Notes under the pieces: model-generated
Databases searched by the model: none
What the model was told of the DNA's origin: nothing
What the model saw: only the letters and a program-made list of their open reading frames with translations
Position numbers and translations under genes: made by a program
Shown here: one piece after another, positions 1 to 64,000 of the stretch
Numbering within the stretch: the stretch's first letter is position 1
Layout of the letters: each line of letters begins with the position of its first letter
Origin: Carboxydothermus hydrogenoformans Z-2901
GTDB lineage: Bacteria > Bacillota > Z-2901 > Carboxydothermales > Carboxydothermaceae
Assembly: GCF_000012865.1 (NCBI RefSeq)
Contig: NC_007503.1
Coordinates: 310,001 to 374,000 of the forward strand
DNA: 64,000 nt
Direction of reading: 5' to 3'

Positions 1-675
1 GGAGGGGTAATAGAAACTTCCAATCCGGTAGAATTCTTTCCGGGAAAGGAGTTTTTGGTTGCGGCGGTGGGGCCGCTGGCTAATTTAATTTTGATGTTTT
101 TTGCTTTAGGGATAATCAATAATGGCTTTTTTAACGCAAATGTAGCTTTTTTATTGGATTTTAACTTTATCATGGCGGTTTTTAATTTTTTGCCGGTTCT
201 TCCCCTGGACGGGGGACGAATGTTGCGGGCGGTTTTAACCAGGGTTACTAATTTAAGAATAGCTACCCGGATTGTTTCCAATATTTCGCTGGTAACCGCT
301 TTTGCGGTGGTGGCGGCGGGAATTTACGGCTTTTTATTCCGGATAAATGGTGCCGATGTGGTAATTTTGGGAGTGTTATTGATTTTTTTAGCCTTTCGGG
401 AAAGGGTAAAAAACAGCTTTTACTTTTTGCAAAACCTAACTTATAAGGAAAAAATTTTAAATGAGCAGAAAATTTTAAATTCCAAGGTTTTGACGGTAGC
501 CCGAAATACTCCACTAAAAGAGGTGGTAGACAAATTCTTACCGTCCCATTACCAGTATGTGGTGGTGTTGGAACGGAACCAGGAAATCTTAGGAGTTTTA
601 AGCGAATGGCAAATAATGGAGGGAGTTGTGAAGTTTGGCCTGTTAAAACCGGTGGGAGAGCTTTTACAAAAATGA
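1..675 (+). CDS. spoIVFB: Stage IV sporulation protein FB-type M50 metalloprotease, 5' truncated by window edge
   Basis: The reading frame is open from base 1, so the N-terminus, including the zinc-binding HExxH, lies outside the window. What remains shows the two other hallmarks of site-2-protease (M50) intramembrane proteases: a GPLAN segment in a membrane helix (about bases 70-93) and NFLPVLPLDGGR, whose Asp is the third zinc ligand (about bases 184-219). Several hydrophobic helices follow, then a C-terminal CBS-like domain, as in SpoIVFB. In Bacillus, SpoIVFB cleaves pro-sigma-K in the mother cell. The order spoIVFB - rplU - rpmA - spo0B - obg in Bacillus is preserved here with insertions, which supports the name over other M50 proteases. 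The TTG at base 55 is only an internal codon. Confidence 0.85.
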   Translation, partial: GGVIETSNPVEFFPGKEFLVAAVGPLANLILMFFALGIINNGFFNANVAFLLDFNFIMAVFNFLPVLPLDGGRMLRAVLTRVTNLRIATRIVSNISLVTAFAVVAAGIYGFLFRINGADVVILGVLLIFLAFRERVKNSFYFLQNLTYKEKILNEQKILNSKVLTVARNTPLKEVVDKFLPSHYQYVVVLERNQEILGVLSEWQIMEGVVKFGLLKPVGELLQK

Positions 676-741
676 GAAGCTTTCCTGCTTATTTTTTTCT
701 TACGGGAAATTTTGTGGTAAAATAGCAATGAGGTGAAAAAG

Positions 742-2607
742 GTGAATTTTGCTAAACTTTTAGCTTTAGTCCAGAAACCGGCGAGATATTTGGGCAATGA
801 ATTAAATGCGGTAAAAAAGCCCTGGGAGAAAAATTTGGTTAAAATTGCCTTTTGTTTTCCGGATTTATATGAAGTTGGGATGTCCCATTTAGGACTTAGA
901 ATTTTATACGAAACGGTAAATCGCCGGGATGATGCCCTTTTGGAGAGGGTATTTGCTCCTGCCGAAGACATGGAAAAGCTTTTGCGGGAAAAGGGTTATT
1001 TTCTTTTTTCTCTGGAAAATAAAAAGCCTCTTTGGGAGTTTGACCTGGTAGGGTTTACCCTGCAATACGAGCTAAGCTATTCCAATATTTTAAATATGTT
1101 AGAATTGGGTGGAGTGGAAATATTTGCCGAAAAGAGAAGGGGATGGCCCCTTGTTATGGCCGGAGGACCGGGGGCTTTTAACCCGGAGCCTTTAGCCGAT
1201 TTTATTGATTTTTTTGTTTTGGGAGAAGGGGAAGAGGTAGTAGCGGAAATTATCGAAGTGGTAAAGGAAGCCAAAGTTAAAGGCTGGGAGCGTAACGATA
1301 CCCTTTTGGCTTTAGCGCAAATTCCGGGGGTTTACGTTCCGAAATTTTACCGGGTTAGTTATGATGAAGCCGGAAGGTTGACCGAGTTTATGCCGCTTAA
1401 AAAAGATCTTCCGGTGAAATTTACCAAAAGAATTGCTCAAGGCTTTTTATCCGGATACTCCCTGCCATCTCCCATAGTACCTTATCTTGATATTGTTCAT
1501 AATCGGGCCATGGTGGAAATAATGCGGGGATGCAGCCGGGGTTGCCGTTTTTGCCAGGCGGGGATGATTTACCGCCCGGTACGGGAAAAAACTCCGGAAT
1601 TGGTTTTGGCAGAAGCAGAAAAAATTATGGAGAAAACCGGCTATGAAGAAATATCCTTGGCTTCCTTGAGCTCCGGAGATTACCCGTATATTCGGGAGGT
1701 AGCGAAAAAGCTTTTGGATAAGTACCAGGAAGCGGGGGTAAATATTAGCCTTCCTTCCCTGCGAATTGATACCTTTGCAGTAGATTTGGCGTCCGAACTG
1801 CAGCGGGTGCGGAAAGCTACCTTGACTTTTGCTCCGGAAGCCGGAACCCAGAGGATGCGGGATATTATTAATAAAGGGGTTACCGAGGAAGACCTCATTA
1901 ATACTGTGAAAGCTGCTTTTAAAGCAGGCTGGCAGGCAATTAAACTTTACTTTATGATTGGCCTGCCTTATGAAACCGACGAAGACGTTGCGGGGATTAT
2001 TCATTTAGCCCAGAAAGTTGCCGATATCGGCGTTAAAGAAGGGAGGGTACCCCGAGGACGGCTGAAAGTTACGGTTTCGGTTTCAAACTTTGTTCCCAAA
2101 CCCCATACTCCCTTTCAGTGGCTGGGGATTATTTCAGCGGAAGAAATTAAAAGGCGGCAGGGAATATTGGAAAAATTGGCTAAAAAAGACCGGCGTCTTA
2201 GTTTAAAAATGCACGATTACCGGACGAGCCTTTTGGAGGCAGCCCTTTCCAGGGCGGACCGGCGTATTGGGCGGGTAATTTACCGGGCGCATAAATTAGG
2301 CGCCAAGTTTGACGGCTGGCAGGAATATTTTAATTATGAGCTGTGGCAAAAAGCTTTTTTAGAAGAAGGATTTGACCTTGAAGCGTATGCCCGGAGGAGC
2401 TTTTCTTTGGATGACCGTTTGCCCTGGGAACCATTTGCCGGGGGAATAAGTCAGAGGTTTCTTAAGAAGGAGTATCGGGACGCCATGGCTGGAAAGAACA
2501 CCGCTGATTGCCGGGAGGGTAAGTGTACCGGATGTGGGGTTTGCCCTGCTTTGGAAATTTCCCCGGTGCTGACAGGAGGGCGGAAGGTTAGTGAAATATT
2601 TGCTTAA
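742..2607 (+). CDS. B12-binding-type radical SAM protein (TIGR03960-like)
   Basis: A large radical SAM enzyme of about 621 residues. The SAM/4Fe-4S motif CSRGCRFC lies near residue 260, in a segment beginning MRGCSRGC. An N-terminal domain of the cobalamin-binding type precedes it, and a Cys-rich tail ends in CTGCGVCP. This matches the family annotated as TIGR03960 B12-binding radical SAM protein; the reaction is not known to me. It overlaps the next gene by 17 bases, and the two are usually neighbours or fused in Firmicutes, so they probably act together. I place the start at GTG 742 because GAGGTG at 730-735 lies about 6 bases upstream. A GTG at 733 is in frame but sits inside that ribosome-binding site. 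Confidence 0.85.
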   Translation: MNFAKLLALVQKPARYLGNELNAVKKPWEKNLVKIAFCFPDLYEVGMSHLGLRILYETVNRRDDALLERVFAPAEDMEKLLREKGYFLFSLENKKPLWEFDLVGFTLQYELSYSNILNMLELGGVEIFAEKRRGWPLVMAGGPGAFNPEPLADFIDFFVLGEGEEVVAEIIEVVKEAKVKGWERNDTLLALAQIPGVYVPKFYRVSYDEAGRLTEFMPLKKDLPVKFTKRIAQGFLSGYSLPSPIVPYLDIVHNRAMVEIMRGCSRGCRFCQAGMIYRPVREKTPELVLAEAEKIMEKTGYEEISLASLSSGDYPYIREVAKKLLDKYQEAGVNISLPSLRIDTFAVDLASELQRVRKATLTFAPEAGTQRMRDIINKGVTEEDLINTVKAAFKAGWQAIKLYFMIGLPYETDEDVAGIIHLAQKVADIGVKEGRVPRGRLKVTVSVSNFVPKPHTPFQWLGIISAEEIKRRQGILEKLAKKDRRLSLKMHDYRTSLLEAALSRADRRIGRVIYRAHKLGAKFDGWQEYFNYELWQKAFLEEGFDLEAYARRSFSLDDRLPWEPFAGGISQRFLKKEYRDAMAGKNTADCREGKCTGCGVCPALEISPVLTGGRKVSEIFA

Positions 2608-3202
2608 GTATTCCCGGGGAGGAGAATTAAAATACATATCGCACCTGGATACCATGCGGGTTTTTGAAAGGGCTTTTCGCAGGGCGAATTTGCCGATGGC
2701 TTTTTCAGAAGGCTTTAACCCTCATCCCAAGTTTTCCATAGCCTTGCCCTTAGCGTTGGGGCATGAAAGTCAAGGGGAGCTAATGGAATTAACCTTAAAG
2801 CAATTTTTACCTCCCGAGGAGATAAAAGAACGCTTAAACAGTGTTTTACCTTCCGGTTTTAAAGTGTTAGAAGTAAAGCCGTATTTAGATGATAAAAGCT
2901 TAATGTCGCGGGTAAGCAAGGTTGTTTACCGGATAAAAATCAATCTTTCCAATACAGAACTTTTAGCCAGGAAGGAAAAGCTTTTAACGGATAAACCGCG
3001 GATAGTAAAAAACACCAAGAGGGGAGAAAAACAAATTGATTTTTGGCAGGCGGTCGAAGCTTTAGAGGTGCAGGAAAATGGCATAAATGTGGTTATAAGG
3101 GTTGGAGAAAACTCCTTGCGTCCGGAAGAGGTAGCTAAAATTTTTTTGGGTTATTTGCCCGAGGATATTGAATATATTCGGGAAGAAATTATTTTAAGTT
3201 AA
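2591..3202 (+). CDS. Radical SAM-associated DUF2344 protein (TIGR03936-like)
   Basis: A 203-residue protein starting KYLLKYSRGGELKYISHLD, the characteristic opening of the DUF2344/TIGR03936 family. It is encoded next to, or fused with, the preceding type of radical SAM protein. The start is GTG 2591, preceded by GGAGGGCGG inside the end of the upstream gene, which implies translational coupling. No catalytic motif is apparent, and the function is unknown. It leads directly into rng, 11 bases downstream. In other Firmicutes this trio (radical SAM, DUF2344, Rne/Rng) precedes rplU, so involvement in RNA or ribosome maturation is a guess from context only. Confidence 0.85.
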   Translation: MKYLLKYSRGGELKYISHLDTMRVFERAFRRANLPMAFSEGFNPHPKFSIALPLALGHESQGELMELTLKQFLPPEEIKERLNSVLPSGFKVLEVKPYLDDKSLMSRVSKVVYRIKINLSNTELLARKEKLLTDKPRIVKNTKRGEKQIDFWQAVEALEVQENGINVVIRVGENSLRPEEVAKIFLGYLPEDIEYIREEIILS

Positions 3203-3213
3203 AGGGAGCTATC

Positions 3214-4392
3214 ATGACTAAGACTTTAGTTTTTCACCGACAGCCGGAATACGATTTAGCGGCGGTAATGGTTGACGGAAGTCCTTTTTCGCTTTTTGCG
3301 AAACGGCGAGACGAACAAACGCAGATTAACGATATTTATTTGGGGAAAGTAGAGAAAGTAGTTCCGGGGTTACAGGCGGCTTTTGTAAATTTAGGTTTGG
3401 CTAAAAACGGCTATTTACCTCTTGATGAGATAAACGTTAAGCCCGGGGATGTAGTGTTGGTGAGGGTAGTTAAAAACCCCACAGCCCAAAAAGGCGCCAA
3501 GCTGTCTACGGTGATTTCCCTTCCGGGGCGAAACCTTGTTTATTTTCCCCAGAAAGAGATGAAAGGTATTTCCAGGAAACTTACGGAAGACAAAAGGGAG
3601 TATTATCATAGGGTATTAGAAAACTTGAATCTTCCCGGCGGGTTTATTGTTAGAACTTTAGCCGGTGAGGAAGAAGACCTTTTGCAGGAAGCCAAACGAC
3701 TTTATGAAGAATGGCAGGGAATTTTAGAGCGAAGTAAAACTGCTCAAGCCCCGGCTTTACTTTATAAAGAAGATGACCTTTTTACCTGGTGTCTTAGGGA
3801 ATTACTGGACAAAGACTTTACTGCCCTTTATGTGGATGATTTTGAACTTTTGGAGATCGGGCAGAAGTTTCGCGAAAGGTTTCGCGTGTTGCTGCCGCCG
3901 ATTTATAAAAGCTTTAATGTGATGGAAGAATTTAACCTGATAAGGACAATGGAAAAACTTACCAGGGAGCGGGTCTGGCTGAAAAACGGCGGTATTTTAG
4001 TCATCGAAAAAACCGAGGCTTTAACCGCCATTGATGTAAACTCTGGAAAATTCACCGGAAAAAAAGATTTAAAAGAAACCGCTTTTAAAATAAATTTAGA
4101 AGCGGCCCGGGAAATTGCCAAGCAGATTAGGTTAAGAAATATCGGTGGAATTATCGTGGTAGATTTTATTTCCCTGTTGGAGGAGGAACGGTGGGAAGAG
4201 ATTTTAAGGGTTATGGAAGAAGAGTTTTTGCGGGATAAAGCCAAAGTAAAGATTACCGGGAAAACTCCTTCGGGGCTGGTGGAAATTGCCCGGCAGAAAA
4301 TAGGGCTTTCCATCGGCGAGCTTTTTACCCACGAGTGCAGTGTCTGCCAGGGCACCGGGAGAATAACAGATATTACTGTCAAGCGTCTCTGA
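3214..4392 (+). CDS. rng: Ribonuclease G/E, with 3' end altered by an insertion
   Basis: Endoribonuclease of the RNase E/G family, cleaving single-stranded AU-rich RNA and helping mature rRNA. It has an S1 RNA-binding region (about residues 35-105, INDIYLGKVEKVVPGLQAAF), the DNase I-like catalytic part with both metal-binding Asp residues (AIDVNSG near residue 274 and VVDF near residue 317), and a Zn-link CSVCQGTG near the C-terminus. At 392 residues it ends just after the Zn-link and lacks the small domain of E. coli RNase E. The last four residues (VKRL) come from inserted DNA. A second copy of the gene's last 17 bases at 5721-5737 is followed directly by TGA, which suggests the original protein ended in RITDIT. 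Confidence 0.9.
   Translation: MTKTLVFHRQPEYDLAAVMVDGSPFSLFAKRRDEQTQINDIYLGKVEKVVPGLQAAFVNLGLAKNGYLPLDEINVKPGDVVLVRVVKNPTAQKGAKLSTVISLPGRNLVYFPQKEMKGISRKLTEDKREYYHRVLENLNLPGGFIVRTLAGEEEDLLQEAKRLYEEWQGILERSKTAQAPALLYKEDDLFTWCLRELLDKDFTALYVDDFELLEIGQKFRERFRVLLPPIYKSFNVMEEFNLIRTMEKLTRERVWLKNGGILVIEKTEALTAIDVNSGKFTGKKDLKETAFKINLEAAREIAKQIRLRNIGGIIVVDFISLLEEERWEEILRVMEEEFLRDKAKVKITGKTPSGLVEIARQKIGLSIGELFTHECSVCQGTGRITDITVKRL
4361..4377 (+). repeat. 17-bp direct repeat, left copy (end of rng)
   Basis: GAATAACAGATATTACT occurs here, inside the last codons of rng, and again at 5721-5737. The two copies bracket the GC-rich bpsA unit. The 17 bases are identical. A few bases upstream of each copy also look alike but are not identical. 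Confidence 0.9.
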
Positions 4393-4477
4393 CTTTATCA
4401 CCTTTATGTGTCTCGACTTTGACCCGTTGAGCGGATACAAGAGTGACAATATCACAGATTAATAACAATCGCCAACC

Positions 4478-4500
4478 TTATTGATTGACTATATCAATAA
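4478..4500. promoter_or_regulatory. Inverted repeat over the bpsA -35 region (possible operator)
   Basis: TTATTGAT, 7 bases, ATCAATAA: a perfect 8-bp inverted repeat that covers the -35 box and the start of the spacer of the bpsA promoter. This position would let a bound dimer block RNA polymerase. No regulator is encoded in the unit. Confidence 0.4.
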
Positions 4501-4513
4501 AAAGAGGTATAAT
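4485..4513 (+). promoter_or_regulatory. Sigma-A promoter of bpsA
   Basis: TTGACT (4485-4490), a 17-base spacer, and consensus TATAAT (4508-4513). It lies 84 bases before the bpsA start codon and inside the inserted DNA, so the gene carries its own promoter. Confidence 0.75.
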
Positions 4514-4596
4514 ACGTATTTGGCAATTTCTCCGAGTGGACCAGGGAAAATGGAGCAAGGTCCGTTTCTATTCTTTGAGGGAAAGGAGCGGTACCT

Positions 4597-5652
4597 ATGT
4601 CAACATCAGGTAGTGCTGTAGAAGTTCGTCGGATCGATGCGCTTTTGCTCCGTGCACTGTACGGAGGTTCCAAATCCTACTGGGAATTGATGCGAGCTGG
4701 GCAAGCGCAGACCCACCAAGTGCTGAAGGTCCTGCAGTCGCTCTTGGAGAGCAAGCTTGTGACCTACGACGGTGAGCGCTTCGTGCTCACCGAAGCGGGA
4801 CGCCGGCAGGTCGAAGCCTTAGGGCTGGATCGGGTGGCCGAGCAGCGCTGTGAGACCTGTGCGGGACGAGGCATCGTCCTGCGCCCGCCTTTCGACCGGG
4901 TCCTTGAAACATTCCAAAAAATGGTGACCATGCGGCCAAAAGCAACGCCCAACTTTGACCAGGGGTATGTGACGGTGGAGACCACCGTGCTACGTCTGGC
5001 CCTGATGGCCCAGCGGGGCGATCTGGTGGGTCGCGATCTCCTGCTGTTAGGCGATGATGACCTTACGGCCATTGCGGCCGCGCTCTCAGGATTACCGCGG
5101 CGCATCTTCGTCCTGGATGTGGACGAACGCATTGTTGGCTTCATCCGCGACGTAGCCCGGGACCGGGGTTGGGACAACGTCCACGCTGAAGTCTACGATG
5201 TGCAAGATCCGCTGCCCGAGAACCTGCGGGGCCAGTTCGACGTGTTCTTCACCGATCCGGTGGAAACGGTGCGCGGTATCTTCCTCTTCTTGAGCCGTTG
5301 CACCGAAGCGTTGCGGGGTCCCGGTTCGGCCGGGTATTTCGGCCTTTCATTCCTCGAAGCCTCTTGGAAAAAGTGGCGCGACATCCAGCGCGGCATCCTT
5401 GATATGGGATTTGCCATCACCGATATGCTCGGGGCTTTCCAGGAATACCAGCTGGAAAACATCGTGGCCCAGGGTTATCCGGTGGCCCGCATGGCGCCGG
5501 TGGCGGTCAAGGAGCCCGATGTTTCCTTCTACGTGAGCACCGTCTACCGCCTGGAGCTAACCGAAGAACCGCGGCCCCTCTTTACCGGCCGGGTGGAGCT
5601 CGGGCGGGACCTGTATTACGACGACGAAGCATGTGTTACACTCCCCCGATAA
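4597..5652 (+). CDS. bpsA: Branched-chain polyamine synthase (N4-bis(aminopropyl)spermidine synthase)
   Basis: A 351-residue protein of the BpsA (formerly DUF43) family. In thermophiles BpsA adds aminopropyl groups from decarboxylated SAM to spermidine, making quaternary branched polyamines that stabilise nucleic acids. Seen here: an N-terminal winged-helix region (about 1-75), a Cys pair in CETCAGRG (about 85), a methyltransferase-like fold with LLLGDDDLTAIAAAL (about 145-160), and FFTDPVET (about 220), the counterpart of the family's DPPET active-site motif with V for the second P. The ribosome-binding site GGAAAGGAG lies about 8 bases before ATG 4597. GC-rich codon use unlike every neighbour suggests recent transfer. 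No speE or speD is present in this window. Confidence 0.88.
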   Translation: MSTSGSAVEVRRIDALLLRALYGGSKSYWELMRAGQAQTHQVLKVLQSLLESKLVTYDGERFVLTEAGRRQVEALGLDRVAEQRCETCAGRGIVLRPPFDRVLETFQKMVTMRPKATPNFDQGYVTVETTVLRLALMAQRGDLVGRDLLLLGDDDLTAIAAALSGLPRRIFVLDVDERIVGFIRDVARDRGWDNVHAEVYDVQDPLPENLRGQFDVFFTDPVETVRGIFLFLSRCTEALRGPGSAGYFGLSFLEASWKKWRDIQRGILDMGFAITDMLGAFQEYQLENIVAQGYPVARMAPVAVKEPDVSFYVSTVYRLELTEEPRPLFTGRVELGRDLYYDDEACVTLPR

Positions 5653-5666
5653 TCTCCGAAAAATTT

Positions 5667-5702
5667 GCGCCCCGGTGGGGGGTATTTCCGCCACCGGGGC
5701 GC
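5667..5702 (+). terminator. Hairpin after bpsA
   Basis: GCGCCCCGGTGG (5667-5678) pairs perfectly with CCACCGGGGCGC (5691-5702) around a 12-base loop. There is no strong T-run, but the stem is very GC-rich. It separates bpsA from the rplU promoter. Confidence 0.65.
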
Positions 5703-5720
5703 ATACGTTTAAGAACGGCG

Positions 5721-5737
5721 GAATAACAGATATTACT
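5721..5737 (+). repeat. 17-bp direct repeat, right copy
   Basis: Second copy of GAATAACAGATATTACT. It is followed at once by TGA, the inferred original stop codon of rng. That TGA lies inside the -35 box of the rplU promoter, so this side of the junction preserves the ancestral arrangement. Confidence 0.9.
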
Positions 5738-5766
5738 TGACAAAAAAGAAAAAATTAAGATAAAAT
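5737..5766 (+). promoter_or_regulatory. Sigma-A promoter of rplU-rpmA
   Basis: TTGACA (5737-5742), an 18-base spacer and TAAAAT (5761-5766). The -35 begins at the last base of the right direct repeat, so the insertion left the promoter intact. Confidence 0.7.
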
Positions 5767-5769
5767 TTT

Positions 5770-5848
5770 AAGGTAAGCCGCTCAAAAAAGGCTTTAAATA
5801 GGCTTTGGGCCTTGCCTTTTTTGGCGAGTCTAATGCGGGAGGTTTTGG
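5770..5848 (+). ncRNA. Probable L21 leader (ribosomal-protein leader of rplU)
   Basis: The untranslated leader between the promoter and rplU contains pairing blocks such as GGTAAGCC with GGCCTTGCC, and GCTTTAAATAGGC. It lies where Firmicutes carry the L21 autoregulatory leader. I recognise it by position and fold only; a covariance-model search with the L21 leader family would decide. Confidence 0.4.
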
Positions 5849-5851
5849 AGC

Positions 5852-6163
5852 ATGTACGCAATTATTCAAACCGGCGGCAAACAGTACAAAGTGGCCGAAG
5901 GAGACAAAATTTTTGTGGAAAAGTTAAATGCGGAGCCGGGAAGCATTGTAACCATTAATGAAGTTCTGGCTGTAGTTAAAGATGGCAGCATTAAAGCCGG
6001 GAATCCCTATGTTGAAGGGGCAAAGGTCAATTTAAAAGTGGTACGTCACGGGAAAGGCCGCAAAATTATTGTCTTTAAGTACAAACCGAAGAAAAATTAC
6101 CGGAGAAAATACGGTCACCGGCAACCGTTTACGGAAGTTATTGTGGAAAAAATTGAGGCGTAG
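5852..6163 (+). CDS. rplU: 50S ribosomal protein L21
   Basis: A 103-residue ribosomal protein L21 that binds 23S rRNA. It opens [18 protein letters not shown], the family signature, and carries the C-terminal lysine- and arginine-rich segment [18 protein letters not shown]. The start ATG 5852 is preceded by GGGAGGTTTTGGAG. rpmA follows after 18 bases. The small protease gene prp (ysxB), which lies between rplU and rpmA in many Firmicutes, is absent. Confidence 0.98.
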
Positions 6164-6181
6164 GGCCGGGAGGTGAGGTAG

Positions 6182-6448
6182 ATGGCACATAAAAAAGGCG
6201 TTGGTAGTTCTAAGAACGGTCGGGATTCAAAAGCGAAAAGGCTTGGAGTTAAAAGATATGCCGGTCAGTTTGTTACCGCTGGAAGCATTTTGGTTCGGCA
6301 AAGAGGAACCAAGTTTCATCCCGGTAACAACGTAGGTATTGGCGGTGACGATACTTTATTTGCCAAGATTGATGGTTATGTTGTTTTTGAGCGGAAAGGG
6401 AAAAACAAAAAGCAGGTAAGCGTTTATCCCCAAAATGTAGCAATTTAA
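6182..6448 (+). CDS. rpmA: 50S ribosomal protein L27
   Basis: An 88-residue L27, found near the peptidyl-transferase centre. It begins [16 protein letters not shown], the mature form, without the short N-terminal extension that most Firmicutes carry and that the Prp protease removes. This agrees with the absence of prp between rplU and rpmA. The ribosome-binding site GGGAGGTGAGGTAG directly precedes the ATG. A strong terminator follows. Confidence 0.98.
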
Positions 6449-6477
6449 CCAGCCGAGCAGGGCTGGTTAATTTTTTA
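6445..6477 (+). terminator. Rho-independent terminator after rpmA
   Basis: TTAACCAGCC (6445-6454) pairs with GGCTGGTTAA (6461-6470) around a 6-base loop, followed by TTTTTT. The stem includes the rpmA stop codon. Confidence 0.85.
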
Positions 6478-6508
6478 TTATGAAAAAATAAAAGTGAGAG
6501 GATAATAC

Positions 6509-8231
<1,723 letters not shown>

Positions 8232-8251
8232 AAAATCTTAATTGCCGTTGA

Positions 8252-8437
8252 GACAATTTTATCCACTTTTTTAGCCGGTATAAGCGAATGCGGGATATTT
8301 TTAAGTTTTTCTGTGCGGCCATAATTGAAAATTTTGATTATCGGCAGCTTCCAAGTTTTTGGCGTTTTCTCGGAAATATTGGCTTTTTACGTCGGGATAA
8401 AATCCGGGGGGAGGTAATTAACCGGCGGGGATTTTAA
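8252..8437 (+). pseudogene. C-terminal remnant of a family 2 glycosyltransferase
   Basis: A short open frame of about 61 codons follows obg, with ATG at 8288 as the only conventional start. The translation ends ENFDYRQLPSFWRFLGNIG then LRRDKIRGEVINRRGF. This resembles the C-terminal tail of polytopic GT2 glycosyltransferases, whose tail I recall as ENFGYRQL followed by WWRLKG and a W-G-x-M-x-R-x-GF ending. The catalytic part is missing and the frame has a stop just upstream at 8249. I read it as what is left of a deleted gene. It could instead be a small expressed membrane-associated protein of 49 residues from 8288. Confidence 0.45.
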
Positions 8438-8520
8438 TATAAAAACTGTTTATGGTAATAGTAATTTTAATAACTAACAAAATCCCGGCATAGTGATATA
8501 ATTTATATGAGGTGTCCTTT

Positions 8521-8904
8521 ATGAACTTAACTACCATACGCCGATATGCCCTGGATATTTTAGATAATATTAACGATGGGGTGTTTGTTACTAACAAAAA
8601 GCGGAAAATTATCTATTGGAATAAGGCGGCAGTAGAAATTACCGGAAAGACCAGAAAAGAAGTTTTAAATAAAAGCTGCTATGAAGTGATGAACTTTCCG
8701 CAAAACGACCAGGGAAAGTGCCTTTGCGAAAATAACTGTCCCCTTTTATCAACCATTAAAGAGGGAAAAGCGATAAAACGGTATAGAACGATTTTTACGA
8801 AAGGCGAAGAAAAAATAACGTTAGAAGTTTCTACCTCACCAATTATCAATCCCCTTGGACAGGTGTTAGGCGGGGTAGCAGTTTTCCGGGAAATTAAAGA
8901 TTAA
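8521..8904 (+). CDS. Stand-alone PAS-domain protein with a Cys cluster
   Basis: A 127-residue protein made of a single PAS domain. It opens with a helix, then NINDGVFVTNKKRKIIYWNKAA (about 15-36, quoted in parts: NINDGVFVT and IIYWNKAA), and ends GGVAVFREIKD, the usual PAS-to-signalling-helix exit. No kinase, HTH or cyclase domain follows. Cysteines at CYEVMNF, KCLCENNCPL form a cluster seen in PAS domains of some sigma-54 activators, and could bind a metal or be redox active. The start is ATG 8521, with GAGGTG at 8509-8514 as ribosome-binding site. GTG 8512 is in frame but lies in that site. The partner is unknown. Confidence 0.7.
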   Translation: MNLTTIRRYALDILDNINDGVFVTNKKRKIIYWNKAAVEITGKTRKEVLNKSCYEVMNFPQNDQGKCLCENNCPLLSTIKEGKAIKRYRTIFTKGEEKITLEVSTSPIINPLGQVLGGVAVFREIKD

Positions 8905-8909
8905 AATAA

Positions 8910-8939
8910 AAAGGTTGGGTGATTTTCCCAACCTTTTTT
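8910..8939. terminator. Bidirectional terminator between convergent genes
   Basis: AAAGGTTGGG (8910-8919) pairs with CCCAACCTTT (8927-8936). There is an A-run on the left and a T-run on the right, so it can serve both the PAS gene and the convergent MFS gene. Confidence 0.85.
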
Positions 8940-10146
8940 AATTTCTTTTCAGGGCCCAGGGTAAGAGCAGTACCGCCAAAAGAGCCATCATGCTGCCAAA
9001 GTAAAAGGCGGCGGCAGGGTTAACGATATCCCACAAAATACCGGCAATTAAACTGGCCGGAAGGGCAGAAAGACCTATTGCGGCGTTATAAAGTCCATAA
9101 GCCGATGCCCGTTTTTCCGACGGTACTAAATCGGCAACCATGGCTTTTTCCACTCCTTCGGTTATACCGTAATAGGCGCCATAAAGAATATACAGTAAGG
9201 CAAAAATTTTAGGATTGCTTGCCACCGCAAATCCCAAATACAATAGGGCGTAAACTATCCAACCTCCGGCAATAAGTTTAAGACGACCAATCTTATCCGA
9301 CAGAGCTCCCGCCGGGTAGGATACCAGAACGCTAATTAAGTTAAAAAATCCCAGCATAATAAAGATCTCAACAATCGTCATGCCGTTTTCTTTTGCCTTT
9401 AAAATTAAAAAGGCATCGGATGAATTTCCCAGGGTAAATAAAATTAAAACTACCAAAAACTTTTTAAACCGCAGATCGAGTTCTTGAAAAGATAGGGAAA
9501 ACTTTTTAACTGTTTTTTCCCCTTTTGGCGGTACTTCTTTTATGAAAAAAGCGAGCAAAAGCAAAACTAAGATCCCGGGAATGGTGGAAATAATGATTAA
9601 CTTTTGAAAAATCTCCCGGCTCATGGAGACGGTCGTTGCTTCACTCCACTGAAGAATGGCGGCAGCGATAAATAAAGCCAACACGGCTCCAAAGGGGTCC
9701 AAAGCCCGGTTAAAGCCAAAAGCTTTGCCCAGGTTTTCCGGCTCAGTAGAGTCGGCTATCAGGGCGTCTTTGGGAGACGTACGGACCCCTTTTCCAACCC
9801 GGTCGAGAAAGCGAATTAAGAGAACTACCGGCCAGGTAGTGGTCCAGTAAAGAAAAGGGCGGGAGAGGTTGGAAAGGGCGTAACCGAGAAAAACCAGGGC
9901 TTTTCGCTTTTTAACGATATCGGATAAATAACCGGAGATTAACTTTAAGAGGGTAGAAGTGGTGTCGGCTATTCCTTCGATTAAGCCTATTATTTCGGTT
10001 TTAATTCCAAGAACATTGGAGAGAAAAAGGGGAAGGGTTCGCAGGGTAAGTTCGCTGGAAAAATCATTGAGCATACTGATAAAACCAAAAAGGAAAGCGT
10101 TTTGACTTAAGCCCCAAAATTTTTTCTGTGGTTTATCTTTTTGCAT
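8938..10146 (-). CDS. MFS transporter (multidrug/sugar exporter type)
   Basis: About 402 residues with roughly twelve hydrophobic segments. It has MFS loop signatures, including GYLSDIVKKRKALVFLGY between helices 2 and 3 (A-motif-like) and the second-half counterpart GALSDKIGRLKLIAGG. RFLDRVGKGVRTSPKDALIAD is a signature of a bacterial MFS group of unknown substrate. I choose the ATG at 10146 because GAAAGG lies about 9 bases upstream. A start 36 bases further out would put the N-terminus into the operator-like palindrome. It is the only minus-strand gene in this part, with an operator-like repeat at its 5' end. Confidence 0.85.
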   Translation of the reverse strand: MQKDKPQKKFWGLSQNAFLFGFISMLNDFSSELTLRTLPLFLSNVLGIKTEIIGLIEGIADTTSTLLKLISGYLSDIVKKRKALVFLGYALSNLSRPFLYWTTTWPVVLLIRFLDRVGKGVRTSPKDALIADSTEPENLGKAFGFNRALDPFGAVLALFIAAAILQWSEATTVSMSREIFQKLIIISTIPGILVLLLLAFFIKEVPPKGEKTVKKFSLSFQELDLRFKKFLVVLILFTLGNSSDAFLILKAKENGMTIVEIFIMLGFFNLISVLVSYPAGALSDKIGRLKLIAGGWIVYALLYLGFAVASNPKIFALLYILYGAYYGITEGVEKAMVADLVPSEKRASAYGLYNAAIGLSALPASLIAGILWDIVNPAAAFYFGSMMALLAVLLLPWALKRN

Positions 10147-10164
10147 CCAAATCATCCTTTCAAA

Positions 10165-10187
10165 AATTGACCGAACAGTCAATTATA
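10165..10187 (-). promoter_or_regulatory. TetR-like operator over the MFS gene promoter
   Basis: AATTGAC (10165-10171) and GTCAATT (10178-10184) form a 7-bp inverted repeat with a CGAACA core, close to the TTGACCGA-type operators of many TetR repressors. On the minus strand it overlaps a TATAAT box (complement of 10182-10187). No tetR gene is in the window. Confidence 0.4.
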
Positions 10188-10218
10188 ATTTTAACATTAA
10201 TAAATCCTTAAAACAATA

Positions 10219-10255
10219 TTTCACACTTGACTTGTGAAAATAAGTACAATATAAT
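10219..10255 (+). promoter_or_regulatory. Promoter of the FNT gene with overlapping inverted repeat
   Basis: TTGACT (10227-10232), a 17-base spacer and TATAAT (10250-10255) form a near-consensus sigma-A promoter. A perfect inverted repeat, TTTCACA (10219-10225) and TGTGAAA (10233-10239), brackets the -35 box and is a likely repressor site. A second dyad, GTGA-N6-TCAC at 10325-10338 in the leader, resembles Crp/Fnr-family half-sites. Confidence 0.6.
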
Positions 10256-10365
10256 AAAGACAACACGTAAATCTTTTAAAAAATACAAAATTTTTAAGGG
10301 CTGTGTTTTTATTTATGGTAAAAAGTGAAAATAGTCACAAGATTTACTACAGGAGGGACATAGTA

Positions 10366-11268
10366 ATGGAAAAAAACTTTTTAACACCCCAGGAAATCGT
10401 CAACTTCACCTTAGAAACTGGAATCAAAAAAGCAAAGCTTAACTTTTTAGCTTCTTTTATCCTTGGGATTTTAGCGGGTAGTTATATTGCTTTTGGAGCG
10501 TTTGCTGCCAATTTAATTAGTCATTCGGTGGAAAACTTTGGCATTGCCAAATTTTTAGGGGCGGCTGTTTTCCCGGTGGGATTAATGTTAGTGGTAATGG
10601 CCGGTGGTGAACTTTTTACCGGGAATACTTTAATGACTATTGCTCTTGCCGAAAGAAAGATTACCTTAAAAGCAATGTTAAATAACTGGTTATGGGTTTA
10701 TGCTGGCAATTTTGTTGGTTCTTTTTTAGTGGCATACCTGGTGGGAAGGTCCGGTATGTTAGAGTTAAATAAAGGGTTAGTAGCAGCTGCAGCGCTTAGG
10801 ACGGCAGCTCTAAAAGCAAATCTGACCTTCAGCGAGGCGTTTATTCGGGGAATTTTGTGTAATATTTTGGTGGTTTTAGCGGTGTGGCTTGCCTATGGAG
10901 CAAAGGATGTAGTAGGGAAAGTAGTTGGAATCTGGTTTCCCATAATGACGTTTGTCCTTTCCGGTTATGAACACAGCATTGCTAATATGTATTATTTTGC
11001 TGTAGGACTTCAGGCCAAAGCTTTGGGAGTTGCCAAACTTGCTCATTTAAAATCAGAGTTTTTAACAAATTTAAACTGGGGACATATCTGGCTTTATAAT
11101 CTGATTCCGGTGACCCTTGGGAATATTTTTGGGGGTAGCATTTTAATTGGCCTTGGTTACTGGCTGGTTTACCTCTATTTGCCGCGGGTTAATGAACTCT
11201 CCTTGGCTGGTCTTTTAAAGAAATTTATCTTTGGAGTTGAAAAACCAAAACTTCAGGAAAATAACTAA
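10366..11268 (+). CDS. Formate/nitrite transporter (FNT) family channel
   Basis: A 300-residue integral membrane protein of the FNT family (FocA/NirC/FdhC), pentameric channels for formate, nitrite or hydrosulfide. The FNT signatures are visible: GGELFTGNTL (about 85), FIRGILCNILVVLAVW (about 165-180) and GYEHSIANMYY (about 205-215), the last carrying the central gating His. The start is ATG 10366, with AGGAGGG 9 bases upstream. Upstream ATGs at 10303 and 10315 are in frame but lack a ribosome-binding site. The substrate cannot be told from sequence alone; the downstream tungstate transporter makes formate (W-dependent formate dehydrogenase) a reasonable but unproven guess. Confidence 0.85.
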   Translation: MEKNFLTPQEIVNFTLETGIKKAKLNFLASFILGILAGSYIAFGAFAANLISHSVENFGIAKFLGAAVFPVGLMLVVMAGGELFTGNTLMTIALAERKITLKAMLNNWLWVYAGNFVGSFLVAYLVGRSGMLELNKGLVAAAALRTAALKANLTFSEAFIRGILCNILVVLAVWLAYGAKDVVGKVVGIWFPIMTFVLSGYEHSIANMYYFAVGLQAKALGVAKLAHLKSEFLTNLNWGHIWLYNLIPVTLGNIFGGSILIGLGYWLVYLYLPRVNELSLAGLLKKFIFGVEKPKLQENN

Positions 11269-11270
11269 CA

Positions 11271-11299
11271 GCGGAGGGCAAAAACCTCCGCTTATTTTT
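11271..11299 (+). terminator. Terminator after the FNT gene
   Basis: GCGGAGG (11271-11277) pairs with CCTCCGC (11285-11291), followed by TTATTTTT. Confidence 0.8.
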
Positions 11300-11333
11300 A
11301 AGTTTTTGGGAGGAATTTTGCTTTTTTTAGCGA

Positions 11334-11361
11334 ATAATATATCAAAAAAGACATAATATAT
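11334..11361 (+). promoter_or_regulatory. Direct repeat upstream of tupA (possible ModE/tungstate-responsive site)
   Basis: ATAATATAT occurs at 11334-11342 and 11353-11361, 19 bases apart, so on one face of the helix. The TATAT-rich half-sites recall ModE boxes. The operon's last gene encodes a ModE-like HTH protein, so autoregulation is plausible. The second copy may also serve as the -10 box. Confidence 0.35.
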
Positions 11362-11375
11362 TTGGAGGTGCTTGA

Positions 11376-12230
11376 ATGAAGCGGATTTTGGGTTTGCTAA
11401 GTTTGTTTTTTTTGCTAATTTTTGGGGTCGCTGGTTGCCAGGAAAAAGGAGCTGTTACTTCTAAAACCACCGCTCCGAAAAATCCGGAAGTGATTTTGGC
11501 TACCACCACCAGTACGGTGGATACCGGTCTTTTAGACCAGTTAAAACCGGAATTTGAGCAAAAAACCGGTTACAAGCTTAAAATAGTGGCTGTCGGCACC
11601 GGGCAGGCTCTCAAAATGGGGGAAAAGGGGGAAGCGGATGTTCTTTTAACCCATGCACCGAAAGATGAAGAGGCCTTAGTAGCTAAAGGGTATGTGATTG
11701 ACCGCCAACCGGTAATGCATAATGATTTTATCCTTGTAGGCCCCAAAAATGATCCGGCAGGAGTCAAATCGGCTAAAGATTTAAACGAAGCTTTAAAGCG
11801 GATTTATGAGAAAAAGGCCCTTTTTATTTCCCGGGGGGATGATTCCGGGACCGATAAAAAAGAAAAAAGTCTCTGGAAAACTGCGGGGTTAAATCCCAAA
11901 GGACAACCCTGGTACAAGGAAGCAGGGGTGGGCATGGGAGCGTGCTTGCAGCTTGCTTCGGAAAAACAGGGGTATTCTTTAACCGACCGGGGGACATACC
12001 TTGCTTATAAAGGGAAGATTGACCTGGCAATTGTCCGGGAAAAGGACCCGGGACTTATAAATTATTATCACGTTATGTTGGTAAACCCGCAAAAGTATCC
12101 CAAGGTAAATTATGAAGGGGCAAAAAAGTTTGCTGAATTTTTGTTGAGCCCGGAAGTCCAAAAAGAGATAGGCGAATTTAAGAAAAATTTATACGGGCAA
12201 TCGTTATTTATTCCTGATGCGCAAAAATAG
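11376..12230 (+). CDS. tupA: Tungstate ABC transporter, substrate-binding lipoprotein
   Basis: A 284-residue lipoprotein. The signal peptide has a lipobox-like GVAGC (Cys about residue 21), for anchoring to the outer face of the membrane. The mature part carries ATTTSTVDTGLLDQL, the TTTS oxyanion-binding motif of TupA proteins, followed by VAVGTGQALKMGEKGEADVL and ISRGDDSGTD. These features mark tungstate-binding TupA rather than ModA or WtpA. It is the first gene of tupABC plus a regulator, with TupB 9 bases downstream. The start ATG follows TTGGAGGTGCTTGA. Tungsten supply fits an anaerobe with W-enzymes such as formate dehydrogenase or aldehyde oxidoreductase. Confidence 0.92.
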   Translation: MKRILGLLSLFFLLIFGVAGCQEKGAVTSKTTAPKNPEVILATTTSTVDTGLLDQLKPEFEQKTGYKLKIVAVGTGQALKMGEKGEADVLLTHAPKDEEALVAKGYVIDRQPVMHNDFILVGPKNDPAGVKSAKDLNEALKRIYEKKALFISRGDDSGTDKKEKSLWKTAGLNPKGQPWYKEAGVGMGACLQLASEKQGYSLTDRGTYLAYKGKIDLAIVREKDPGLINYYHVMLVNPQKYPKVNYEGAKKFAEFLLSPEVQKEIGEFKKNLYGQSLFIPDAQK

Positions 12231-12239
12231 GAGGAATTT

Positions 12240-12932
12240 ATGGAATTTATCTGGGAAGGGATTAAAGAAAGTATTCGTTTAATTTTAACCGGAGACCCGG
12301 AACTTTACCAAATTTTACATCTTACTTTAAATGTAAGCCTAACGGCAACTTTGCTTGCGGCAATTGTGGGCTTACCGATAGGTGCTTTTTTAGGTGGCAA
12401 AAAATTTTGGGGTCAGAAAATAATTCTTGGAATCTTTAATGCTCTTTTAGGCCTGCCGCCGGTGGTGGTGGGCCTTTGGCTTACTATGTTTTTGTGGCGA
12501 AGCGGACCTCTGGGTAACTTAAACCTTTTGTATACCCCCAAAGCCATGATTTTAGCTCAATTTTGCATTGCTTTACCGGAAGTAATAGTATTTACCGCTG
12601 TGGCTTTTAGCCAAATTTCCGAGAACTTTTTTCGTCAGGTTAAAGCTCTGGGGGCAAATCGTTACCAGCAACTTTACCTGTTATTAAAGGAAGTACGGCT
12701 TGGGTTACTGGCAGCGGTGATTGCCGGTTTTGGTGCTGCTATTTCCGAAGTTGGGGCTTCGATTATGGTGGGAGGCAATATCTATCAGGAGACCCGGGTC
12801 TTAACTACCTCAATTTTACTGGAAGTGGGCCGGGGAAATTTTGGTCTGGCAATTGGTTTAAGTATTATTTTAATGTTGATCTCTTTTATCGTAGTTGGAA
12901 CACTTACTTACTGGCAAAGAAAGGGTTATTAG
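12240..12932 (+). CDS. tupB: Tungstate ABC transporter permease
   Basis: A 230-residue inner-membrane permease with about five to six hydrophobic helices. It has the binding-protein-dependent transport EAA loop (VKALGANRYQQLYLLLKEVR, about 135-155), through which it contacts the ATPase. LGLPPVVVGLWLTMFLW is typical of TupB. The ribosome-binding site GGAGG lies 7 bases before ATG 12240, and the gene ends 2 bases before tupC. Confidence 0.92.
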   Translation: MEFIWEGIKESIRLILTGDPELYQILHLTLNVSLTATLLAAIVGLPIGAFLGGKKFWGQKIILGIFNALLGLPPVVVGLWLTMFLWRSGPLGNLNLLYTPKAMILAQFCIALPEVIVFTAVAFSQISENFFRQVKALGANRYQQLYLLLKEVRLGLLAAVIAGFGAAISEVGASIMVGGNIYQETRVLTTSILLEVGRGNFGLAIGLSIILMLISFIVVGTLTYWQRKGY

Positions 12933-12934
12933 CG

Positions 12935-13624
12935 GTGATTTTAGTAAAAAATTTGCAGGTTTTTCGCGCCCGAAAGCAAATACTTAAAATTAACCAGTTA
13001 AAAGTAGTTGCGGGAGAGAAAATTAGCCTTTTTGGACCTAATGGCTCGGGTAAATCAACGTTACTAAGAAGTCTCGCACTAATCGAACCGGAAAGTTTGC
13101 GGGCTGTTTTTTACAATTCTCGTGATGCCAACTGGCAAATAGGATATTTAATGCAAGAACCGTATTTTTTCCGGGGAACGGTGGAAGAAAATTTAGTACT
13201 GCCTTTAAAGCTTAGGAAAATTCCGGAAAAGATAATTAAGAAAAAGCTTGGGGAGTTTACAGAAAAGTATAAACTTGAATCACTTTTAAGGAAAAATCCG
13301 AAAGTTTTGTCCGGAGGCGAAAAACAAAGGATCAATCTTCTTAGAACTCTAATTTATGAACCTTTTTATTTATTTTTAGACGAACCGTTTACAGGCATTG
13401 ATGCTTTGACAAAAAAAGAGCTAAACAAATATCTTCAAAGCTACTTAGAACAAGAACCCGGAAGGATTTTAATTTACGTAAGCCACGATTTAAAGGAGCT
13501 TTTAAAGTGGGGTAAGCGCTTTTGGTATTTAAAGGATGGAGAAATTAAATTTGATTTGGCAAAGGAAGAGTTTTTAAAGCTTAATTATCAAGACGATTAT
13601 CTCCAATTATTATTTGAGGAGTAA
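12935..13624 (+). CDS. tupC: Tungstate ABC transporter ATP-binding protein
   Basis: A 229-residue ABC ATPase: Walker A GPNGSGKST (about 36), Q-loop YLMQEPYF, signature LSGGEKQR (about 128), Walker B YLFLDEP (about 150) and the switch His in VSHDLKEL. It lacks the long C-terminal anion-sensing domain of ModC, as usual for TupC. The start is GTG 12935, close behind tupB, so probably translationally coupled. Confidence 0.92.
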   Translation: MILVKNLQVFRARKQILKINQLKVVAGEKISLFGPNGSGKSTLLRSLALIEPESLRAVFYNSRDANWQIGYLMQEPYFFRGTVEENLVLPLKLRKIPEKIIKKKLGEFTEKYKLESLLRKNPKVLSGGEKQRINLLRTLIYEPFYLFLDEPFTGIDALTKKELNKYLQSYLEQEPGRILIYVSHDLKELLKWGKRFWYLKDGEIKFDLAKEEFLKLNYQDDYLQLLFEE

Positions 13625-13629
13625 GGGGT

Positions 13630-13974
13630 ATGAAAATTAAAACTAAAATCTGGATAGAAGAGGATAATGCGGTAGTTTTTGGTGAAGGAAGGTATTTAAT
13701 TTTAAAGACAGCTTTAGAGCTTGGTTCTTTAAAAGCTGCGGCGGAAAAGCTTGGCCTTTCGTACCGGGCAGCCTGGGGTAAAATTAAGACTACGGAAAAG
13801 CTTCTGGGGATTAAACTGGTGGAAAGCAGCCGGGGAAGAAAAGGCGGTATTAGTTTAACGACAGAAGCCCATAAATTACTGGTCCTGTACGAGCAGTTAA
13901 AAAATGACATAAAAAATTATGCCGACCAAAAATTCCGGGAGCAGTTTTTAGAAAAAATTTGGCAGAAACGTTGA
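13630..13974 (+). CDS. ModE-like winged-helix regulator without a ligand domain
   Basis: A 114-residue protein matching the N-terminal DNA-binding domain of ModE: ALELGSLKAAAEKLGLSYRAAW (helix-turn-helix, about 30-52, shown in part) and KLVESSRGRKGGISLT. ModE's molybdate-binding (TOBE/Mop) domains are absent, so it either senses oxyanion another way or needs a separate Mop protein. It is the last gene of tupABC, 5 bases after tupC, and is the obvious candidate regulator of that operon. Confidence 0.8.
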   Translation: MKIKTKIWIEEDNAVVFGEGRYLILKTALELGSLKAAAEKLGLSYRAAWGKIKTTEKLLGIKLVESSRGRKGGISLTTEAHKLLVLYEQLKNDIKNYADQKFREQFLEKIWQKR

Positions 13975-14030
13975 AATTATAGGTAAATTAAGGTATAGTT
14001 TTGGCAAAAAGGGTGGCGGTGGAGGAAAAA

Positions 14031-14492
14031 ATGGAAGCACTTACGCGTGTAAAAGATTTTTTGTCAAAGCAAAATCCTCCGGTGGAGGTAATTGTTTTAA
14101 ATGCCGATACCAGCACCGCTCCTTTAGCAGCTAAGGCGTTGGGAGTGGAAGTAGGGGCAATTGCCAAAACTATTGTGGCCGTTGGTAAAAGTAAAGCGGT
14201 TTTAGTGGTAGCAGCGGGGGACGTTAAGCTTGACTTTAAAAAGTTAAAAGCGGTAACTGGCGAAAAAATGCGTTTAGCCCGGGCGGAAGAAGTGGAGGAG
14301 TTAACCGGCTTTAAACCCGGCGGGGTTTGTCCTTTTGCTTTAAAAAAGCCTCTTCCGATATTAATCGATGAATCTTTGGAGCGGTTTCCGGTAGTTTATG
14401 CTGCGGCAGGTTCGCCCAACTCAGCTGTACCAATAACGGTATCAAGGCTTTTAGAAATAACCGGAGGCCAAAAATGCCGGGTAACGGAGTGA
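14031..14492 (+). CDS. YbaK/EbsC-type aminoacyl-tRNA deacylase
   Basis: A 153-residue protein of the YbaK/ProX family, which hydrolyses mischarged tRNAs such as Cys- or Ala-tRNA-Pro. Family features are TSTAPLAAKALGVEVGAIAKTI (split here as TSTAPLAAKAL and GAIAKTI), LVVAAGDVKLD with the catalytic Lys region, GGVCPFA (about 103) and VYAAAGSPNSAVPI near the end. The start is ATG 14031, 5 bases after GGAGG (14021-14025); an in-frame TTG at 14001 has no such signal. It sits immediately before proB, so a proline-related neighbourhood. Confidence 0.88.
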   Translation: MEALTRVKDFLSKQNPPVEVIVLNADTSTAPLAAKALGVEVGAIAKTIVAVGKSKAVLVVAAGDVKLDFKKLKAVTGEKMRLARAEEVEELTGFKPGGVCPFALKKPLPILIDESLERFPVVYAAAGSPNSAVPITVSRLLEITGGQKCRVTE

Positions 14493-14499
14493 GTTAACA

Positions 14500-15618
14500 A
14501 TGCGCGAAATATTAAAAAATGTCCGCCGGCTGGTTGTAAAAATCGGTTCTTCGTCCTTAACCCACCCCGAGACGGGGAAAATTAACCTTGCGGCTATGGA
14601 GCGTTTTGTAAGGGAATGTGCCGATTTAAAAAATGCAGGATTCGAAGTAATTATTGTCTCTTCCGGAGCAATAGCTGCCGGAATGGGAAGGCTTGCCCTT
14701 CCAGAAAAGCCGAAAAATTTACCGGAAAAACAAGCATGTGCTGCGGTAGGCCAGGGGGTATTAATGCATTTATACGAAAAATTTTTTTCCGAATACCAGG
14801 TGATCGCAGCGCAGGTGCTTTTAACCGGGGAAGATTTGGCGGTAAGGAAGCGTTTTTTGAACGCCAAACATACTTTTTCGGCCCTTTTAAATTACGGGGT
14901 TGTTCCGGTGGTTAATGAAAACGATACGGTAGCGGTAGAGGAAATTCGCTTTGGGGATAACGATACATTATCGGCCCGGGTAGCGGTACTGGTGGAGGCT
15001 GATCTCCTGGTTCTTCTTTCCGATATCGATGGCTTGTATACCGCAGACCCCAGGAAGAATAGTAATGCCCGTTTTCTTCCGGAGGTTTTGGAAATTAATG
15101 AGGAAATCGAACAGCTGGCCGGGGGAAGCGGGACGGCAGTTGGTACCGGTGGGATGGAGACCAAAATAGAGGCGGCGAAAATAGCGGTAAATGCGGGGAT
15201 ACCCATGGTAATTGCCCGGGCAGATTATGGCAATTTGCGGCGAATTTTAAGAGGGGAAGAGGTTGGAACCTTTTTTTACCCGAAAAAGAAAAAGCAGTGG
15301 AAAAAGCAATGGCTGTTATCCGGGGCAAGAGTGCAGGGAAGTATCATAGTTGATTTGGGAGCTGAAGAAGCCCTTTGCAGTGGCGGAAAGAGCCTTTTGC
15401 CTTCGGGAGTGCTGGGAGTGGAAGGAGAATTTCCGACAGGAGCTATAGTTGCGGTTAAAAATTTAAAGGGACGGGTGATTGCTAAAGGGCTTACCAATTA
15501 TGCGGCTCAGGATATCTTAAAAATTAAGGGACTTCATTCCTGGGAAATTGCTGACGTTTTAGGCCATAAAGATTATGACGAAATTATTCACCGGGATAAT
15601 CTGGTGCTGGTGGATTAA
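14500..15618 (+). CDS. proB: Glutamate 5-kinase
   Basis: A 372-residue enzyme phosphorylating glutamate in the first step of proline synthesis. It has an amino-acid kinase domain: KIGSSSLTHPETG near the start, VSSGAIAAGMGRL (about 50-62), NENDTVAVEE, FGDNDTLSARVA (about 150), and GGSGTAVGTGGMETKIEAA near 210. A C-terminal PUA domain spans about 280-360. The stop TAA 15616-15618 is followed at once by GGAGG, which looks like proA's lost ribosome-binding site, now cut off by the IS607-type element. Confidence 0.97.
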   Translation: MREILKNVRRLVVKIGSSSLTHPETGKINLAAMERFVRECADLKNAGFEVIIVSSGAIAAGMGRLALPEKPKNLPEKQACAAVGQGVLMHLYEKFFSEYQVIAAQVLLTGEDLAVRKRFLNAKHTFSALLNYGVVPVVNENDTVAVEEIRFGDNDTLSARVAVLVEADLLVLLSDIDGLYTADPRKNSNARFLPEVLEINEEIEQLAGGSGTAVGTGGMETKIEAAKIAVNAGIPMVIARADYGNLRRILRGEEVGTFFYPKKKKQWKKQWLLSGARVQGSIIVDLGAEEALCSGGKSLLPSGVLGVEGEFPTGAIVAVKNLKGRVIAKGLTNYAAQDILKIKGLHSWEIADVLGHKDYDEIIHRDNLVLVD

Positions 15619-15689
15619 GGAGGTAAGCAGCAGCTTCGATAAATTGCACTGTAAGTGACTGTGTTTAACTGTTTTGTTATCATAAAAGT

Positions 15690-15851
15690 ATGGAACTCTT
15701 ATCCATTGGAGAAGTGGCAAAAAGATTAGGCGTACACCCGAACAGGCTGCGGGCATGGGAAAAACAGGGACTGATCAGGCCCGTGCGGTTGCCCAGCGGC
15801 CAGCGGAGATACCCGGTAGAGGAAATCAACCGCATTTTAGAAACGGGATAA
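15690..15851 (+). CDS. TnpA N-terminal part: MerR-like helix-turn-helix (separate frame)
   Basis: A 53-residue frame, MELLSIGEVAKRLGVHPNRL, then RAWEKQGLIRPVRLPSGQRR and YPVEEINRILETG. It is a textbook MerR-type helix-turn-helix, the DNA-binding domain fused to the recombinase domain in IS607 TnpA. Here it ends at TAA 15849-15851, while the recombinase continues in the -1 frame, beginning GIKAEPEAVVLYARVS at the same point. Either the gene carries a frameshift mutation or a -1 ribosomal shift joins the two. I see no classic slippery heptamer at the junction. Confidence 0.75.
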   Translation: MELLSIGEVAKRLGVHPNRLRAWEKQGLIRPVRLPSGQRRYPVEEINRILETG

Positions 15852-16327
15852 AGGCAGAGCCGGAGGCGGTTGTCCTTTATGCCCGGGTATCTACAAAGAA
15901 ACAGGCCGACGCTGGAAATCTCGAACGCCAGATGGAGAGACTGCGGGCATACGCACGGGAAAAAGGCTACCGTGTAGTGGCGGAGTATTCGGATGTGGCT
16001 TCGGGTTTGAACCAGAACCGCCGTGGTCTGGAACGGGTGCTGAAAAGTGCCGAACGGGGTGAATTCAGAAAGTTACTTATCGAATACCCCGATAGATTGG
16101 CCAGGTTTGGGTATGCCTACCTGGAGCGTCATTTAAAACACTGCGGCGTAGAGATAGAAATCACTTCGCAGAAAGAGCCTGAGGACGCGCATACGGAGTT
16201 GGTCCGGGACTTGTTAGCCATAGTAACTTCTTTTTCGGCCCGACTGTATGGTGTAAAGGGTGGCAGGAAAATCCGGCGGGGTTTCCGGGAGCTGATAAGG
16301 GATGCCGAAGAAGCAGGAGAAAGATGA
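15755..16327 (+). CDS. TnpA serine recombinase (IS607-type), catalytic part
   Basis: A serine recombinase with the catalytic motif VVLYARVSTKKQ (nucleophile Ser just after YARV, about residue 45), NLERQMERLRAYAREKGY, and the conserved LLIEYPDRLARFG loop. These are typical of the small IS607-type resolvase domain. The first 30 or so residues from the ATG at 15755 read like out-of-frame DNA (the HTH gene is read there in another frame). So the native protein most likely begins in the HTH frame at 15690. It ends overlapping tnpB by 26 bases. Confidence 0.85.
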   Translation: MGKTGTDQARAVAQRPAEIPGRGNQPHFRNGIKAEPEAVVLYARVSTKKQADAGNLERQMERLRAYAREKGYRVVAEYSDVASGLNQNRRGLERVLKSAERGEFRKLLIEYPDRLARFGYAYLERHLKHCGVEIEITSQKEPEDAHTELVRDLLAIVTSFSARLYGVKGGRKIRRGFRELIRDAEEAGER

Positions 16328-17990
16328 ATTTAGCTTTACAGTGTGCGGGGAGTTCTTCCCGGAAGTTTACCCGTCCTATCGGTCTTCTAAATGGAGCAGG
16401 GGCGGGGAAGACCCTCTTGTCACAGAGATGCGGCTTTTCTGCGCCTGTATGCGGTGGGCCTTTAACCGGCTTCTGGAAGGCACTTCCCGCGACGAGATTA
16501 AAAAACTCGGTCAGGAACTTTTTGGGCTAAACTCCCGGTATGCGGACGACGCCAGGCTTAAGGCACAAGGTGTGCTGGACAGCCAAAAAAAGCTTCTGGA
16601 GCTGGAGATTGAGGAAACGGAAAAGAAATTGGGCCGGGCAAGGAAAAAGCTCGGCCCGGTTATGAGGAAGCTGGCAAAGGCAGAGGAAAAAGGAGCTACA
16701 CCGGAAGTTATTGAAAAGCTCCGTTTAGCGGTCAAGGGACGGAACAACCGGGTAGCGTCTTTAGAGAAGAAGCTGGCTGAACTGGAAGTATACCGGGAGA
16801 ACGGGACTGTACCCAGGGTAGTATTTGGCGGGAGAAAACTTTGGAAAAGAGTCAGCAGGGGCCGGGCCACACGGGAGGAATGGCAGGCCACACGCAAAAA
16901 CCGTCTCTATTCCCGGGGCGACGAGACCAAGGGCAGCAACCCGAACATAAAGGTAACTTACCGGGATGGGGAATTCCACCTGGCGGTGACTGTTTCCCAC
17001 CTCTCGGAAAAGGTGGGCGAAGACGTCCTGGGCCGCCCGAAGATGAACCGCGCTCCAAGAGTGGAGGGCAGGTTGTGGTTGCCGGAGAAACACCGGGAAC
17101 TGGTGCGGATATGGCTGACCATGAGGCTGCCCTACACAGTAGAACTTATACGCACCCTGGAGGGCCGCTATATAGTGCATCTGACGTTTAATTTTGGCAG
17201 GGTACAGGAGCCCGACTTTGCTCAGGGTTGTTTAGCCCTGGACACCAACCCTGATGGAGTGGCCTTGTGCAATGTAAACGCTTCAGGCCAGCCGGAACCC
17301 TGGCCGGAAGGTTTTAGCATCCTTTATCCGGGCAACCCGGGCAAATATGAAAGAGAATTTCAGGTCATCACTTACCCGAACGGTTTTCTTTGCATCAAGG
17401 TGCCCGATCTAACTTATGCTTCCGGCTTCCGGCGGGATTACCTGATAGGCGTTTTAGCTAAATTGGTGGTAGACATTGCCCTCTTTTTGGGCAAGCCTAT
17501 CACCCTGGAGGGTTTAGATTTTGGTAAAGACAGGCTGGACACCAGCAAGAAGTTTAACCGCATGGCTTCCAACTTTCCCTTTGCCAAGATGGTGGAGGCG
17601 ATGTGCCGGAGGGCGGTCAAAGAGGGAGTATCTTTTAAGGTAGTAGCTGCCCGGCACACGTCCACCATAGGTTACTGGAAGTACATGAAGCGTTATGCCG
17701 TTCCGGTACATTGCGCGGCGGCACTTGTTATAGGCCGCCGGGCGATGGGTTTCAAGGAACGGATAACGAAAGAAATGAAGCAATTGGTGAACCGTATAAA
17801 GCAAAACCTGACCTGGAAAGTCAATCCTGATATACCGAGGGAAGGAAAAGGAATGACCCGTAAGGTCAGGGCCTGCTTGAGGCAGCTGGACAGGAAGCTT
17901 CCTGTGCACAACGGGTTTGCCCCGTGGCAGCAAGAAGCATACTACTCCGTCTGGCACGACCTGAAGTTATTGGCCCTGTCCTTGCGGTGA
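16302..17990 (+). CDS. TnpB-like RuvC nuclease with atypical RuvC-III region
   Basis: A 562-residue protein of the TnpB/Fanzor/Cas12 lineage, RNA-guided nucleases carried by IS200/605 and IS607 elements. It has a coiled-coil stretch (about 75-160), RuvC-I LALDTNPDG (Asp about 314, Asn about 316) and RuvC-II ITLEGLDFGK (Glu about 403). In the RuvC-III region VPVHCAAALVIGRR (about 467-480), His/Cys stand where the catalytic Asp is expected. No CxxC zinc ribbon lies between RuvC-II and III. It is longer than the usual 400-residue TnpB. It could be inactive, or have a relocated catalytic acid as described for some TnpB clades. The start ATG overlaps tnpA. Confidence 0.85.
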   Translation: MPKKQEKDEFSFTVCGEFFPEVYPSYRSSKWSRGGEDPLVTEMRLFCACMRWAFNRLLEGTSRDEIKKLGQELFGLNSRYADDARLKAQGVLDSQKKLLELEIEETEKKLGRARKKLGPVMRKLAKAEEKGATPEVIEKLRLAVKGRNNRVASLEKKLAELEVYRENGTVPRVVFGGRKLWKRVSRGRATREEWQATRKNRLYSRGDETKGSNPNIKVTYRDGEFHLAVTVSHLSEKVGEDVLGRPKMNRAPRVEGRLWLPEKHRELVRIWLTMRLPYTVELIRTLEGRYIVHLTFNFGRVQEPDFAQGCLALDTNPDGVALCNVNASGQPEPWPEGFSILYPGNPGKYEREFQVITYPNGFLCIKVPDLTYASGFRRDYLIGVLAKLVVDIALFLGKPITLEGLDFGKDRLDTSKKFNRMASNFPFAKMVEAMCRRAVKEGVSFKVVAARHTSTIGYWKYMKRYAVPVHCAAALVIGRRAMGFKERITKEMKQLVNRIKQNLTWKVNPDIPREGKGMTRKVRACLRQLDRKLPVHNGFAPWQQEAYYSVWHDLKLLALSLR

Positions 17991-18289
17991 CCCCGTTTAG
18001 CCGGTACCGGACAAACCGGTAGGCGTCCTAACAGGACGCGGGAGGCGGGGCTGGTTCCCCACCGGGAGGCCGACACAATCCGGTGGAAGTTTAAGCTTCC
18101 CCGCGTGAACGGTCTGTACCGGTTGTGCCCTTCCGGTGCAGCACTCCCGTCCGGGTGGGACTCCCGGGCCGAGGCCCCCTGTCGCCCTGCCCCTCGGGGG
18201 CAAATCAAATATCCGAAAGGAGGCGAAAACCTGGTCTGGGGGCCGACTTGGTTGAAAATAAAAAACAGTCAAGTTTTTTGAACCAGGAT
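17991..18289 (+). ncRNA. Possible omega-RNA (reRNA) region at the element's right end
   Basis: About 300 bases without a gene, very GC-rich, with several hairpins: GCGTCCT/AGGACGC (18023-18039), GGAAG/CTTCC (18085-18100) and long GGG/CCC blocks. In IS200/605 and IS607 elements the guide RNA for TnpB overlaps the end of tnpB and the right end, and its guide is the flanking host DNA. If that holds here, the guide would be the proA start region just after 18291. No transcript evidence is available. Confidence 0.4.
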
Positions 18290-18295
18290 GGTTAG

Positions 18296-19543
18296 ATGGA
18301 TGAAGTGTTAAATTTAGCTAAGAAAGCCAAAGAGGCTTCGAAAAAACTTGCTCAGCTAAGTACCGAACAAAAAAACCGGGCGCTTTTAAAGATAGCCCAA
18401 TACCTGGAAGAGAATATGGAGAAAATTTTAACCGAAAACCAAAAGGATCTGGCGGAAGCGAAAAAAGGCGGCCTATCGCCGGCTTTTATTGAAAGGCTTA
18501 CGTTAAACGAGAAAAGGATTTTGGATATGGCGGAAGGGGTAAGGCAGGTAGCCAAACTTCCCGACCCCGTTGGTGAAGTTCTCGGAATGACCCGCCGACC
18601 CAATGGCCTTGTAATTGGTCAGGTGCGGGTTCCCCTGGGGGTGGTAGGGATTATCTATGAATCCCGGCCAAATGTAACCGTAGATGCAGCGGCTTTGTGC
18701 CTTAAAGCAGGAAATGCGGTTATCCTTCGGGGTGGGAAGGAAGCTTTTAACTCAAACCTTGCTTTAGTTACTCTTATGGAAGAAGCGCTCCGGAGCGAGG
18801 AAATTCCCGAAGGGGCAGTAGGGATGATTAAAACCACCAGCCGGGATGCGGCTAATTATTTAATGCGGCTAAACGGTTATTTAGACGTTTTAATCCCCCG
18901 GGGTGGTGCCGGTTTAATTAAAACGGTGGTGGAAAACAGTACAGTTCCGGTAATTGAAACGGGAGTAGGTAACTGCCACGTTTACGTGGAAGAAGACGCG
19001 GACCTGGAAATGGCTGAAAGGATAATCATTAATGCCAAATGCCAGCGGCCGGCGGTATGTAACGCCATGGAAACCCTGCTGGTGCACGAAAAAATTGCTC
19101 CGGTTTTCCTACCCCAAATTGGGAAGGCCTTAAAAGAAAATGGTGTGGAAATTAGGGGGTGTGAGGTAACCCGCCGGTATATTCCCGACGCCTTACCGGC
19201 AACGGAAGAAGATTACTACACGGAATTTTTAGACCTTATCTTGGCGGTGCGGGTGGTTCGGGATTTAGATGAGGCAATTGCCCATATTACCAAGTACGGT
19301 TCGGGTCACTCGGAAGCAATTGTTACCCGGGATTACTTTAAAGCGAGAAGGTTTACCGAGGAAGTGGATGCGGCGGCGGTTTATGTCAATGCTTCTACCC
19401 GCTTTACCGATGGCTTTGAATTTGGTTTTGGAGCGGAGATTGGGATTTCCACCCAGAAACTGCACGCTCGGGGGCCAATGGGCTTAAAAGAGTTAACCAC
19501 CACCAAGTACGTTATCTACGGCACCGGCCAGATCCGGGGCTAA
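18296..19543 (+). CDS. proA: Gamma-glutamyl phosphate reductase
   Basis: A 415-residue NADPH-dependent reductase for the second step of proline synthesis. It has an aldehyde-dehydrogenase fold with RVPLGVVGIIYESRPNVTVD (about 100-120) and the catalytic Cys in CQRPAVCNAMETLL (about 255). FGFGAEIGISTQKLHARGPM lies near the C-terminus. The start ATG 18296 now has only a weak AGGATGG upstream, because the IS607-type element separates it from the GGAGG that follows proB. How it is now transcribed and translated is unclear; read-through from the element is likely. Confidence 0.95.
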   Translation: MDEVLNLAKKAKEASKKLAQLSTEQKNRALLKIAQYLEENMEKILTENQKDLAEAKKGGLSPAFIERLTLNEKRILDMAEGVRQVAKLPDPVGEVLGMTRRPNGLVIGQVRVPLGVVGIIYESRPNVTVDAAALCLKAGNAVILRGGKEAFNSNLALVTLMEEALRSEEIPEGAVGMIKTTSRDAANYLMRLNGYLDVLIPRGGAGLIKTVVENSTVPVIETGVGNCHVYVEEDADLEMAERIIINAKCQRPAVCNAMETLLVHEKIAPVFLPQIGKALKENGVEIRGCEVTRRYIPDALPATEEDYYTEFLDLILAVRVVRDLDEAIAHITKYGSGHSEAIVTRDYFKARRFTEEVDAAAVYVNASTRFTDGFEFGFGAEIGISTQKLHARGPMGLKELTTTKYVIYGTGQIRG

Positions 19544-19561
19544 ACTCCGTTCCCATATTTA

Positions 19562-19600
19562 CGTCCCATACCGCAAACTAAGGGACGGTTCTTTTTTTTT
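19562..19600 (+). terminator. Terminator after proA
   Basis: CGTCCC (19562-19567) pairs with GGGACG (19582-19587), followed by a run of T to 19600. Confidence 0.75.
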
Positions 19601-19631
19601 TAGGCGTATTGACGCAAATATAATAAGGTGT

Positions 19632-19660
19632 TTGACAGATGTTTTGGGTCGATTTAAAAT
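19632..19660 (+). promoter_or_regulatory. Promoter of the M-box operon
   Basis: TTGACA (19632-19637), a 17-base spacer and TAAAAT (19655-19660), about 20 bases before the riboswitch. Confidence 0.8.
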
Positions 19661-19681
19661 AAATGTGAAAATGAATATTTT

Positions 19682-19859
19682 CTTCGTTAGGTGAGGCTAC
19701 TTCCTGGATATAGGCTACTGCCCGGAAATGTCGAGAGACACCAACGGGTAAACAGGTATTACCGGCTTAAGGTTTTACCTAATGTAGCTGAGGGTTTCCT
19801 CTAAGCCAGGTTGAGCTAAAGCTTTGACGAGTGGAGAAGGTTTTTACAACCTTCTTTTT
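19682..19859 (+). ncRNA. M-box (ykoK) magnesium riboswitch with terminator
   Basis: It contains the conserved M-box blocks in order: CTTCGTTAGGTGAGGCT (19682 on), CTACTGCCCGGAAATGTCGA, GACACCAACGGGT, CCTAATGTAGCTGAGGG and GAGCTAAAGCTTTGACGA. AGAAGGTT/AACCTTCT (19835-19855) plus a T-run then forms the terminator. M-boxes bind several Mg2+ ions and stop transcription when magnesium is plentiful. This one precedes an MgtE-type sensor gene and an NRAMP-related transporter. A second GGAAGGTT at 19871 could pair with the terminator strand as part of the switch. Confidence 0.92.
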
Positions 19860-19909
19860 GGCGGCGGCCAGGAAGGTTTTTTTATTTTTTAAAATAGGTG
19901 GTGAAGCGT

Positions 19910-21145
19910 ATGTCCATTAACGAAATGTACTTTTCGGAGCTCTTAGGGAATCCTGCCATTGATCCTACCGGAGAGAAATTAGGTGTACTTTATGATATTG
20001 GAGTAAAGGGGAGTGACACTTTTCCCGAAATTTGCTTTGTTGCCGTTAAGAGGGGTAAAAAAATATATAGTGTAGAATATAGCTTTGTAAAAATTTTAAA
20101 CCGCCGCATTCTTGCTTTTAACCGTCGGTTAAAAAATATCCCTTTAAATGAGTTAAATTTGGAATGTCTTTGGTTAAGACAACATATTTTAGACAAACAA
20201 ATTGTCGATATTTTGGGAAGTAAAGTAGTAAGGGTAAATGATATTAAACTTGCCTATTATGAGGGAACGGTCCGGCCGGTGGCGGTAGATATTGGGCTTC
20301 TGGGGCTTTTACGCCGCCTGGGAGTAGGCTTTGTGGGCAATAAATTTAATTTAAAGGAAGAGTTAATCTCCTGGGAGTACCTGGAGCCAATTTATCAAGG
20401 AACGCCAGAAATTTTGCTGACGGTACCCCAGAGTAAAATTGCAGATTTGCACCCTTCGGATATAGCTGAAATTTTATCCCAATTGAACAGTAAAGAAAGA
20501 ACGAAGCTAATTAATTCTTTAGACGATGAGACTTTAGCTGAAGCTTTAGGTGAAATGGAAGCTAACTTTACTGCTAATATCTTGGAAAATCTTGATGATA
20601 AACGAGCATCGGAAATTTTAGAGCAAATGGCCAGTGACGATGTAGCCGATTTTTTAGGAGATTTGCCGGAATTTAAAAGGCAGCGTTTCTTTGCTCTTTT
20701 AAGCCAACATGATCAAGAAAAGATTAAGAAACTCTTAGAATACGATGAAAAAACTGCCGGTGGCCTTATGACCAAAGAATTTATTACTTTTAATGAAGAA
20801 TTAACCGCCGAAGAAACTATTAATAAATTAAGAGAAATGGCGCCGGATGCGGAAATGATTTATTACCTTTATGTGTTAAATGAAAAAGGACAGTTAAATG
20901 GGGTTTTATCCCTGCGGGATTTAATTGTAGCCAAGCCTTCGGAGAAATTAAAAAATATCATGCGGAAAAAGATTATTTCGGTAGCGGATAGGGCAAGCGC
21001 CAAAGAAGTTATTTCGGTAATTGCTAAATACAACCTCTTAGCTTTACCGGTTGTGGATAAAGATAATCGGCCTATCGGCATAATAACAGTGGATGATGTG
21101 ATGGACTTACTCTTGCCCGGAGGTTATCACCATGAAAAAGTTTAA
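19910..21145 (+). CDS. Soluble MgtE N-domain/CBS protein (no membrane domain)
   Basis: About 411 residues. The N-terminal part (1-170) resembles paired PRC-barrel-like halves. A MgtE_N helical domain follows (about 180-280; LHPSDIAEILSQLNSKERTK and ILEQMASDDVADFLGDLP), then a CBS pair (about 290-410; GGLMTKEFITFNEELTAEE and IGIITVDDVMDLL). This is the cytoplasmic Mg2+-sensing part of MgtE, but the membrane channel domain is absent and the protein ends after the CBS pair. The next gene, overlapping by 14 bases, encodes the transporter, so it probably senses Mg2+ and regulates that transporter. The start ATG 19910 is preceded by AGGTGG; upstream GTG codons are in frame but lie in that site. Confidence 0.85.
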   Translation: MSINEMYFSELLGNPAIDPTGEKLGVLYDIGVKGSDTFPEICFVAVKRGKKIYSVEYSFVKILNRRILAFNRRLKNIPLNELNLECLWLRQHILDKQIVDILGSKVVRVNDIKLAYYEGTVRPVAVDIGLLGLLRRLGVGFVGNKFNLKEELISWEYLEPIYQGTPEILLTVPQSKIADLHPSDIAEILSQLNSKERTKLINSLDDETLAEALGEMEANFTANILENLDDKRASEILEQMASDDVADFLGDLPEFKRQRFFALLSQHDQEKIKKLLEYDEKTAGGLMTKEFITFNEELTAEETINKLREMAPDAEMIYYLYVLNEKGQLNGVLSLRDLIVAKPSEKLKNIMRKKIISVADRASAKEVISVIAKYNLLALPVVDKDNRPIGIITVDDVMDLLLPGGYHHEKV

Positions 21146-22382
21146 AGTAACTAATAAGTTTTTGCAAAAAAGTTTATATGTTTTAAGTATAATTGGCCCG
21201 GGGCTTATTACGGTAAATGCGGGAAATGATGCCGGAGGTATCGCTACTTATGCCGCCGTAGGGGCGTTATACGGTTACCGCATGCTTTGGGGATTATTGT
21301 TAATTACCTTTAGCTTAGCAGTAATCCAGGAAATGAACGCCCGGATGGCGGTGGTCACCGGTAAAGGTTTATCGGATCTTATTCGCGAAAATTTTGGGGT
21401 AAAAGTGACTTTTTTGGCAATGGTGATTTTATTTGTTGCTAATCTTGGGGTATGCATTGGCGATTTTGCGGGAATTGCTGCAAGCTTAGAACTTTTTGGT
21501 GTGGCTAAATTTGTTTCCGTACCTTTGATGGCATTTTTTATCTGGTATGTTATTATTAAGGGTTCTTATTCCCGGCTGGAAAAAATTCTTCTTTTATTTA
21601 CTGTCGTATTTTTTTCTTATATCATAACTGCCTTTGTGGTTAAACCAAACTGGTCCGAAGTTTTTAAGGCTACCGTTATCCCTTCGATTATACCCAGAAA
21701 GGATTATATCCTGACTTTTATTGGCATGATCGGTACGACGATTACCCCTTATATGCAGTTTTACCTGCAGGGTTCCATTGCGGACAAAGGGCTGAGCCTG
21801 AAAGATTATAAATACGAAAAGCTCGATGTTTATTTTGGGGCGTTCTGGGGAGATTTAGTTTCTTTTTTTATCATTGTTACCACTGCTGCCACCCTTTATA
21901 AAGCTGGTATAAAAATTGAAACAGCCCAGGACGCAGCGCTTGCTTTAAAACCGCTGGCCGGGCAGTATGCTTCATTACTATTTGGCATAGGACTTTTAGG
22001 AGCTTCTATTTTGGCAGCAATAGTTATTCCCCTTTCTACGGCTTATGCGGTTACAGAAGCTTTTGGGTTTGAGCGGGGTTTGGATAAAAGTTTTGGCGAA
22101 GCCCCGGTGTTTTACGGTATATTTACCTTTATGATTTTTATAAGTGCTTTATTAATACTGCTTCCGAAGATTTCATTAGTGGGAATAATGCTGGCTACCC
22201 AGCAGTTGGCCGGCATTTTATCACCAATTATTTTAATTTTAATGGTGCTTTTAACCAGTAAAAAAGAACTAATGGGTGAGCTGGTTAATAATCGCCTGCA
22301 AAGTATTATTGTCTGGGTTACTGTTATTTTTATTATTATTTTAACGATAACTTTGGTTATGGCGAGCTTTTTTAATTTTTAA
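21132..22382 (+). CDS. NRAMP-related magnesium transporter (NrmT-like)
   Basis: A 416-residue protein with about eleven membrane helices and the NRAMP fold. In helix 1 the NRAMP motif DPGN is replaced (GPGLITVNAGNDAGGIATYA), and in helix 6 the usual MPH becomes TPYMQ (TTITPYMQFYLQG). These changes at the metal site characterise NrmT-type proteins, reported to move Mg2+ rather than Mn2+ or Fe2+ and often preceded by an M-box. Both conditions hold here. The start is ATG 21132, with GGAGG inside the previous gene, so they are coupled. The gene's end overlaps the convergent midA-like gene by 11 bases. Confidence 0.85.
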   Translation: MKKFKVTNKFLQKSLYVLSIIGPGLITVNAGNDAGGIATYAAVGALYGYRMLWGLLLITFSLAVIQEMNARMAVVTGKGLSDLIRENFGVKVTFLAMVILFVANLGVCIGDFAGIAASLELFGVAKFVSVPLMAFFIWYVIIKGSYSRLEKILLLFTVVFFSYIITAFVVKPNWSEVFKATVIPSIIPRKDYILTFIGMIGTTITPYMQFYLQGSIADKGLSLKDYKYEKLDVYFGAFWGDLVSFFIIVTTAATLYKAGIKIETAQDAALALKPLAGQYASLLFGIGLLGASILAAIVIPLSTAYAVTEAFGFERGLDKSFGEAPVFYGIFTFMIFISALLILLPKISLVGIMLATQQLAGILSPIILILMVLLTSKKELMGELVNNRLQSIIVWVTVIFIIILTITLVMASFFNF

Positions 22383-23409
22383 TTAAAACCAGGACTTTAA
22401 ATACCTCTCCCATTGGGGGGAGGATTAATTTTTTTATTTTTAAAGTTTCCTGGTAGCTTTCTAAAGGCCGGGTAAGGTCATCCCGTTTTACAAACTCCAT
22501 AATTCCCGCTTTCATTAAAAATTCTCCCTGGCTTAAAAATAATTCTTCCTTAAAACCCAGGCTTTTGGCTTTTTTCCGGAGCATCCCAAAATCAACGTGA
22601 GCGGTAATGTCCTGCTCGCCGGGATTTTGTAGGGGGTCTTTTTGGCGGTGGCGGGAAAAAGACGTAAGCGTACCTGTGCTGCGGGCAGGGTGGTAGAGTT
22701 CAGCGGTATCAAAGCCATAGTCGATTATAATAAAGGCGCCGCAGTTGAGTTTTTGATAAATTTCTTCCAGCCACTTACCTGCCTCCAGGTTTACGTTGAA
22801 AATCTGCCCTTCAACGGGGGATATGTTGGCTTCTTTTAGGTATAACTCGATTTCGGGGGAAGAAAGCCGGGATGGGTAGGTAAAAAATTTACCGTTATCA
22901 TCAACCCCTACGTAAATTTCCTGAAAAATTCCCTTTTGGTAAATTACCCGGTGGACGGGAAACGCGTCTACTACTTCATTGGCAATGATTATTCCCGAAA
23001 AATTTTGGGGAAATTCAGGAAGATGCTTTATCTGGTTTTGCTGGCATTCAAGATTTTTTCTTTGGACTTCTCTTAAATGAGCGCTTATTTCAAGAATGTG
23101 ATATTCCGGGAAAAGCCCTTGAGCAGCAAACCAAACTAAAATATCTTGAGCCATTTTCCCGGTTCCAGCACCAAATTCTAACAGCGTTAAGGGCATGCCA
23201 TAAGTTTGATAGAGGTTGAAGATGTATTTTCCCAGAGTATAACCAAAGCTCTTACTTAAAATTGGAGCAGTATAAAAATCCCCTTCTTTTCCAAGGGTAA
23301 CATTTCGGGTATAATATCCGTAGTCCGGATGGTATAAAGCTAATTCCATAAAATCCCGAAAGGTAAGCGGCATTTTTTTTATTTTTTCTATTAGTACTTC
23401 TTTAAGCAT
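22372..23409 (-). CDS. MidA/NDUFAF7-type SAM-dependent methyltransferase
   Basis: A 345-residue protein of the DUF185 (PF02636) family, whose mitochondrial member NDUFAF7 methylates an arginine in complex I. It has MELALYHPDYGYYTRN (about 22-37), KEGDFYTAPILSKSFG, the SAM-binding loop LEFGAGTGKMA (about 77-87) and IIANEVVDAFPVHR (about 139-152). The start ATG 23409 is preceded on the minus strand by GGAGGA. Substrate in bacteria is unknown. It is read opposite to its neighbours and converges on the NrmT gene. Confidence 0.88.
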   Translation of the reverse strand: MLKEVLIEKIKKMPLTFRDFMELALYHPDYGYYTRNVTLGKEGDFYTAPILSKSFGYTLGKYIFNLYQTYGMPLTLLEFGAGTGKMAQDILVWFAAQGLFPEYHILEISAHLREVQRKNLECQQNQIKHLPEFPQNFSGIIIANEVVDAFPVHRVIYQKGIFQEIYVGVDDNGKFFTYPSRLSSPEIELYLKEANISPVEGQIFNVNLEAGKWLEEIYQKLNCGAFIIIDYGFDTAELYHPARSTGTLTSFSRHRQKDPLQNPGEQDITAHVDFGMLRKKAKSLGFKEELFLSQGEFLMKAGIMEFVKRDDLTRPLESYQETLKIKKLILPPMGEVFKVLVLIKN

Positions 23410-23562
23410 AAAATCCTCCTTTTTAGCATATACAACGAAAAATAAAATTTCTTAATTGTGATTGTACCATAACGACGAATATAGACAAAAGAAGGCAAAA
23501 AACTTTGCAGGAATTTTTAATTAAACGTCGAATACCTTTGCCTTATGTGGTGGGGTGATATA

Positions 23563-23748
23563 ATGAAGCAAATTTGGGAAAAAATCCAAAAAGAACGGGA
23601 AAAGCTTGTAGAAATATATGAACGGAAAAAAGATTTTCGGGATGAGGAAGTGTACCGTTTAAGCCAGGCCATAGATGAGCTGGTGGTTAATTATATGAAA
23701 AAACAACTGGAAAATCCGGAGGACCGGTTATGGCCGGAGCTAAAATAG
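23563..23748 (+). CDS. Spo0E-like sporulation regulatory protein
   Basis: A 61-residue helical protein with the Spo0E signature pattern in RLSQAIDELVVNYM (family: SQxLDxLI-hydrophobic). Spo0E-type phosphatases dephosphorylate Spo0A-P and delay sporulation. The start is ATG 23563, 7 bases after GGGGTG; the ATG at 23545 is in frame but has no site. It overlaps nadD by 19 bases. Confidence 0.75.
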   Translation: MKQIWEKIQKEREKLVEIYERKKDFRDEEVYRLSQAIDELVVNYMKKQLENPEDRLWPELK

Positions 23749-24335
23749 GAATTTTTGGCGGAAGCTTTAATCCGGTGCATCTAGGCCATCTGGTACTGGC
23801 GCGGGAAGCCTTTTGGCAGGCCAAACTTAACCAGGTGATCTTTATTCCGGCAAAAATTCCCCCCCATAAAAAAGAGGGAGTAATAAGTGAACAGCATCGC
23901 TTTCAAATGTTACGGTTGGCTTTAAAAAAATATCCGGAGTTTTCAGTGAGTAATATTGAATTTTTGCGGGACAAGCCTTCGTATACTTTTGATACCGTAG
24001 AGGAGTTAAAATTACTTTATCCCCATGATGAACTTTACTTCATTACCGGTGCCGATGGCCTTTTGGAAATTACCGGATGGTACAGAGGCGAAGAACTTTT
24101 AAAAAAGATTCCTATAATTGCGGTTTCCCGTGCAGGGGTTTCCAAAGAAGTTTTTTTAAATCAGGTCCAATACCTTAAAAACCGGTATCGGGCTCAAATA
24201 ATCGTGGTAGAAATGCCGGAGATTGGAATTTCCAGTTCTTTAATCCGGCAGAGAATCAGGGAAAAGCTTCCCTATTCCCATTTAATACCGGTAGAGGTAT
24301 ATGATTATATTGTTGCAAATAATTTATACCGGTAA
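23730..24335 (+). CDS. nadD: Nicotinate-nucleotide adenylyltransferase
   Basis: A 201-residue enzyme making deamido-NAD from nicotinate mononucleotide and ATP. It has the nucleotidyltransferase signature GGSFNPVHLGHLVLA (about 10-24, with the HxGH motif), FIPAKIPPHKK (about 39-49) and ISSSLIRQRIREKLPY near the C-terminus. The start ATG 23730 follows GGAGGACCGGTT. Its company of yqeK and rsfS downstream is the usual Firmicute arrangement. Confidence 0.95.
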   Translation: MAGAKIGIFGGSFNPVHLGHLVLAREAFWQAKLNQVIFIPAKIPPHKKEGVISEQHRFQMLRLALKKYPEFSVSNIEFLRDKPSYTFDTVEELKLLYPHDELYFITGADGLLEITGWYRGEELLKKIPIIAVSRAGVSKEVFLNQVQYLKNRYRAQIIVVEMPEIGISSSLIRQRIREKLPYSHLIPVEVYDYIVANNLYR

Positions 24336-24402
24336 TTTTGTATGAACCGGGCTGGCCGGTCCATAATAAGAATACAAAATAAACAGGTGAAGGTGGTATC
24401 TG

Positions 24403-24654
24403 ATGACCAAAACATTGTATGTTGGAAACTTACCCTGGAAAATCCGGTCAGAGCAGTTACAGGAAATAGCTTCGGAGTTTGGGGAAGTTATAGGAGCTCG
24501 GGTAATCCTTGAAAAGAGCACCGGTCGTTCCAGGGGATACGGCTTTATTGAAGTGCGGGATGAAGATGCGGAAAAATTTATGACCGGATTAAATGGCAAA
24601 GAAGTTGAAGGGCGACAGTTGGTAGTTAGCGAAGCCCGGGAGCGGAATGGTTAA
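24403..24654 (+). CDS. Small RRM-type RNA-binding protein
   Basis: An 83-residue single RNA recognition motif: RNP2 LYVGNLPW (about 4-11) and RNP1 RGYGFIEV (about 44-51), with the usual beta-alpha-beta-beta-alpha-beta plan. Bacterial single-RRM proteins of this kind are abundant in cyanobacteria and found in some thermophilic Firmicutes; RNA targets are unknown. It sits between nadD and yqeK with its own terminator. Confidence 0.92.
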   Translation: MTKTLYVGNLPWKIRSEQLQEIASEFGEVIGARVILEKSTGRSRGYGFIEVRDEDAEKFMTGLNGKEVEGRQLVVSEARERNG

Positions 24655-24678
24655 CCCCCGATTTTGCGGGGGTTTTTT
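24653..24678 (+). terminator. Terminator after the RRM gene
   Basis: AACCCCCG (24653-24660) pairs with CGGGGGTT (24667-24674), followed by TTTTTT. Confidence 0.88.
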
Positions 24679-24699
24679 CCGGTTTAAGGGGGATGGGTT

Positions 24700-25278
24700 G
24701 TGAAAAGATTTTTACGGATTTTACAGGAAAACCTTTCGGAAGAAAGAATAAGTCACTCTTTAGGGGTTGCGCGGACCGCTTATTATCTTGCCCAAAAGCA
24801 CCTTCCGGAAAAAAAAGAAAAAGCTTTTTTGGCGGGAATTGTCCACGATATAGCCCGGGAGTGGCCGGAGGAAAGGTTTATTGCCTACTTACTAGCCAGG
24901 GGATATGAGATAACCTCTGAAGATAAATTAAATCCGGTGGTGCTTCATGCTCCCGCGGGAGCATATTTTATCCGGGATATGTTGGGGATTTATGATGAAG
25001 AGATTTTTAACGCAGTTTCCCGCCATACCCTGGGGGCAGTGGACATGACCGATTTGGATATGATTATTTTTTTAGCGGATTTAATTGAACCGGGGCGAAA
25101 CTTTGCCCAAAGGCAGAAGCTTTTAATCGCCTCTTTTCGAGACCTAAAACGGGGGATGCTTTTAGCCCTGGAAAATACCTTGGAATATTTAACGAAAAAA
25201 AATAAAACGGTTGATTCCCGGACACTCATGGTTTTAAATTATTTTCGGGAGGAAGTAGCAAAAAAATCGAAAATTTAG
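24700..25278 (+). CDS. yqeK: YqeK-type HD-domain hydrolase (Ap4A hydrolase family)
   Basis: A 192-residue HD-domain phosphohydrolase. It has ISHSLGVARTA (first His, about 17-27), the HD pair in AGIVHDIA (about 47-54), a downstream VLHAPAGA and RHTLGA, and FLADLIEPGR (Asp about 127). Bacillus YqeK and its relatives hydrolyse diadenosine tetraphosphate symmetrically. The start is GTG 24700, with GGGGGATGGG upstream. It belongs to the nadD-yqeK-rsfS set. Confidence 0.9.
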   Translation: MKRFLRILQENLSEERISHSLGVARTAYYLAQKHLPEKKEKAFLAGIVHDIAREWPEERFIAYLLARGYEITSEDKLNPVVLHAPAGAYFIRDMLGIYDEEIFNAVSRHTLGAVDMTDLDMIIFLADLIEPGRNFAQRQKLLIASFRDLKRGMLLALENTLEYLTKKNKTVDSRTLMVLNYFREEVAKKSKI

Positions 25279-25314
25279 CTATAATATAAAAAGGAATTTA
25301 GGGGAGGTGTCTTT

Positions 25315-25677
25315 TTGGAAAAAACTTTACCTCAACATATAAATATTGCAATGGATGCCGCTTTGGATAAAAAAGGATTTAATTTAAGCCTTTTAGATGT
25401 TTCTTCTTTAACGCCAATTTGCGATTACTTTTTAATAGTTTCCGCAAGTTCGACCATTCAGGTCAAAGCGATTGTCGATAACATTGAAGAAAAACTGTCG
25501 GAAATCGGCCTAACTCCTTACCGTATTGAAGGTAAAAATGCCGCCCGCTGGGTTTTAATGGATTATGGGGACCTAGTTGTGCATGTGTTTGTGGAAGAGG
25601 AACGGGAATTTTACGATTTGGAAAGATTGTGGCGGACAGCCGAAAATTACCGGCATGATGTGGTTGACAAAGTTTAA
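25315..25677 (+). CDS. rsfS: Ribosome silencing factor RsfS
   Basis: A 120-residue protein that binds L14 and blocks 30S-50S joining in poor nutrient conditions. Signatures are ICDYFLIVSASSTIQVKAI (about 35-53), WVLMDYGDLVVHVF (about 78-91) and REFYDLERLW near the end. The start is TTG 25315, preceded by GGGGAGGTG, since no ATG stands near the ribosome-binding site. Confidence 0.95.
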   Translation: MEKTLPQHINIAMDAALDKKGFNLSLLDVSSLTPICDYFLIVSASSTIQVKAIVDNIEEKLSEIGLTPYRIEGKNAARWVLMDYGDLVVHVFVEEEREFYDLERLWRTAENYRHDVVDKV

Positions 25678-25876
25678 TGATTTATATATAATTTCTCATG
25701 TGACTAACAATGTGAAAAACGGTGAAGAGGAGCAGTAACTGTTTTGTGGCTTAAAGAGAGCAGCCGGCGGGTGCAAGGCTGTAGCCTCCAAACAGTGAAC
25801 TCGCCTCGGAGTTGCCAGAGGGATAAGTACTTCTGGCCGGTATGTTCCGTTATCCAAAACAAGTGGGCAAGAATGT

Positions 25877-25951
25877 GGGGCTGTAGCGCAGTGGGAGCGC
25901 GCTTCCTTGGCATGGAAGAGGTCGCGGGTTCGATCCCCGCCAGCTCCACCA
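25877..25951 (+). tRNA. tRNA-Ala (anticodon GGC)
   Basis: A full cloverleaf of 75 bases with encoded CCA. The acceptor stem GGGGCTG pairs with CAGCTCC and includes the G3:U70 pair that defines alanine identity. The anticodon stem-loop is CTTCC-TTGGCAT-GGAAG (25902-25918) with anticodon GGC. The T arm is GCGGG-TTCGATC-CCCGC, the discriminator A (25948) and CCA (25949-25951). It lies inside the leuS T-box leader, between the two arms of stem III, so it must be cut out of the leader transcript by RNase P and a 3' nuclease. Confidence 0.97.
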
Positions 25952-25992
25952 TTATTGTATTCTTGCCAAGTAGGGTGGTACCGCGGGAAAAC

Positions 25993-26030
25993 ACTCCTCC
26001 CGTCCCTTAGGGGATGGCGAGGAGTTTTTT
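25993..26030 (+). terminator. Regulated terminator of the leuS T-box leader
   Basis: ACTCCTC (25993-25999) pairs with GAGGAGT (26019-26025 region), with an inner GTCCC/GGGAT stem and a TTTTTT tail. It competes with the antiterminator formed by the T-box sequence. Confidence 0.88.
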
Positions 26031-26057
26031 GTTATATCTACCTATTGGAGGGAGAAT

Positions 26058-28523
26058 ATGCAAGAAAGGTATGATTTTAAAGCTATTGAAGCTAAGTGGC
26101 AGAAAAAATGGGAGGAATTAAAACTTTACGAAGTGGACGATTTTTCGGAAAAACCGAAATATTACTGTTTGGAAATGTTTCCTTATCCTTCGGGGAAACT
26201 TCATATGGGGCACGTCCGCAATTACTCCATTGGGGATGTGGTAGCCCGGTACAAGCGGATGCGGGGCTATGCTGTGTTACACCCTATGGGCTGGGATGCT
26301 TTTGGGCTTCCGGCGGAAAATGCGGCGATTAAACACGGTAATGTTCATCCGGCGGATTGGACCTGGGATAATATTGCCAATATGAGACGGCAGTTAAAGG
26401 AGTTAGGTATTTCTTACGACTGGCGGCGGGAGATAGCTACCTGTCATCCGGAATACTACCGGTGGACCCAGTGGCTCTTTTTACAGTTTTATAAAAAGGG
26501 GCTTGCCTACAAGAAAAAAGCTCCGGTAAACTGGTGCCCCGGCTGTCAGACGGTTCTGGCTAACGAACAGGTGATAGACGGGGAGTGCGAACGCTGCCAT
26601 TCCCGGGTGGAGAAAAAGGAGTTAGAACAGTGGTTCTTTAAAATTACCGCTTATGCCGAAAGACTTCTGCAGGATATTAAAAAGCTTACCGGCTGGCCGG
26701 AAAAGGTAAAAATCATGCAGGAAAACTGGATCGGAAGATCCGAAGGGGCGGAAATTACTTTTAAAATAAAGGGGCATGAGGAAACAATATCGGTGTTTAC
26801 CACCCGGCCCGACACTATTTTCGGAGTAACCTATATGGTTTTGGCGCCGGAACATCCTCTGGTTGAAAAAATTTCCCGGGGGACTCAGTACGAAAAGGAT
26901 GTTTTGGAATTTAAACGGAAAATGATGTACTTGTCCGAAATTGAAAGAACCGCCGAGACCGCAGAAAAAGAAGGGGTTTTTACGGGAGCTTATGCTATAA
27001 ATCCCTTTACCGGGGAAGAGATTCCCATACTTTTAGCCAACTATGTTTTAGTGGAGTACGGTACCGGTGCGGTTATGGGGGTGCCGGCCCACGACCAGCG
27101 GGACTTCTTATTTGCCAAAAAATACAATTTGCCCATAAAAGTGGTAATAACCCCTCCGGGGCAAGAATTGAAAGCCGAGGAGTTAACGGAAGCCTATACC
27201 GGAGAAGGAATTCTGGTCAATTCCGGCGAGTTTACCGGGTTAGCCAACAAAGAGGCAATCAGGATAATTACCCAAGAAGCGGAAAAGCGGGGATTTGGTA
27301 AATATCGAGTAAATTACAGGCTTCGGGACTGGCTTATTTCCCGGCAAAGGTACTGGGGTGCTCCCATTCCGGTGCTGTACTGTGAAAAGTGCGGAATTGT
27401 TCCCGTACCCGAGGACCAGCTGCCGGTAGTTTTACCGTATAATGTAGAATTTCGTCCTACCGGGGAAAGTCCCTTAAAGTACGTTCCCGAGTTTTTAAAT
27501 GCCACCTGTCCCGAGTGCGGTGGACCTGCAACCCGGGAAACGGACACGATGGATACGTTTATTTGTTCGTCCTGGTATTACTATCGTTATACTTCGCCCC
27601 GGGATAAACAACAGCCCTGGAGCAAAGAAAAGGTGGAAAGATGGTTGCCGGTGGACCAGTATATCGGCGGGGTAGAACATGCTATTTTGCACCTTTTATA
27701 TTCCCGGTTTTTCACCAAAGTCCTCTATGACCTGGGATTGGTTCATGTGGACGAACCCTTTACCAATCTTTTGACCCAGGGCATGGTATTAAAAGATGGG
27801 GCCAAGATGAGTAAATCCAAAGGAAATGTGGTAAGTCCCGAAGAAATCGTGGAAAAATACGGGGCCGATACCGCCCGGTTGTTTATTCTTTTTGCGGCGC
27901 CCCCGGAACGGGATTTAGAGTGGAGCGACCAGGGGGTAGAGGGAAGCTTTCGCTTTTTAAACCGGGTGTGGCGGCTAATTTACCAGACCAAGGACCGGAT
28001 ATCCGATGAACTTCGGGAATTTTCGGCAAAAGATAAAGAATTAAATCGCCTGTTACACGCCACCATTAAAAAGGTAACCGAGGATATTGAAGAAAGGTTT
28101 AACTTTAATACGGCAATTTCGGCAATTATGGAGTTAGTGAACGGTCTTTACCAGTACAAAGAAGGGGAAATTAATCCCGGCCTTTTAAAAGAAGCGTTAA
28201 ACAAACTGGTGATACTTCTGGCACCTTTTGCGCCTCATATTGCCGAGGAATTATGGGAGGCATTGGGCAATAAACAAAGTGTTCACTTAGAAAAATGGCC
28301 AGAGTATGATGAAGAAGCTCTAATTACCGAGGAAGTGGAAATAGTTATTCAGGTTAACGGTAAAGTCAAGGACCGGGTAATGGTTCCGAGAAATGCGGCG
28401 GAAGATGAGTTAAAGGAAATTGCCTTAAATACGCCGAAAATAAAAGAATTGACCGCCGATAAAAAAATTATTAAAGTTATTATAGTACCGGAAAAATTAA
28501 TTAATATTGTGGTAGCGGGGTAA
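26058..28523 (+). CDS. leuS: Leucyl-tRNA synthetase
   Basis: A class I aminoacyl-tRNA synthetase of 821 residues. The HIGH motif is present as HMGH in [15 protein letters not shown] (about 42-56), and KMSKS in [14 protein letters not shown] (about 577). The CP1 editing domain has TTRPDTIFG (about 251) and ends near GVPAHDQRD (about 342). Zinc-type Cys pairs lie in WCPGCQ and CERCH, and CEKCG and CPECG. The anticodon-binding domain and a C-terminal tail follow. The start ATG is preceded by TTGGAGGGAGAAT. It is controlled by the T-box leader upstream. Confidence 0.98.
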
Positions 28524-28525
28524 CA

Positions 28526-29167
28526 ATGGAAAACTGGGAGGTTTTAAAAAAGATACCCCTTTTCGGGGAGCTTTCCCCGGATGATTTAAAGGAAATCGGG
28601 AATCTTCTTTATTCCCGCCGGCTGAAAAAAGGACAAATTTTGTTTTCCGAAGGGGACCCGGGGGCGGCAGTATACTTTTTAAAAAGCGGGCGGATTAAGC
28701 TCTATAAAGAGGACCGGGAAGGCCGGGAACACATCCTTCATTATGTTGAACCGGGAGATATTTTTGCCGAAGTGGTGCTATTTTCCAAGCGTCCTTATCC
28801 TGCCACCGCCGAGGTTATAGAGCCGGGGGAAGTCCTGGTAATTCCCAACGAGGAAATGGAGAACCTCTTGAAAAAACGCGGAGAAATTGCGTTAAATCTC
28901 ATCAAGGTGCTGTTGTATCGTTTAGATTTAGCCAATCAAAAAATTAAAGAGTTAGCGTTAAAAGATAGTTTAGCCCGGGTATGTAGCGTTCTCTTACGCT
29001 ACGGCCCGGTAATTAATCTTTCCCAGCAGGAAATAGCCAATTTAGCCGGGGTTTCCCGGGAAACGGCCAGTCGAATAATAAATGAGTTTAAACGTTTAGG
29101 AGTACTTCGGGCCGAAGGGCGGAGCTTAGAAATTATAAATTATGACAAATTAAAAGATTTCTCTTAA
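28526..29167 (+). CDS. Crp/Fnr-family transcription regulator
   Basis: A 213-residue protein: cyclic-nucleotide-binding-type domain (LKKGQILFSEGDPGAAVYFLKSG, about 33-55, shown in part as KKGQILFSEGDPGAAVYF; PGDIFAEVVLFSKRPYPATAE, about 75-95 in part), a dimer helix, and a Crp-type helix-turn-helix LSQQEIANLAGVSRETASR (about 170-188). There are no Fnr-type Cys ligands in the N-terminal part, and only one Cys overall. The Cys/His heme ligands expected of CooA are not evident at the usual positions. Effector unknown. It starts 2 bases after leuS, so it may be read through from it. Confidence 0.88.
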   Translation: MENWEVLKKIPLFGELSPDDLKEIGNLLYSRRLKKGQILFSEGDPGAAVYFLKSGRIKLYKEDREGREHILHYVEPGDIFAEVVLFSKRPYPATAEVIEPGEVLVIPNEEMENLLKKRGEIALNLIKVLLYRLDLANQKIKELALKDSLARVCSVLLRYGPVINLSQQEIANLAGVSRETASRIINEFKRLGVLRAEGRSLEIINYDKLKDFS

Positions 29168-29229
29168 ATACTTTTTTCACAAAAAAGGAATTGGGCGAGT
29201 TTAAGCGAACTTTGTTTAATAGAAAAAGT

Positions 29230-29497
29230 TAATACCCCACTCTACGGGTGCCCGGAAGGGTTAAAAGGGAAGCCGGACGGAATTTCCGTAAACGGCGCGG
29301 GCCCGCCACTGTACTCGGGGAGCCTCTTTTAGAGATGCCACTGTCCGTTAAATCGGATGGGAAGGCTAAAAGAGGCGATGAGCCGTAAGCCAGGAAACCT
29401 GCCCGTGAGAGTTAATCTGTCTTACCTTCGCGGCGAAGGGAGGGATTGTAAGGCTTTTGGTTATAATCCGCTTACCGAACCGGGAAGCGGATTTTTT
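29230..29497 (+). ncRNA. Cobalamin (adenosylcobalamin) riboswitch with terminator
   Basis: Conserved blocks in order: GGGTGCCCGGAAGGG, AAAAGGGAAGCCGG, GGCGCGGGCCCGCCACTGTA, GATGCCACTG, GATGGGAAGGC, and the B12 box GATGAGCCGTAAGCCAGGAA then ACCTGCCC. A terminator follows: AATCCGCTT (29465-29473) with AAGCGGATT (29485-29493) and T-run. It controls the btuFCD-type operon, repressing it when B12 is plentiful. Confidence 0.95.
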
Positions 29498-29527
29498 ACT
29501 AAATTTAACAAATAAGGGGGCGAAAAA

Positions 29528-30433
29528 ATGGTGAAAAAAAGATGGGTGGTATTTTTAGCTGTTGCCGTCATTCTGTTGGTGGCGGTAGCTCCATTACTGG
29601 CAGGGCAAAGTAAGGGAATAACGGTAAAAGATTCTAAAGGAAACGTTTTTACCTTTAAAAGTTATCCCAAAAGAATTGTATCTCTTGCCCCAAGTAATAC
29701 TGAAATCTTATTTGCTCTGGGATTAGATAAGTATATTGTAGGTGTTACTAACTTTTGCGATTACCCAGCAGCGGCCAAAAAAAAGGCCAAGGTGGGCGAT
29801 GCATTTAATGTTAATGTAGAAAAAATTGTAAGCTTAAAACCTGACCTGGTGGTGGCCCAGGATAGTATTTCACCGGATGCTATTAAAAAACTGCAAAACT
29901 TAAAAATTAAGGTGTTTGTTTTAAAAGAACCGAAAAACTTTAACGATATTTTAAATAACATAAAGCTGGTTGGTAAAGCTACCGGTAAATACTCTAAAGC
30001 TGTAAGCATTACTAATAATATGCAGGCAAGATTAAATAAACTTACAGCAAAGTTAAAAAAATACAACAAAAAACCGTCGGTCTTGGTAGAGGTTGATTAT
30101 GCGTACGGTTTATATGTTGCCGGACCAAACACCTTCATTAATGATCTCCTCGTAAAAGCAGGCGGTAAAAACGTCATAACCAGTGGTAGCTGGGTAAACC
30201 TTTCCGATGAAAAGCTCTTAACTTTAAATCCTGATTATATTTTACTTGCTGATACCGCTTATTTAAAACCGGACCAACATCCATACAAACGTGAACTCTG
30301 GCAGTCACTGCGCGCAGTTAAAGAAAAGAAAGTTATTGACAGCATTGATCCTAATTTAATTGTGCGACCGGGTCCCCGGACCATTGACGGGATTGAAAAA
30401 TTAGCTAAAGCCCTTCATCCTGGTTTAAAATAG
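29528..30433 (+). CDS. btuF: Vitamin B12 ABC transporter, substrate-binding protein
   Basis: A 301-residue periplasmic-type binding protein with an N-terminal signal helix (residues 1-26, no clear lipobox) and the class III binding fold. It has PKRIVSLAPSNTEILFALGL (about 47-66), KVGDAFNVNVEKIVSLKPDLVV (about 90-111, in part) and IDPNLIVRPGPRTIDGIEKL near the end. The cobalamin riboswitch upstream identifies the substrate. The lack of a lipobox Cys is unusual for a Gram-positive, so the long hydrophobic leader may act as an uncleaved anchor. The ribosome-binding site is AAGGGGGCG. Confidence 0.9.
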   Translation: MVKKRWVVFLAVAVILLVAVAPLLAGQSKGITVKDSKGNVFTFKSYPKRIVSLAPSNTEILFALGLDKYIVGVTNFCDYPAAAKKKAKVGDAFNVNVEKIVSLKPDLVVAQDSISPDAIKKLQNLKIKVFVLKEPKNFNDILNNIKLVGKATGKYSKAVSITNNMQARLNKLTAKLKKYNKKPSVLVEVDYAYGLYVAGPNTFINDLLVKAGGKNVITSGSWVNLSDEKLLTLNPDYILLADTAYLKPDQHPYKRELWQSLRAVKEKKVIDSIDPNLIVRPGPRTIDGIEKLAKALHPGLK

Positions 30434-30441
30434 GTGAGAAA

Positions 30442-31407
30442 ATGAAATCGTGGTGGGTAAAGTTATTTTTAGGAGGAGTTATTTTACTCCTCCTCCTTAT
30501 TTTTGTTATATTGTTGGCGGCAAACTTGGGAGCTGTGAAAATTCCGATAACGAAACTCTTTTTAGAACCGTATAAAACAATCTTTTTTAAGATAAGACTC
30601 CCCCGGATAGCTTTGGGACTTACAGTGGGAGCAGCTCTCGGCCTGGCAGGTACGGTGTACCAGGGGGTATTGAAAACTCCTTTAGCTGACCCGTATATTT
30701 TAGGAGTATCTTCAGGAGCTGCTGCAGCTGTAGCTTTACTAACTCTGCTAAAATCTTTTCCTTATTATGCTTTGCCCTTAGGAGCGTTTTTAGGAAGTAT
30801 AGTAGCGTTACTTTTAGTTTTTTTAATTTCCCGAAAACCCGAACCTAATAGATTAATCCTTGCGGGAATTATTGTAAATAGCTTTTTAGGAGCTATCGTT
30901 ACTTTTGTTTTAGCGGTAAGCCGGGAAAATATGCACCAGATTATTTACTGGTTAATGGGAGGACTCAGTAATAAAGGATTTAAAGAAGCGGGAGTGCTTG
31001 GCCTGTACCTTTTATTTGGGCTTGGTTTCCTTTTTATTTTTGCCCGGGATTTAAATGCTATGAGTTTTGGGGATGATACTGCAGTTCAGTTAGGGGTGGA
31101 GGTTAACAAAAAAAGAGTTCTTTTTTTAATGCTGGCAAGTTTTTTAACGGCAGGAGCGGTCAGCTTTTCCGGAACCATAGGGTTTGTTGGTCTGGTAGTT
31201 CCGCAGGTGGTAGAACTTATTTTTGGTAAGGATTTTCGCCTTTTAATACCTTTATCAACCTTAGCGGGAGCTATCCTCCTGGTTTTTGCCGATGCTTTGG
31301 CCCGGAGCATTTTAGCCCCGGCGGAGCTTCCGGTAGGGGTTATTACCGCTTTTATCGGTGCTCCCTTTTTTGCCTATCTTTTTATAAGGCGGGGTTATCA
31401 TGCTTAA
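30442..31407 (+). CDS. btuC: Vitamin B12 ABC transporter permease
   Basis: A 321-residue FecCD/BtuC-type permease with about ten membrane helices. It has LRLPRIALGLTVGAALGLAG-type text (RLPRIALGLTVGAALGLAG, about 53-71), LGVSSGAAAAVAL (about 90-102) and FSGTIGFVGLVVPQVVELIFG near the C-terminus, the loop that contacts the ATPase. It lies 8 bases after btuF and overlaps btuD by 8. Confidence 0.93.
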   Translation: MKSWWVKLFLGGVILLLLLIFVILLAANLGAVKIPITKLFLEPYKTIFFKIRLPRIALGLTVGAALGLAGTVYQGVLKTPLADPYILGVSSGAAAAVALLTLLKSFPYYALPLGAFLGSIVALLLVFLISRKPEPNRLILAGIIVNSFLGAIVTFVLAVSRENMHQIIYWLMGGLSNKGFKEAGVLGLYLLFGLGFLFIFARDLNAMSFGDDTAVQLGVEVNKKRVLFLMLASFLTAGAVSFSGTIGFVGLVVPQVVELIFGKDFRLLIPLSTLAGAILLVFADALARSILAPAELPVGVITAFIGAPFFAYLFIRRGYHA

Positions 31408-32599
31408 AGGTCTTAATTTGGCCTACGGTTACGGCAACATCACCTTGTTTGAGGGGATAAATATTGAAGTCCACCCGGGCAAGTTTACTGTAATTATAGG
31501 CCCTAATGGTGCCGGGAAAACAACATTGTTAAAAATTCTGGCAGGTTTATTAAAACCAAAGTACGGTACGGTACAACTAAACGAAAAAGAAATATTTTTG
31601 CTACCGGCAAAGGTGCGGGCCCGGATGCTGGCGTATGTATCCCAGGAACCCGAAACTTTACGGGATTATTCGGTCTGGGATACGGTAATGATGGGAAGGT
31701 ACCCTTATCAGGGATTTTTAGGGTTAGAGACTAATAAAGATTTTCAAGCGGTAAAAAAAGCTATAGAAACGGTAGGTTTAGCCGGTTACGAGGAACGAAC
31801 CCTTTTGTCCCTTTCGGGAGGGGAAAGGCAGAGGGTTTATCTTGCCCGGGCTTTGGCCCAGGAAGCCGACTATATCCTCTTAGATGAGCCCACCAATCAC
31901 CTGGATTTATTTTATCAGGTAAAAATACTATCTCTTTTAAAAGATTTAGCGGCTCAAGGTAAAGGGATATTAGCGGTTCTTCATGATTTAAACTTGGCTT
32001 CCTTTTTTGCTGATAAGCTCTACTTATTTTCGGCAGGGAAACTTATTACCGGCGAGGCGAAAAATGTTTTAACCTTTGAAAACATTTATAAAGCTTATCA
32101 GGAACCAGCACTTGTTGTGAATCACCCGGTTTTAAACATTCCGCAGATACTGCCGTTAATAGTTAATAGAGTTAGTGACGGCAAGAAAAAGGTGCATATC
32201 ATAGGCGGTGGAGGGATGGCTGGGAGCATAATGCTCCGGGAAAGCCAGCAGGGAGCGAAAATCTCAGCGGGGGTTTTAAATAAAAGCGATAGTGACTGGC
32301 AGACAGCAAAAGCACTCGGGGCAGAAGTGGTGGAGGAAGAGCCTTTTTCGCCCATTTCCGAGGAAAGCTACCAGCGGCTTTTGGAGGTCATAAAGAAGGC
32401 GGATAAGATTGTGGTAGCTCCGGTACCAATAGGGCCGGGAAATCTAAAAAATATCGAAGCCCTTTTAGAAGTGGAACCGAAAAAAATTTTTATAGTAAAG
32501 CCGGAAGAAATGGAGAAAAGGGATTACTCCGGAGGAAGGGCTACTTATATTGTTAATTCCCTTATAAAGGCCGGCGCCCAAAGGTATCCCGAGGCGTAA
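31400..32599 (+). CDS. btuD: Vitamin B12 ABC transporter ATPase with extra C-terminal domain
   Basis: A 399-residue protein. Residues 1-255 form a typical FepC/BtuD ATPase: Walker A GPNGAGKTT (about 34), signature LSGGERQR (about 137), Walker B YILLDEPTN (about 156) and HDLN switch. A second domain of about 145 residues follows, beginning VHIIGGGGMAG and containing KADKIVVAPVPIGPGN and VKPEEMEKRDYSGGRATYI. It has a glycine-rich loop like a nucleotide- or ligand-binding Rossmann fold, but I cannot name a family. Such extended BtuD proteins may sense or handle corrinoids; this is a guess. Confidence 0.88.
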   Translation: MLKGLNLAYGYGNITLFEGINIEVHPGKFTVIIGPNGAGKTTLLKILAGLLKPKYGTVQLNEKEIFLLPAKVRARMLAYVSQEPETLRDYSVWDTVMMGRYPYQGFLGLETNKDFQAVKKAIETVGLAGYEERTLLSLSGGERQRVYLARALAQEADYILLDEPTNHLDLFYQVKILSLLKDLAAQGKGILAVLHDLNLASFFADKLYLFSAGKLITGEAKNVLTFENIYKAYQEPALVVNHPVLNIPQILPLIVNRVSDGKKKVHIIGGGGMAGSIMLRESQQGAKISAGVLNKSDSDWQTAKALGAEVVEEEPFSPISEESYQRLLEVIKKADKIVVAPVPIGPGNLKNIEALLEVEPKKIFIVKPEEMEKRDYSGGRATYIVNSLIKAGAQRYPEA

Positions 32600-32673
32600 A
32601 ACTGTGATAAAAGTCATAGCTCTAAAAGGAAAGCCCAGGTTAAAATAAGAAAAAACAAAAGGGGAAGAAGAAG

Positions 32674-33183
32674 ATGCGCTGGACGAAAGAAGCATTAGAG
32701 TACATGAATAACGTTCCCTTTTTTGTGCGGGAAAAAGCCAAGAAAAAGGTAGAGGAGTGGGCGAAGCAAAAGGGTGTAGAGGAGATCACGGTAAATGAAG
32801 TAATGGAAGCCCGGGGGAAAATGACCGCCAGGGATGTAAGCGACCCGAAACCGCAAAAACCCAAAATTGCGGTGGTGCGCTGTCATATTGTTTCCGAGGT
32901 TTGCCCTGGAATTGGTTGTTTTAATAGCTTTAATAAAAGGGAGCAGCAGTTTGCCCGCTATGGGCCTGAGGCAGAAATTATCGGCTTTTTCACCTGCGGT
33001 GGTTGCTCCGGGCGCCGCGTTTCCAGGCTTATTGAAAAACTTCTCCCTTATGAATTAACGCACGTTCATTTAAGTTCCTGTATGTTGTTAGACGGAGATT
33101 ATCCCAGGTGTCCTTTCAAAGAGCAAATTAAAAAAACTATTTTGGCAAAAGGTGTAGAGGTAGTTGAAGGAACCCACCATTAA
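32674..33183 (+). CDS. PCP_red-like plus CGGC-domain protein
   Basis: A 169-residue protein of two parts. Residues 1-50 match the small PCP_red module (LEYMNNVPFFVREKAKKKVE, then KGVEEITVNEVMEARGKM), found in dark protochlorophyllide reductase and in many anaerobe redox proteins. Residues 65-165 form a CGGC domain (VVRCHIVSEVCPGIGCF, FFTCGGCSGRR and VHLSSCMLLDGDYPRCPF), with many cysteines probably binding metal or Fe-S. The fusion and its place after the B12 transport genes suggest cobalt or corrinoid handling, which is inference. A terminator follows. Confidence 0.8.
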   Translation: MRWTKEALEYMNNVPFFVREKAKKKVEEWAKQKGVEEITVNEVMEARGKMTARDVSDPKPQKPKIAVVRCHIVSEVCPGIGCFNSFNKREQQFARYGPEAEIIGFFTCGGCSGRRVSRLIEKLLPYELTHVHLSSCMLLDGDYPRCPFKEQIKKTILAKGVEVVEGTHH

Positions 33184-33208
33184 AACCCTGCAGTTGCAGG
33201 GTTTTTGT
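33183..33208 (+). terminator. Terminator after the CGGC gene
   Basis: AAACCCTG (33183-33190) pairs with CAGGGTTT (33197-33204), followed by TTGTTTT. Confidence 0.85.
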
Positions 33209-33225
33209 TTTATATTTTTATATTT

Positions 33226-33268
33226 TACTTAGTATATTTTTGCTTAGCATAATAATATAAACTAAGTA
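33226..33268 (+). promoter_or_regulatory. Dyad CTTAG repeats upstream of the Rrf2 gene
   Basis: TACTTAGT (33226-33233) and ACTAAGTA (33261-33268) are perfect inverted repeats, with a GCTTAGC palindrome (33242-33248) near the midpoint. So there are three CTTAG-type sites in 43 AT-rich bases. They stand about 130 bases before an Rrf2 regulator and are candidate autoregulatory operators. Confidence 0.45.
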
Positions 33269-33400
33269 GATAATAAAACTCCAAAATACCTTTAAATAAA
33301 GAAAATACGACAATTTTCGACAAATTTTATTTATATTGAAAAAATATAAAATATATTGTAAAATACCTTAGAAAGCTTGATTTTTTCAGGGGGAAAATTC

Positions 33401-33829
33401 ATGCAGCTTACAAAACAGGGGGAATATGCTTTAATTGCCTTGATGGATCTGGCAAAACTGCCTAAAGGCCAGGTAGTACCGGTAAAAACCCTGGCGGAAA
33501 GGCTGATGTTGCCGGAGGCTTTTTTAGCAAAAATCGTGCAGTCTTTGGTTAAAGCAGGCCTTGTCTATACAGTAAAAGGACCGCAGGGGGGTGTTGCCCT
33601 CCTGAAAGATCCGGAAAAGATTACTGTTTTGGAAGTAGTTGAAGCGGTGGAGGGACCGATAGTTTTAAGTCAGTGTATTAACCATCCGGATATTTGTGAG
33701 AAAGTGGAAATTTGCCCGTTACATAAGATTTGGCATAAAGTTCAGCAAAAATTAATTGAGGAGTTTTCCTCTCATAATCTTTTAACGCTTTCCAAAGAAG
33801 GCCAGTTAAGTGGCTTTTTAGCGGAGTAG
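33401..33829 (+). CDS. Rrf2-family transcription regulator with Cys triad
   Basis: A 142-residue winged-helix regulator of the Rrf2 family (IscR, NsrR, CymR). It opens MQLTKQGEYALIALMDLA, has the HTH around VVPVKTLAERLMLPEAFLAK and the wing KGPQGGVAL. Three Cys in SQCINHPDICEKVEICPLH (C-x7-C-x5-C, about 94-108) suit an Fe-S cluster, as in IscR or NsrR. The start is ATG 33401, after AGGGGGAAAATTC. An iscS/iscU or other Fe-S operon is not adjacent here; comEA follows 3 bases later. Confidence 0.9.
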   Translation: MQLTKQGEYALIALMDLAKLPKGQVVPVKTLAERLMLPEAFLAKIVQSLVKAGLVYTVKGPQGGVALLKDPEKITVLEVVEAVEGPIVLSQCINHPDICEKVEICPLHKIWHKVQQKLIEEFSSHNLLTLSKEGQLSGFLAE

Positions 33830-33832
33830 CTT

Positions 33833-34447
33833 ATGAATCCCTTTGATGACCGTTCCAAGCTTTCTTTATATGGAATTATTTTTTTACTTTTAGCCTTGGT
33901 TTGCTATTTATGGTGGACCGGGCCGGAATCACCTCCGCTTAAGGAAACAGCCGAGCAGGAAGTTATTACCAGGGAGGTTACCCCAAAGGGAACGGTGGTT
34001 GTTCATGTGGCCGGAGCGGTTTATAAACCCGGTGTTTATGTTTTAGAAGAAGGCGCCCGGGTAAAGGATGCCATAGAAAAAGCGCGGGGAATGTTACCTT
34101 TAGCCGACGACAGCAGTATTAACCTGGCGGCTAAGGTAAGCGATGGGCAAAAAATCTATATTCCCTTTAAAAATGAGACAACAACGGCTTCAGCTTCGAC
34201 CAACAAGGCGTTTGGCCAGCAAAATGCTCTAAAGGGCTCCGGTGGCCAGGAAGCAAAAGTAAATATCAATACCGCAACCGCCGAAGAACTGGATGAACTA
34301 CCGGGAGTTGGCCCTGCCACGGCAGCTAAGATTATTGAATACCGGGAGCAAAATGGGCCCTTTGCGACTATTGAGGATCTAAAAAAAGTTAAGGGTATAG
34401 GGGACAAAAAGTTTGAAACGCTAAAAGATTATATTACGGTTAATTAG
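33833..34447 (+). CDS. comEA: Competence protein ComEA
   Basis: A 204-residue DNA receptor for natural transformation. It has an N-terminal membrane helix (about 10-30), an SLBB domain (VVVHVAGAVYKPGVYVLEEG, about 55-74) and a helix-hairpin-helix DNA-binding domain at the C-terminus (VNINTATAEELDELPGVGPA, about 143-162). It is directly followed by comEC, as is usual. Confidence 0.95.
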   Translation: MNPFDDRSKLSLYGIIFLLLALVCYLWWTGPESPPLKETAEQEVITREVTPKGTVVVHVAGAVYKPGVYVLEEGARVKDAIEKARGMLPLADDSSINLAAKVSDGQKIYIPFKNETTTASASTNKAFGQQNALKGSGGQEAKVNINTATAEELDELPGVGPATAAKIIEYREQNGPFATIEDLKKVKGIGDKKFETLKDYITVN

Positions 34448-34455
34448 AGGGGAAT

Positions 34456-36633
34456 ATGGAAATTTATCTTGCTTTCATTTTTTACATACTGGGAATTATC
34501 ATAGCCGATCAGGGTTTTATCCCTTTTCGGCTATTTCTGTATTTGGCCTTATTGTTTATGCTTTTATATCTTGTTTTACCCCGGGAACGCAAAAGCTTAG
34601 CCGTTCTTTTAGTAGCTTTTATGCTTCTTGGAGGGGTAAACCTAAATCTTCATGTGAGTCCGGGTTTTCGGGAAGGGGAATATCGGGGAATTTGCCGGGT
34701 GGTGGAAGGGTCTACCGTAAAAAATGATAAAAACAGTTTTAAAGTAGTGGATTTAAAAACCAAAGAAACCTATTTAGTCCGGGAAAAAGAAATGGTTTTA
34801 AGGCTTCCGGGAGATATTTTAAAAATTACCGGAAGTTTCCTAAAACCAGTTCCTCCGCAAAATCCCGGCGAGTTTAACTATCCAAGTTATTTAAGACGGC
34901 AAGGAATTTATGGGGTTTTAAACGTTCAAACCGCGGAAAAAATCGGGGATAACTTTTCTTTTCTTCGGCCTTTTGCAGCAGTAAAAAATTTTCTTAAAGA
35001 AAAGTTAAATACCTATTCTCCCGAAACTGCGGCGTTATTAAAAGGTTTGTATTTAGGGGACGATGAGGAAATTTCCCCGGAGGTTTACGATAGTTTTGCG
35101 AAAACCGGGGTCGTGCATATTTTAAGTGTCAGCGGCCTGCATTTGGGGTTGGTGGCGGGGGCAATTTATTTTTTGGGAAAGGGGTTACGGCTTTCCCGGC
35201 AATGGCAAAACCTTTTTACAATAATTTTTTGCTTTTTTTATACCGCCCTAACCGGTTTTAACCCGGCAACGGTGCGGGCCTTCTTAATGCTGGTGTTTTT
35301 GGTCGGGGCTTTTTTCTTGGGGCGGGATTATCAGCCGGTTTATCACTTATTTTTAAGTGCCTTTTTTTATCTTTTAATAAAACCTCAGGAGCTTTTTTCG
35401 GCGGGTTTTCTCTTATCGTATTTAGCAACCCTGGGGATATTTTTAATAGGTTTACCTTTAGCGGAAAAATTAAAGTTGTATTTACCTTCTTATTTGGCCG
35501 ACACTATTGGAGTTACGGTTGGTGCGCAAATTTTAACCGAGCCAATTGTATTTTATCATTATTCCCTCTTTGCTACCCTTTCAATTATAGCCAATCTTTT
35601 AGTAGTTCCCCTTACCGGTATTATTATGGCTTCCGGAATTTTCGGTTTATTTTTATCTCCCTTAAGACACCTAACTGAACTACTAACGGTGTTTACTTTA
35701 AATATGAACAGTCAAATGGCTTTAATTCCCGGGGCGACAATAGCAGTAAAAAAGCCTTTTTTTACATTAATTTTTCTTTTTTATTGCTGGTTATTTTTAG
35801 GATATTTTTGGTTGGTAAAAAAAGAAAAGATCGATATTGTTAAATTCTGTGTAATTGCCTTTTTAATTTTAGGAATATTTTTAGTACCAAAAGAGCACGG
35901 AAAAACTGTTTTTCTTGCCGTGGGCCAGGGGGATGCAGCGGTAATTCATACTTTGCGCGGACGCACGATTGTGGTGGATACCGGACCAAAAAACGAAAAT
36001 TATGATGCGGGAAGAAAAGTTTTAGCGTATCTTCGCCAAAGTGGCACGGGGGTTATAGACCTTTTAGTGTTGACCCATCCCCATAATGACCATTACGGGG
36101 GTGCAGAAACGCTTATCCAGAGTGCCACGGTAAAGGCGGTCTTAATTTCTCCATATTTAGGGGAAGACCAGGAATACCTGGAACTTTTAAATTTACTCCG
36201 GTTAAGAAAAATAAAAATTTATTATGCTAAAACTTCTGCCGTTATTAGTTTGGATGATGTTTCTTTACGGATATTAGGACCGGAAAGAATCTATTCCGGT
36301 ACCCGCTCAGACCCCAATAACAACAGTGTAGTGCTAGCGGGTAAAATAGGCCGGAAAACCTACTTTTTTGGGGCGGACATCGAGAGAGAAGCGGAAGAAG
36401 ATCTGGAAAACCAACTTCTGGCTTATTATGAAGTGGTAAAAATTCCCCATCATGGTAGTAACTTTTTTTCAGAAAGCTTTATGGAAAAGTTAAAATTTGG
36501 TTATGGAGTTATTTCCGTTGGTCAAAATAATCTTTATGGTTTTCCCGGGGATAAGCTTTTAGCGGCTCTAAAAGGTAAGGGAAAGCTTTGGCGTACCGAC
36601 CTTGAGGGGGCTTTAGTTGTCGAAAATTATTAA
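34456..36633 (+). CDS. comEC: DNA internalization protein ComEC/Rec2
   Basis: A 725-residue membrane channel for uptake of transforming DNA. It has N-terminal helices and an OB-like soluble part, the Competence domain with VVHILSVSGLHLGLVAGAI (about 215-233), and a C-terminal metallo-beta-lactamase-type domain with VLTHPHNDHYGG (about 537-548) and KIPHHGSN (about 665). The MBL part probably degrades one DNA strand. With comEA upstream, the pair suggests natural competence. Confidence 0.96.
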   Translation: MEIYLAFIFYILGIIIADQGFIPFRLFLYLALLFMLLYLVLPRERKSLAVLLVAFMLLGGVNLNLHVSPGFREGEYRGICRVVEGSTVKNDKNSFKVVDLKTKETYLVREKEMVLRLPGDILKITGSFLKPVPPQNPGEFNYPSYLRRQGIYGVLNVQTAEKIGDNFSFLRPFAAVKNFLKEKLNTYSPETAALLKGLYLGDDEEISPEVYDSFAKTGVVHILSVSGLHLGLVAGAIYFLGKGLRLSRQWQNLFTIIFCFFYTALTGFNPATVRAFLMLVFLVGAFFLGRDYQPVYHLFLSAFFYLLIKPQELFSAGFLLSYLATLGIFLIGLPLAEKLKLYLPSYLADTIGVTVGAQILTEPIVFYHYSLFATLSIIANLLVVPLTGIIMASGIFGLFLSPLRHLTELLTVFTLNMNSQMALIPGATIAVKKPFFTLIFLFYCWLFLGYFWLVKKEKIDIVKFCVIAFLILGIFLVPKEHGKTVFLAVGQGDAAVIHTLRGRTIVVDTGPKNENYDAGRKVLAYLRQSGTGVIDLLVLTHPHNDHYGGAETLIQSATVKAVLISPYLGEDQEYLELLNLLRLRKIKIYYAKTSAVISLDDVSLRILGPERIYSGTRSDPNNNSVVLAGKIGRKTYFFGADIEREAEEDLENQLLAYYEVVKIPHHGSNFFSESFMEKLKFGYGVISVGQNNLYGFPGDKLLAALKGKGKLWRTDLEGALVVENY

Positions 36634-36673
36634 GTTGTATTAAAATTAAAGAAAAAAGTACCGGGGTGGAAGG

Positions 36674-37252
36674 ATGATTGATTTAACACCTCTTTTGACT
36701 TATTATTATCTTGCTTTACTAACCCAGATGATAGAGCAAATGGAGAGGTTAGAGGCTCTTTCTTCTTCCGAAATCCCTAAAAGCCTGAATTTTGCCGACC
36801 TGGTAGCGGCCAAACAAGAAGCGGCGTTATCCCCTTCGGAAAACAAGATAGCCGAAATGGTTCGTGAGCTTTCGCAAAAATATGAAGTACCTTATTCGTT
36901 AGTAATGGCGGTTATTAAGCAGGAATCGAACTTTAATCCCAATGCTACATCCCCCCGGGGAGCCATGGGCCTGATGCAGTTAATGCCCGGAACGGCACGG
37001 ATGTTAGGGGTCGAGAATCCTTATGACCCCAGAGAGAACTTAGAGGGGGGTATTAAATATTTAAAGTCTCTTTTAGACCGGTTTGGTGATGTGGAACTTG
37101 CTCTGGCGGCCTATAATGCCGGACCGGGCAATGTTAGAAAATATAACGGCATTCCACCCTTTGCGGAAACAAAGGATTATGTCCAAAAGGTGTTAAGGTG
37201 GCAGAAGTTTTATCAAGGAGACGAGAGAAATGATAGCTTACGAACGGTTTAA
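36674..37252 (+). CDS. Lytic transglycosylase, SLT domain
   Basis: A 192-residue protein with a goose-lysozyme-like SLT domain: [17 protein letters not shown] (catalytic Glu about 83), [17 protein letters not shown] (about 95-111), [17 protein letters not shown] and [13 protein letters not shown] (about 141-153). It cleaves peptidoglycan glycan strands. No signal peptide is obvious; the N-terminal 70 residues are helical linker. It overlaps holA by 23 bases. Confidence 0.92.
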
Positions 37253-38213
37253 AAATGCCTTAACCCGAGGGGTTTTAAAACCCCTTTACCTTTTTTCCGG
37301 AGAAGAGCGGTATTTTAAAGAGCGGCTTTTTGGGGAAATTAAAAAATATTTAGGAAGCAACCACGAGTTTAACTATGAAGAGCTGGATGGTCATGAAGTT
37401 CTCCCTGAAGAAGTGGTAGCCAGGGCAGAAACGGTATCGTTTTTTGGGCAAAGGTTCATTGTTGTGAAAAACTGTCGCTTTTTTTCCGGAAAACATGACG
37501 AGGAACCGCTTTTAAATTACCTGAAAAACCCGGCACCCCGGGCGGTGGTTATTTTTTCCACAGAACTTCCTGTTGATAAGAAAAAGAAAATCTATCAGGA
37601 GTTTTTAAAAAATGGTGAGGAGATTGAATTTTCCCGGTTAGATGAAAAAGAAGTCCAGGAACTAATTAAAACCTGGGCGGACCGGGCAGGCTTTAATCTC
37701 GAACGGGAAGCGTTGATAGTTTTAGCTCAGAGTTACGGGCAGAATTTAGTGGAGTTAGAAAAAGAGTTTAAAAAATTGGTTTTATATAAACTTTCGGAAA
37801 AGATCATTACTTTAAAAGATGTTTTGGAGGTTTCCGGCCAGGATCAAGAAATCTCGGTTTTTTATCTTGTTGAAGAACTACTCTCCGGGAAAATAAACCG
37901 ACCCAAGCTAAAAGAAAGGCTTACCAATCAGGAAGAAGCGGTTAAATTTACCGGGCTTGTGGCAAAAAACTTAAGGCAAATCTATACCGTAAAAGTTCTT
38001 CAGCAAAAAGGTAAAACACTGCAGGAAATTGCGAAAATTACCGGCATTCCCGAATGGCTGGTAAAAAAAACCTTAAGAAGTGCGGTGCACTTAAGTCAGG
38101 AAAAACTGAAAAAAGGAATTACTGCCCTGGCGGATCTTGATGTAAAAATAAAATCCGGTGAAAGGGAGTTAACCGGATTATTTGAGAGATTTTTTCTATT
38201 AATGAAAAAATAA
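37230..38213 (+). CDS. holA: DNA polymerase III delta subunit
   Basis: A 327-residue clamp-loader subunit. [20 protein letters not shown] lies near the start (about 18-37), a modified AAA+ fold follows, and the C-terminal collar domain begins near [13 protein letters not shown] (about 208). It opens the sliding clamp with gamma/tau and delta'. The order comEC - holA - rpsT is standard for Firmicutes. The ribosome-binding site AAGGAGACGAG is inside the preceding gene. Confidence 0.93.
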
Positions 38214-38242
38214 AAACCCGGAGTATCAGCCGGGTATTTTTT
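38212..38242. terminator. Bidirectional terminator between holA and rpsT
   Basis: ACCCGG (38216-38221) pairs with CCGGGT (38230-38235), with an A-run before and a T-run after, between convergent genes. Confidence 0.8.
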
Positions 38243-38513
38243 AGGATGCTTTATAAACGGAATTGAATTTCCGGGTGAGCCGGGATTTTTTTCTGGAGGC
38301 GGTATTTTTATGAATAACACCTTTGGTTACCGCTTTATCTAAAGCCCGTACAGCCTGCCGTAAAAGCTCTCTTGCTTCTTCGGCGGGTTTTACTTTAAGG
38401 GCCATCTCAAACTTTTTAATTGCAGTCTTAACAGCCGAACGGATAGCTTTATTGCGCATGGTTCTTTTCCGGATAATTAAAATCCGCTTCTTTGCTGACT
38501 TAGTATTTGCCAC
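38241..38513 (-). CDS. rpsT: 30S ribosomal protein S20
   Basis: A 90-residue S20 binding 16S rRNA. It starts VANTKSAKKRILIIRKRTMR, with the universal NxKSAKKR opening, and is rich in Lys and Arg. I use the GTG at 38513 because AGGAGG lies about 8 bases before it and the protein then begins M-A-N-T-K, as in other S20 proteins. A frame open three codons further out is not needed. Confidence 0.96.
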   Translation of the reverse strand: MANTKSAKKRILIIRKRTMRNKAIRSAVKTAIKKFEMALKVKPAEEARELLRQAVRALDKAVTKGVIHKNTASRKKSRLTRKFNSVYKAS

Positions 38514-38659
38514 CAATCTCACCTCCTAACAGCAAGTATTCTACCAGAGATATCAAAAAAATGCAAGAATACCTTCTTGTTTTTTTTTGCCCTTTCACAC
38601 CATAAATTGTATAACATGAAAAATTATAGGAAATCCTTGTAGAAGGAGGTGAAATATAA

Positions 38660-38977
38660 ATGGGAATAATTATAAAAATCCTGATTTCGGCAATAGCGTT
38701 AATTGGTGTTAGCATTTTTACTCCGGGTTTTTCCGTAAAGGGCGGCGTAATTGGGGCTGTGGTAGCTGCCTTAGTAATATCTTTCTTAAACTATTTGGCC
38801 GAAAAAATAATAGGAGAGAAAGGAAAGGGCTTTACCGGTTTTGTGGTGGCGGTTTTAATTCTTCTCCTTGCCCGGTATATAGTTCCCCAGTACCTGCAGG
38901 TTACTTTACCGGGAGCGATTATAGCGGCAATAATCATTGGTTTGGTGGATCGCTTTATTCCAACGACCCTGAGGTGA
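38660..38977 (+). CDS. Small membrane protein, YvlD/phage holin-4-like
   Basis: A 105-residue protein with three to four hydrophobic helices and almost no soluble part (LISAIALIGVSIFTPGFSVK at the start, VLILLLARYIVPQYLQVTLPG in the middle). It fits the holin-4/YvlD superfamily of small membrane proteins. Function unknown. The ribosome-binding site GAAGGAGGTG is strong. It lies divergently from rpsT and before spoIIP. Confidence 0.65.
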   Translation: MGIIIKILISAIALIGVSIFTPGFSVKGGVIGAVVAALVISFLNYLAEKIIGEKGKGFTGFVVAVLILLLARYIVPQYLQVTLPGAIIAAIIIGLVDRFIPTTLR

Positions 38978-38978
38978 A

Positions 38979-39007
38979 TCATAATTTTTCGGAGGGCTTC
39001 ATATATT
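38979..39007 (+). promoter_or_regulatory. Possible sigma-E-type promoter of spoIIP
   Basis: TCATAAT (38979-38985) and CATATATT (39000-39007) are 14 bases apart, similar to the sigma-E consensus (-35 near GAATAATT, -10 CATAnnnT). In Bacillus spoIIP belongs to the sigma-E regulon. It is an AT-rich region, so the support is weak. Confidence 0.3.
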
Positions 39008-39043
39008 TTTTTTACAAAAATAAAACCGGGGAGTAGCGAAAAA

Positions 39044-40027
39044 ATGGAATACCGGGCAAAAGCACAACGGGGAACTGCTGTAAGTTTATTTTTACTAATT
39101 TACGCTCTTTTGTTGGGGATAACCGCTACCGTTGTGCCTCCTGAAACTTCCGGGTTAGTATTTGAGGGGATAAAAAATAGTGCGCTTATAGAAGTATTAA
39201 AAGAAAACCTCTGGGAAGAAAACCCTCGGGGATATTTGCAAAAAACTTTGGGTTTTAAGCAGAAAAACGATGAAGAAGGAAATTTAAGTCAGGAGTATGC
39301 CCTCTGGCTTTTAACCGGCGCCAGAGTTAACGATCCGTACTCTCTTATGCTGGCGGGGTATCCGGTTTTAAATGGTGGGGAAGAGAAGTTCGGTGACATC
39401 GATGAGGGAGAAGATTTGCCGGCTTTGCCGGGAGAGCCGTTGGTAGGGATTTTTTGTACCCATGCCGGTGAGAGTTATGAAGGGGATGGTGGACGGGAGA
39501 GGGCTCCCAAAGGGGAGAAAGGAGAGGTTTTAGATGTCGCCCGGGAGCTTTCCCAAAAGCTTGAGGAAAAAGGAATAAAAACAATTTTAATTGAAAAGGT
39601 TCATGATACCGATTACAATCGTTCCTACAGCGAAGCCAAAAAGACTGTTCTTGATTTGTTAGCAATCAAGAGCTTAAAACTTCTTGTAGATGTTCACCGG
39701 GACTCCGAGGCTTCTCCCAGGTACCGTACGGTAAACGTCATGGGTGAAGAGTTAGCACCGATTATCTTTGTAATTGGTAAAGGAGAACGTTTACCCCAGC
39801 CCCATTGGCAGGAAAACGAGCTGGTGACCAAAAAAATTATTGCCGAAACCGAAACTATCTATCCCGGCCTAATCCGGGGAATAAGGTATAAGTCCGGAAG
39901 ATTTAATCAGCATTTATCCAGTCACCTGGTTTTGGTGGAAATCGGCAATGTAAGTAACTCTTTGGTCCAGGCCAAAAAATCGGCCGACCTTCTGGCCGAA
40001 GGTATTGCTCGTTATTTACTGCGTTAA
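39044..40027 (+). CDS. spoIIP: Stage II sporulation protein P
   Basis: A 327-residue peptidoglycan hydrolase (endopeptidase/amidase) that works with SpoIID and SpoIIM during engulfment. It has a signal/anchor helix at about 12-35, then the SpoIIP catalytic domain: VGIFCTHAGESYEGDGG (about 137-153; His zinc ligand), LLVDVHRDSEASP (about 212-224) and HLSSHLVLVEIGNVSNS (about 287-303). The start ATG 39044 follows GGGGAGTAGCG. Confidence 0.93.
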   Translation: MEYRAKAQRGTAVSLFLLIYALLLGITATVVPPETSGLVFEGIKNSALIEVLKENLWEENPRGYLQKTLGFKQKNDEEGNLSQEYALWLLTGARVNDPYSLMLAGYPVLNGGEEKFGDIDEGEDLPALPGEPLVGIFCTHAGESYEGDGGRERAPKGEKGEVLDVARELSQKLEEKGIKTILIEKVHDTDYNRSYSEAKKTVLDLLAIKSLKLLVDVHRDSEASPRYRTVNVMGEELAPIIFVIGKGERLPQPHWQENELVTKKIIAETETIYPGLIRGIRYKSGRFNQHLSSHLVLVEIGNVSNSLVQAKKSADLLAEGIARYLLR

Positions 40028-40055
40028 AGCCAGTTTTTCTGGCTTTATTTTTTTT
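40026..40055 (+). terminator. Terminator after spoIIP
   Basis: AAAGCCAG (40026-40033) pairs with CTGGCTTT (40039-40046), followed by ATTTTTTTTT. Confidence 0.85.
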
Positions 40056-40126
40056 CCTTTACAAATTAAAAAAAAGTGATATATTTTTTAAAGGATTTAA
40101 ATTTAAAGGGAAGGGCTATTGGGGTT

Positions 40127-41671
40127 ATGAGTACCAGAAAAAACGTTGCTAAAGCTGCAGGGATAATCCTAGCTTTGGGAATTGTTTCGCGGATCTTGGG
40201 TTTTGTACGGGAACAATTGCTGGCGGTAAAATTTGGGGCTACAGGGATAAGTGATGCTTATGTAGCGGCTTTTACCATACCGGATTTCCTTTACAATTTA
40301 CTGGTGGGAGGAGCGCTAAGTGCCGCCTTTATTCCGGTTTTTTCTTCGTATTTAGCTAAGAATGAAGAGGAAGAAGCCTGGAAAATGGCCAGCACGGTCA
40401 TAAATTTAGTAATAATAATTATGCTTTTTTGTATTGGCCTTGGTTTTTTATTTACACCGGAACTGGTAAAACTTGTAGCACACAAATTTACCGGAGAAAG
40501 ACTAAGCACTACCATTGAACTTACCCGGATAATGCTACCGTCGGTTTTATTTACGGGATTAAACGGGTTTTTAATGGGAATGTTGAATTCCTACCAGCAT
40601 TTTTTTACTCCGGCCCTGGGCAGTGTAATATATAACATAGTGATAATTCTTTTTGGCTATTTCTTAGCCGGCAAGCTGGGAATTACCTCCTTTGCTCTCG
40701 GGGTTGTGGCCGGGATGGTTTTAAATTTCATGGTACAGCTTCCAAGCTTAGCCCGGTACGGGTTAAAATATCGGCCTATTATCGATATCCACCATCCCGG
40801 AGTAGTAAAAATGGCTCAATTGATGATTCCTACCCTGTTGGGATTGGCGGTAAGCCAGATTAACCTAATCGTTAACCAAAATCTTGCTTCGGGATTGTCG
40901 GAAGGAAGCATTATGGCGCTGAGGCTTGCCAATCGTTTGATGTATCTTCCTCTGGGGTTATTTGCTTCTGCAATAAGCATGGCTATTTTTCCAACTATGA
41001 CCGGCTTTGCTGCCCGGGGAGAAATGGATAATTTTAAAAAAAGCGTAGCTATGGGGATAAAATCAATATGGTTTATTATCCTGCCAGCTCAGGTGGGTCT
41101 GATGGTTTTAAGCGTGCCGATTGTGCGGCTTTTATTTGAGATGGGAGAGTTTACCCCGGCAATGACCAGGGCGACGGCCTGGGCGCTGGTCTTTTACTGC
41201 GTTGGACTTTTTGCCCACTCAGCTTTGCAGGTGGTTTTACGGGGATTTTATTCCCTGCACGACACGATTACGCCGGTTACTACCAGCCTTTTAACCATCT
41301 TTTTAAACTATCTATTAAACGTGGCCTTTATCCGCTACCTGGGTCATGGAGGGCTTGCTTTAGGCTTTTCGTTAACGGGCATATTTAACTTTGCTGTTTT
41401 GCTGTGGCTTTTCCGCCGCAAAGTTGGCTCAATTTACGGGAAAGACATTTTAATTTCCGGAGTTAAATCGCTTTTGGCTTCGTTATTAATGGGAGTAACG
41501 GCCTATTTAATTGCCGGTGAGCTATCCGGATTTGCTGTAACCAAACACGGGCAATTAATTCAAGTTGGTGCGGCAATTGCAGGGGCAGTAGTAGTATATG
41601 CGGCCACTACTTTGCTTTTAAAAATGGAAGAAGCGCTGTTTTTCTTAAATTTAATCCGGAAAAAAGTTTAG
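40127..41671 (+). CDS. murJ: Lipid II flippase MurJ (MviN family)
   Basis: About 514 residues with about fourteen helices. MurJ-type motifs include SRILGFVREQLLAVKFGATG (about 21-40), ISDAYVAAFTIPDFL and GGALSAAFIPVFS (about 60-75), where the loop carries conserved charged residues. It moves lipid-linked peptidoglycan precursor across the membrane. The start ATG 40127 gives the usual length; an in-frame GTG at 40076 would add 17 residues. lepA follows closely. Confidence 0.92.
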   Translation: MSTRKNVAKAAGIILALGIVSRILGFVREQLLAVKFGATGISDAYVAAFTIPDFLYNLLVGGALSAAFIPVFSSYLAKNEEEEAWKMASTVINLVIIIMLFCIGLGFLFTPELVKLVAHKFTGERLSTTIELTRIMLPSVLFTGLNGFLMGMLNSYQHFFTPALGSVIYNIVIILFGYFLAGKLGITSFALGVVAGMVLNFMVQLPSLARYGLKYRPIIDIHHPGVVKMAQLMIPTLLGLAVSQINLIVNQNLASGLSEGSIMALRLANRLMYLPLGLFASAISMAIFPTMTGFAARGEMDNFKKSVAMGIKSIWFIILPAQVGLMVLSVPIVRLLFEMGEFTPAMTRATAWALVFYCVGLFAHSALQVVLRGFYSLHDTITPVTTSLLTIFLNYLLNVAFIRYLGHGGLALGFSLTGIFNFAVLLWLFRRKVGSIYGKDILISGVKSLLASLLMGVTAYLIAGELSGFAVTKHGQLIQVGAAIAGAVVVYAATTLLLKMEEALFFLNLIRKKV

Positions 41672-41683
41672 TGGAGGTTTATT

Positions 41684-43495
41684 ATGCCCAAACGCCAGGA
41701 GTTAATCAGGAATTTTTGTATTATTGCCCATATCGACCACGGAAAGTCTACCTTAGCGGACAGGCTTATAGAGTTTACCGGTGCTTTATCGGAGCGCGAG
41801 TTAAAAGAGCAGGTTTTGGATCAGATGGAATTGGAGCGGGAACGGGGTATAACCATTAAAGCTCAAGCCGTAAAACTTACCTATAAAGCCAAGGATGGGA
41901 ATACCTATTACCTGAACCTTATTGATACGCCGGGCCATGTGGATTTTACTTATGAAGTATCCCGCAGCTTAGCCGCTTGCGAAGGGGCCCTTTTGGTGGT
42001 GGATGCTTCGCAAGGAATAGAAGCCCAGACCCTGGCTAACGTTTACCTGGCCATGGAGCACGATTTAGAGCTCATTCCTGTGGTAAATAAGATAGATTTG
42101 CCTAATGCCGAGCCGGAAAGGGTCTTAAAGGAGATAGAAGACGTTATTGGCCTTGACACCAGTGAGGCCATTTTAGCTTCAGCCAAGACCGGTCAGGGGA
42201 TAGAGGAAGTATTAGAAGCTATTGTGAAAAGGATCCCACCCCCCAGAGGGGATGAGGAAAAGCCCTTAAAAGCATTAATCTTCGACTCCCATTACGACCC
42301 TTACAAAGGAGTTATAGCTTATATTCGTTTGGTTGATGGCTTTATAAAGCCGGGAATGAAAATAAAAATGATGAGCAATGATAAGGAGTTTGAAGTTACC
42401 GAGGTGGGCATTTTTAAGCCTTACCTTACCCCGGTGGAGGGGCTCTGGGCCGGGGAAGTGGGATTTATTGCTGCGGGGATAAAAAACGTGCGCGACTGCC
42501 GGGTAGGAGATACCATTACCAGTGCTGAAAACCCGGCTAAAGAACCGCTTCCCGGTTATAAGCAGGTCAAACCGATGGTTTTCTGTGGCCTGTATCCGGT
42601 AGAATCCAATCAGTACGAGGACTTAAGGGATGCTTTGGAAAAGCTAAAATTAAACGATGCTTCGCTAACTTTTGAACCGGAAACGTCGGTGGCCCTGGGT
42701 TTTGGTTTTAGGTGCGGCTTTTTGGGGCTTTTACACATGGAAATAATTCAGGAGCGTTTAGAGCGGGAGTACGGCTTAAACCTTATTACTACCGCTCCCA
42801 ACGTTGTTTACCGGGTGGTGCAAACTAACGGCGAAGTTCTGGAGATTGATAATCCGGCAAAATTGCCTCCGGCGGGGAAGATTGACCACATTGAAGAGCC
42901 GTATGTGAAAGCAACCATCATGGTTCCCAAGGAATTTGTGGGAAATATCATGGATTTGTGCATTGAACGCCGGGGTGTCTTTATAAATATGGAATACCTT
43001 TCGGAAAACCGGGTGATGCTCACTTACGATTTGCCCCTGGCGGAAATTATTTATGACTTTTTTGACCAGTTAAAATCCCGTTCTAAAGGTTATGCCTCTC
43101 TGGATTATGAATTTATCGGCTATCGCCCCGGGGATCTGGTAAAGATGGATATTTTAATTGCCGGAGAGCCGGTGGATGCGCTTTCCATCATTGTTCATGA
43201 GGATAAAGCTTACTACCGGGGGCGACAGTTGGTTGAAAAACTGCGGGAGTTGATTCCCCGCCACCTTTTTGAAATTCCTATCCAGGCGGCAATTGGCTCG
43301 CGGGTAATTGCCCGGGAGACGGTCAAGGCTTTAAGAAAAGATGTTTTGGCTAAATGTTACGGTGGCGATGTTACCCGGAAGAAAAAGCTTTTGGAAAAGC
43401 AGAAAGAAGGTAAAAAGCGAATGAAACAAATTGGCAGGGTGGAAATTCCCCAGGAAGCTTTTATGGCGGTGTTGAAAATTGATAATAACAAATAA
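41684..43495 (+). CDS. lepA: Elongation factor 4 (LepA)
   Basis: A 603-residue translational GTPase: G1 [10 protein letters not shown] (about 14-23), G3 DTPGHVDF (about 81-88), G4 NKID (about 134), then EF-G-like domains II, III and V and the LepA-specific C-terminal domain ([20 protein letters not shown], about 525-544). It back-translocates or helps stalled ribosomes. The ribosome-binding site GTGGAGGTT stands 5 bases before the ATG. Its end overlaps hemW, as in many Firmicutes. Confidence 0.98.
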
Positions 43496-44609
43496 AGCTC
43501 AGGCCCTTTACCTGCATATGCCTTTTTGTCTTAAGAAGTGCCATTACTGTGCTTTTACCTCTTTTCCCGCGCCGGCGGGTGAAGGGGTATTTTCGTATTT
43601 AAGCTTAATAAAGAAAGAATTGGAATGGCGAAAAGATTTTTTAGCGCCTCTTAAGACCATTTATGTGGGCGGGGGAACGCCAACTTCCCTTTCGCTGAAC
43701 GCTTTAGAAAAACTGGGGGAAATTATCTCGCCGTATATTTCCGATAAGCTTTTGGAGTTTACCGTTGAAGCCAATCCGGGAACGTTAAATAGGGAAAAAA
43801 TTCGCCTTTTAAAAGATTTAGGAGTCAATCGTGTAAGCCTTGGGGCCCAATCTTTTAATGATGAGATTCTTTTAAAAATGGGTAGAGCCCATACTGCTGC
43901 TCAAACGTTGGAAGCGTACAATTTATTGAGGGAAGAGGGCATAAACAATTTAAACCTGGACTTAATTATCGGTTATCCCGAGGGGCGCGAAAGCTTTATA
44001 AACACTGTAAAAACGGCCATAAGCTTAAAGCCGGAACATATTTCTTTATACGATTTAAAGGTAGAAGAAAATACCCGCCTTTATGAAGAAGTAGCAAAGG
44101 GTGAAATAATACTTCCGGAAGAGGATGAAGTAGTTTTATATTGGGAGGAAGCGATTAATCTTTTAGAGGAAAACGGTTACGAACGGTACGAAATTGCTAA
44201 CTTTGCTCGAAACCAGCAGTATTCCCGTCACAACCTTACTTACTGGGAAAATAAACCTTATCTTGGCATTGGCCTAGCTGCCCATAGCAAGGTAGGCCTG
44301 TACCGGTTCTGGAATCCGAATACGATGCTGGAGTACCGGGAAATGCTTTTAACAGGAAAAAATTATGGCGAGGAAAAATTAACTTTAGAAGAAGATGCCA
44401 AAGAAGAAATAATTTTAAGATTAAGGTTAAAAACCGGGCTAAATCTTCAGGAGTTTCAAAAAAAATACCGGCGGGACTTTATGGCAGAGTTTGGCGATAA
44501 AATCCAAAAATTTATCGAACTTGGCCTGCTTTTCCTTGAAGATGATAGGCTTTTTTTAACCCGCAAGGGGAGTTTTGTAGCCAACACTGTATTAATTGAG
44601 TTTATCTAA
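43479..44609 (+). CDS. hemW: Heme chaperone HemW (radical SAM, HemN-like)
   Basis: A 376-residue radical SAM protein with the 4Fe-4S motif CLKKCHYC (about 17-24), [10 protein letters not shown] (about 62-71), [17 protein letters not shown] (about 121-137) and the HNLTYW segment (about 246-251) that marks HemW/HemN relatives. HemW inserts heme into respiratory proteins rather than oxidising coproporphyrinogen. The start TTG 43479 overlaps the lepA end by 17 bases. It is the gene just upstream of the hrcA promoter. Confidence 0.92.
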
Positions 44610-44611
44610 AC

Positions 44612-44641
44612 TTGACAAAAAATGCTTGACAGTGCTATTTT
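44612..44641 (+). promoter_or_regulatory. Promoter of the hrcA heat-shock operon
   Basis: TTGACA (44612-44617), an 18-base spacer and TATTTT (44636-44641), with the CIRCE element just downstream. A second TTGACA lies at 44626-44631. Confidence 0.6.
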
Positions 44642-44651
44642 TAATTTGAAG

Positions 44652-44678
44652 TTAGCACTCAACAAAAGAGAGTGCTAA
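44652..44678. promoter_or_regulatory. CIRCE element (HrcA operator)
   Basis: TTAGCACTC (44652-44660), nine bases, GAGTGCTAA (44670-44678): a perfect CIRCE inverted repeat. HrcA, the first gene of the operon, binds it and represses transcription at normal temperature. Confidence 0.97.
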
Positions 44679-44697
44679 CAAAAAGGGGTGAAGCGGT

Positions 44698-45723
44698 ATG
44701 ATTGATGAGCGGAAAAGAAAAATTTTAATGGCAATAGTTCAGGACTACATCTCTACCGCTGAACCGGTAGGCTCAAGAACTATTGCCAAAAAATACGACC
44801 TGGGTATTAGCCCGGCAACCATCAGGAATGAAATGGCAGATTTAGAAGAAATGGGCTATTTAGAGCAGCCCCATACCAGTGCCGGGAGAATTCCTTCGGT
44901 TTTGGGCTACCGCTATTACGTCGACTACCTTATGGAAAAACCCTCTTTGAGCCGTGAAGAAGAAGAATTTATCCGGAAAGTTTATGAAGATAAAATCAAC
45001 AGTATTGGCGATTTGCTGGAAAAAACGGGCAAAGTTTTGTCCAGTCTTACCCGTTATACCGCCGTTGTGCTTTCTCCGGAGGCAGGAAAAGTACCGTTAA
45101 AACACCTGCAGTTAGTGCTTTTACAGCCGGGGAAGGTATTGTTAATTATAGTATTAGAAGATGGGACCTTACACCATCGGGCTTTTGAAGTGCCCGGGGA
45201 TATTACTGCTCAGGATTTAGAAAAAGTTTCAGCAATTTTAAATGCTAAACTTTACGGAGTAAATCCCGAAAAGATTCGTTATTCGCTTATTAAAGAAATA
45301 TACTACGAATTAGCCCAGCACCAGAATTTAATTAATATTACTTTAGAATTAATCAGTAATTTAAACCAAGATAATCAGGAGCATAAGATAATCTTGGGCG
45401 GACTAATTAACCTTTTTAACCAGCCGGAGTTTAAAAATGTGGAAAAGGTAAAAACCTTATTAAGCATATTGGAACAGGAAGAGAAAATAAGGGAAATCTT
45501 TTCCCAGTTAAATGTTGGGGTTAACGTGAAAATCGGGAGCGAGTTAAATTTAAAAGAAATTGAAGACTGCAGCATGATTGCTGCCGGCTACTTTTCCTAC
45601 GGAAATAGCGTGGGCTTTATAGGAGTTTTAGGACCTACGCGTATGGAATACGCTAAAACCGTGGCGACGGTGGAGTTTTTAAGTAAGTACTTGTCGGAAA
45701 TTATTGGTAATAAAAACTTTTAA
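44698..45723 (+). CDS. hrcA: Heat-inducible transcription repressor HrcA
   Basis: A 341-residue repressor of the CIRCE regulon. It has an N-terminal winged helix (ERKRKILMAIVQDYISTAEP, about 3-22, and GISPATIRNEMADLEEMGYL, about 39-58), a GAF-like dimer domain, and GVLGPTRMEYAKTVATVEFL near the end (about 308-327). Start ATG after GGGGTGAAGCGGT. It controls the operon it heads, and probably groE elsewhere. Confidence 0.97.
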   Translation: MIDERKRKILMAIVQDYISTAEPVGSRTIAKKYDLGISPATIRNEMADLEEMGYLEQPHTSAGRIPSVLGYRYYVDYLMEKPSLSREEEEFIRKVYEDKINSIGDLLEKTGKVLSSLTRYTAVVLSPEAGKVPLKHLQLVLLQPGKVLLIIVLEDGTLHHRAFEVPGDITAQDLEKVSAILNAKLYGVNPEKIRYSLIKEIYYELAQHQNLINITLELISNLNQDNQEHKIILGGLINLFNQPEFKNVEKVKTLLSILEQEEKIREIFSQLNVGVNVKIGSELNLKEIEDCSMIAAGYFSYGNSVGFIGVLGPTRMEYAKTVATVEFLSKYLSEIIGNKNF

Positions 45724-45738
45724 CAGGAGGATTTAAGG

Positions 45739-47287
45739 TTGAAAAAAGAAAACCAAACCCAGGAAATTGAAGAACGCTATCAGGCCCTTTTTTCCAATGC
45801 AGCAGCGGTAAAAGCCTTAACCCAGGTGGTGGCCAATAGCTTGGGACCCAAGGGCCTGGATGCGATGTTGGTGGATAGATTTGGGGAAGTGGTGGTTACC
45901 AACGACGGAGTAACGATTTTGACTTTAATGGATGCCCAGCATCCGGCAGCCCGAATGGTCGTTAATATGGCCCGGGCTCAGGAGAGGGAAGTGGGGGATG
46001 GTACTACTACGGCTGCAGTTTTAGCCGGAGCGCTGGTTTCTGAAGGAGTAAACCAGATTTTAAAAGGGGTTCCGGTTTCCAAAGTTTTAGCGGGAATGAA
46101 CCGGGCGTTAAATCACGCTCTTTTCCTCATAAGAAAAAATGCGATTAAGGTAGGAAGTATTACCGACGACAGGCTATTGGCGGCGGCCAAAATTGCCGGA
46201 CGGGGTGATGAAAGGGTTGCTGCTATCCTGCGGGATGCGGCAGCAATGTTAGAAGATAAACTTCAAGATCCCGGGTTTAAATTAGCCGATTTGGTCTTGG
46301 CAAAAGTTGGGGCCGATACTACGCTTATTCCGGGAGTGGTTATTAATAAGTCGCCCTTATGGGAGGAAGGATCGCAAAAACTTCAGGAAGTTCGCCTTTT
46401 GGTTCTCGATGATGGTCTTTACCCCGAAGAAGTAGAAGAAGAAGCCCTTGCTTCCGAAGCCGGATTTGAGCAGTATTTAAAAAACCAGAAAATATTTCAG
46501 GAAAATCTCAAAAAACTAAAAGAATTAGGGGTCAAGCTAATCTTATTGACCCGGGGAATCAGCGATATTGCCGAAGAGTTTTGTTACGAAAATGAAATAA
46601 TGGTTATAACCCGCATTACCCAGAAAGAATTAAAAAGGGTTTTAGAGTTTACCGGAGCCCGGGCGGCCAAAAGAACTTCTTTAAATAAGCCGGTAGAAGA
46701 GTTGCAGAAAATGCTGGGTTATGCCCGAACCTGCTTTTATGATTCCCGGCTGGATTTTACCATTATTGAAGGAGGCGCCGGAAAAGCTACCGCCACGGTT
46801 TTAATTGGAGCGGCTACCGATGAGGTGGTGGATGAACAGGAAAGAATTGCTAAAGATGCGGCCGGAAGTTTTGCCGCCGCTTACCGCTCCGGGGTTTTGC
46901 CCGGAGGGGGAGCTTTCTTCCTCTACTTAAGCCGGGAAGTGGAAAGCTTGAAAAATCGCTTGCCCGGTATGGAAAGCTACGGTGTTATGGCTTTTTCGGA
47001 AGCTCTTAAAGTTCCCTTTCGGGTGATGGCGGAGAATGCCGGTTTTAACGGGCTGGAAAAGTTGGGGGACTTAATGACCCTGCAGGTCCAAAAAAATAAC
47101 TACGCTTTGGGATTAGATTTTGAAACCGGTGAGTTTATCGATATGATAGCCGGCGGAGTGGTTGATCCTGCTGAAGTGGTTTACCAGGCAGTAAAAAATG
47201 CCAGCGAGGTAGCTATTTCGTTATTGAAAATTAATACCATAATTAAAATGAAAGATTACGAAGTTTTAAAGGAAGGGGAGCAGGAAG

Positions 47288-47304
<17 letters not shown>
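45739..47304 (+). CDS. Group III (archaeal-like) chaperonin, thermosome/CCT-type
   Basis: A 521-residue chaperonin of the thermosome (HSP60 group II-like) superfamily in a bacterium. It has NSLGPKGLDAMLVD (about 36-49), VVTNDGVTIL (about 53-62), VGDGTTTAAVLAGAL (about 90-104), and GVLPGGGAFFLYLSREVES (about 389-407). These match thermosome/CCT motifs (NDGATIL, GDGTTT, GGGA) rather than GroEL. A helical-protrusion lid would replace GroES. Such proteins in the hrcA-dnaK operon were reported in Carboxydothermus as group III chaperonins. The start is TTG 45739, preceded by CAGGAGGAT. It overlaps grpE by 17 bases. Confidence 0.93.
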
Positions 47305-49706
<2,402 letters not shown>

Positions 49707-49731
49707 TTCCCCGCAAAAGGCGGTGAGGTAA

Positions 49732-50877
49732 TTGAAGCGGGATTATTACGAAATTTTAGGGGTGGCAAGAAATGCCACCCCTGAAGAAATAAAGAAAGCT
49801 TATCGAAAACTTGCGCGCAAATATCACCCGGACGTGAATAAAGACGACCCAAACGCTGCCGAAAAATTTAAGGAAATTAACGAAGCTTATGAAGTTTTAT
49901 CCGATCCGGAAAAAAGGGCCCGCTATGACCAATTTGGCCATGCGGGAGTTGACGGGAATTTTGCCGGCCAAGGAGGTTTTGGTGGCGGGGCCGGCATTAA
50001 TTTTGAAGATATTTTTAGCGGTTTTGGCGGTTTTGGCGACTTATTTGACATGGTTTTTGGGAGCGGCAGAAAAGCCCGGCAGGGTCCGGTACCCGGTGAC
50101 GATATAGAGGCCGTTTTAGAGCTAACTTTAGAAGAAGCGGTCTTTGGGGGAGAAAAAGAATTAAGAGTTACCAGAACCGAGACCTGCGGTCACTGCCACG
50201 GTAACGGGGCCGAACCGGGAACACCAATCATCACCTGTCCCACCTGTCAGGGACGGGGGCAGATCCACCAGGAAGTTAAGACCCTCTTTGGTCGCATGGT
50301 AAGAAGTCAGGTCTGCTCTACCTGCCGGGGTGAAGGGAAGATACCGAAAACCCCTTGTCGGGAATGCGGTGGGAGTGGCTTGGTGCGGAAGACCCGGTCG
50401 ATAACGGTAAAAATTCCTCCCGGCATTGACCATGGCCATAGGCTTAGAATTGCCGGAGGGGGTGAAGCGGGTCGCTTTGGTGGGCCTCCAGGAGACCTTT
50501 ATGTTTATATTAAAATTAAACCGCACAAGCTGTTTAAGCGGGAAGATATCCATTTAAAATTAGAGAAGGAAATTTCCTTTGTTCAGGCGGCATTGGGAGC
50601 AAAAGTAGAAATACCAACCATCGATGGGGGTACGGAAATTTTAGAAATTCCCGAAGGAACCCAGACGGGTACCGTATTTACCATTAAAGGAAAAGGTGTA
50701 CCGGTGGTAAATGGCTCCGGACGGGGAAATCTTTACGTAACGGTCAAAGTAGTTACCCCCACCAAACTTACGGAACGGCAAAAGCAGCTTTTACGGGAGT
50801 TTGAGGAGATATCCAAGCAAAAAGAGGAAACCTTTAAAGAAAAATTTAATAAGTTTAAAAACAAATTTGCGTTATAA
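49732..50877 (+). CDS. dnaJ: Chaperone protein DnaJ
   Basis: A 381-residue J protein. The J domain carries [20 protein letters not shown] (HPD about residue 33), then a Gly/Phe-rich linker (about 75-105). Four CxxCxGxG zinc repeats follow ([32 protein letters not shown]), then the C-terminal client-binding domains. The start is TTG 49732, preceded by GGTGAGGTAA. Confidence 0.98.
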
Positions 50878-50903
50878 TTAAATAAAAAAGACGGGTGAGG
50901 CCT

Positions 50904-51821
50904 GTGAAATATCTTGAAATTGCGGTGGAAGTGGAAAGCTGTTTCACTGAAACGGTAGCTGATATTTTTTGGGAATTTAATACCGGGGGGGTAAGTATTG
51001 AAGACCCCCTTTTGCTTTGGCAGTATATAAACGCTCAGATCTGGGATGCTTATGAATTTCCCGACAGTGTCTTAAAAGCGGAAAGGGCAACGGTACGGGC
51101 TTATTTTCCCTTAACGGAAAATATTAACACTCTGTTAAGCCAGATCAATGAAAGGCTTAAATCTCTGGGTATTCCTTTCAACCTTTATTTTCAGGAAGTT
51201 GACGAGGAAAGCTGGGCAAATAGCTGGAAAAAATATTTTAAACCCGTTGAAGTAGGGGAGTTTTTAATAAAACCTACCTGGGAAAAGCTACCTTCGGGCA
51301 AAGAAGATAAAAAGATAATAGAAATTGACCCGGGGATGGCTTTCGGAACAGGAACCCACGTTACCACCGCATTGGTTTTAGAGGCCTTACCGAAATACGT
51401 TAGCCCGGGCAAAGTAGTGGTGGATGTTGGTACCGGTTCAGGAATATTGGCGATAGCTTCCGCTTTGCTGGGAGCCGAGAAGATTTATGCCTTGGATATA
51501 GATCCGGTAGCAGTAAAAGTTGCCCGGGAAAATATTTCTATAAACCGCCTGGAAGATAAGATTACGGTGATAGAAAATGACCTTTTACATGGTTTTAACC
51601 AGACCGTTGACGTTATCATCGCTAATATTATTGCGGCAGTAATTAAAGAGTTAGCTTTGGATGCCTACGAAAAATTAGCCACCGGTGGAATTTTTATTGG
51701 TTCGGGAATTATTGTAGAAAGAGAAAAGGAAGTTATGGATAAACTTTTGGAAGTTGGTTTTAAAATTATTGAAAGAAAAAACAGTGGTGGTTGGTGCCTT
51801 CTGGTTGCCAGAAAGGAGTAG
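50904..51821 (+). CDS. prmA: Ribosomal protein L11 methyltransferase
   Basis: About 305 residues. SAM-dependent trimethylation of L11: IDPGMAFGTGTHVTTALVLE (about 145-164), VVDVGTGSGILAIASALLGA (about 173-192), and VIIANIIAAV (about 239-248). The start is GTG 50904, 4 bases after GGTGAGG; the in-frame GTG at 50895 lies within that site. It follows dnaJ, as in many Firmicutes. Confidence 0.94.
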   Translation: MKYLEIAVEVESCFTETVADIFWEFNTGGVSIEDPLLLWQYINAQIWDAYEFPDSVLKAERATVRAYFPLTENINTLLSQINERLKSLGIPFNLYFQEVDEESWANSWKKYFKPVEVGEFLIKPTWEKLPSGKEDKKIIEIDPGMAFGTGTHVTTALVLEALPKYVSPGKVVVDVGTGSGILAIASALLGAEKIYALDIDPVAVKVARENISINRLEDKITVIENDLLHGFNQTVDVIIANIIAAVIKELALDAYEKLATGGIFIGSGIIVEREKEVMDKLLEVGFKIIERKNSGGWCLLVARKE

Positions 51822-51828
51822 GGTGTAA

Positions 51829-52575
51829 ATGCCGTACTTTTTTCTACCCCCTGGGCAGACCCAGGGGGATTATGCTTATCTTACCGGTGACGATGCTAAA
51901 CATGTAGCCAAGGTTTTAAGAATAAAGCCCGGGGAAAAACTAACATTACAGGACGACCAGGAGTTTCGCTACTTATGCCAGGTAATAGCGGTAAGAAAAG
52001 ATTTAGTTCAATTAAAGATTTTGGAGAAAAAAAAGGTTGTAACCAGACCTCCGGTCAATGTAACTTTGGTGCAGGGGGTACCGAAGGGCGATAAAATGGA
52101 TTTTATCGTGCAGAAGGCTACGGAACTGGGGGTTTACCGGATAATTCCGGTGGAAACCATCAGGACGGTAGTGGTTTTTGATGAACGCAAGAAAAAGGAT
52201 CGATGCGAACGCTGGCAGAAAATTGCTTATGAAGCGGCTAAGCAGGCGGGAGTCAGCCGGGTTCCGGAAATTTTTCCGGTAATAGATTTAAAGGCCCTGC
52301 CGGAATTTATTTCCGATGCTTTAATCTTGGTACCCTACGAAGGCGAGGAGCAAACTTCTTTAAAGCAACTTTTAAATAAAGAGGCGGTAAAAAACGTTAC
52401 GGTAATAATAGGCCCCGAAGGGGGGTTTGACCCCGGAGAGATTGAGTATTTAAAAAGTTTTGGGGCGGTCACTGTTAGCTTGGGGCCAAGAATTTTACGT
52501 ACGGAAACGGCAGCTCTGGCCGTTCTTTCCATGGTTTTATATCAGTGGGGTGACCTTGGAGGAGAATTAAGGTGA
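51829..52575 (+). CDS. rsmE: 16S rRNA (uracil-1498 N3)-methyltransferase RsmE
   Basis: A 248-residue SPOUT methyltransferase. It has a PUA-like N-terminal domain with DDAKHVAKVLRIKPGEKLTL, then VQKATELGVYRIIPVETIRT (about 88-107), a SPOUT knot with VIIGPEGGFDPGEIEYLKSF (about 192-211), and LGPRILRTETAALAVLS (about 219-235). It overlaps mtaB by 4 bases. Confidence 0.95.
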   Translation: MPYFFLPPGQTQGDYAYLTGDDAKHVAKVLRIKPGEKLTLQDDQEFRYLCQVIAVRKDLVQLKILEKKKVVTRPPVNVTLVQGVPKGDKMDFIVQKATELGVYRIIPVETIRTVVVFDERKKKDRCERWQKIAYEAAKQAGVSRVPEIFPVIDLKALPEFISDALILVPYEGEEQTSLKQLLNKEAVKNVTVIIGPEGGFDPGEIEYLKSFGAVTVSLGPRILRTETAALAVLSMVLYQWGDLGGELR

Positions 52576-53876
52576 AAAAAGTAGCTTTTTATACGTTAGG
52601 TTGTAAAGTAAATCAGTACGAAACCGAAGCGCTAAAAGGAGCTTTTTTAGAGAAAGGGTATGAAATAGTTGACTTTAGCGATTATGCTGATATTTACGTT
52701 ATAAACACCTGTACTGTTACCCATTTAAGTGACCGTAAATCCCGGCAGATGATCAGAAAAGCGGTGCAAAAAAATCCCCGGGCGGTGGTGGCGGCGGTGG
52801 GCTGTTATGCTCAGGTTGCTCCCGAGGAAATTTTAAAAATTCCCGAGGTAAATCTTGTTTTGGGGACCGTTCATAAAAACCGCCTGGTGGAGTTAGTGGA
52901 AAAAGTACTAAGGGAACGGACAAAAATAAATGCGGTGGCCAGTTTTGAAGAGCTCTTGGAATTTGAAGAAATGCCTTTAAAGCTCGCACCGGGTAAGGCC
53001 CGGGCTTTTGTTAAGATTCAGGAAGGGTGTAATAGCTATTGCGCCTACTGTATTATTCCCTATGCCCGGGGACCCCTTAGAAGCCGTCCCTTAGAGGATG
53101 TGGTAGCGGAAGTAAAAAAACTCTGTCAGAGCGGCTTTTCAGAAATTGTGCTTACGGGAATCCATACGGGAGCTTACGGCCAGGAAAAACAGGACTTGCC
53201 CAAACTTGCCGATTTGGTGGCCGAGTTATTTAAAATTCCCGAACTAAAAAGGCTTCGTTTGAGCTCCATTGAACCGCAGGATTTTACCGTGGAACTACTG
53301 GATGTTCTGGCAAATAGTCCTAAATTCTGCCGTCATCTCCACCTACCCCTGCAAAGTGGTGATGACGATATTTTAAAGGCGATGCGCAGGAAATATACTT
53401 CTTATGAGTACTTAAGGTTAATTGAAACTATCCGGGAACGGATTCCTGATATTGCTTTAACTTCTGATGTTATCGTTGGTTTTCCGGGAGAAACCGAGGA
53501 GCAGTTCTTAAACACTTACAATTTAGTAAAAAAGGTTGGTTTTATGGATATTCACGTTTTTAAATACTCACCCCGGGCGGGTACGCCGGCGGCGAAAATG
53601 CCCGGTCAGATACCGGAACGGGAAAAGGAGCGGCGAAGCCTTTTACTTTTAAATTTAAAAGAGGAACTTTTTAAAAATTATGCTTCTAAATTTCTCGGTA
53701 AAATTTTAGAGGTTATTCCCGAGGAACAGGATACGGAAGGCTTTTGGGAAGGACATAGCGATAATTATTTAAGAGTCAAGTTTTCGGGCAATAATATAAA
53801 GCGGGGAGAAATTTATCCGGTTAAAATTACCGAGATGAAAGAGGGCTATGTTAGCGGAGAATTGGTAAATAGCTAA
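52572..53876 (+). CDS. mtaB: tRNA t6A37 methylthiotransferase MtaB
   Basis: A 434-residue radical SAM methylthiotransferase that turns t6A37 into ms2t6A37. It has a UPF0004 domain (YTLGCKVNQYETEA, about 7-20, and NTCTVTHLSDRKSRQ, about 45-59), a second cluster in EGCNSYCAYCIIPYARG (about 153-169, CxxxCxxC), and a C-terminal TRAM domain. The N-terminal Cys set C12/C47/C82 is present. The start is GTG 52572, in the tail of rsmE. Confidence 0.95.
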   Translation: MKKVAFYTLGCKVNQYETEALKGAFLEKGYEIVDFSDYADIYVINTCTVTHLSDRKSRQMIRKAVQKNPRAVVAAVGCYAQVAPEEILKIPEVNLVLGTVHKNRLVELVEKVLRERTKINAVASFEELLEFEEMPLKLAPGKARAFVKIQEGCNSYCAYCIIPYARGPLRSRPLEDVVAEVKKLCQSGFSEIVLTGIHTGAYGQEKQDLPKLADLVAELFKIPELKRLRLSSIEPQDFTVELLDVLANSPKFCRHLHLPLQSGDDDILKAMRRKYTSYEYLRLIETIRERIPDIALTSDVIVGFPGETEEQFLNTYNLVKKVGFMDIHVFKYSPRAGTPAAKMPGQIPEREKERRSLLLLNLKEELFKNYASKFLGKILEVIPEEQDTEGFWEGHSDNYLRVKFSGNNIKRGEIYPVKITEMKEGYVSGELVNS

Positions 53877-53972
53877 AATTTTTCTTGCCAGCAGGAATTT
53901 TATAGTGTATTGTAGAATTATCTCCTTTTGTAAGGATTGAATTGTACCTTTCTCCCGAGGGGAGGTGAAGGT

Positions 53973-54314
53973 ATGAGTGACTGTCTCTTCTGCAAGATTG
54001 CCCGGAAAGAAATTTCCTCGGCTATTGTTTATGAAGATGAGTTAGTGGTGGCTTTTCGTGACATCAATCCGGTAGCACCGGTGCATATATTGATTGTTCC
54101 TAAGGTACATGTGGAAAATATAGCGGACTTAGGAGAAGAACACCGGGAGCTTGCTGGACATTTGCTACTAAAAGCCAGGGAAATTGCTGAAAAAGAAGGG
54201 ATTAGTGAATCTGGGTATCGTCTGGTCAGCAACTGCAGAAAAGACGGCGGTCAAGAGATTTACCACCTCCATTTCCACTTAATTGGCGGTAGACCGTTAG
54301 GTAAATTTGCCTAA
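53973..54314 (+). CDS. hinT: HIT-family nucleotide hydrolase (HinT-type)
   Basis: A 113-residue histidine triad protein. It opens SDCLFCKIARKEISS, followed by VYEDELVVAFRDINP and HILIVPKVHVENI, and the triad YHLHFHLIGGR (about 96-106) at the C-terminus. It acts as an AMP-lysine or adenosine phosphoramidase. The start ATG 53973 has GGGGAGGTGAAGGT upstream; that site lies in a small hairpin with the CTCCC just before it. Confidence 0.95.
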   Translation: MSDCLFCKIARKEISSAIVYEDELVVAFRDINPVAPVHILIVPKVHVENIADLGEEHRELAGHLLLKAREIAEKEGISESGYRLVSNCRKDGGQEIYHLHFHLIGGRPLGKFA

Positions 54315-54355
54315 TTAAGGCGGTAAAGGGGGTGGGGAGGAGGGAGGGATAGAAA

Positions 54356-54535
54356 GTGGCAGAAGTTAGAGTTGGCAAAAATGAAAGTTTAGATAGCGCT
54401 TTAAGACGTTTTAAAAGATCTTGCCAAAAAGCCGGTTTAATGGCTGAGATGCGCAAAAGAGAACATTACGAAAAACCCAGCGTGAGAAGGAAGAAAAAAG
54501 CTCAAGCCAGGAATAAGAAAAAGCGTTATGCTTAA
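54356..54535 (+). CDS. rpsU: 30S ribosomal protein S21
   Basis: A 59-residue S21: [20 protein letters not shown] at the start, [20 protein letters not shown] in the middle and a Lys/Arg-rich tail. The start is GTG 54356, after GGAGGAGGGAGGGATAGAAA. It is followed after 9 bases by yqeY, the usual pairing. Confidence 0.96.
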
Positions 54536-54544
54536 GGTGATCTT

Positions 54545-54991
54545 ATGTTGAACCGCATTGAACAGGATTTAAAAGAGAGTTTAAAACAAAGGGAAGCGGG
54601 CAAGATACGGCTTAATGTTTTAAGAATGGTAAAAGCGGCAATTAAAAATGCTGAAATTGAAAAAGGAAGAAGCCTTACCGATGATGAGATTATTGGAGTC
54701 ATCCAAAAGGAAATTAAGGCCCGCAAAGAAGTCCTACCCAGTTATGAAAAAGCCGGACGGACCGAAGAAGTTGCTAAAATTCAGGAAGAAATAAAAATTC
54801 TTGAAAGCTACCTTCCAGCCCAGTTAAGCGAAACGGAGTTAGAGGAAATAATTAAAGTGACGATGGGAGAAGTCGGGGCTTCTAAACCTTCGGATATGGG
54901 GAAATTAATGCCGGCGGTACTTGCCAAGGTAAAGGGACGGGCTGACGGTAAGGTAGTTGCGGAGTTAGCGAAAAAGCTTTTGGCCAACTAA
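54545..54991 (+). CDS. yqeY: YqeY/GatB-like domain protein
   Basis: A 148-residue helical protein with the GatB/Yqey domain: MLNRIEQDLKESLKQREAGK (about 1-20), LRMVKAAIKNAEIEK (about 25-39), LESYLPAQLSETELEEIIK (about 88-106) and GKVVAELAKKLL at the end. It resembles the tRNA-binding tail of the amidotransferase subunit GatB. The function is not well defined. It ends the rpsU-yqeY pair before a terminator. Confidence 0.93.
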   Translation: MLNRIEQDLKESLKQREAGKIRLNVLRMVKAAIKNAEIEKGRSLTDDEIIGVIQKEIKARKEVLPSYEKAGRTEEVAKIQEEIKILESYLPAQLSETELEEIIKVTMGEVGASKPSDMGKLMPAVLAKVKGRADGKVVAELAKKLLAN

Positions 54992-54995
54992 CATG

Positions 54996-55040
54996 AAAAC
55001 CCTTCCTGCTGCATATTGATTTAGCAGGGAGGGTTTTTTT
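54996..55040 (+). terminator. Terminator-like hairpin overlapping the yqfC ribosome-binding site
   Basis: AACCCTTCCTGCT pairs (one G-T pair) with AGCAGGGAGGGTT (55023-55035), followed by T-run to 55040, and the yqfC ATG comes next. The 3' arm contains GGGAGGG, the only ribosome-binding site yqfC has, so the hairpin both ends transcripts and hides the site. Confidence 0.8.
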
Positions 55041-55292
55041 ATGCCTAAAAAATGGACAATATCCCCGGGAGAAATTTTTGCCGATTTACCCAGGGTGGTT
55101 TTTCTGGGTAATGAGATGGTAATTGTGGAAGGACATAAAGGAATCCAATCTTATTCCCCGGAGATAATAAAAATTATCAGGTTTAATGAAAAAATAACCA
55201 TCGAAGGTAAGAATTTAGAAATTTTTTTAATAACCTCCGAAGAACTGCAAATTACCGGGCAAGTTGAACGGGTACACTTCGAGAGGGGGTAA
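55041..55292 (+). CDS. yqfC: Sporulation protein YqfC
   Basis: An 83-residue YabP/YqfC-type protein: LPRVVFLGNEMVIVEGHKGI (about 16-35), then SYSPEIIKI and a beta-rich end. In Bacillus yqfC and yqfD belong to the sigma-E regulon, and YqfD is needed for efficient sporulation. Its ribosome-binding site lies within the terminator hairpin just upstream. yqfD follows after 5 bases. Confidence 0.88.
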   Translation: MPKKWTISPGEIFADLPRVVFLGNEMVIVEGHKGIQSYSPEIIKIIRFNEKITIEGKNLEIFLITSEELQITGQVERVHFERG

Positions 55293-55297
55293 ACTTC

Positions 55298-56440
55298 TTG
55301 CTGAAATGGTTGTTTGGTGAAATTCATTTTAAATTTCAGGGCAGTGAGGTTGAACGTTTTTTAAATTTGGCCTTTAGCCGGCAGGTTGATTTAAGGGAAG
55401 TAAAATATACCAGAGATGGCCTGACCTTTAAAACCAGTTTAAAAAATTTTCGTCAGGTGAAAACCATAGGGAAAAAGGTGGGAGGAAAAACAAAAGTTAT
55501 TGCTAAAGAGGGAGCTTGGTTTTGGTGGAAGAAAGTTCTAAAAAGGCCAGGGATTATTGCCGGGCTTTTTTTACTTTTAGGGATAATTTATTCTCTTACC
55601 GGTTTTATCTGGTTTATTGAAATTGATGGTTTTTCCGGTAGACAAAGAGAAATTTTAGATATTTTAAAAGCCCGGAAGGTTAAACCGTTTGTCAGGAAAA
55701 AAGCAGTTGATGAAAAAATGCTAAAAAGGGAAATCTTGGCCCAAATGCCCGAGATCTCCTGGGTGGGGATTGAAAAAAAGGGAGTTAGGCTTATCATTAC
55801 TGGTAAAATGCGGCAGGAGTACCGGCAGAAATACAAAAAGGCGGACATTGTGGCCAAAAGGGATGGAATTATTAAAGAGATACTGGTGTTTCGGGGGAGC
55901 TTAAGGGTTAAACCGGGGCAGAAAGTTACCGCGGGGGAGGTACTTATTTCCGGGGTTGATGAACGGGGAAAGACCATTGTGGCTGAAGGAACGGTAAAGG
56001 CGGTTACCTGGTATAAAAAAAAGGTGCAGGTACCCTTAAGAGAAGAACGCTTAGTTCCCACCGGACAAGAGAGTAGTTTAGTTAAGCTTTTTTTCGGGAA
56101 AAAAGAAATAACGTTAAAAAAGCCCCCAAAAAGCTTTGCGCTGGCTATCATGGTGGAAAAGCGTTATAAACTTTCATTAGGTAGGAAATTCGCCGTTCCT
56201 ATCGAACTTTATAAAGTGACTTACAAAGAAGTTAAAAGAAAGGTTAGAAAGCTAACCCTTGAGGAAGGAGCGCAAAAGGCGTATAATTTAGCATTAGAAG
56301 AACTTAAAAAAGAAGTAGATATGAAGCAGATAACCTATATGGACAAAAGTGTTCGGAGTTTGGGGGATGCAGTGGAAGTAGTGGTGAAAGCTCAGGCGTT
56401 AGAAGATATCGGTCAAATCTTAGGGATACAGGAGGATTAG
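55298..56440 (+). CDS. yqfD: Sporulation protein YqfD
   Basis: A 380-residue protein of the YqfD family. It has a short cytoplasmic part, a single membrane helix (about residues 88-108, IIAGLFLLLGIIYSLTGFIW) and an outer domain with WVGIEKKGVRLIITGK (about 154-169) and ANRDG-like AKRDGIIKEILVFRG (about 185-199). It is thought to reside in forespore/mother-cell membranes. The start TTG 55298 has GAGAGGGGG just upstream. Confidence 0.9.
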   Translation: MLKWLFGEIHFKFQGSEVERFLNLAFSRQVDLREVKYTRDGLTFKTSLKNFRQVKTIGKKVGGKTKVIAKEGAWFWWKKVLKRPGIIAGLFLLLGIIYSLTGFIWFIEIDGFSGRQREILDILKARKVKPFVRKKAVDEKMLKREILAQMPEISWVGIEKKGVRLIITGKMRQEYRQKYKKADIVAKRDGIIKEILVFRGSLRVKPGQKVTAGEVLISGVDERGKTIVAEGTVKAVTWYKKKVQVPLREERLVPTGQESSLVKLFFGKKEITLKKPPKSFALAIMVEKRYKLSLGRKFAVPIELYKVTYKEVKRKVRKLTLEEGAQKAYNLALEELKKEVDMKQITYMDKSVRSLGDAVEVVVKAQALEDIGQILGIQED

Positions 56441-56442
56441 CC

Positions 56443-57420
56443 TTGGCTAAAAAAGAACAACGGATGGTAGTAGCAGATAAAGAGTTTTTTCGGGCTTTGT
56501 TTGGCAAGTACGATGAAAACTTAAAGCTTATTGAAGAGCTTTTGCCCGTTACCATTAATTTAAGAGAAGGAGAAATTTTAATAGCCGGGGAAGAAGACGC
56601 GGTAAATAAAGCAGTGGGGTTAGTCGAAGATCTTTATAATTATTATCTTGCCGGAAATCCCATCACCACCCGGGAAATTCGTTATGCTTTTTCCGCAGAA
56701 AAAAGAGGTGTTTTGGGGCTTTTAGGGGATGAAACGGTTTATATAACTCCTCGGGGTAAAAAAATTAAACCCAAAAGCTTAAGACAGAAAATGTATTTAG
56801 AAGCCATTAAAAAGTATGATATAGTCTTTGCCATTGGACCGGCAGGTACGGGGAAAACTTACCTGGCGGTGGTAATGGCAGTCTTGGCTTTAAAGCAAAA
56901 AGAAGTTGCCCGGATAATTTTAACCAGACCGGCGGTTGAGGCGGGGGAAAAGTTGGGGTTTTTGCCGGGGGATTTACAGGAAAAAGTTAATCCTTATTTA
57001 CGGCCACTTTACGATAGTTTGTACGATATTTTGGGGTTGGAGACTACCCAGAAATACCTCGAAAAACAAATAATTGAAGTGGCGCCTTTAGCGTATATGC
57101 GGGGGCGCACCCTGGATGATGCATTTATTATCTTAGATGAAGCCCAAAATACGACACCGGAGCAAATGAAAATGTTTTTAACTCGTTTGGGCTTTGGCTC
57201 AAAAGCGGTAATAACCGGGGACACCACCCAGGTAGATTTACCCCGCGGACAGGAATCCGGTCTGGTGGAGGCGGAACAGATCTTAAAGCCAATTAAGGGT
57301 ATAAACTTTTCTTATTTTACCCGGGAAGACGTAGTAAGGCATCCCTTAGTCCAGGAAATTATTGAGCAGTACGAAAAAGCCCGGCAGATCAAGGACAGGG
57401 AGGGAACGGGTCATTCTTAA
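56443..57420 (+). CDS. phoH: PhoH-family ATPase
   Basis: A 325-residue PhoH-like protein: N-terminal KH-like part (about 1-90), Walker A GPAGTGKTYLAVVMAV (about 132-147), Walker B FIILDEAQNTTPEQMKMFLT (about 229-248), and GFGSKAVITGDTTQVDLP (about 251-268). It has a likely RNA-helicase/nuclease partner role with YbeY. The start TTG 56443 has GGAGGATTAGCC upstream. Confidence 0.94.
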   Translation: MAKKEQRMVVADKEFFRALFGKYDENLKLIEELLPVTINLREGEILIAGEEDAVNKAVGLVEDLYNYYLAGNPITTREIRYAFSAEKRGVLGLLGDETVYITPRGKKIKPKSLRQKMYLEAIKKYDIVFAIGPAGTGKTYLAVVMAVLALKQKEVARIILTRPAVEAGEKLGFLPGDLQEKVNPYLRPLYDSLYDILGLETTQKYLEKQIIEVAPLAYMRGRTLDDAFIILDEAQNTTPEQMKMFLTRLGFGSKAVITGDTTQVDLPRGQESGLVEAEQILKPIKGINFSYFTREDVVRHPLVQEIIEQYEKARQIKDREGTGHS

Positions 57421-57439
57421 ACTTAAAGCAAAGCAAATA

Positions 57440-59530
57440 ATGGAAAGGTTAAAAAACAACCAAAAACTCCTCCGGGGATTGGTGTTTTTTGGTTTTTTTG
57501 TAGCCTTTCTCCTCTTAATGTTCCTGGAATTTATCCCGCATCGGGTAAATCTCCAGGTGGGTCAGGTAGCACCGGAAACTATTAAGGCTCCGCGAAGTAT
57601 AGTTTTTGAAGACAAGGCCAAAACCGAAGAAGCGCGGGAGAAGGCCCGGAGCCAGGTACCAAAGGTTTATCTAATTAATCCCGAAACCAATGCGGCTATT
57701 TTAGGGGAAGTAAATAACTTTTTTTTAAATATAGAAAAAATCTTAAAGCAAAACTTGCCTCCAAAGCAAAAGGAAAAGCAGATTATTAACGAATTACCCT
57801 TTTCCTTGCCTGCAGGGGTGGCTTACGATTTGGCCAGAATAAACCTTGAACGCTGGAAAGCAACCCAACGGGCGGCAACGGAAATTTTGGGTGAACTGTT
57901 AAAAAAGGAGATTACGCCAGAAAATTTTACGGAAATTAAAGGAACCCTTACCGAGAAGGTTAACCGTTATAACTTAAGTTACCCGGAAAAAGAGGTTTTA
58001 ATTTTAAGTTTAAATTATTTTTTAAGACCCAATGCGGTATATGATCCGGAAGCCACGGAAAAACTTCGAGACCGTGCTGCCCAGGCGGTACCCAAAGTGT
58101 GGGTTTCAATTAAGCAAAATCAGAAAATTATCGGAGAAGGGGAAATTGTTACTCCCGAGCATTTAGCCAAATTGGAAGCTCTGGGGTTACTTAAACCAAG
58201 ACCTTCATTTCGCAATTTAATTGGAGCGGTATTTCTTGTATTTTTTACCATGTTAACTCCTCTTTTTTACCTGTACTTACAGCGACGGGAAATTTTTGAA
58301 AATTTAAACTTACTGATTTTATTGGGGATAATTTCCTTTTTTATCTTAGCATTAGCTAAAAGTATTTTAGCAATCAATGTGGGAGCTTTTCCGGAAATGA
58401 CCCCGCTGGTGGGCTATGCTGTACCTTTAGGTGCAGCAACGATGTTAATTGCCATTTTAATTGACTTTAATCTGTCCCTTTTGATGACGGCGCTTTTAGC
58501 TTTATTAATTGGTTTTGGTACCGAACTTAGCCTTAAGCTATCCATAGTATCTTTTTTTTCTGGACTTGCCGGAGGTTTTGGGGTTTCTCATTTAAGCCAG
58601 CGCAAGGATTTAGCCCGGGCTGGAGTAAATATAGGTATTGTAGCTTTAGTAGCAATTCTTGCTTTGGAACTTATAGATAAGACGCCTATAGGTACGGCTT
58701 TTTTAGCTGCATTGATTTTTGGTCCAATAAATGGGATTTTAGCTGCCATTTTTACCAACGGCTTTTTACCCTATTTAGAAACGACTTTTAAAATTACTTC
58801 AGCGGTAACTTTATTGGAATTAGCAACTCCTTCCCATCCCCTTTTAAAAAAGCTTTTAATGGAAGCACCGGGAACGTACCATCACAGTCTTTTGGTGGGG
58901 AATTTAGCGGAAGCGGCGGCGGATAAAGTAAATGCCAATAGCTTACTGGCCCGGGTGGGGGCCTATTACCATGACATAGGTAAATTAAAACGACCGTACT
59001 TTTTTGTGGAAAATCAATTTGGTAGCGGTAACCCCCACGAAAAACTTAATCCCAATTTAAGTACCTTAATTGTTACCTCCCATGTGAAGGATGGGGTGGA
59101 GCTGGCCCGGGAGTATAAATTACCCCAAATCGTTATCGATATTATCGAGCAGCACCATGGAACCAGCATCATAAAGTTTTTTTTCCAAAAGGCTATTGAT
59201 ATCAACGGACCGGAGGTAAATGCCGAGGATTTTCGCTATCCCGGTCCCAAGCCCAAAACCAAAGAAGCAGCTTTAGTAATGCTGGCCGATTCGGTAGAAG
59301 CGGCGGTGCGTTCGTTAAAATCTCCTACTCCCGGTCGTATAGAGGGATTGGTCCGAAAAGTAATTAAGGACAAGCTTTTAGATGGACAGCTGGATGAGTC
59401 AAACCTAACTTTTCAGGATTTGCATAACATTGCTCAAGCCTTTGATAAAGTATTATCGGGAATTTTCCATAACCGGGTGGAATATCCGGATATAAACGTG
59501 GAAGCTCTCAGAAAGGAGAAAAAATCTTGA
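57440..59530 (+). CDS. pgpH: 7TM-HD cyclic-di-AMP phosphodiesterase (PgpH/YqfF-like)
   Basis: About 696 residues. It has an N-terminal membrane anchor (RGLVFFGFFVAFLLLMFLEF, about 13-32), a large extracellular 7TMR-HDED domain (about 40-265), seven helices (about 270-470), and a cytosolic HD domain with HHSLLVGNLAEAAADKV and YYHDIGKLKRPYFFVENQ (about 500-530). The family degrades c-di-AMP. The start is uncertain: ATG 57440 has no ribosome-binding site, whereas GGGAGGG (57398-57404) lies 8 bases before an in-frame ATT at 57413, overlapping the phoH stop. The ATT start would add nine residues. Confidence 0.92.
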   Translation: MERLKNNQKLLRGLVFFGFFVAFLLLMFLEFIPHRVNLQVGQVAPETIKAPRSIVFEDKAKTEEAREKARSQVPKVYLINPETNAAILGEVNNFFLNIEKILKQNLPPKQKEKQIINELPFSLPAGVAYDLARINLERWKATQRAATEILGELLKKEITPENFTEIKGTLTEKVNRYNLSYPEKEVLILSLNYFLRPNAVYDPEATEKLRDRAAQAVPKVWVSIKQNQKIIGEGEIVTPEHLAKLEALGLLKPRPSFRNLIGAVFLVFFTMLTPLFYLYLQRREIFENLNLLILLGIISFFILALAKSILAINVGAFPEMTPLVGYAVPLGAATMLIAILIDFNLSLLMTALLALLIGFGTELSLKLSIVSFFSGLAGGFGVSHLSQRKDLARAGVNIGIVALVAILALELIDKTPIGTAFLAALIFGPINGILAAIFTNGFLPYLETTFKITSAVTLLELATPSHPLLKKLLMEAPGTYHHSLLVGNLAEAAADKVNANSLLARVGAYYHDIGKLKRPYFFVENQFGSGNPHEKLNPNLSTLIVTSHVKDGVELAREYKLPQIVIDIIEQHHGTSIIKFFFQKAIDINGPEVNAEDFRYPGPKPKTKEAALVMLADSVEAAVRSLKSPTPGRIEGLVRKVIKDKLLDGQLDESNLTFQDLHNIAQAFDKVLSGIFHNRVEYPDINVEALRKEKKS

Positions 59531-59958
59531 CGGAAATTACCAATCTTCAGGATAAAGTGGACGTGGATGAGACTTTGTTAAATATAATTACCCAGGCTGT
59601 GAGTTTAACATTAAACGAGGAAGGACGCGCAGGGGTAGTAAGCATTGCGCTGGTGGATAACAATTACATTCAGTCTTTAAACCGGGAATACCGCCAAAAG
59701 GATGTTCCAACGGATGTTTTATCTTTTCCCCTGGCAGATGATAAAGATGATGAAGTCTTAGGGGATGTGGTGATATCTTTAGAAAAGGCCGCGGAACAAG
59801 CAAAAGAATACGGTCATAGTTTTTTTAGGGAAGTGGCGTTTTTAACGGTGCATGGGGTTTTACATTTACTTGGGCATGACCATTATGAAGAAGAAGAAAC
59901 CCGTATTATGCGGGAAAAAGAAGAAAAAATTTTAAGTGCTCTGGGATTGGAGCGTTAA
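59527..59958 (+). CDS. ybeY: Endoribonuclease YbeY
   Basis: A 143-residue rRNA maturation endonuclease: ALVDNNYIQSLNREYRQKDV (about 42-61), PTDVLSFPL (about 62-70), and the zinc motif HGVLHLLGHDH (about 110-120; HxxxHxxGxxH). The start is TTG 59527, overlapping the stop of the pgpH-like gene, with AGAAAGGAG upstream. Followed by dgkA and era, as usual. Confidence 0.96.
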   Translation: MTEITNLQDKVDVDETLLNIITQAVSLTLNEEGRAGVVSIALVDNNYIQSLNREYRQKDVPTDVLSFPLADDKDDEVLGDVVISLEKAAEQAKEYGHSFFREVAFLTVHGVLHLLGHDHYEEEETRIMREKEEKILSALGLER

Positions 59959-59959
59959 T

Positions 59960-60442
59960 ATGCGGCGAAGCTTGAAAGAAAGCTTTAGCTATGCTTTTTG
60001 GGGCTTAATTTACAGTTTACGCACCCAGAGAAACATGAAAATTCACTTTTTAGCGGGTATTGGAGTTTTAACCCTTTCTTTATTTTTGCCTTTTAACGGC
60101 TATGACTATTTATTTGTCTTTTTTGCCGTAGCTCTGGTGATAATAACGGAAATGATTAATACGGCTATAGAAGCGACCGTAGATTTATTTACCAAAGATT
60201 ATCACCGGCTTGCAAAAATCGCTAAAGACGTAGCAGCAGGAGCGGTGCTTCTGGCAGCGATAAACAGTATCGGGGTCTTTTTTTTGGTGATTATACCAAA
60301 AATCAAGGGTTTTTCTTATTTAAACTTCTATCGTATTAGGCTTTATCCCCTTCACATTTTACTTTTGCTAATAGGGCTTTTATTTCTCCTTTATACTTTC
60401 ATAAGCTATGGCAGGTCGCGAGGAGGGAAGGGACATTTTTAA
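59960..60442 (+). CDS. dgkA: Diacylglycerol/undecaprenol kinase with extra C-terminal helices
   Basis: About 160 residues. The DgkA core occupies residues 1-115: FSYAFWGLIYSLRTQRNMKI (about 8-27, shown in 20), VIITEMINTAIEATVDLFTK (about 61-80) and AKDVAAGAVLL. In Gram-positives it phosphorylates undecaprenol. The usual protein is about 120 residues long; here a further 45 residues contain another strongly hydrophobic segment (LYPLHILLLLIGLLFLLYTF). The start is ATG 59960, with GGAG 9 bases upstream; an ATG at 59936 is in frame but inside ybeY. The last 35 bases overlap the next gene. Confidence 0.92.
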   Translation: MRRSLKESFSYAFWGLIYSLRTQRNMKIHFLAGIGVLTLSLFLPFNGYDYLFVFFAVALVIITEMINTAIEATVDLFTKDYHRLAKIAKDVAAGAVLLAAINSIGVFFLVIIPKIKGFSYLNFYRIRLYPLHILLLLIGLLFLLYTFISYGRSRGGKGHF

Positions 60443-61043
60443 GAAACTGGGTAACTATTTTTTAACCGGTCTTGCGGTAATTACGCCTGCAGCCATAACC
60501 ATTTATATTTTATTTGCTTTGTTTTCCTTTTTTGACCGACCCCTTCGGGGATTTTTTGCCCAAATTTTTGGTATTGATATTCCAGGCCTTGGGGTGTTAA
60601 CAGTAGCTCTGCTGGTACCAATAGTTGGGATGTTGGCTACGAATTTTATAGGAAGAAAAATCCTGAAAAAATTTGAGCAGTTATTCATAAAGATACCGGT
60701 TACCCGTTCCCTTTATAAGACTTCTAAGCAATTAATTGAAACTTTTTTACATCCGGAAAGGGATGCATTTAAAAGCGTGGTGTTAGCAAGGTATCCCAAG
60801 GACGGTTCTTACGCTCTGGGATTTATCACCGGTTCGGGGTTTGACGAAATAAACGAAAAAACCCGGGAAAAGCTCTTACCGGTCTTTTTACCTACAACCC
60901 CCAATCCAACTTCGGGCTGGCTTTTATATTTACCTGAAAAGGATATAATACCCTTAAATCTTTCGGTAGAAGATGCGCTAAAAATTATTGTATCCGGTGG
61001 GATAGTCCAACCAGAAAGGGGGGAAGAAAAAGATGAGTTATAA
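60408..61043 (+). CDS. DUF502 family membrane protein
   Basis: About 202-211 residues: LGNYFLTGLAVITPAAITIY at the start, a second helix (GVLTVALLVPIVGMLATNFI) and the conserved IPVTRSLYKTSKQLIETF (about 96-113), then a soluble beta part with LPTTPNPTSGWLLYLP (about 165-180). Function unknown. The conventional start is ATG 60408, which lacks a ribosome-binding site. AGGAGGG (60421-60427) stands 7 bases before an in-frame ATT (60435) that would give the typical DUF502 start (FKKLGNYFLTG), so ATT may be the true start. It overlaps era by 11 bases. Confidence 0.88.
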   Translation: MAGREEGRDIFKKLGNYFLTGLAVITPAAITIYILFALFSFFDRPLRGFFAQIFGIDIPGLGVLTVALLVPIVGMLATNFIGRKILKKFEQLFIKIPVTRSLYKTSKQLIETFLHPERDAFKSVVLARYPKDGSYALGFITGSGFDEINEKTREKLLPVFLPTTPNPTSGWLLYLPEKDIIPLNLSVEDALKIIVSGGIVQPERGEEKDEL

Positions 61044-61929
61044 ATCGGGCTTTGTTTCCATCGTTGGCCGACCCAATGTTGGAAAATCCACTCTTTTAAA
61101 CCAAGTGGTGGGGACGAAAATTGCAATAATGTCCGATAAACCCCAGACTACCCGGAATAAAATCCGGGCAGTATTGACTTCGGAAAAAGGCCAGATTATT
61201 TTTATCGATACTCCCGGCGTACAAAAACCCAGAAATAAACTTGGGGAGTTTATGTTAAAGCAGGCTTTAACCAGTTTGGACGAAGTAGATGTTCTTTTAT
61301 ACGTGGTCGAAGCCAATTCACCGATAGGTCCGCAGGAAAATTATCTCTTAAAGACTTTAGCTGAAGTAAAAACTCCGATAATCTTAGTGGTAAATAAAAT
61401 TGATGTGGTAAAGATGATTGAGGCCCAAACTCTTGCCAGGCAAATTGAAAGCAGATTAAAGGTTGCCAAAACTTATTACATATCGGCCTTAAACGGAACG
61501 GGAGTTTCGGAACTGGTGGAGGGAATTTTTGAATTATTACCCGAGGGGCCGCCGTATTATCCGGAAGGGCAGGTTACCGATTATCCGGAACGATTTATCA
61601 TTGCGGAGTACATTCGGGAGCAAATACTGCATTTGACCCGGGAAGAAATTCCGCACTCGGTGGCAGTCGTGGTGGAGGAAATAAAACCCCGGGAAAACAG
61701 CAATACCGTTTATGTTTCCGCAGTAATTTACGTGGAAAGGGAGAGTCAAAAAGGAATCATCATTGGCAAAAATGGGCAAATGTTAAAAGAGATTGGGCAA
61801 AGGGCTCGACTGGAAATTGAGCGGCTACTGGGTAGTAATATTTACCTTGATTTATGGGTAAAGGTAAAGGAAGACTGGCGGAACAAAGATGTCTGGATTC
61901 GCAATTTTGGTTTTACGGAGTTTGAATAA
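61033..61929 (+). CDS. era: GTPase Era
   Basis: A 298-residue GTPase for 16S rRNA maturation: G1 GRPNVGKSTLL (about 12-22), DKPQTTRNKI (about 35-44), DTPGV (about 59-63), NKID (about 119), and a C-terminal KH type 2 domain with IIIGKNGQMLKEIGQRARLE (about 240-259). The start ATG 61033 overlaps the DUF502 gene. A terminator closes the long operon. Confidence 0.97.
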   Translation: MSYKSGFVSIVGRPNVGKSTLLNQVVGTKIAIMSDKPQTTRNKIRAVLTSEKGQIIFIDTPGVQKPRNKLGEFMLKQALTSLDEVDVLLYVVEANSPIGPQENYLLKTLAEVKTPIILVVNKIDVVKMIEAQTLARQIESRLKVAKTYYISALNGTGVSELVEGIFELLPEGPPYYPEGQVTDYPERFIIAEYIREQILHLTREEIPHSVAVVVEEIKPRENSNTVYVSAVIYVERESQKGIIIGKNGQMLKEIGQRARLEIERLLGSNIYLDLWVKVKEDWRNKDVWIRNFGFTEFE

Positions 61930-61942
61930 CCCTTTGCAATAG

Positions 61943-61966
61943 AGCGGGCTTAGGCCCGCTTTATTT
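61943..61966 (+). terminator. Terminator after era
   Basis: AGCGGGC (61943-61949) pairs with GCCCGCT (61954-61960), followed by TTATTT. Confidence 0.82.
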
Positions 61967-62255
61967 GTGCCGGTGAGGTGTGATACTATAAAAATTTTTT
62001 ATAGTGGGCCTGTTATAAAACAAAAACGTGAAATATGGAACAATCTTGAATTCCGATGAATACTGAATTCTAACATACCCAAAGGAGGTAGTGACCTTTA
62101 TAAAACCGTTGTTTGACCCGGCAATTGTGAAATTTGTAACATTTAGAATATATTGAAAATTTAAATTTATATGGTAAACTAATAGTCAAGAGGTCAGACC
62201 ATCATACGGCCGTATGATTAGGTTATTGACAAATTTTTTTCAGGAGGGGTATTTG
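61967..62255 (+). promoter_or_regulatory. Upstream region of the lactate permease gene with two palindromes
   Basis: About 290 bases without a convincing gene. It contains an AT-rich palindrome ACTATAAAAA-T-TTTTTATAGT (61985-62005), a weak promoter TTGAAA (62153) and TAAACT (62175), GGTCAGACC (62192-62200; like GntR/FadR-type operators), and the perfect 18-bp palindrome ATCATACGG-CCGTATGAT (62201-62218). The latter two abut just downstream of the promoter and look like operator sites for regulation of lactate uptake. An orphan AAAGGAGG at 62081 has no good gene after it. Confidence 0.5.
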
Positions 62256-64000
62256 GTGACCTGGACGCAAAACTACGACCCGTTTAACAACATTGCACTG
62301 TCGGCTTTGGTGGCAGCGATTCCGATTTTTTTCCTGTTCTGGGCGCTGGCCATCAAAAAGATGAAAGGTTATATTGCGGGCCTTTTAACGTTGCTTTTGG
62401 CCATTATTGTGGTGATTTTCGAGTACAAGATGCCCGTAAATCTTGCTTTAATGGCTGCGGTAAACGGCGCATTATATGGTCTTTTCCCTATTGGCTGGAT
62501 TGTTATTACTGCAGTTTACCTCTATAACCTTACCGTAAAAGCGGGACAGTTTGAAATTATTAAGGATTCCATTGCTTCTATTACCGAAGACCGGAGGCTT
62601 CAAGCTCTGTTGATTGCTTTTGCCTTTGGAGCGTTTTTAGAGGGGGCCGCTGGCTTTGGTACCCCGGTGGCGATTACGGCAGCAATGCTCGTTGGTCTTG
62701 GTTTTAACCCCTTGTATGCTGCAGGAATTTGCTTGATTGCCAACACTGCTCCCGTTGCTTTTGGAGGAATAGGTATCCCCATTATTGTGGCCGGACAGGT
62801 AACGGGAATTGATGCTATGGCGATTAGTAAAATGGTAGGCCGTCAGTTGCCGCTTTTATCGGTAGCCATTCCTGCCTGGTTGGTCTTTATCATGTCCGGG
62901 TGGAAGGGTCTTCTTGAGGTCTTACCAGCAGTGTTGGTTACCGGTATTTCCTTTGCCGGTGCTCAGTGGTTTTCTGCAAACTACCTTTCGCCGATGCTCC
63001 CAGACATAATCTCTTCCCTTGTTTCAATTATCGCTTTGGTCTTATTCTTAAAGGTTTGGAAGCCGAAAAATATCTGGCGATTTGCCAATGAACCTCCGGC
63101 AACATTACAGGTGAAGAAGCATTCCGCAGGGGCTATTTTAAAAGCCTGGTCGCCGTTTATTGTATTAACGATTTTGGTGGGCGACTGGGGGTTAAATCAG
63201 GTAAAAAATGTGTTAGACCTTGTTACCCTTAAGTTTCATGTTCCCGGCCTTGATGGTTTAATTTATAAGCCCGGTGCGGACAAAGCCATGGAAGCAGTCT
63301 TTAAATTTAACTGGTTGTCAGCAGCCGGGACGGCAATCCTTATTGCTGCAATAATTACGATTTTAATTTTACGAATTAGCTTTAAAGATGCGGTTTCGGT
63401 ATTTGTTGATACTCTTAAAAGCTTAAAATATCCGCTAATTAACATCGCAGCGGTATTGGGTTTTGCTTATGTCGCTAACTTCTCGGGTATGAGCCAAACG
63501 CTGGGTTTATCGCTAACCGTTACAGGAAAAGCGTTTGCCTTTCTTTCACCAATGCTTGGTTGGCTCGGGGTATTTATAACCGGTTCGGATACATCGGCTA
63601 ATGCTCTTTTCGCTAAATTGCAGGCTGCTTCAGCGGAAAAGCTGGGTATTGATCCGGTCTTAACTGTTGCAGCTAACTCTTCCGGTGGAGTTACCGGTAA
63701 GATGATTTCACCGCAAAGCATTGCGGTAGCTACCGCTTCGGTGGGCTTGGTGGGCAAAGAAGCGGAGCTTTTCCGGTTTACCGTGCTGCACAGCTTCTTA
63801 TTTGCTGTGGTGGTAGGCATCATTACTTATCTCCAGGCGTACTACCTGAAAAGCTGGATTCCGGTTTACAAAATGATTGAAAGTGCTGGAGCTGCAGCTC
63901 AAGCTCAGGTAGAAACCGGTCCAGGACTTACCATTCTCGGGATTACCGCAGTGGTAATTTTAGCCCTTTGGGGCTTAGTTGCAGCCCTTAATAAAAAATA
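62256..64000 (+). CDS. lctP: L-lactate permease (LctP family), stop at the window edge
   Basis: About 581 residues are visible, ending ALNKK, with the first two bases of a probable stop codon (TA) at 63999-64000; the gene seems complete apart from the last base. It is a membrane protein with many helices and LctP-family signatures: FGAFLEGAAGFGTPVAITAA (about 126-145), ANTAPVAFGGIGIP (about 163-176), FITGSDTSANALFAKLQ (about 438-454) and VAANSSGGVTGKMISPQSI (about 470-488). It carries lactate or glycolate with protons. The start GTG 62256 has AGGAGG 8 bases upstream; TTG 62253 is also possible. Confidence 0.9.
   Translation, partial: MTWTQNYDPFNNIALSALVAAIPIFFLFWALAIKKMKGYIAGLLTLLLAIIVVIFEYKMPVNLALMAAVNGALYGLFPIGWIVITAVYLYNLTVKAGQFEIIKDSIASITEDRRLQALLIAFAFGAFLEGAAGFGTPVAITAAMLVGLGFNPLYAAGICLIANTAPVAFGGIGIPIIVAGQVTGIDAMAISKMVGRQLPLLSVAIPAWLVFIMSGWKGLLEVLPAVLVTGISFAGAQWFSANYLSPMLPDIISSLVSIIALVLFLKVWKPKNIWRFANEPPATLQVKKHSAGAILKAWSPFIVLTILVGDWGLNQVKNVLDLVTLKFHVPGLDGLIYKPGADKAMEAVFKFNWLSAAGTAILIAAIITILILRISFKDAVSVFVDTLKSLKYPLINIAAVLGFAYVANFSGMSQTLGLSLTVTGKAFAFLSPMLGWLGVFITGSDTSANALFAKLQAASAEKLGIDPVLTVAANSSGGVTGKMISPQSIAVATASVGLVGKEAELFRFTVLHSFLFAVVVGIITYLQAYYLKSWIPVYKMIESAGAAAQAQVETGPGLTILGITAVVILALWGLVAALNKK

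Follow-up and report, generated by a model that had tools for sequence, protein, structure and literature searches.

What is a complete tRNA gene for alanine doing inside the leader of a leucyl-tRNA synthetase gene? The question is raised by the leuS locus of Carboxydothermus hydrogenoformans Z-2901, which we studied in a window (the whole stretch of DNA analysed) of 64,000 nt, positions 310,001 to 374,000 of contig NC_007503.1; coordinates below are those of the window, and features lie on the plus strand unless noted. The original prediction held that the leuS leader is a T-box riboswitch with the leucine specifier CUC, and that the arms of its stem III close around a whole tRNA-Ala(GGC) ending in CCA. 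Both statements agree with independent models. The Rfam T-box family RF00230 matches positions 25713-26010 with 142 bits (gathering score 93), covering the complete model (positions 1-219), and the specifier codon CTC is found at 25800-25802. In the Rfam alignment the terminal loop of stem III is opened by an insert of 80 nt; inside this insert the tRNA family RF00005 scores 69.1 bits at 25877-25948, and ARAGORN, run on the 64-kb window, reports a single tRNA, the tRNA-Ala(GGC) at 25877-25951 with its CCA encoded.

The leader is thus a complete T-box riboswitch, from stem I to the antiterminator, interrupted in the loop of stem III. It is preceded by a sigma-A promoter detected by promoter scan at 25664-25692 (TTGACA-17-TATAAT, matching the consensus at 12 of 12 positions), which is overlapped by the 3' end of the upstream gene rsfS, encoding the ribosome silencing factor (25315-25677; reading frame and NCBIfam). 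Downstream of the specifier, the aminoacylation sensor motif RRRNG appears as AAGTG (25861-25865) and is followed by the stem III 5' arm GGCAAGAAT (25866-25874), the tRNA, the stem III 3' arm ATTCTTGCC (25959-25967) and the AA (25968-25969) that forms the second half of RRRNG...AA, so that the discriminator motif typical of T-boxes is present. The two arms were recognised from the sequence, the Rfam alignment, covariation and the minimum-energy fold. The antiterminator with its T-box core, AGGGTGGTACCGCGGG ... CCCGTCCCT, spans 25972-26006 according to sequence, Rfam alignment and fold, carries the UGGU at 25976-25979 and folds with the canonical 7-nt bulge. It shares bases with an intrinsic terminator, predicted by folding as a hairpin with a U-tract at 25993-26031 (-27.8 kcal/mol, z -4.7); the two are mutually exclusive and each is able to form. 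The fold of the whole leader (z -3.6) keeps the nine-pair stem III around the tRNA, and its minimum-energy version does not reproduce the full cloverleaf. The regulated gene leuS follows at 26058-28523 (NCBIfam leuS_bact, 1177 bits), and a tRNA-Leu(GAG) matching the CTC specifier is encoded in the genome. The tRNA lies before the regulated terminator, as had been proposed, and all landmarks that had been given coordinates were found in the sequence at the bases assigned to them.

Ten T-box matches were found in this genome (2,401,520 bases, one contig), and the leuS leader is the only one with a tRNA inside. Other elements above the Rfam cut-off in the window are an M-box riboswitch (19676-19842), a cobalamin riboswitch (29229-29421) and an L21 leader (5779-5833). 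An open reading frame on the minus strand (25704-25994), antisense to the tRNA and containing MVELAGIEPATSSMPRKRAPTALQP, is probably spurious, of the type that gets annotated over tRNA genes.

The comparison with the leuS leaders of relatives called for at the outset revealed that the insert is shared by relatives in the genus, in other families and in other phyla. A DNA search of 41 genomes recovered this block from the genus and from members of several other families. We then ran a covariance model built on the nested element on 398 genomes of the phylum with a threshold of 110 bits; 76 genomes reached it, all of them confirmed on inspection of their sequence (the T-box core varies slightly in two), and five weaker matches were also confirmed (G054, G077, G090, G109 and G119). 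Nested leaders are therefore found in 81 of the 398 sampled phylum genomes and in 30 of 144 families, as counted by hand. Several leaders from Chloroflexota and Armatimonadota score 46-91 bits, below the Rfam gathering cut-off, with E-values <1e-6. Phage records matched the tRNA part only, not the whole nested element.

We also searched 84,980 species for a pattern without any specified amino acid, in which any tRNA 3' half with CCA is followed at a distance of 4-34 nt by a T-box core. This returned at least 80 loci, including at least about 62 real nested cases. Among the matches listed, all real nested tRNAs are tRNA-Ala(GGC), nearly all located directly before leuS (the tRNA of locus L081 is cut by the locus end). 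Within this listing, nesting of other tRNAs, or in the T-boxes of other genes, was rejected, as the rest of the matches listed resemble chance matches, mostly in GC-rich genomes and without leuS; rare further cases may exist beyond it. The listed nested taxa include Syntrophomonas, Thermosyntropha lipolytica, Desulfofundulus thermosubterraneus, Symbiobacterium, Ktedonobacter and Sphaerobacter, together with Armatimonadota, Coprothermobacterota and one Actinomycetota bin. Nested leaders span Bacillota, Chloroflexota/Thermomicrobiota, Armatimonadota and other phyla, with the reservation that many of the records are metagenome bins, for which the taxonomic placement of single records is uncertain. 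The nested arrangement is widespread and old; its occurrence in the phylum genomes and in the wide species survey led us to reject chance or a local oddity.

The availability of 72 homologous nested leaders allowed us to examine whether stem III is maintained around the tRNA, using a covariation alignment of 48 distinct leaders anchored at RRRNG and AA. All seven aligned pairs of stem III show changes on both sides, with 97 double-change cells versus 29.6 in shuffles, and the covariation score reaches 0.70, compared with 0.30 for shuffles and no more than 0.18 for slid versions of the stem. The pairs are formed in 86.3% of cases, compared with 65.6% in shuffles and 25-46% in slid versions; as the anchors were chosen partly by pairing, this percentage leans towards structure, a bias that bears less on the double changes. 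Where the tRNA is missing, relatives have an ordinary short hairpin as stem III at this site, for example GGGCA-TTC-TGCC followed by AA in L222, and roughly half of the tRNA-less relatives examined score as normal T-boxes. Since the short hairpin is found at exactly that site, we conclude that the tRNA sits where a normal stem III has its loop.

Other parts of the switch are retained as well. The RRRNG and AA sensor motif, described as flanking stem III in the accessible text of PMC7583486 and PMC7778990, is kept on both flanks in most nested relatives; L057, L071, L089, L136, L107 and L094 have no clear RRRNG...AA motif for anchoring. The CUC specifier motif is present in 72 of 72 leaders (67 by a strict count, versus 3.8 in shuffles), the T-box UGGU is invariant (n=72), the 3' strand of the antiterminator occurs in 71 of 72, and the RF00230 gathering score is exceeded in many relatives. 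A hairpin with a T-run was detected as terminator in 55 of the 72 leaders, versus 4-5 in shuffles, and those lacking a clear terminator are mostly GC-rich and have a hairpin with a weak T-run. L071, L089, L136 and L057 form a distinct Bacillota group whose sequence around stem III differs and shows no clear RRRNG, with T taking the place of G or A after the T-box core (ACCGCGT).

The embedded tRNA of the window has the cloverleaf, the GGC anticodon, the CCA and the G3:U70 pair expected of a tRNA-Ala (ARAGORN, RF00005). This alanine identity pair is found in 71 of 71 nested leaders and A73 in 72 of 72, and the anticodon is GGC in all. Another tRNA-Ala(GGC) was sought in the genome of the window, as had been advised; the nested copy is the only one found, and the tRNA lists agree. 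The same holds for 75 of 76 nested genomes, as judged by a sequence pattern that an atypical tRNA-Ala(GGC) would escape, and pattern counts gave exactly one such gene in each of 16 genomes from named loci, Chloroflexota and Armatimonadota included. The single nested genome with a second, stand-alone tRNA-Ala(GGC) is G129 (G129:C30:483, L322), where this copy has its own terminator. Because the nested gene is the only copy found, its tRNA is very likely to be processed and charged in the cell.

By sequence, tRNA and mRNA share one promoter, the single consensus site before the leader, with none inside. A promoter with at least 11 of 12 matches lies about 50 nt before the T-box in 26 of 32 nested leaders; strong promoters are also frequent before other T-boxes of the comparison set, so this is a supporting point only. 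We infer that the tRNA and the leuS leader are co-transcribed in the cell. As the tRNA stands before the conditional terminator, the order of elements implies that it would be transcribed in every round, ahead of the decision.

To follow the history of the nested state we used a tree of 67 LeuS proteins, on which it is scattered: at least 14 changes are needed, and the at least 10 that are forced by well-supported branches reject nested leaders as one clade. In this count losses and transfers are indistinguishable. Repeated independent insertion is unlikely because the same tRNA is found at the same site, which suggests that the arrangement arose once, long ago, and that the leader was later lost or transferred many times.

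Several loci depart from the common layout. In G250 (L214, G250:C81:16500-17400) and in L235, a tRNA-Ala(GGC), the 3' arm of stem III and a terminator hairpin precede leuS and the T-box core is gone; both show a natural loss of the switch in which the tRNA has been kept, with G250 marking a stage of it. In Desulfofundulus thermobenzoicus (L124, from 7025), the gene behind the nested T-box is not leuS but encodes an AMP-binding acyl-CoA ligase, so that either the locus was rearranged or the switch has acquired a new target. The first gene of locus L108 (1208-2149), from Armatimonadota, is ilvE, encoding a branched-chain aminotransferase (NCBIfam, 386-400 bits), and leuS comes next; the nested T-box may there control a leucine biosynthesis gene as well, and the ilvE context fits leucine control. 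Reading frames similar to this ilvE lie between the nested T-box and leuS in L129 and L146, also from Armatimonadota, and may be under the same control. In Chloroflexota a GNAT acetyltransferase gene (Pfam) occupies this position in L099 (432-986), with similar frames in L093, L114 and L074.

We propose that the leuS leader is a dual-purpose RNA, a leucine T-box switch and a tRNA-Ala(GGC) precursor made from one promoter, and consider this reading of the sequences highly probable. One strong promoter would drive a composite leader, in which a complete attenuation-type Leu T-box carries tRNA-Ala(GGC) in place of the stem III loop. Every transcript, whether terminated or read through, would be a precursor of tRNA-Ala, and leuS mRNA is predicted to appear solely upon stabilisation of the antiterminator by uncharged tRNA-Leu(GAG). 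The embedded tRNA would fold independently atop stem III, leaving the RRRNG-stem III-AA discriminator still able to form around it, as supported by the conservation and covariation of stem III. RNase P and 3' processing would later free the tRNA and sever the sensor from the leuS mRNA, the release presumably following the antitermination decision. Such an arrangement would be kept by lock-in, since its loss would strip a needed tRNA of its promoter, and lock-in of the sole tRNA is probably the reason for its maintenance.

Could the tRNA instead be a passenger, either an accident of insertion or a gene with a transcript of its own? T-boxes with insertions in stem III and in other domains are known (accessible part of PMC7583486), which might suggest an accidental insertion, a functionless pseudogene or an integration scar. 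However, the tRNA is intact, with G3:U70 and CCA, no second copy was found, and the arrangement is present in 30 families of a single phylum as well as in further phyla; this conservation refutes an accident or scar, to which we assign practically no probability. It also seems very improbable that the tRNA comes from a separate transcript and shares no more than an overlap with the leader, even though relatives do possess tRNA-Ala(GGC) genes that stand alone and have terminators of their own. The strong consensus promoter at the start of the leader is conserved, and the next terminator after the tRNA is that of the T-box. A separate tRNA promoter, which the original prediction regarded as the sign that the tRNA is not part of the leader RNA, was looked for: the window has no further promoter-like site on the plus strand between the leader promoter and the tRNA, and internal promoter signals in the 72 nested leaders stand at the shuffled level (6.8 versus 6.9). 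We therefore rejected a promoter belonging to the tRNA itself.

The remaining readings accept the composite RNA and add an influence of the tRNA on the switch. The embedded tRNA might be a second input, whose folding, cleavage by RNase P or 3' trimming alters the antitermination decision. Early cleavage could cut the sensor from the expression platform, with leuS defaulting to off, or else stem III could delay RNase P until the decision has been taken. The linkers, mostly 2-9 nt on the 5' side and 1-9 nt on the 3' side, put stem III within the region of the 5' leader that RNase P reads, and RNase P is inhibited when the 5' leader pairs with RCCA (PMC9433436, as far as its accessible text goes). 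A GU at -2,-1, able to pair with A73C74, is present in 46 of 71 leaders. Yet GU is frequent at these positions before stand-alone tRNA-Ala genes too, and we rejected it as a special RNase P feature of the nested leaders. The linkage is conserved over 30 families and into other phyla, as a second input would predict, but the sole-copy status of the tRNA explains this equally well, and the persistence of the tRNA in G250 after loss of the T-box core shows a tRNA independent of the switch. On balance a second input appears unlikely. The same holds for the fuller scenario, of one ancient tRNA-Ala(GGC) insertion, made before the phyla split or transferred between them, that was kept because tRNA folding or RNase P processing times or gates antitermination; this, too, we consider possible only at a low level. 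Fainter still is the suggestion of the original prediction that the tRNA's own ACCA (25948-25951) pairs in cis with the T-box UGGU. Its factual part stands, as the two are about 24 nt apart and complementary, here and in 72 of 72 leaders. The pairing itself is doubtful: stem III, a covarying helix of 7-9 bp, separates the two, and the minimum-energy fold does not contain the ACCA-UGGU pairing. Moreover, an NCCA that is extended at its 3' end would be expected to mimic a charged tRNA and not the inducer. A73 and the U of the T-box are invariant in all 72 leaders and each is fixed for another reason (A73 of tRNA-Ala; A73 of the tRNA-Leu read by the T-box); covariation between ACCA and UGGU is hence uninformative and was set aside as evidence.

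The dual-purpose leader that we favour can be compared with several known systems. In bacterial tRNA-mRNA operons, such as thrU-tyrU-glyT-thrT-tufB of E. coli, tRNAs that precede an ordinary mRNA share its transcript and are cut out of it. Here, too, a tRNA and a translation gene are on one transcript, but the tRNA is part of a folded regulatory element and is followed by a conditional terminator. The thrS leader of B. subtilis is cut near the antiterminator by mRNA-decay enzymes, which alters mRNA stability; the leuS leader would likewise be cut, though by tRNA processing. With attenuation-type T-boxes (RF00230; the tyrS, leuS and glyQS leaders of Bacillus subtilis) it shares the complete stem I with CUC, the stem III with RRRNG...AA, the UGGU bulge, the antiterminator, the terminator and leuS as the regulated gene. 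Unlike in ordinary T-boxes, stem III has as its apical loop an entire tRNA gene that looks functional and serves another amino acid, and the leader would also yield a tRNA, the release of which by RNase P would split the riboswitch in two. Curious insertions of unknown structure and function are described for every T-box domain in PMC7583486, and those in stem III or helix A2 resemble the present case in adding sequence to the discriminator domain; here the insert is a tRNA, whereas none is called a tRNA in the accessible text of that paper. In the part of the T-box literature that was accessible to us, no account of a tRNA nested within a T-box came to light. Within that scope the statement that the arrangement is undescribed holds up, and it is likely novel.

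These observations indicate that a non-cognate and probably essential tRNA can be built into a riboswitch as one of its structural parts, and they raise a question of order, as the T-box decision must precede the RNase P cut between sensor and platform. Cultured carriers such as Syntrophomonas and Thermosyntropha make the arrangement open to experiment. They also bear on the age of the leuS T-box: several phyla have this tRNA at one and the same site, which suggests a single origin and many later losses or transfers, and the leader illustrates how one RNA can serve as a regulator and as the precursor of a stable RNA together.
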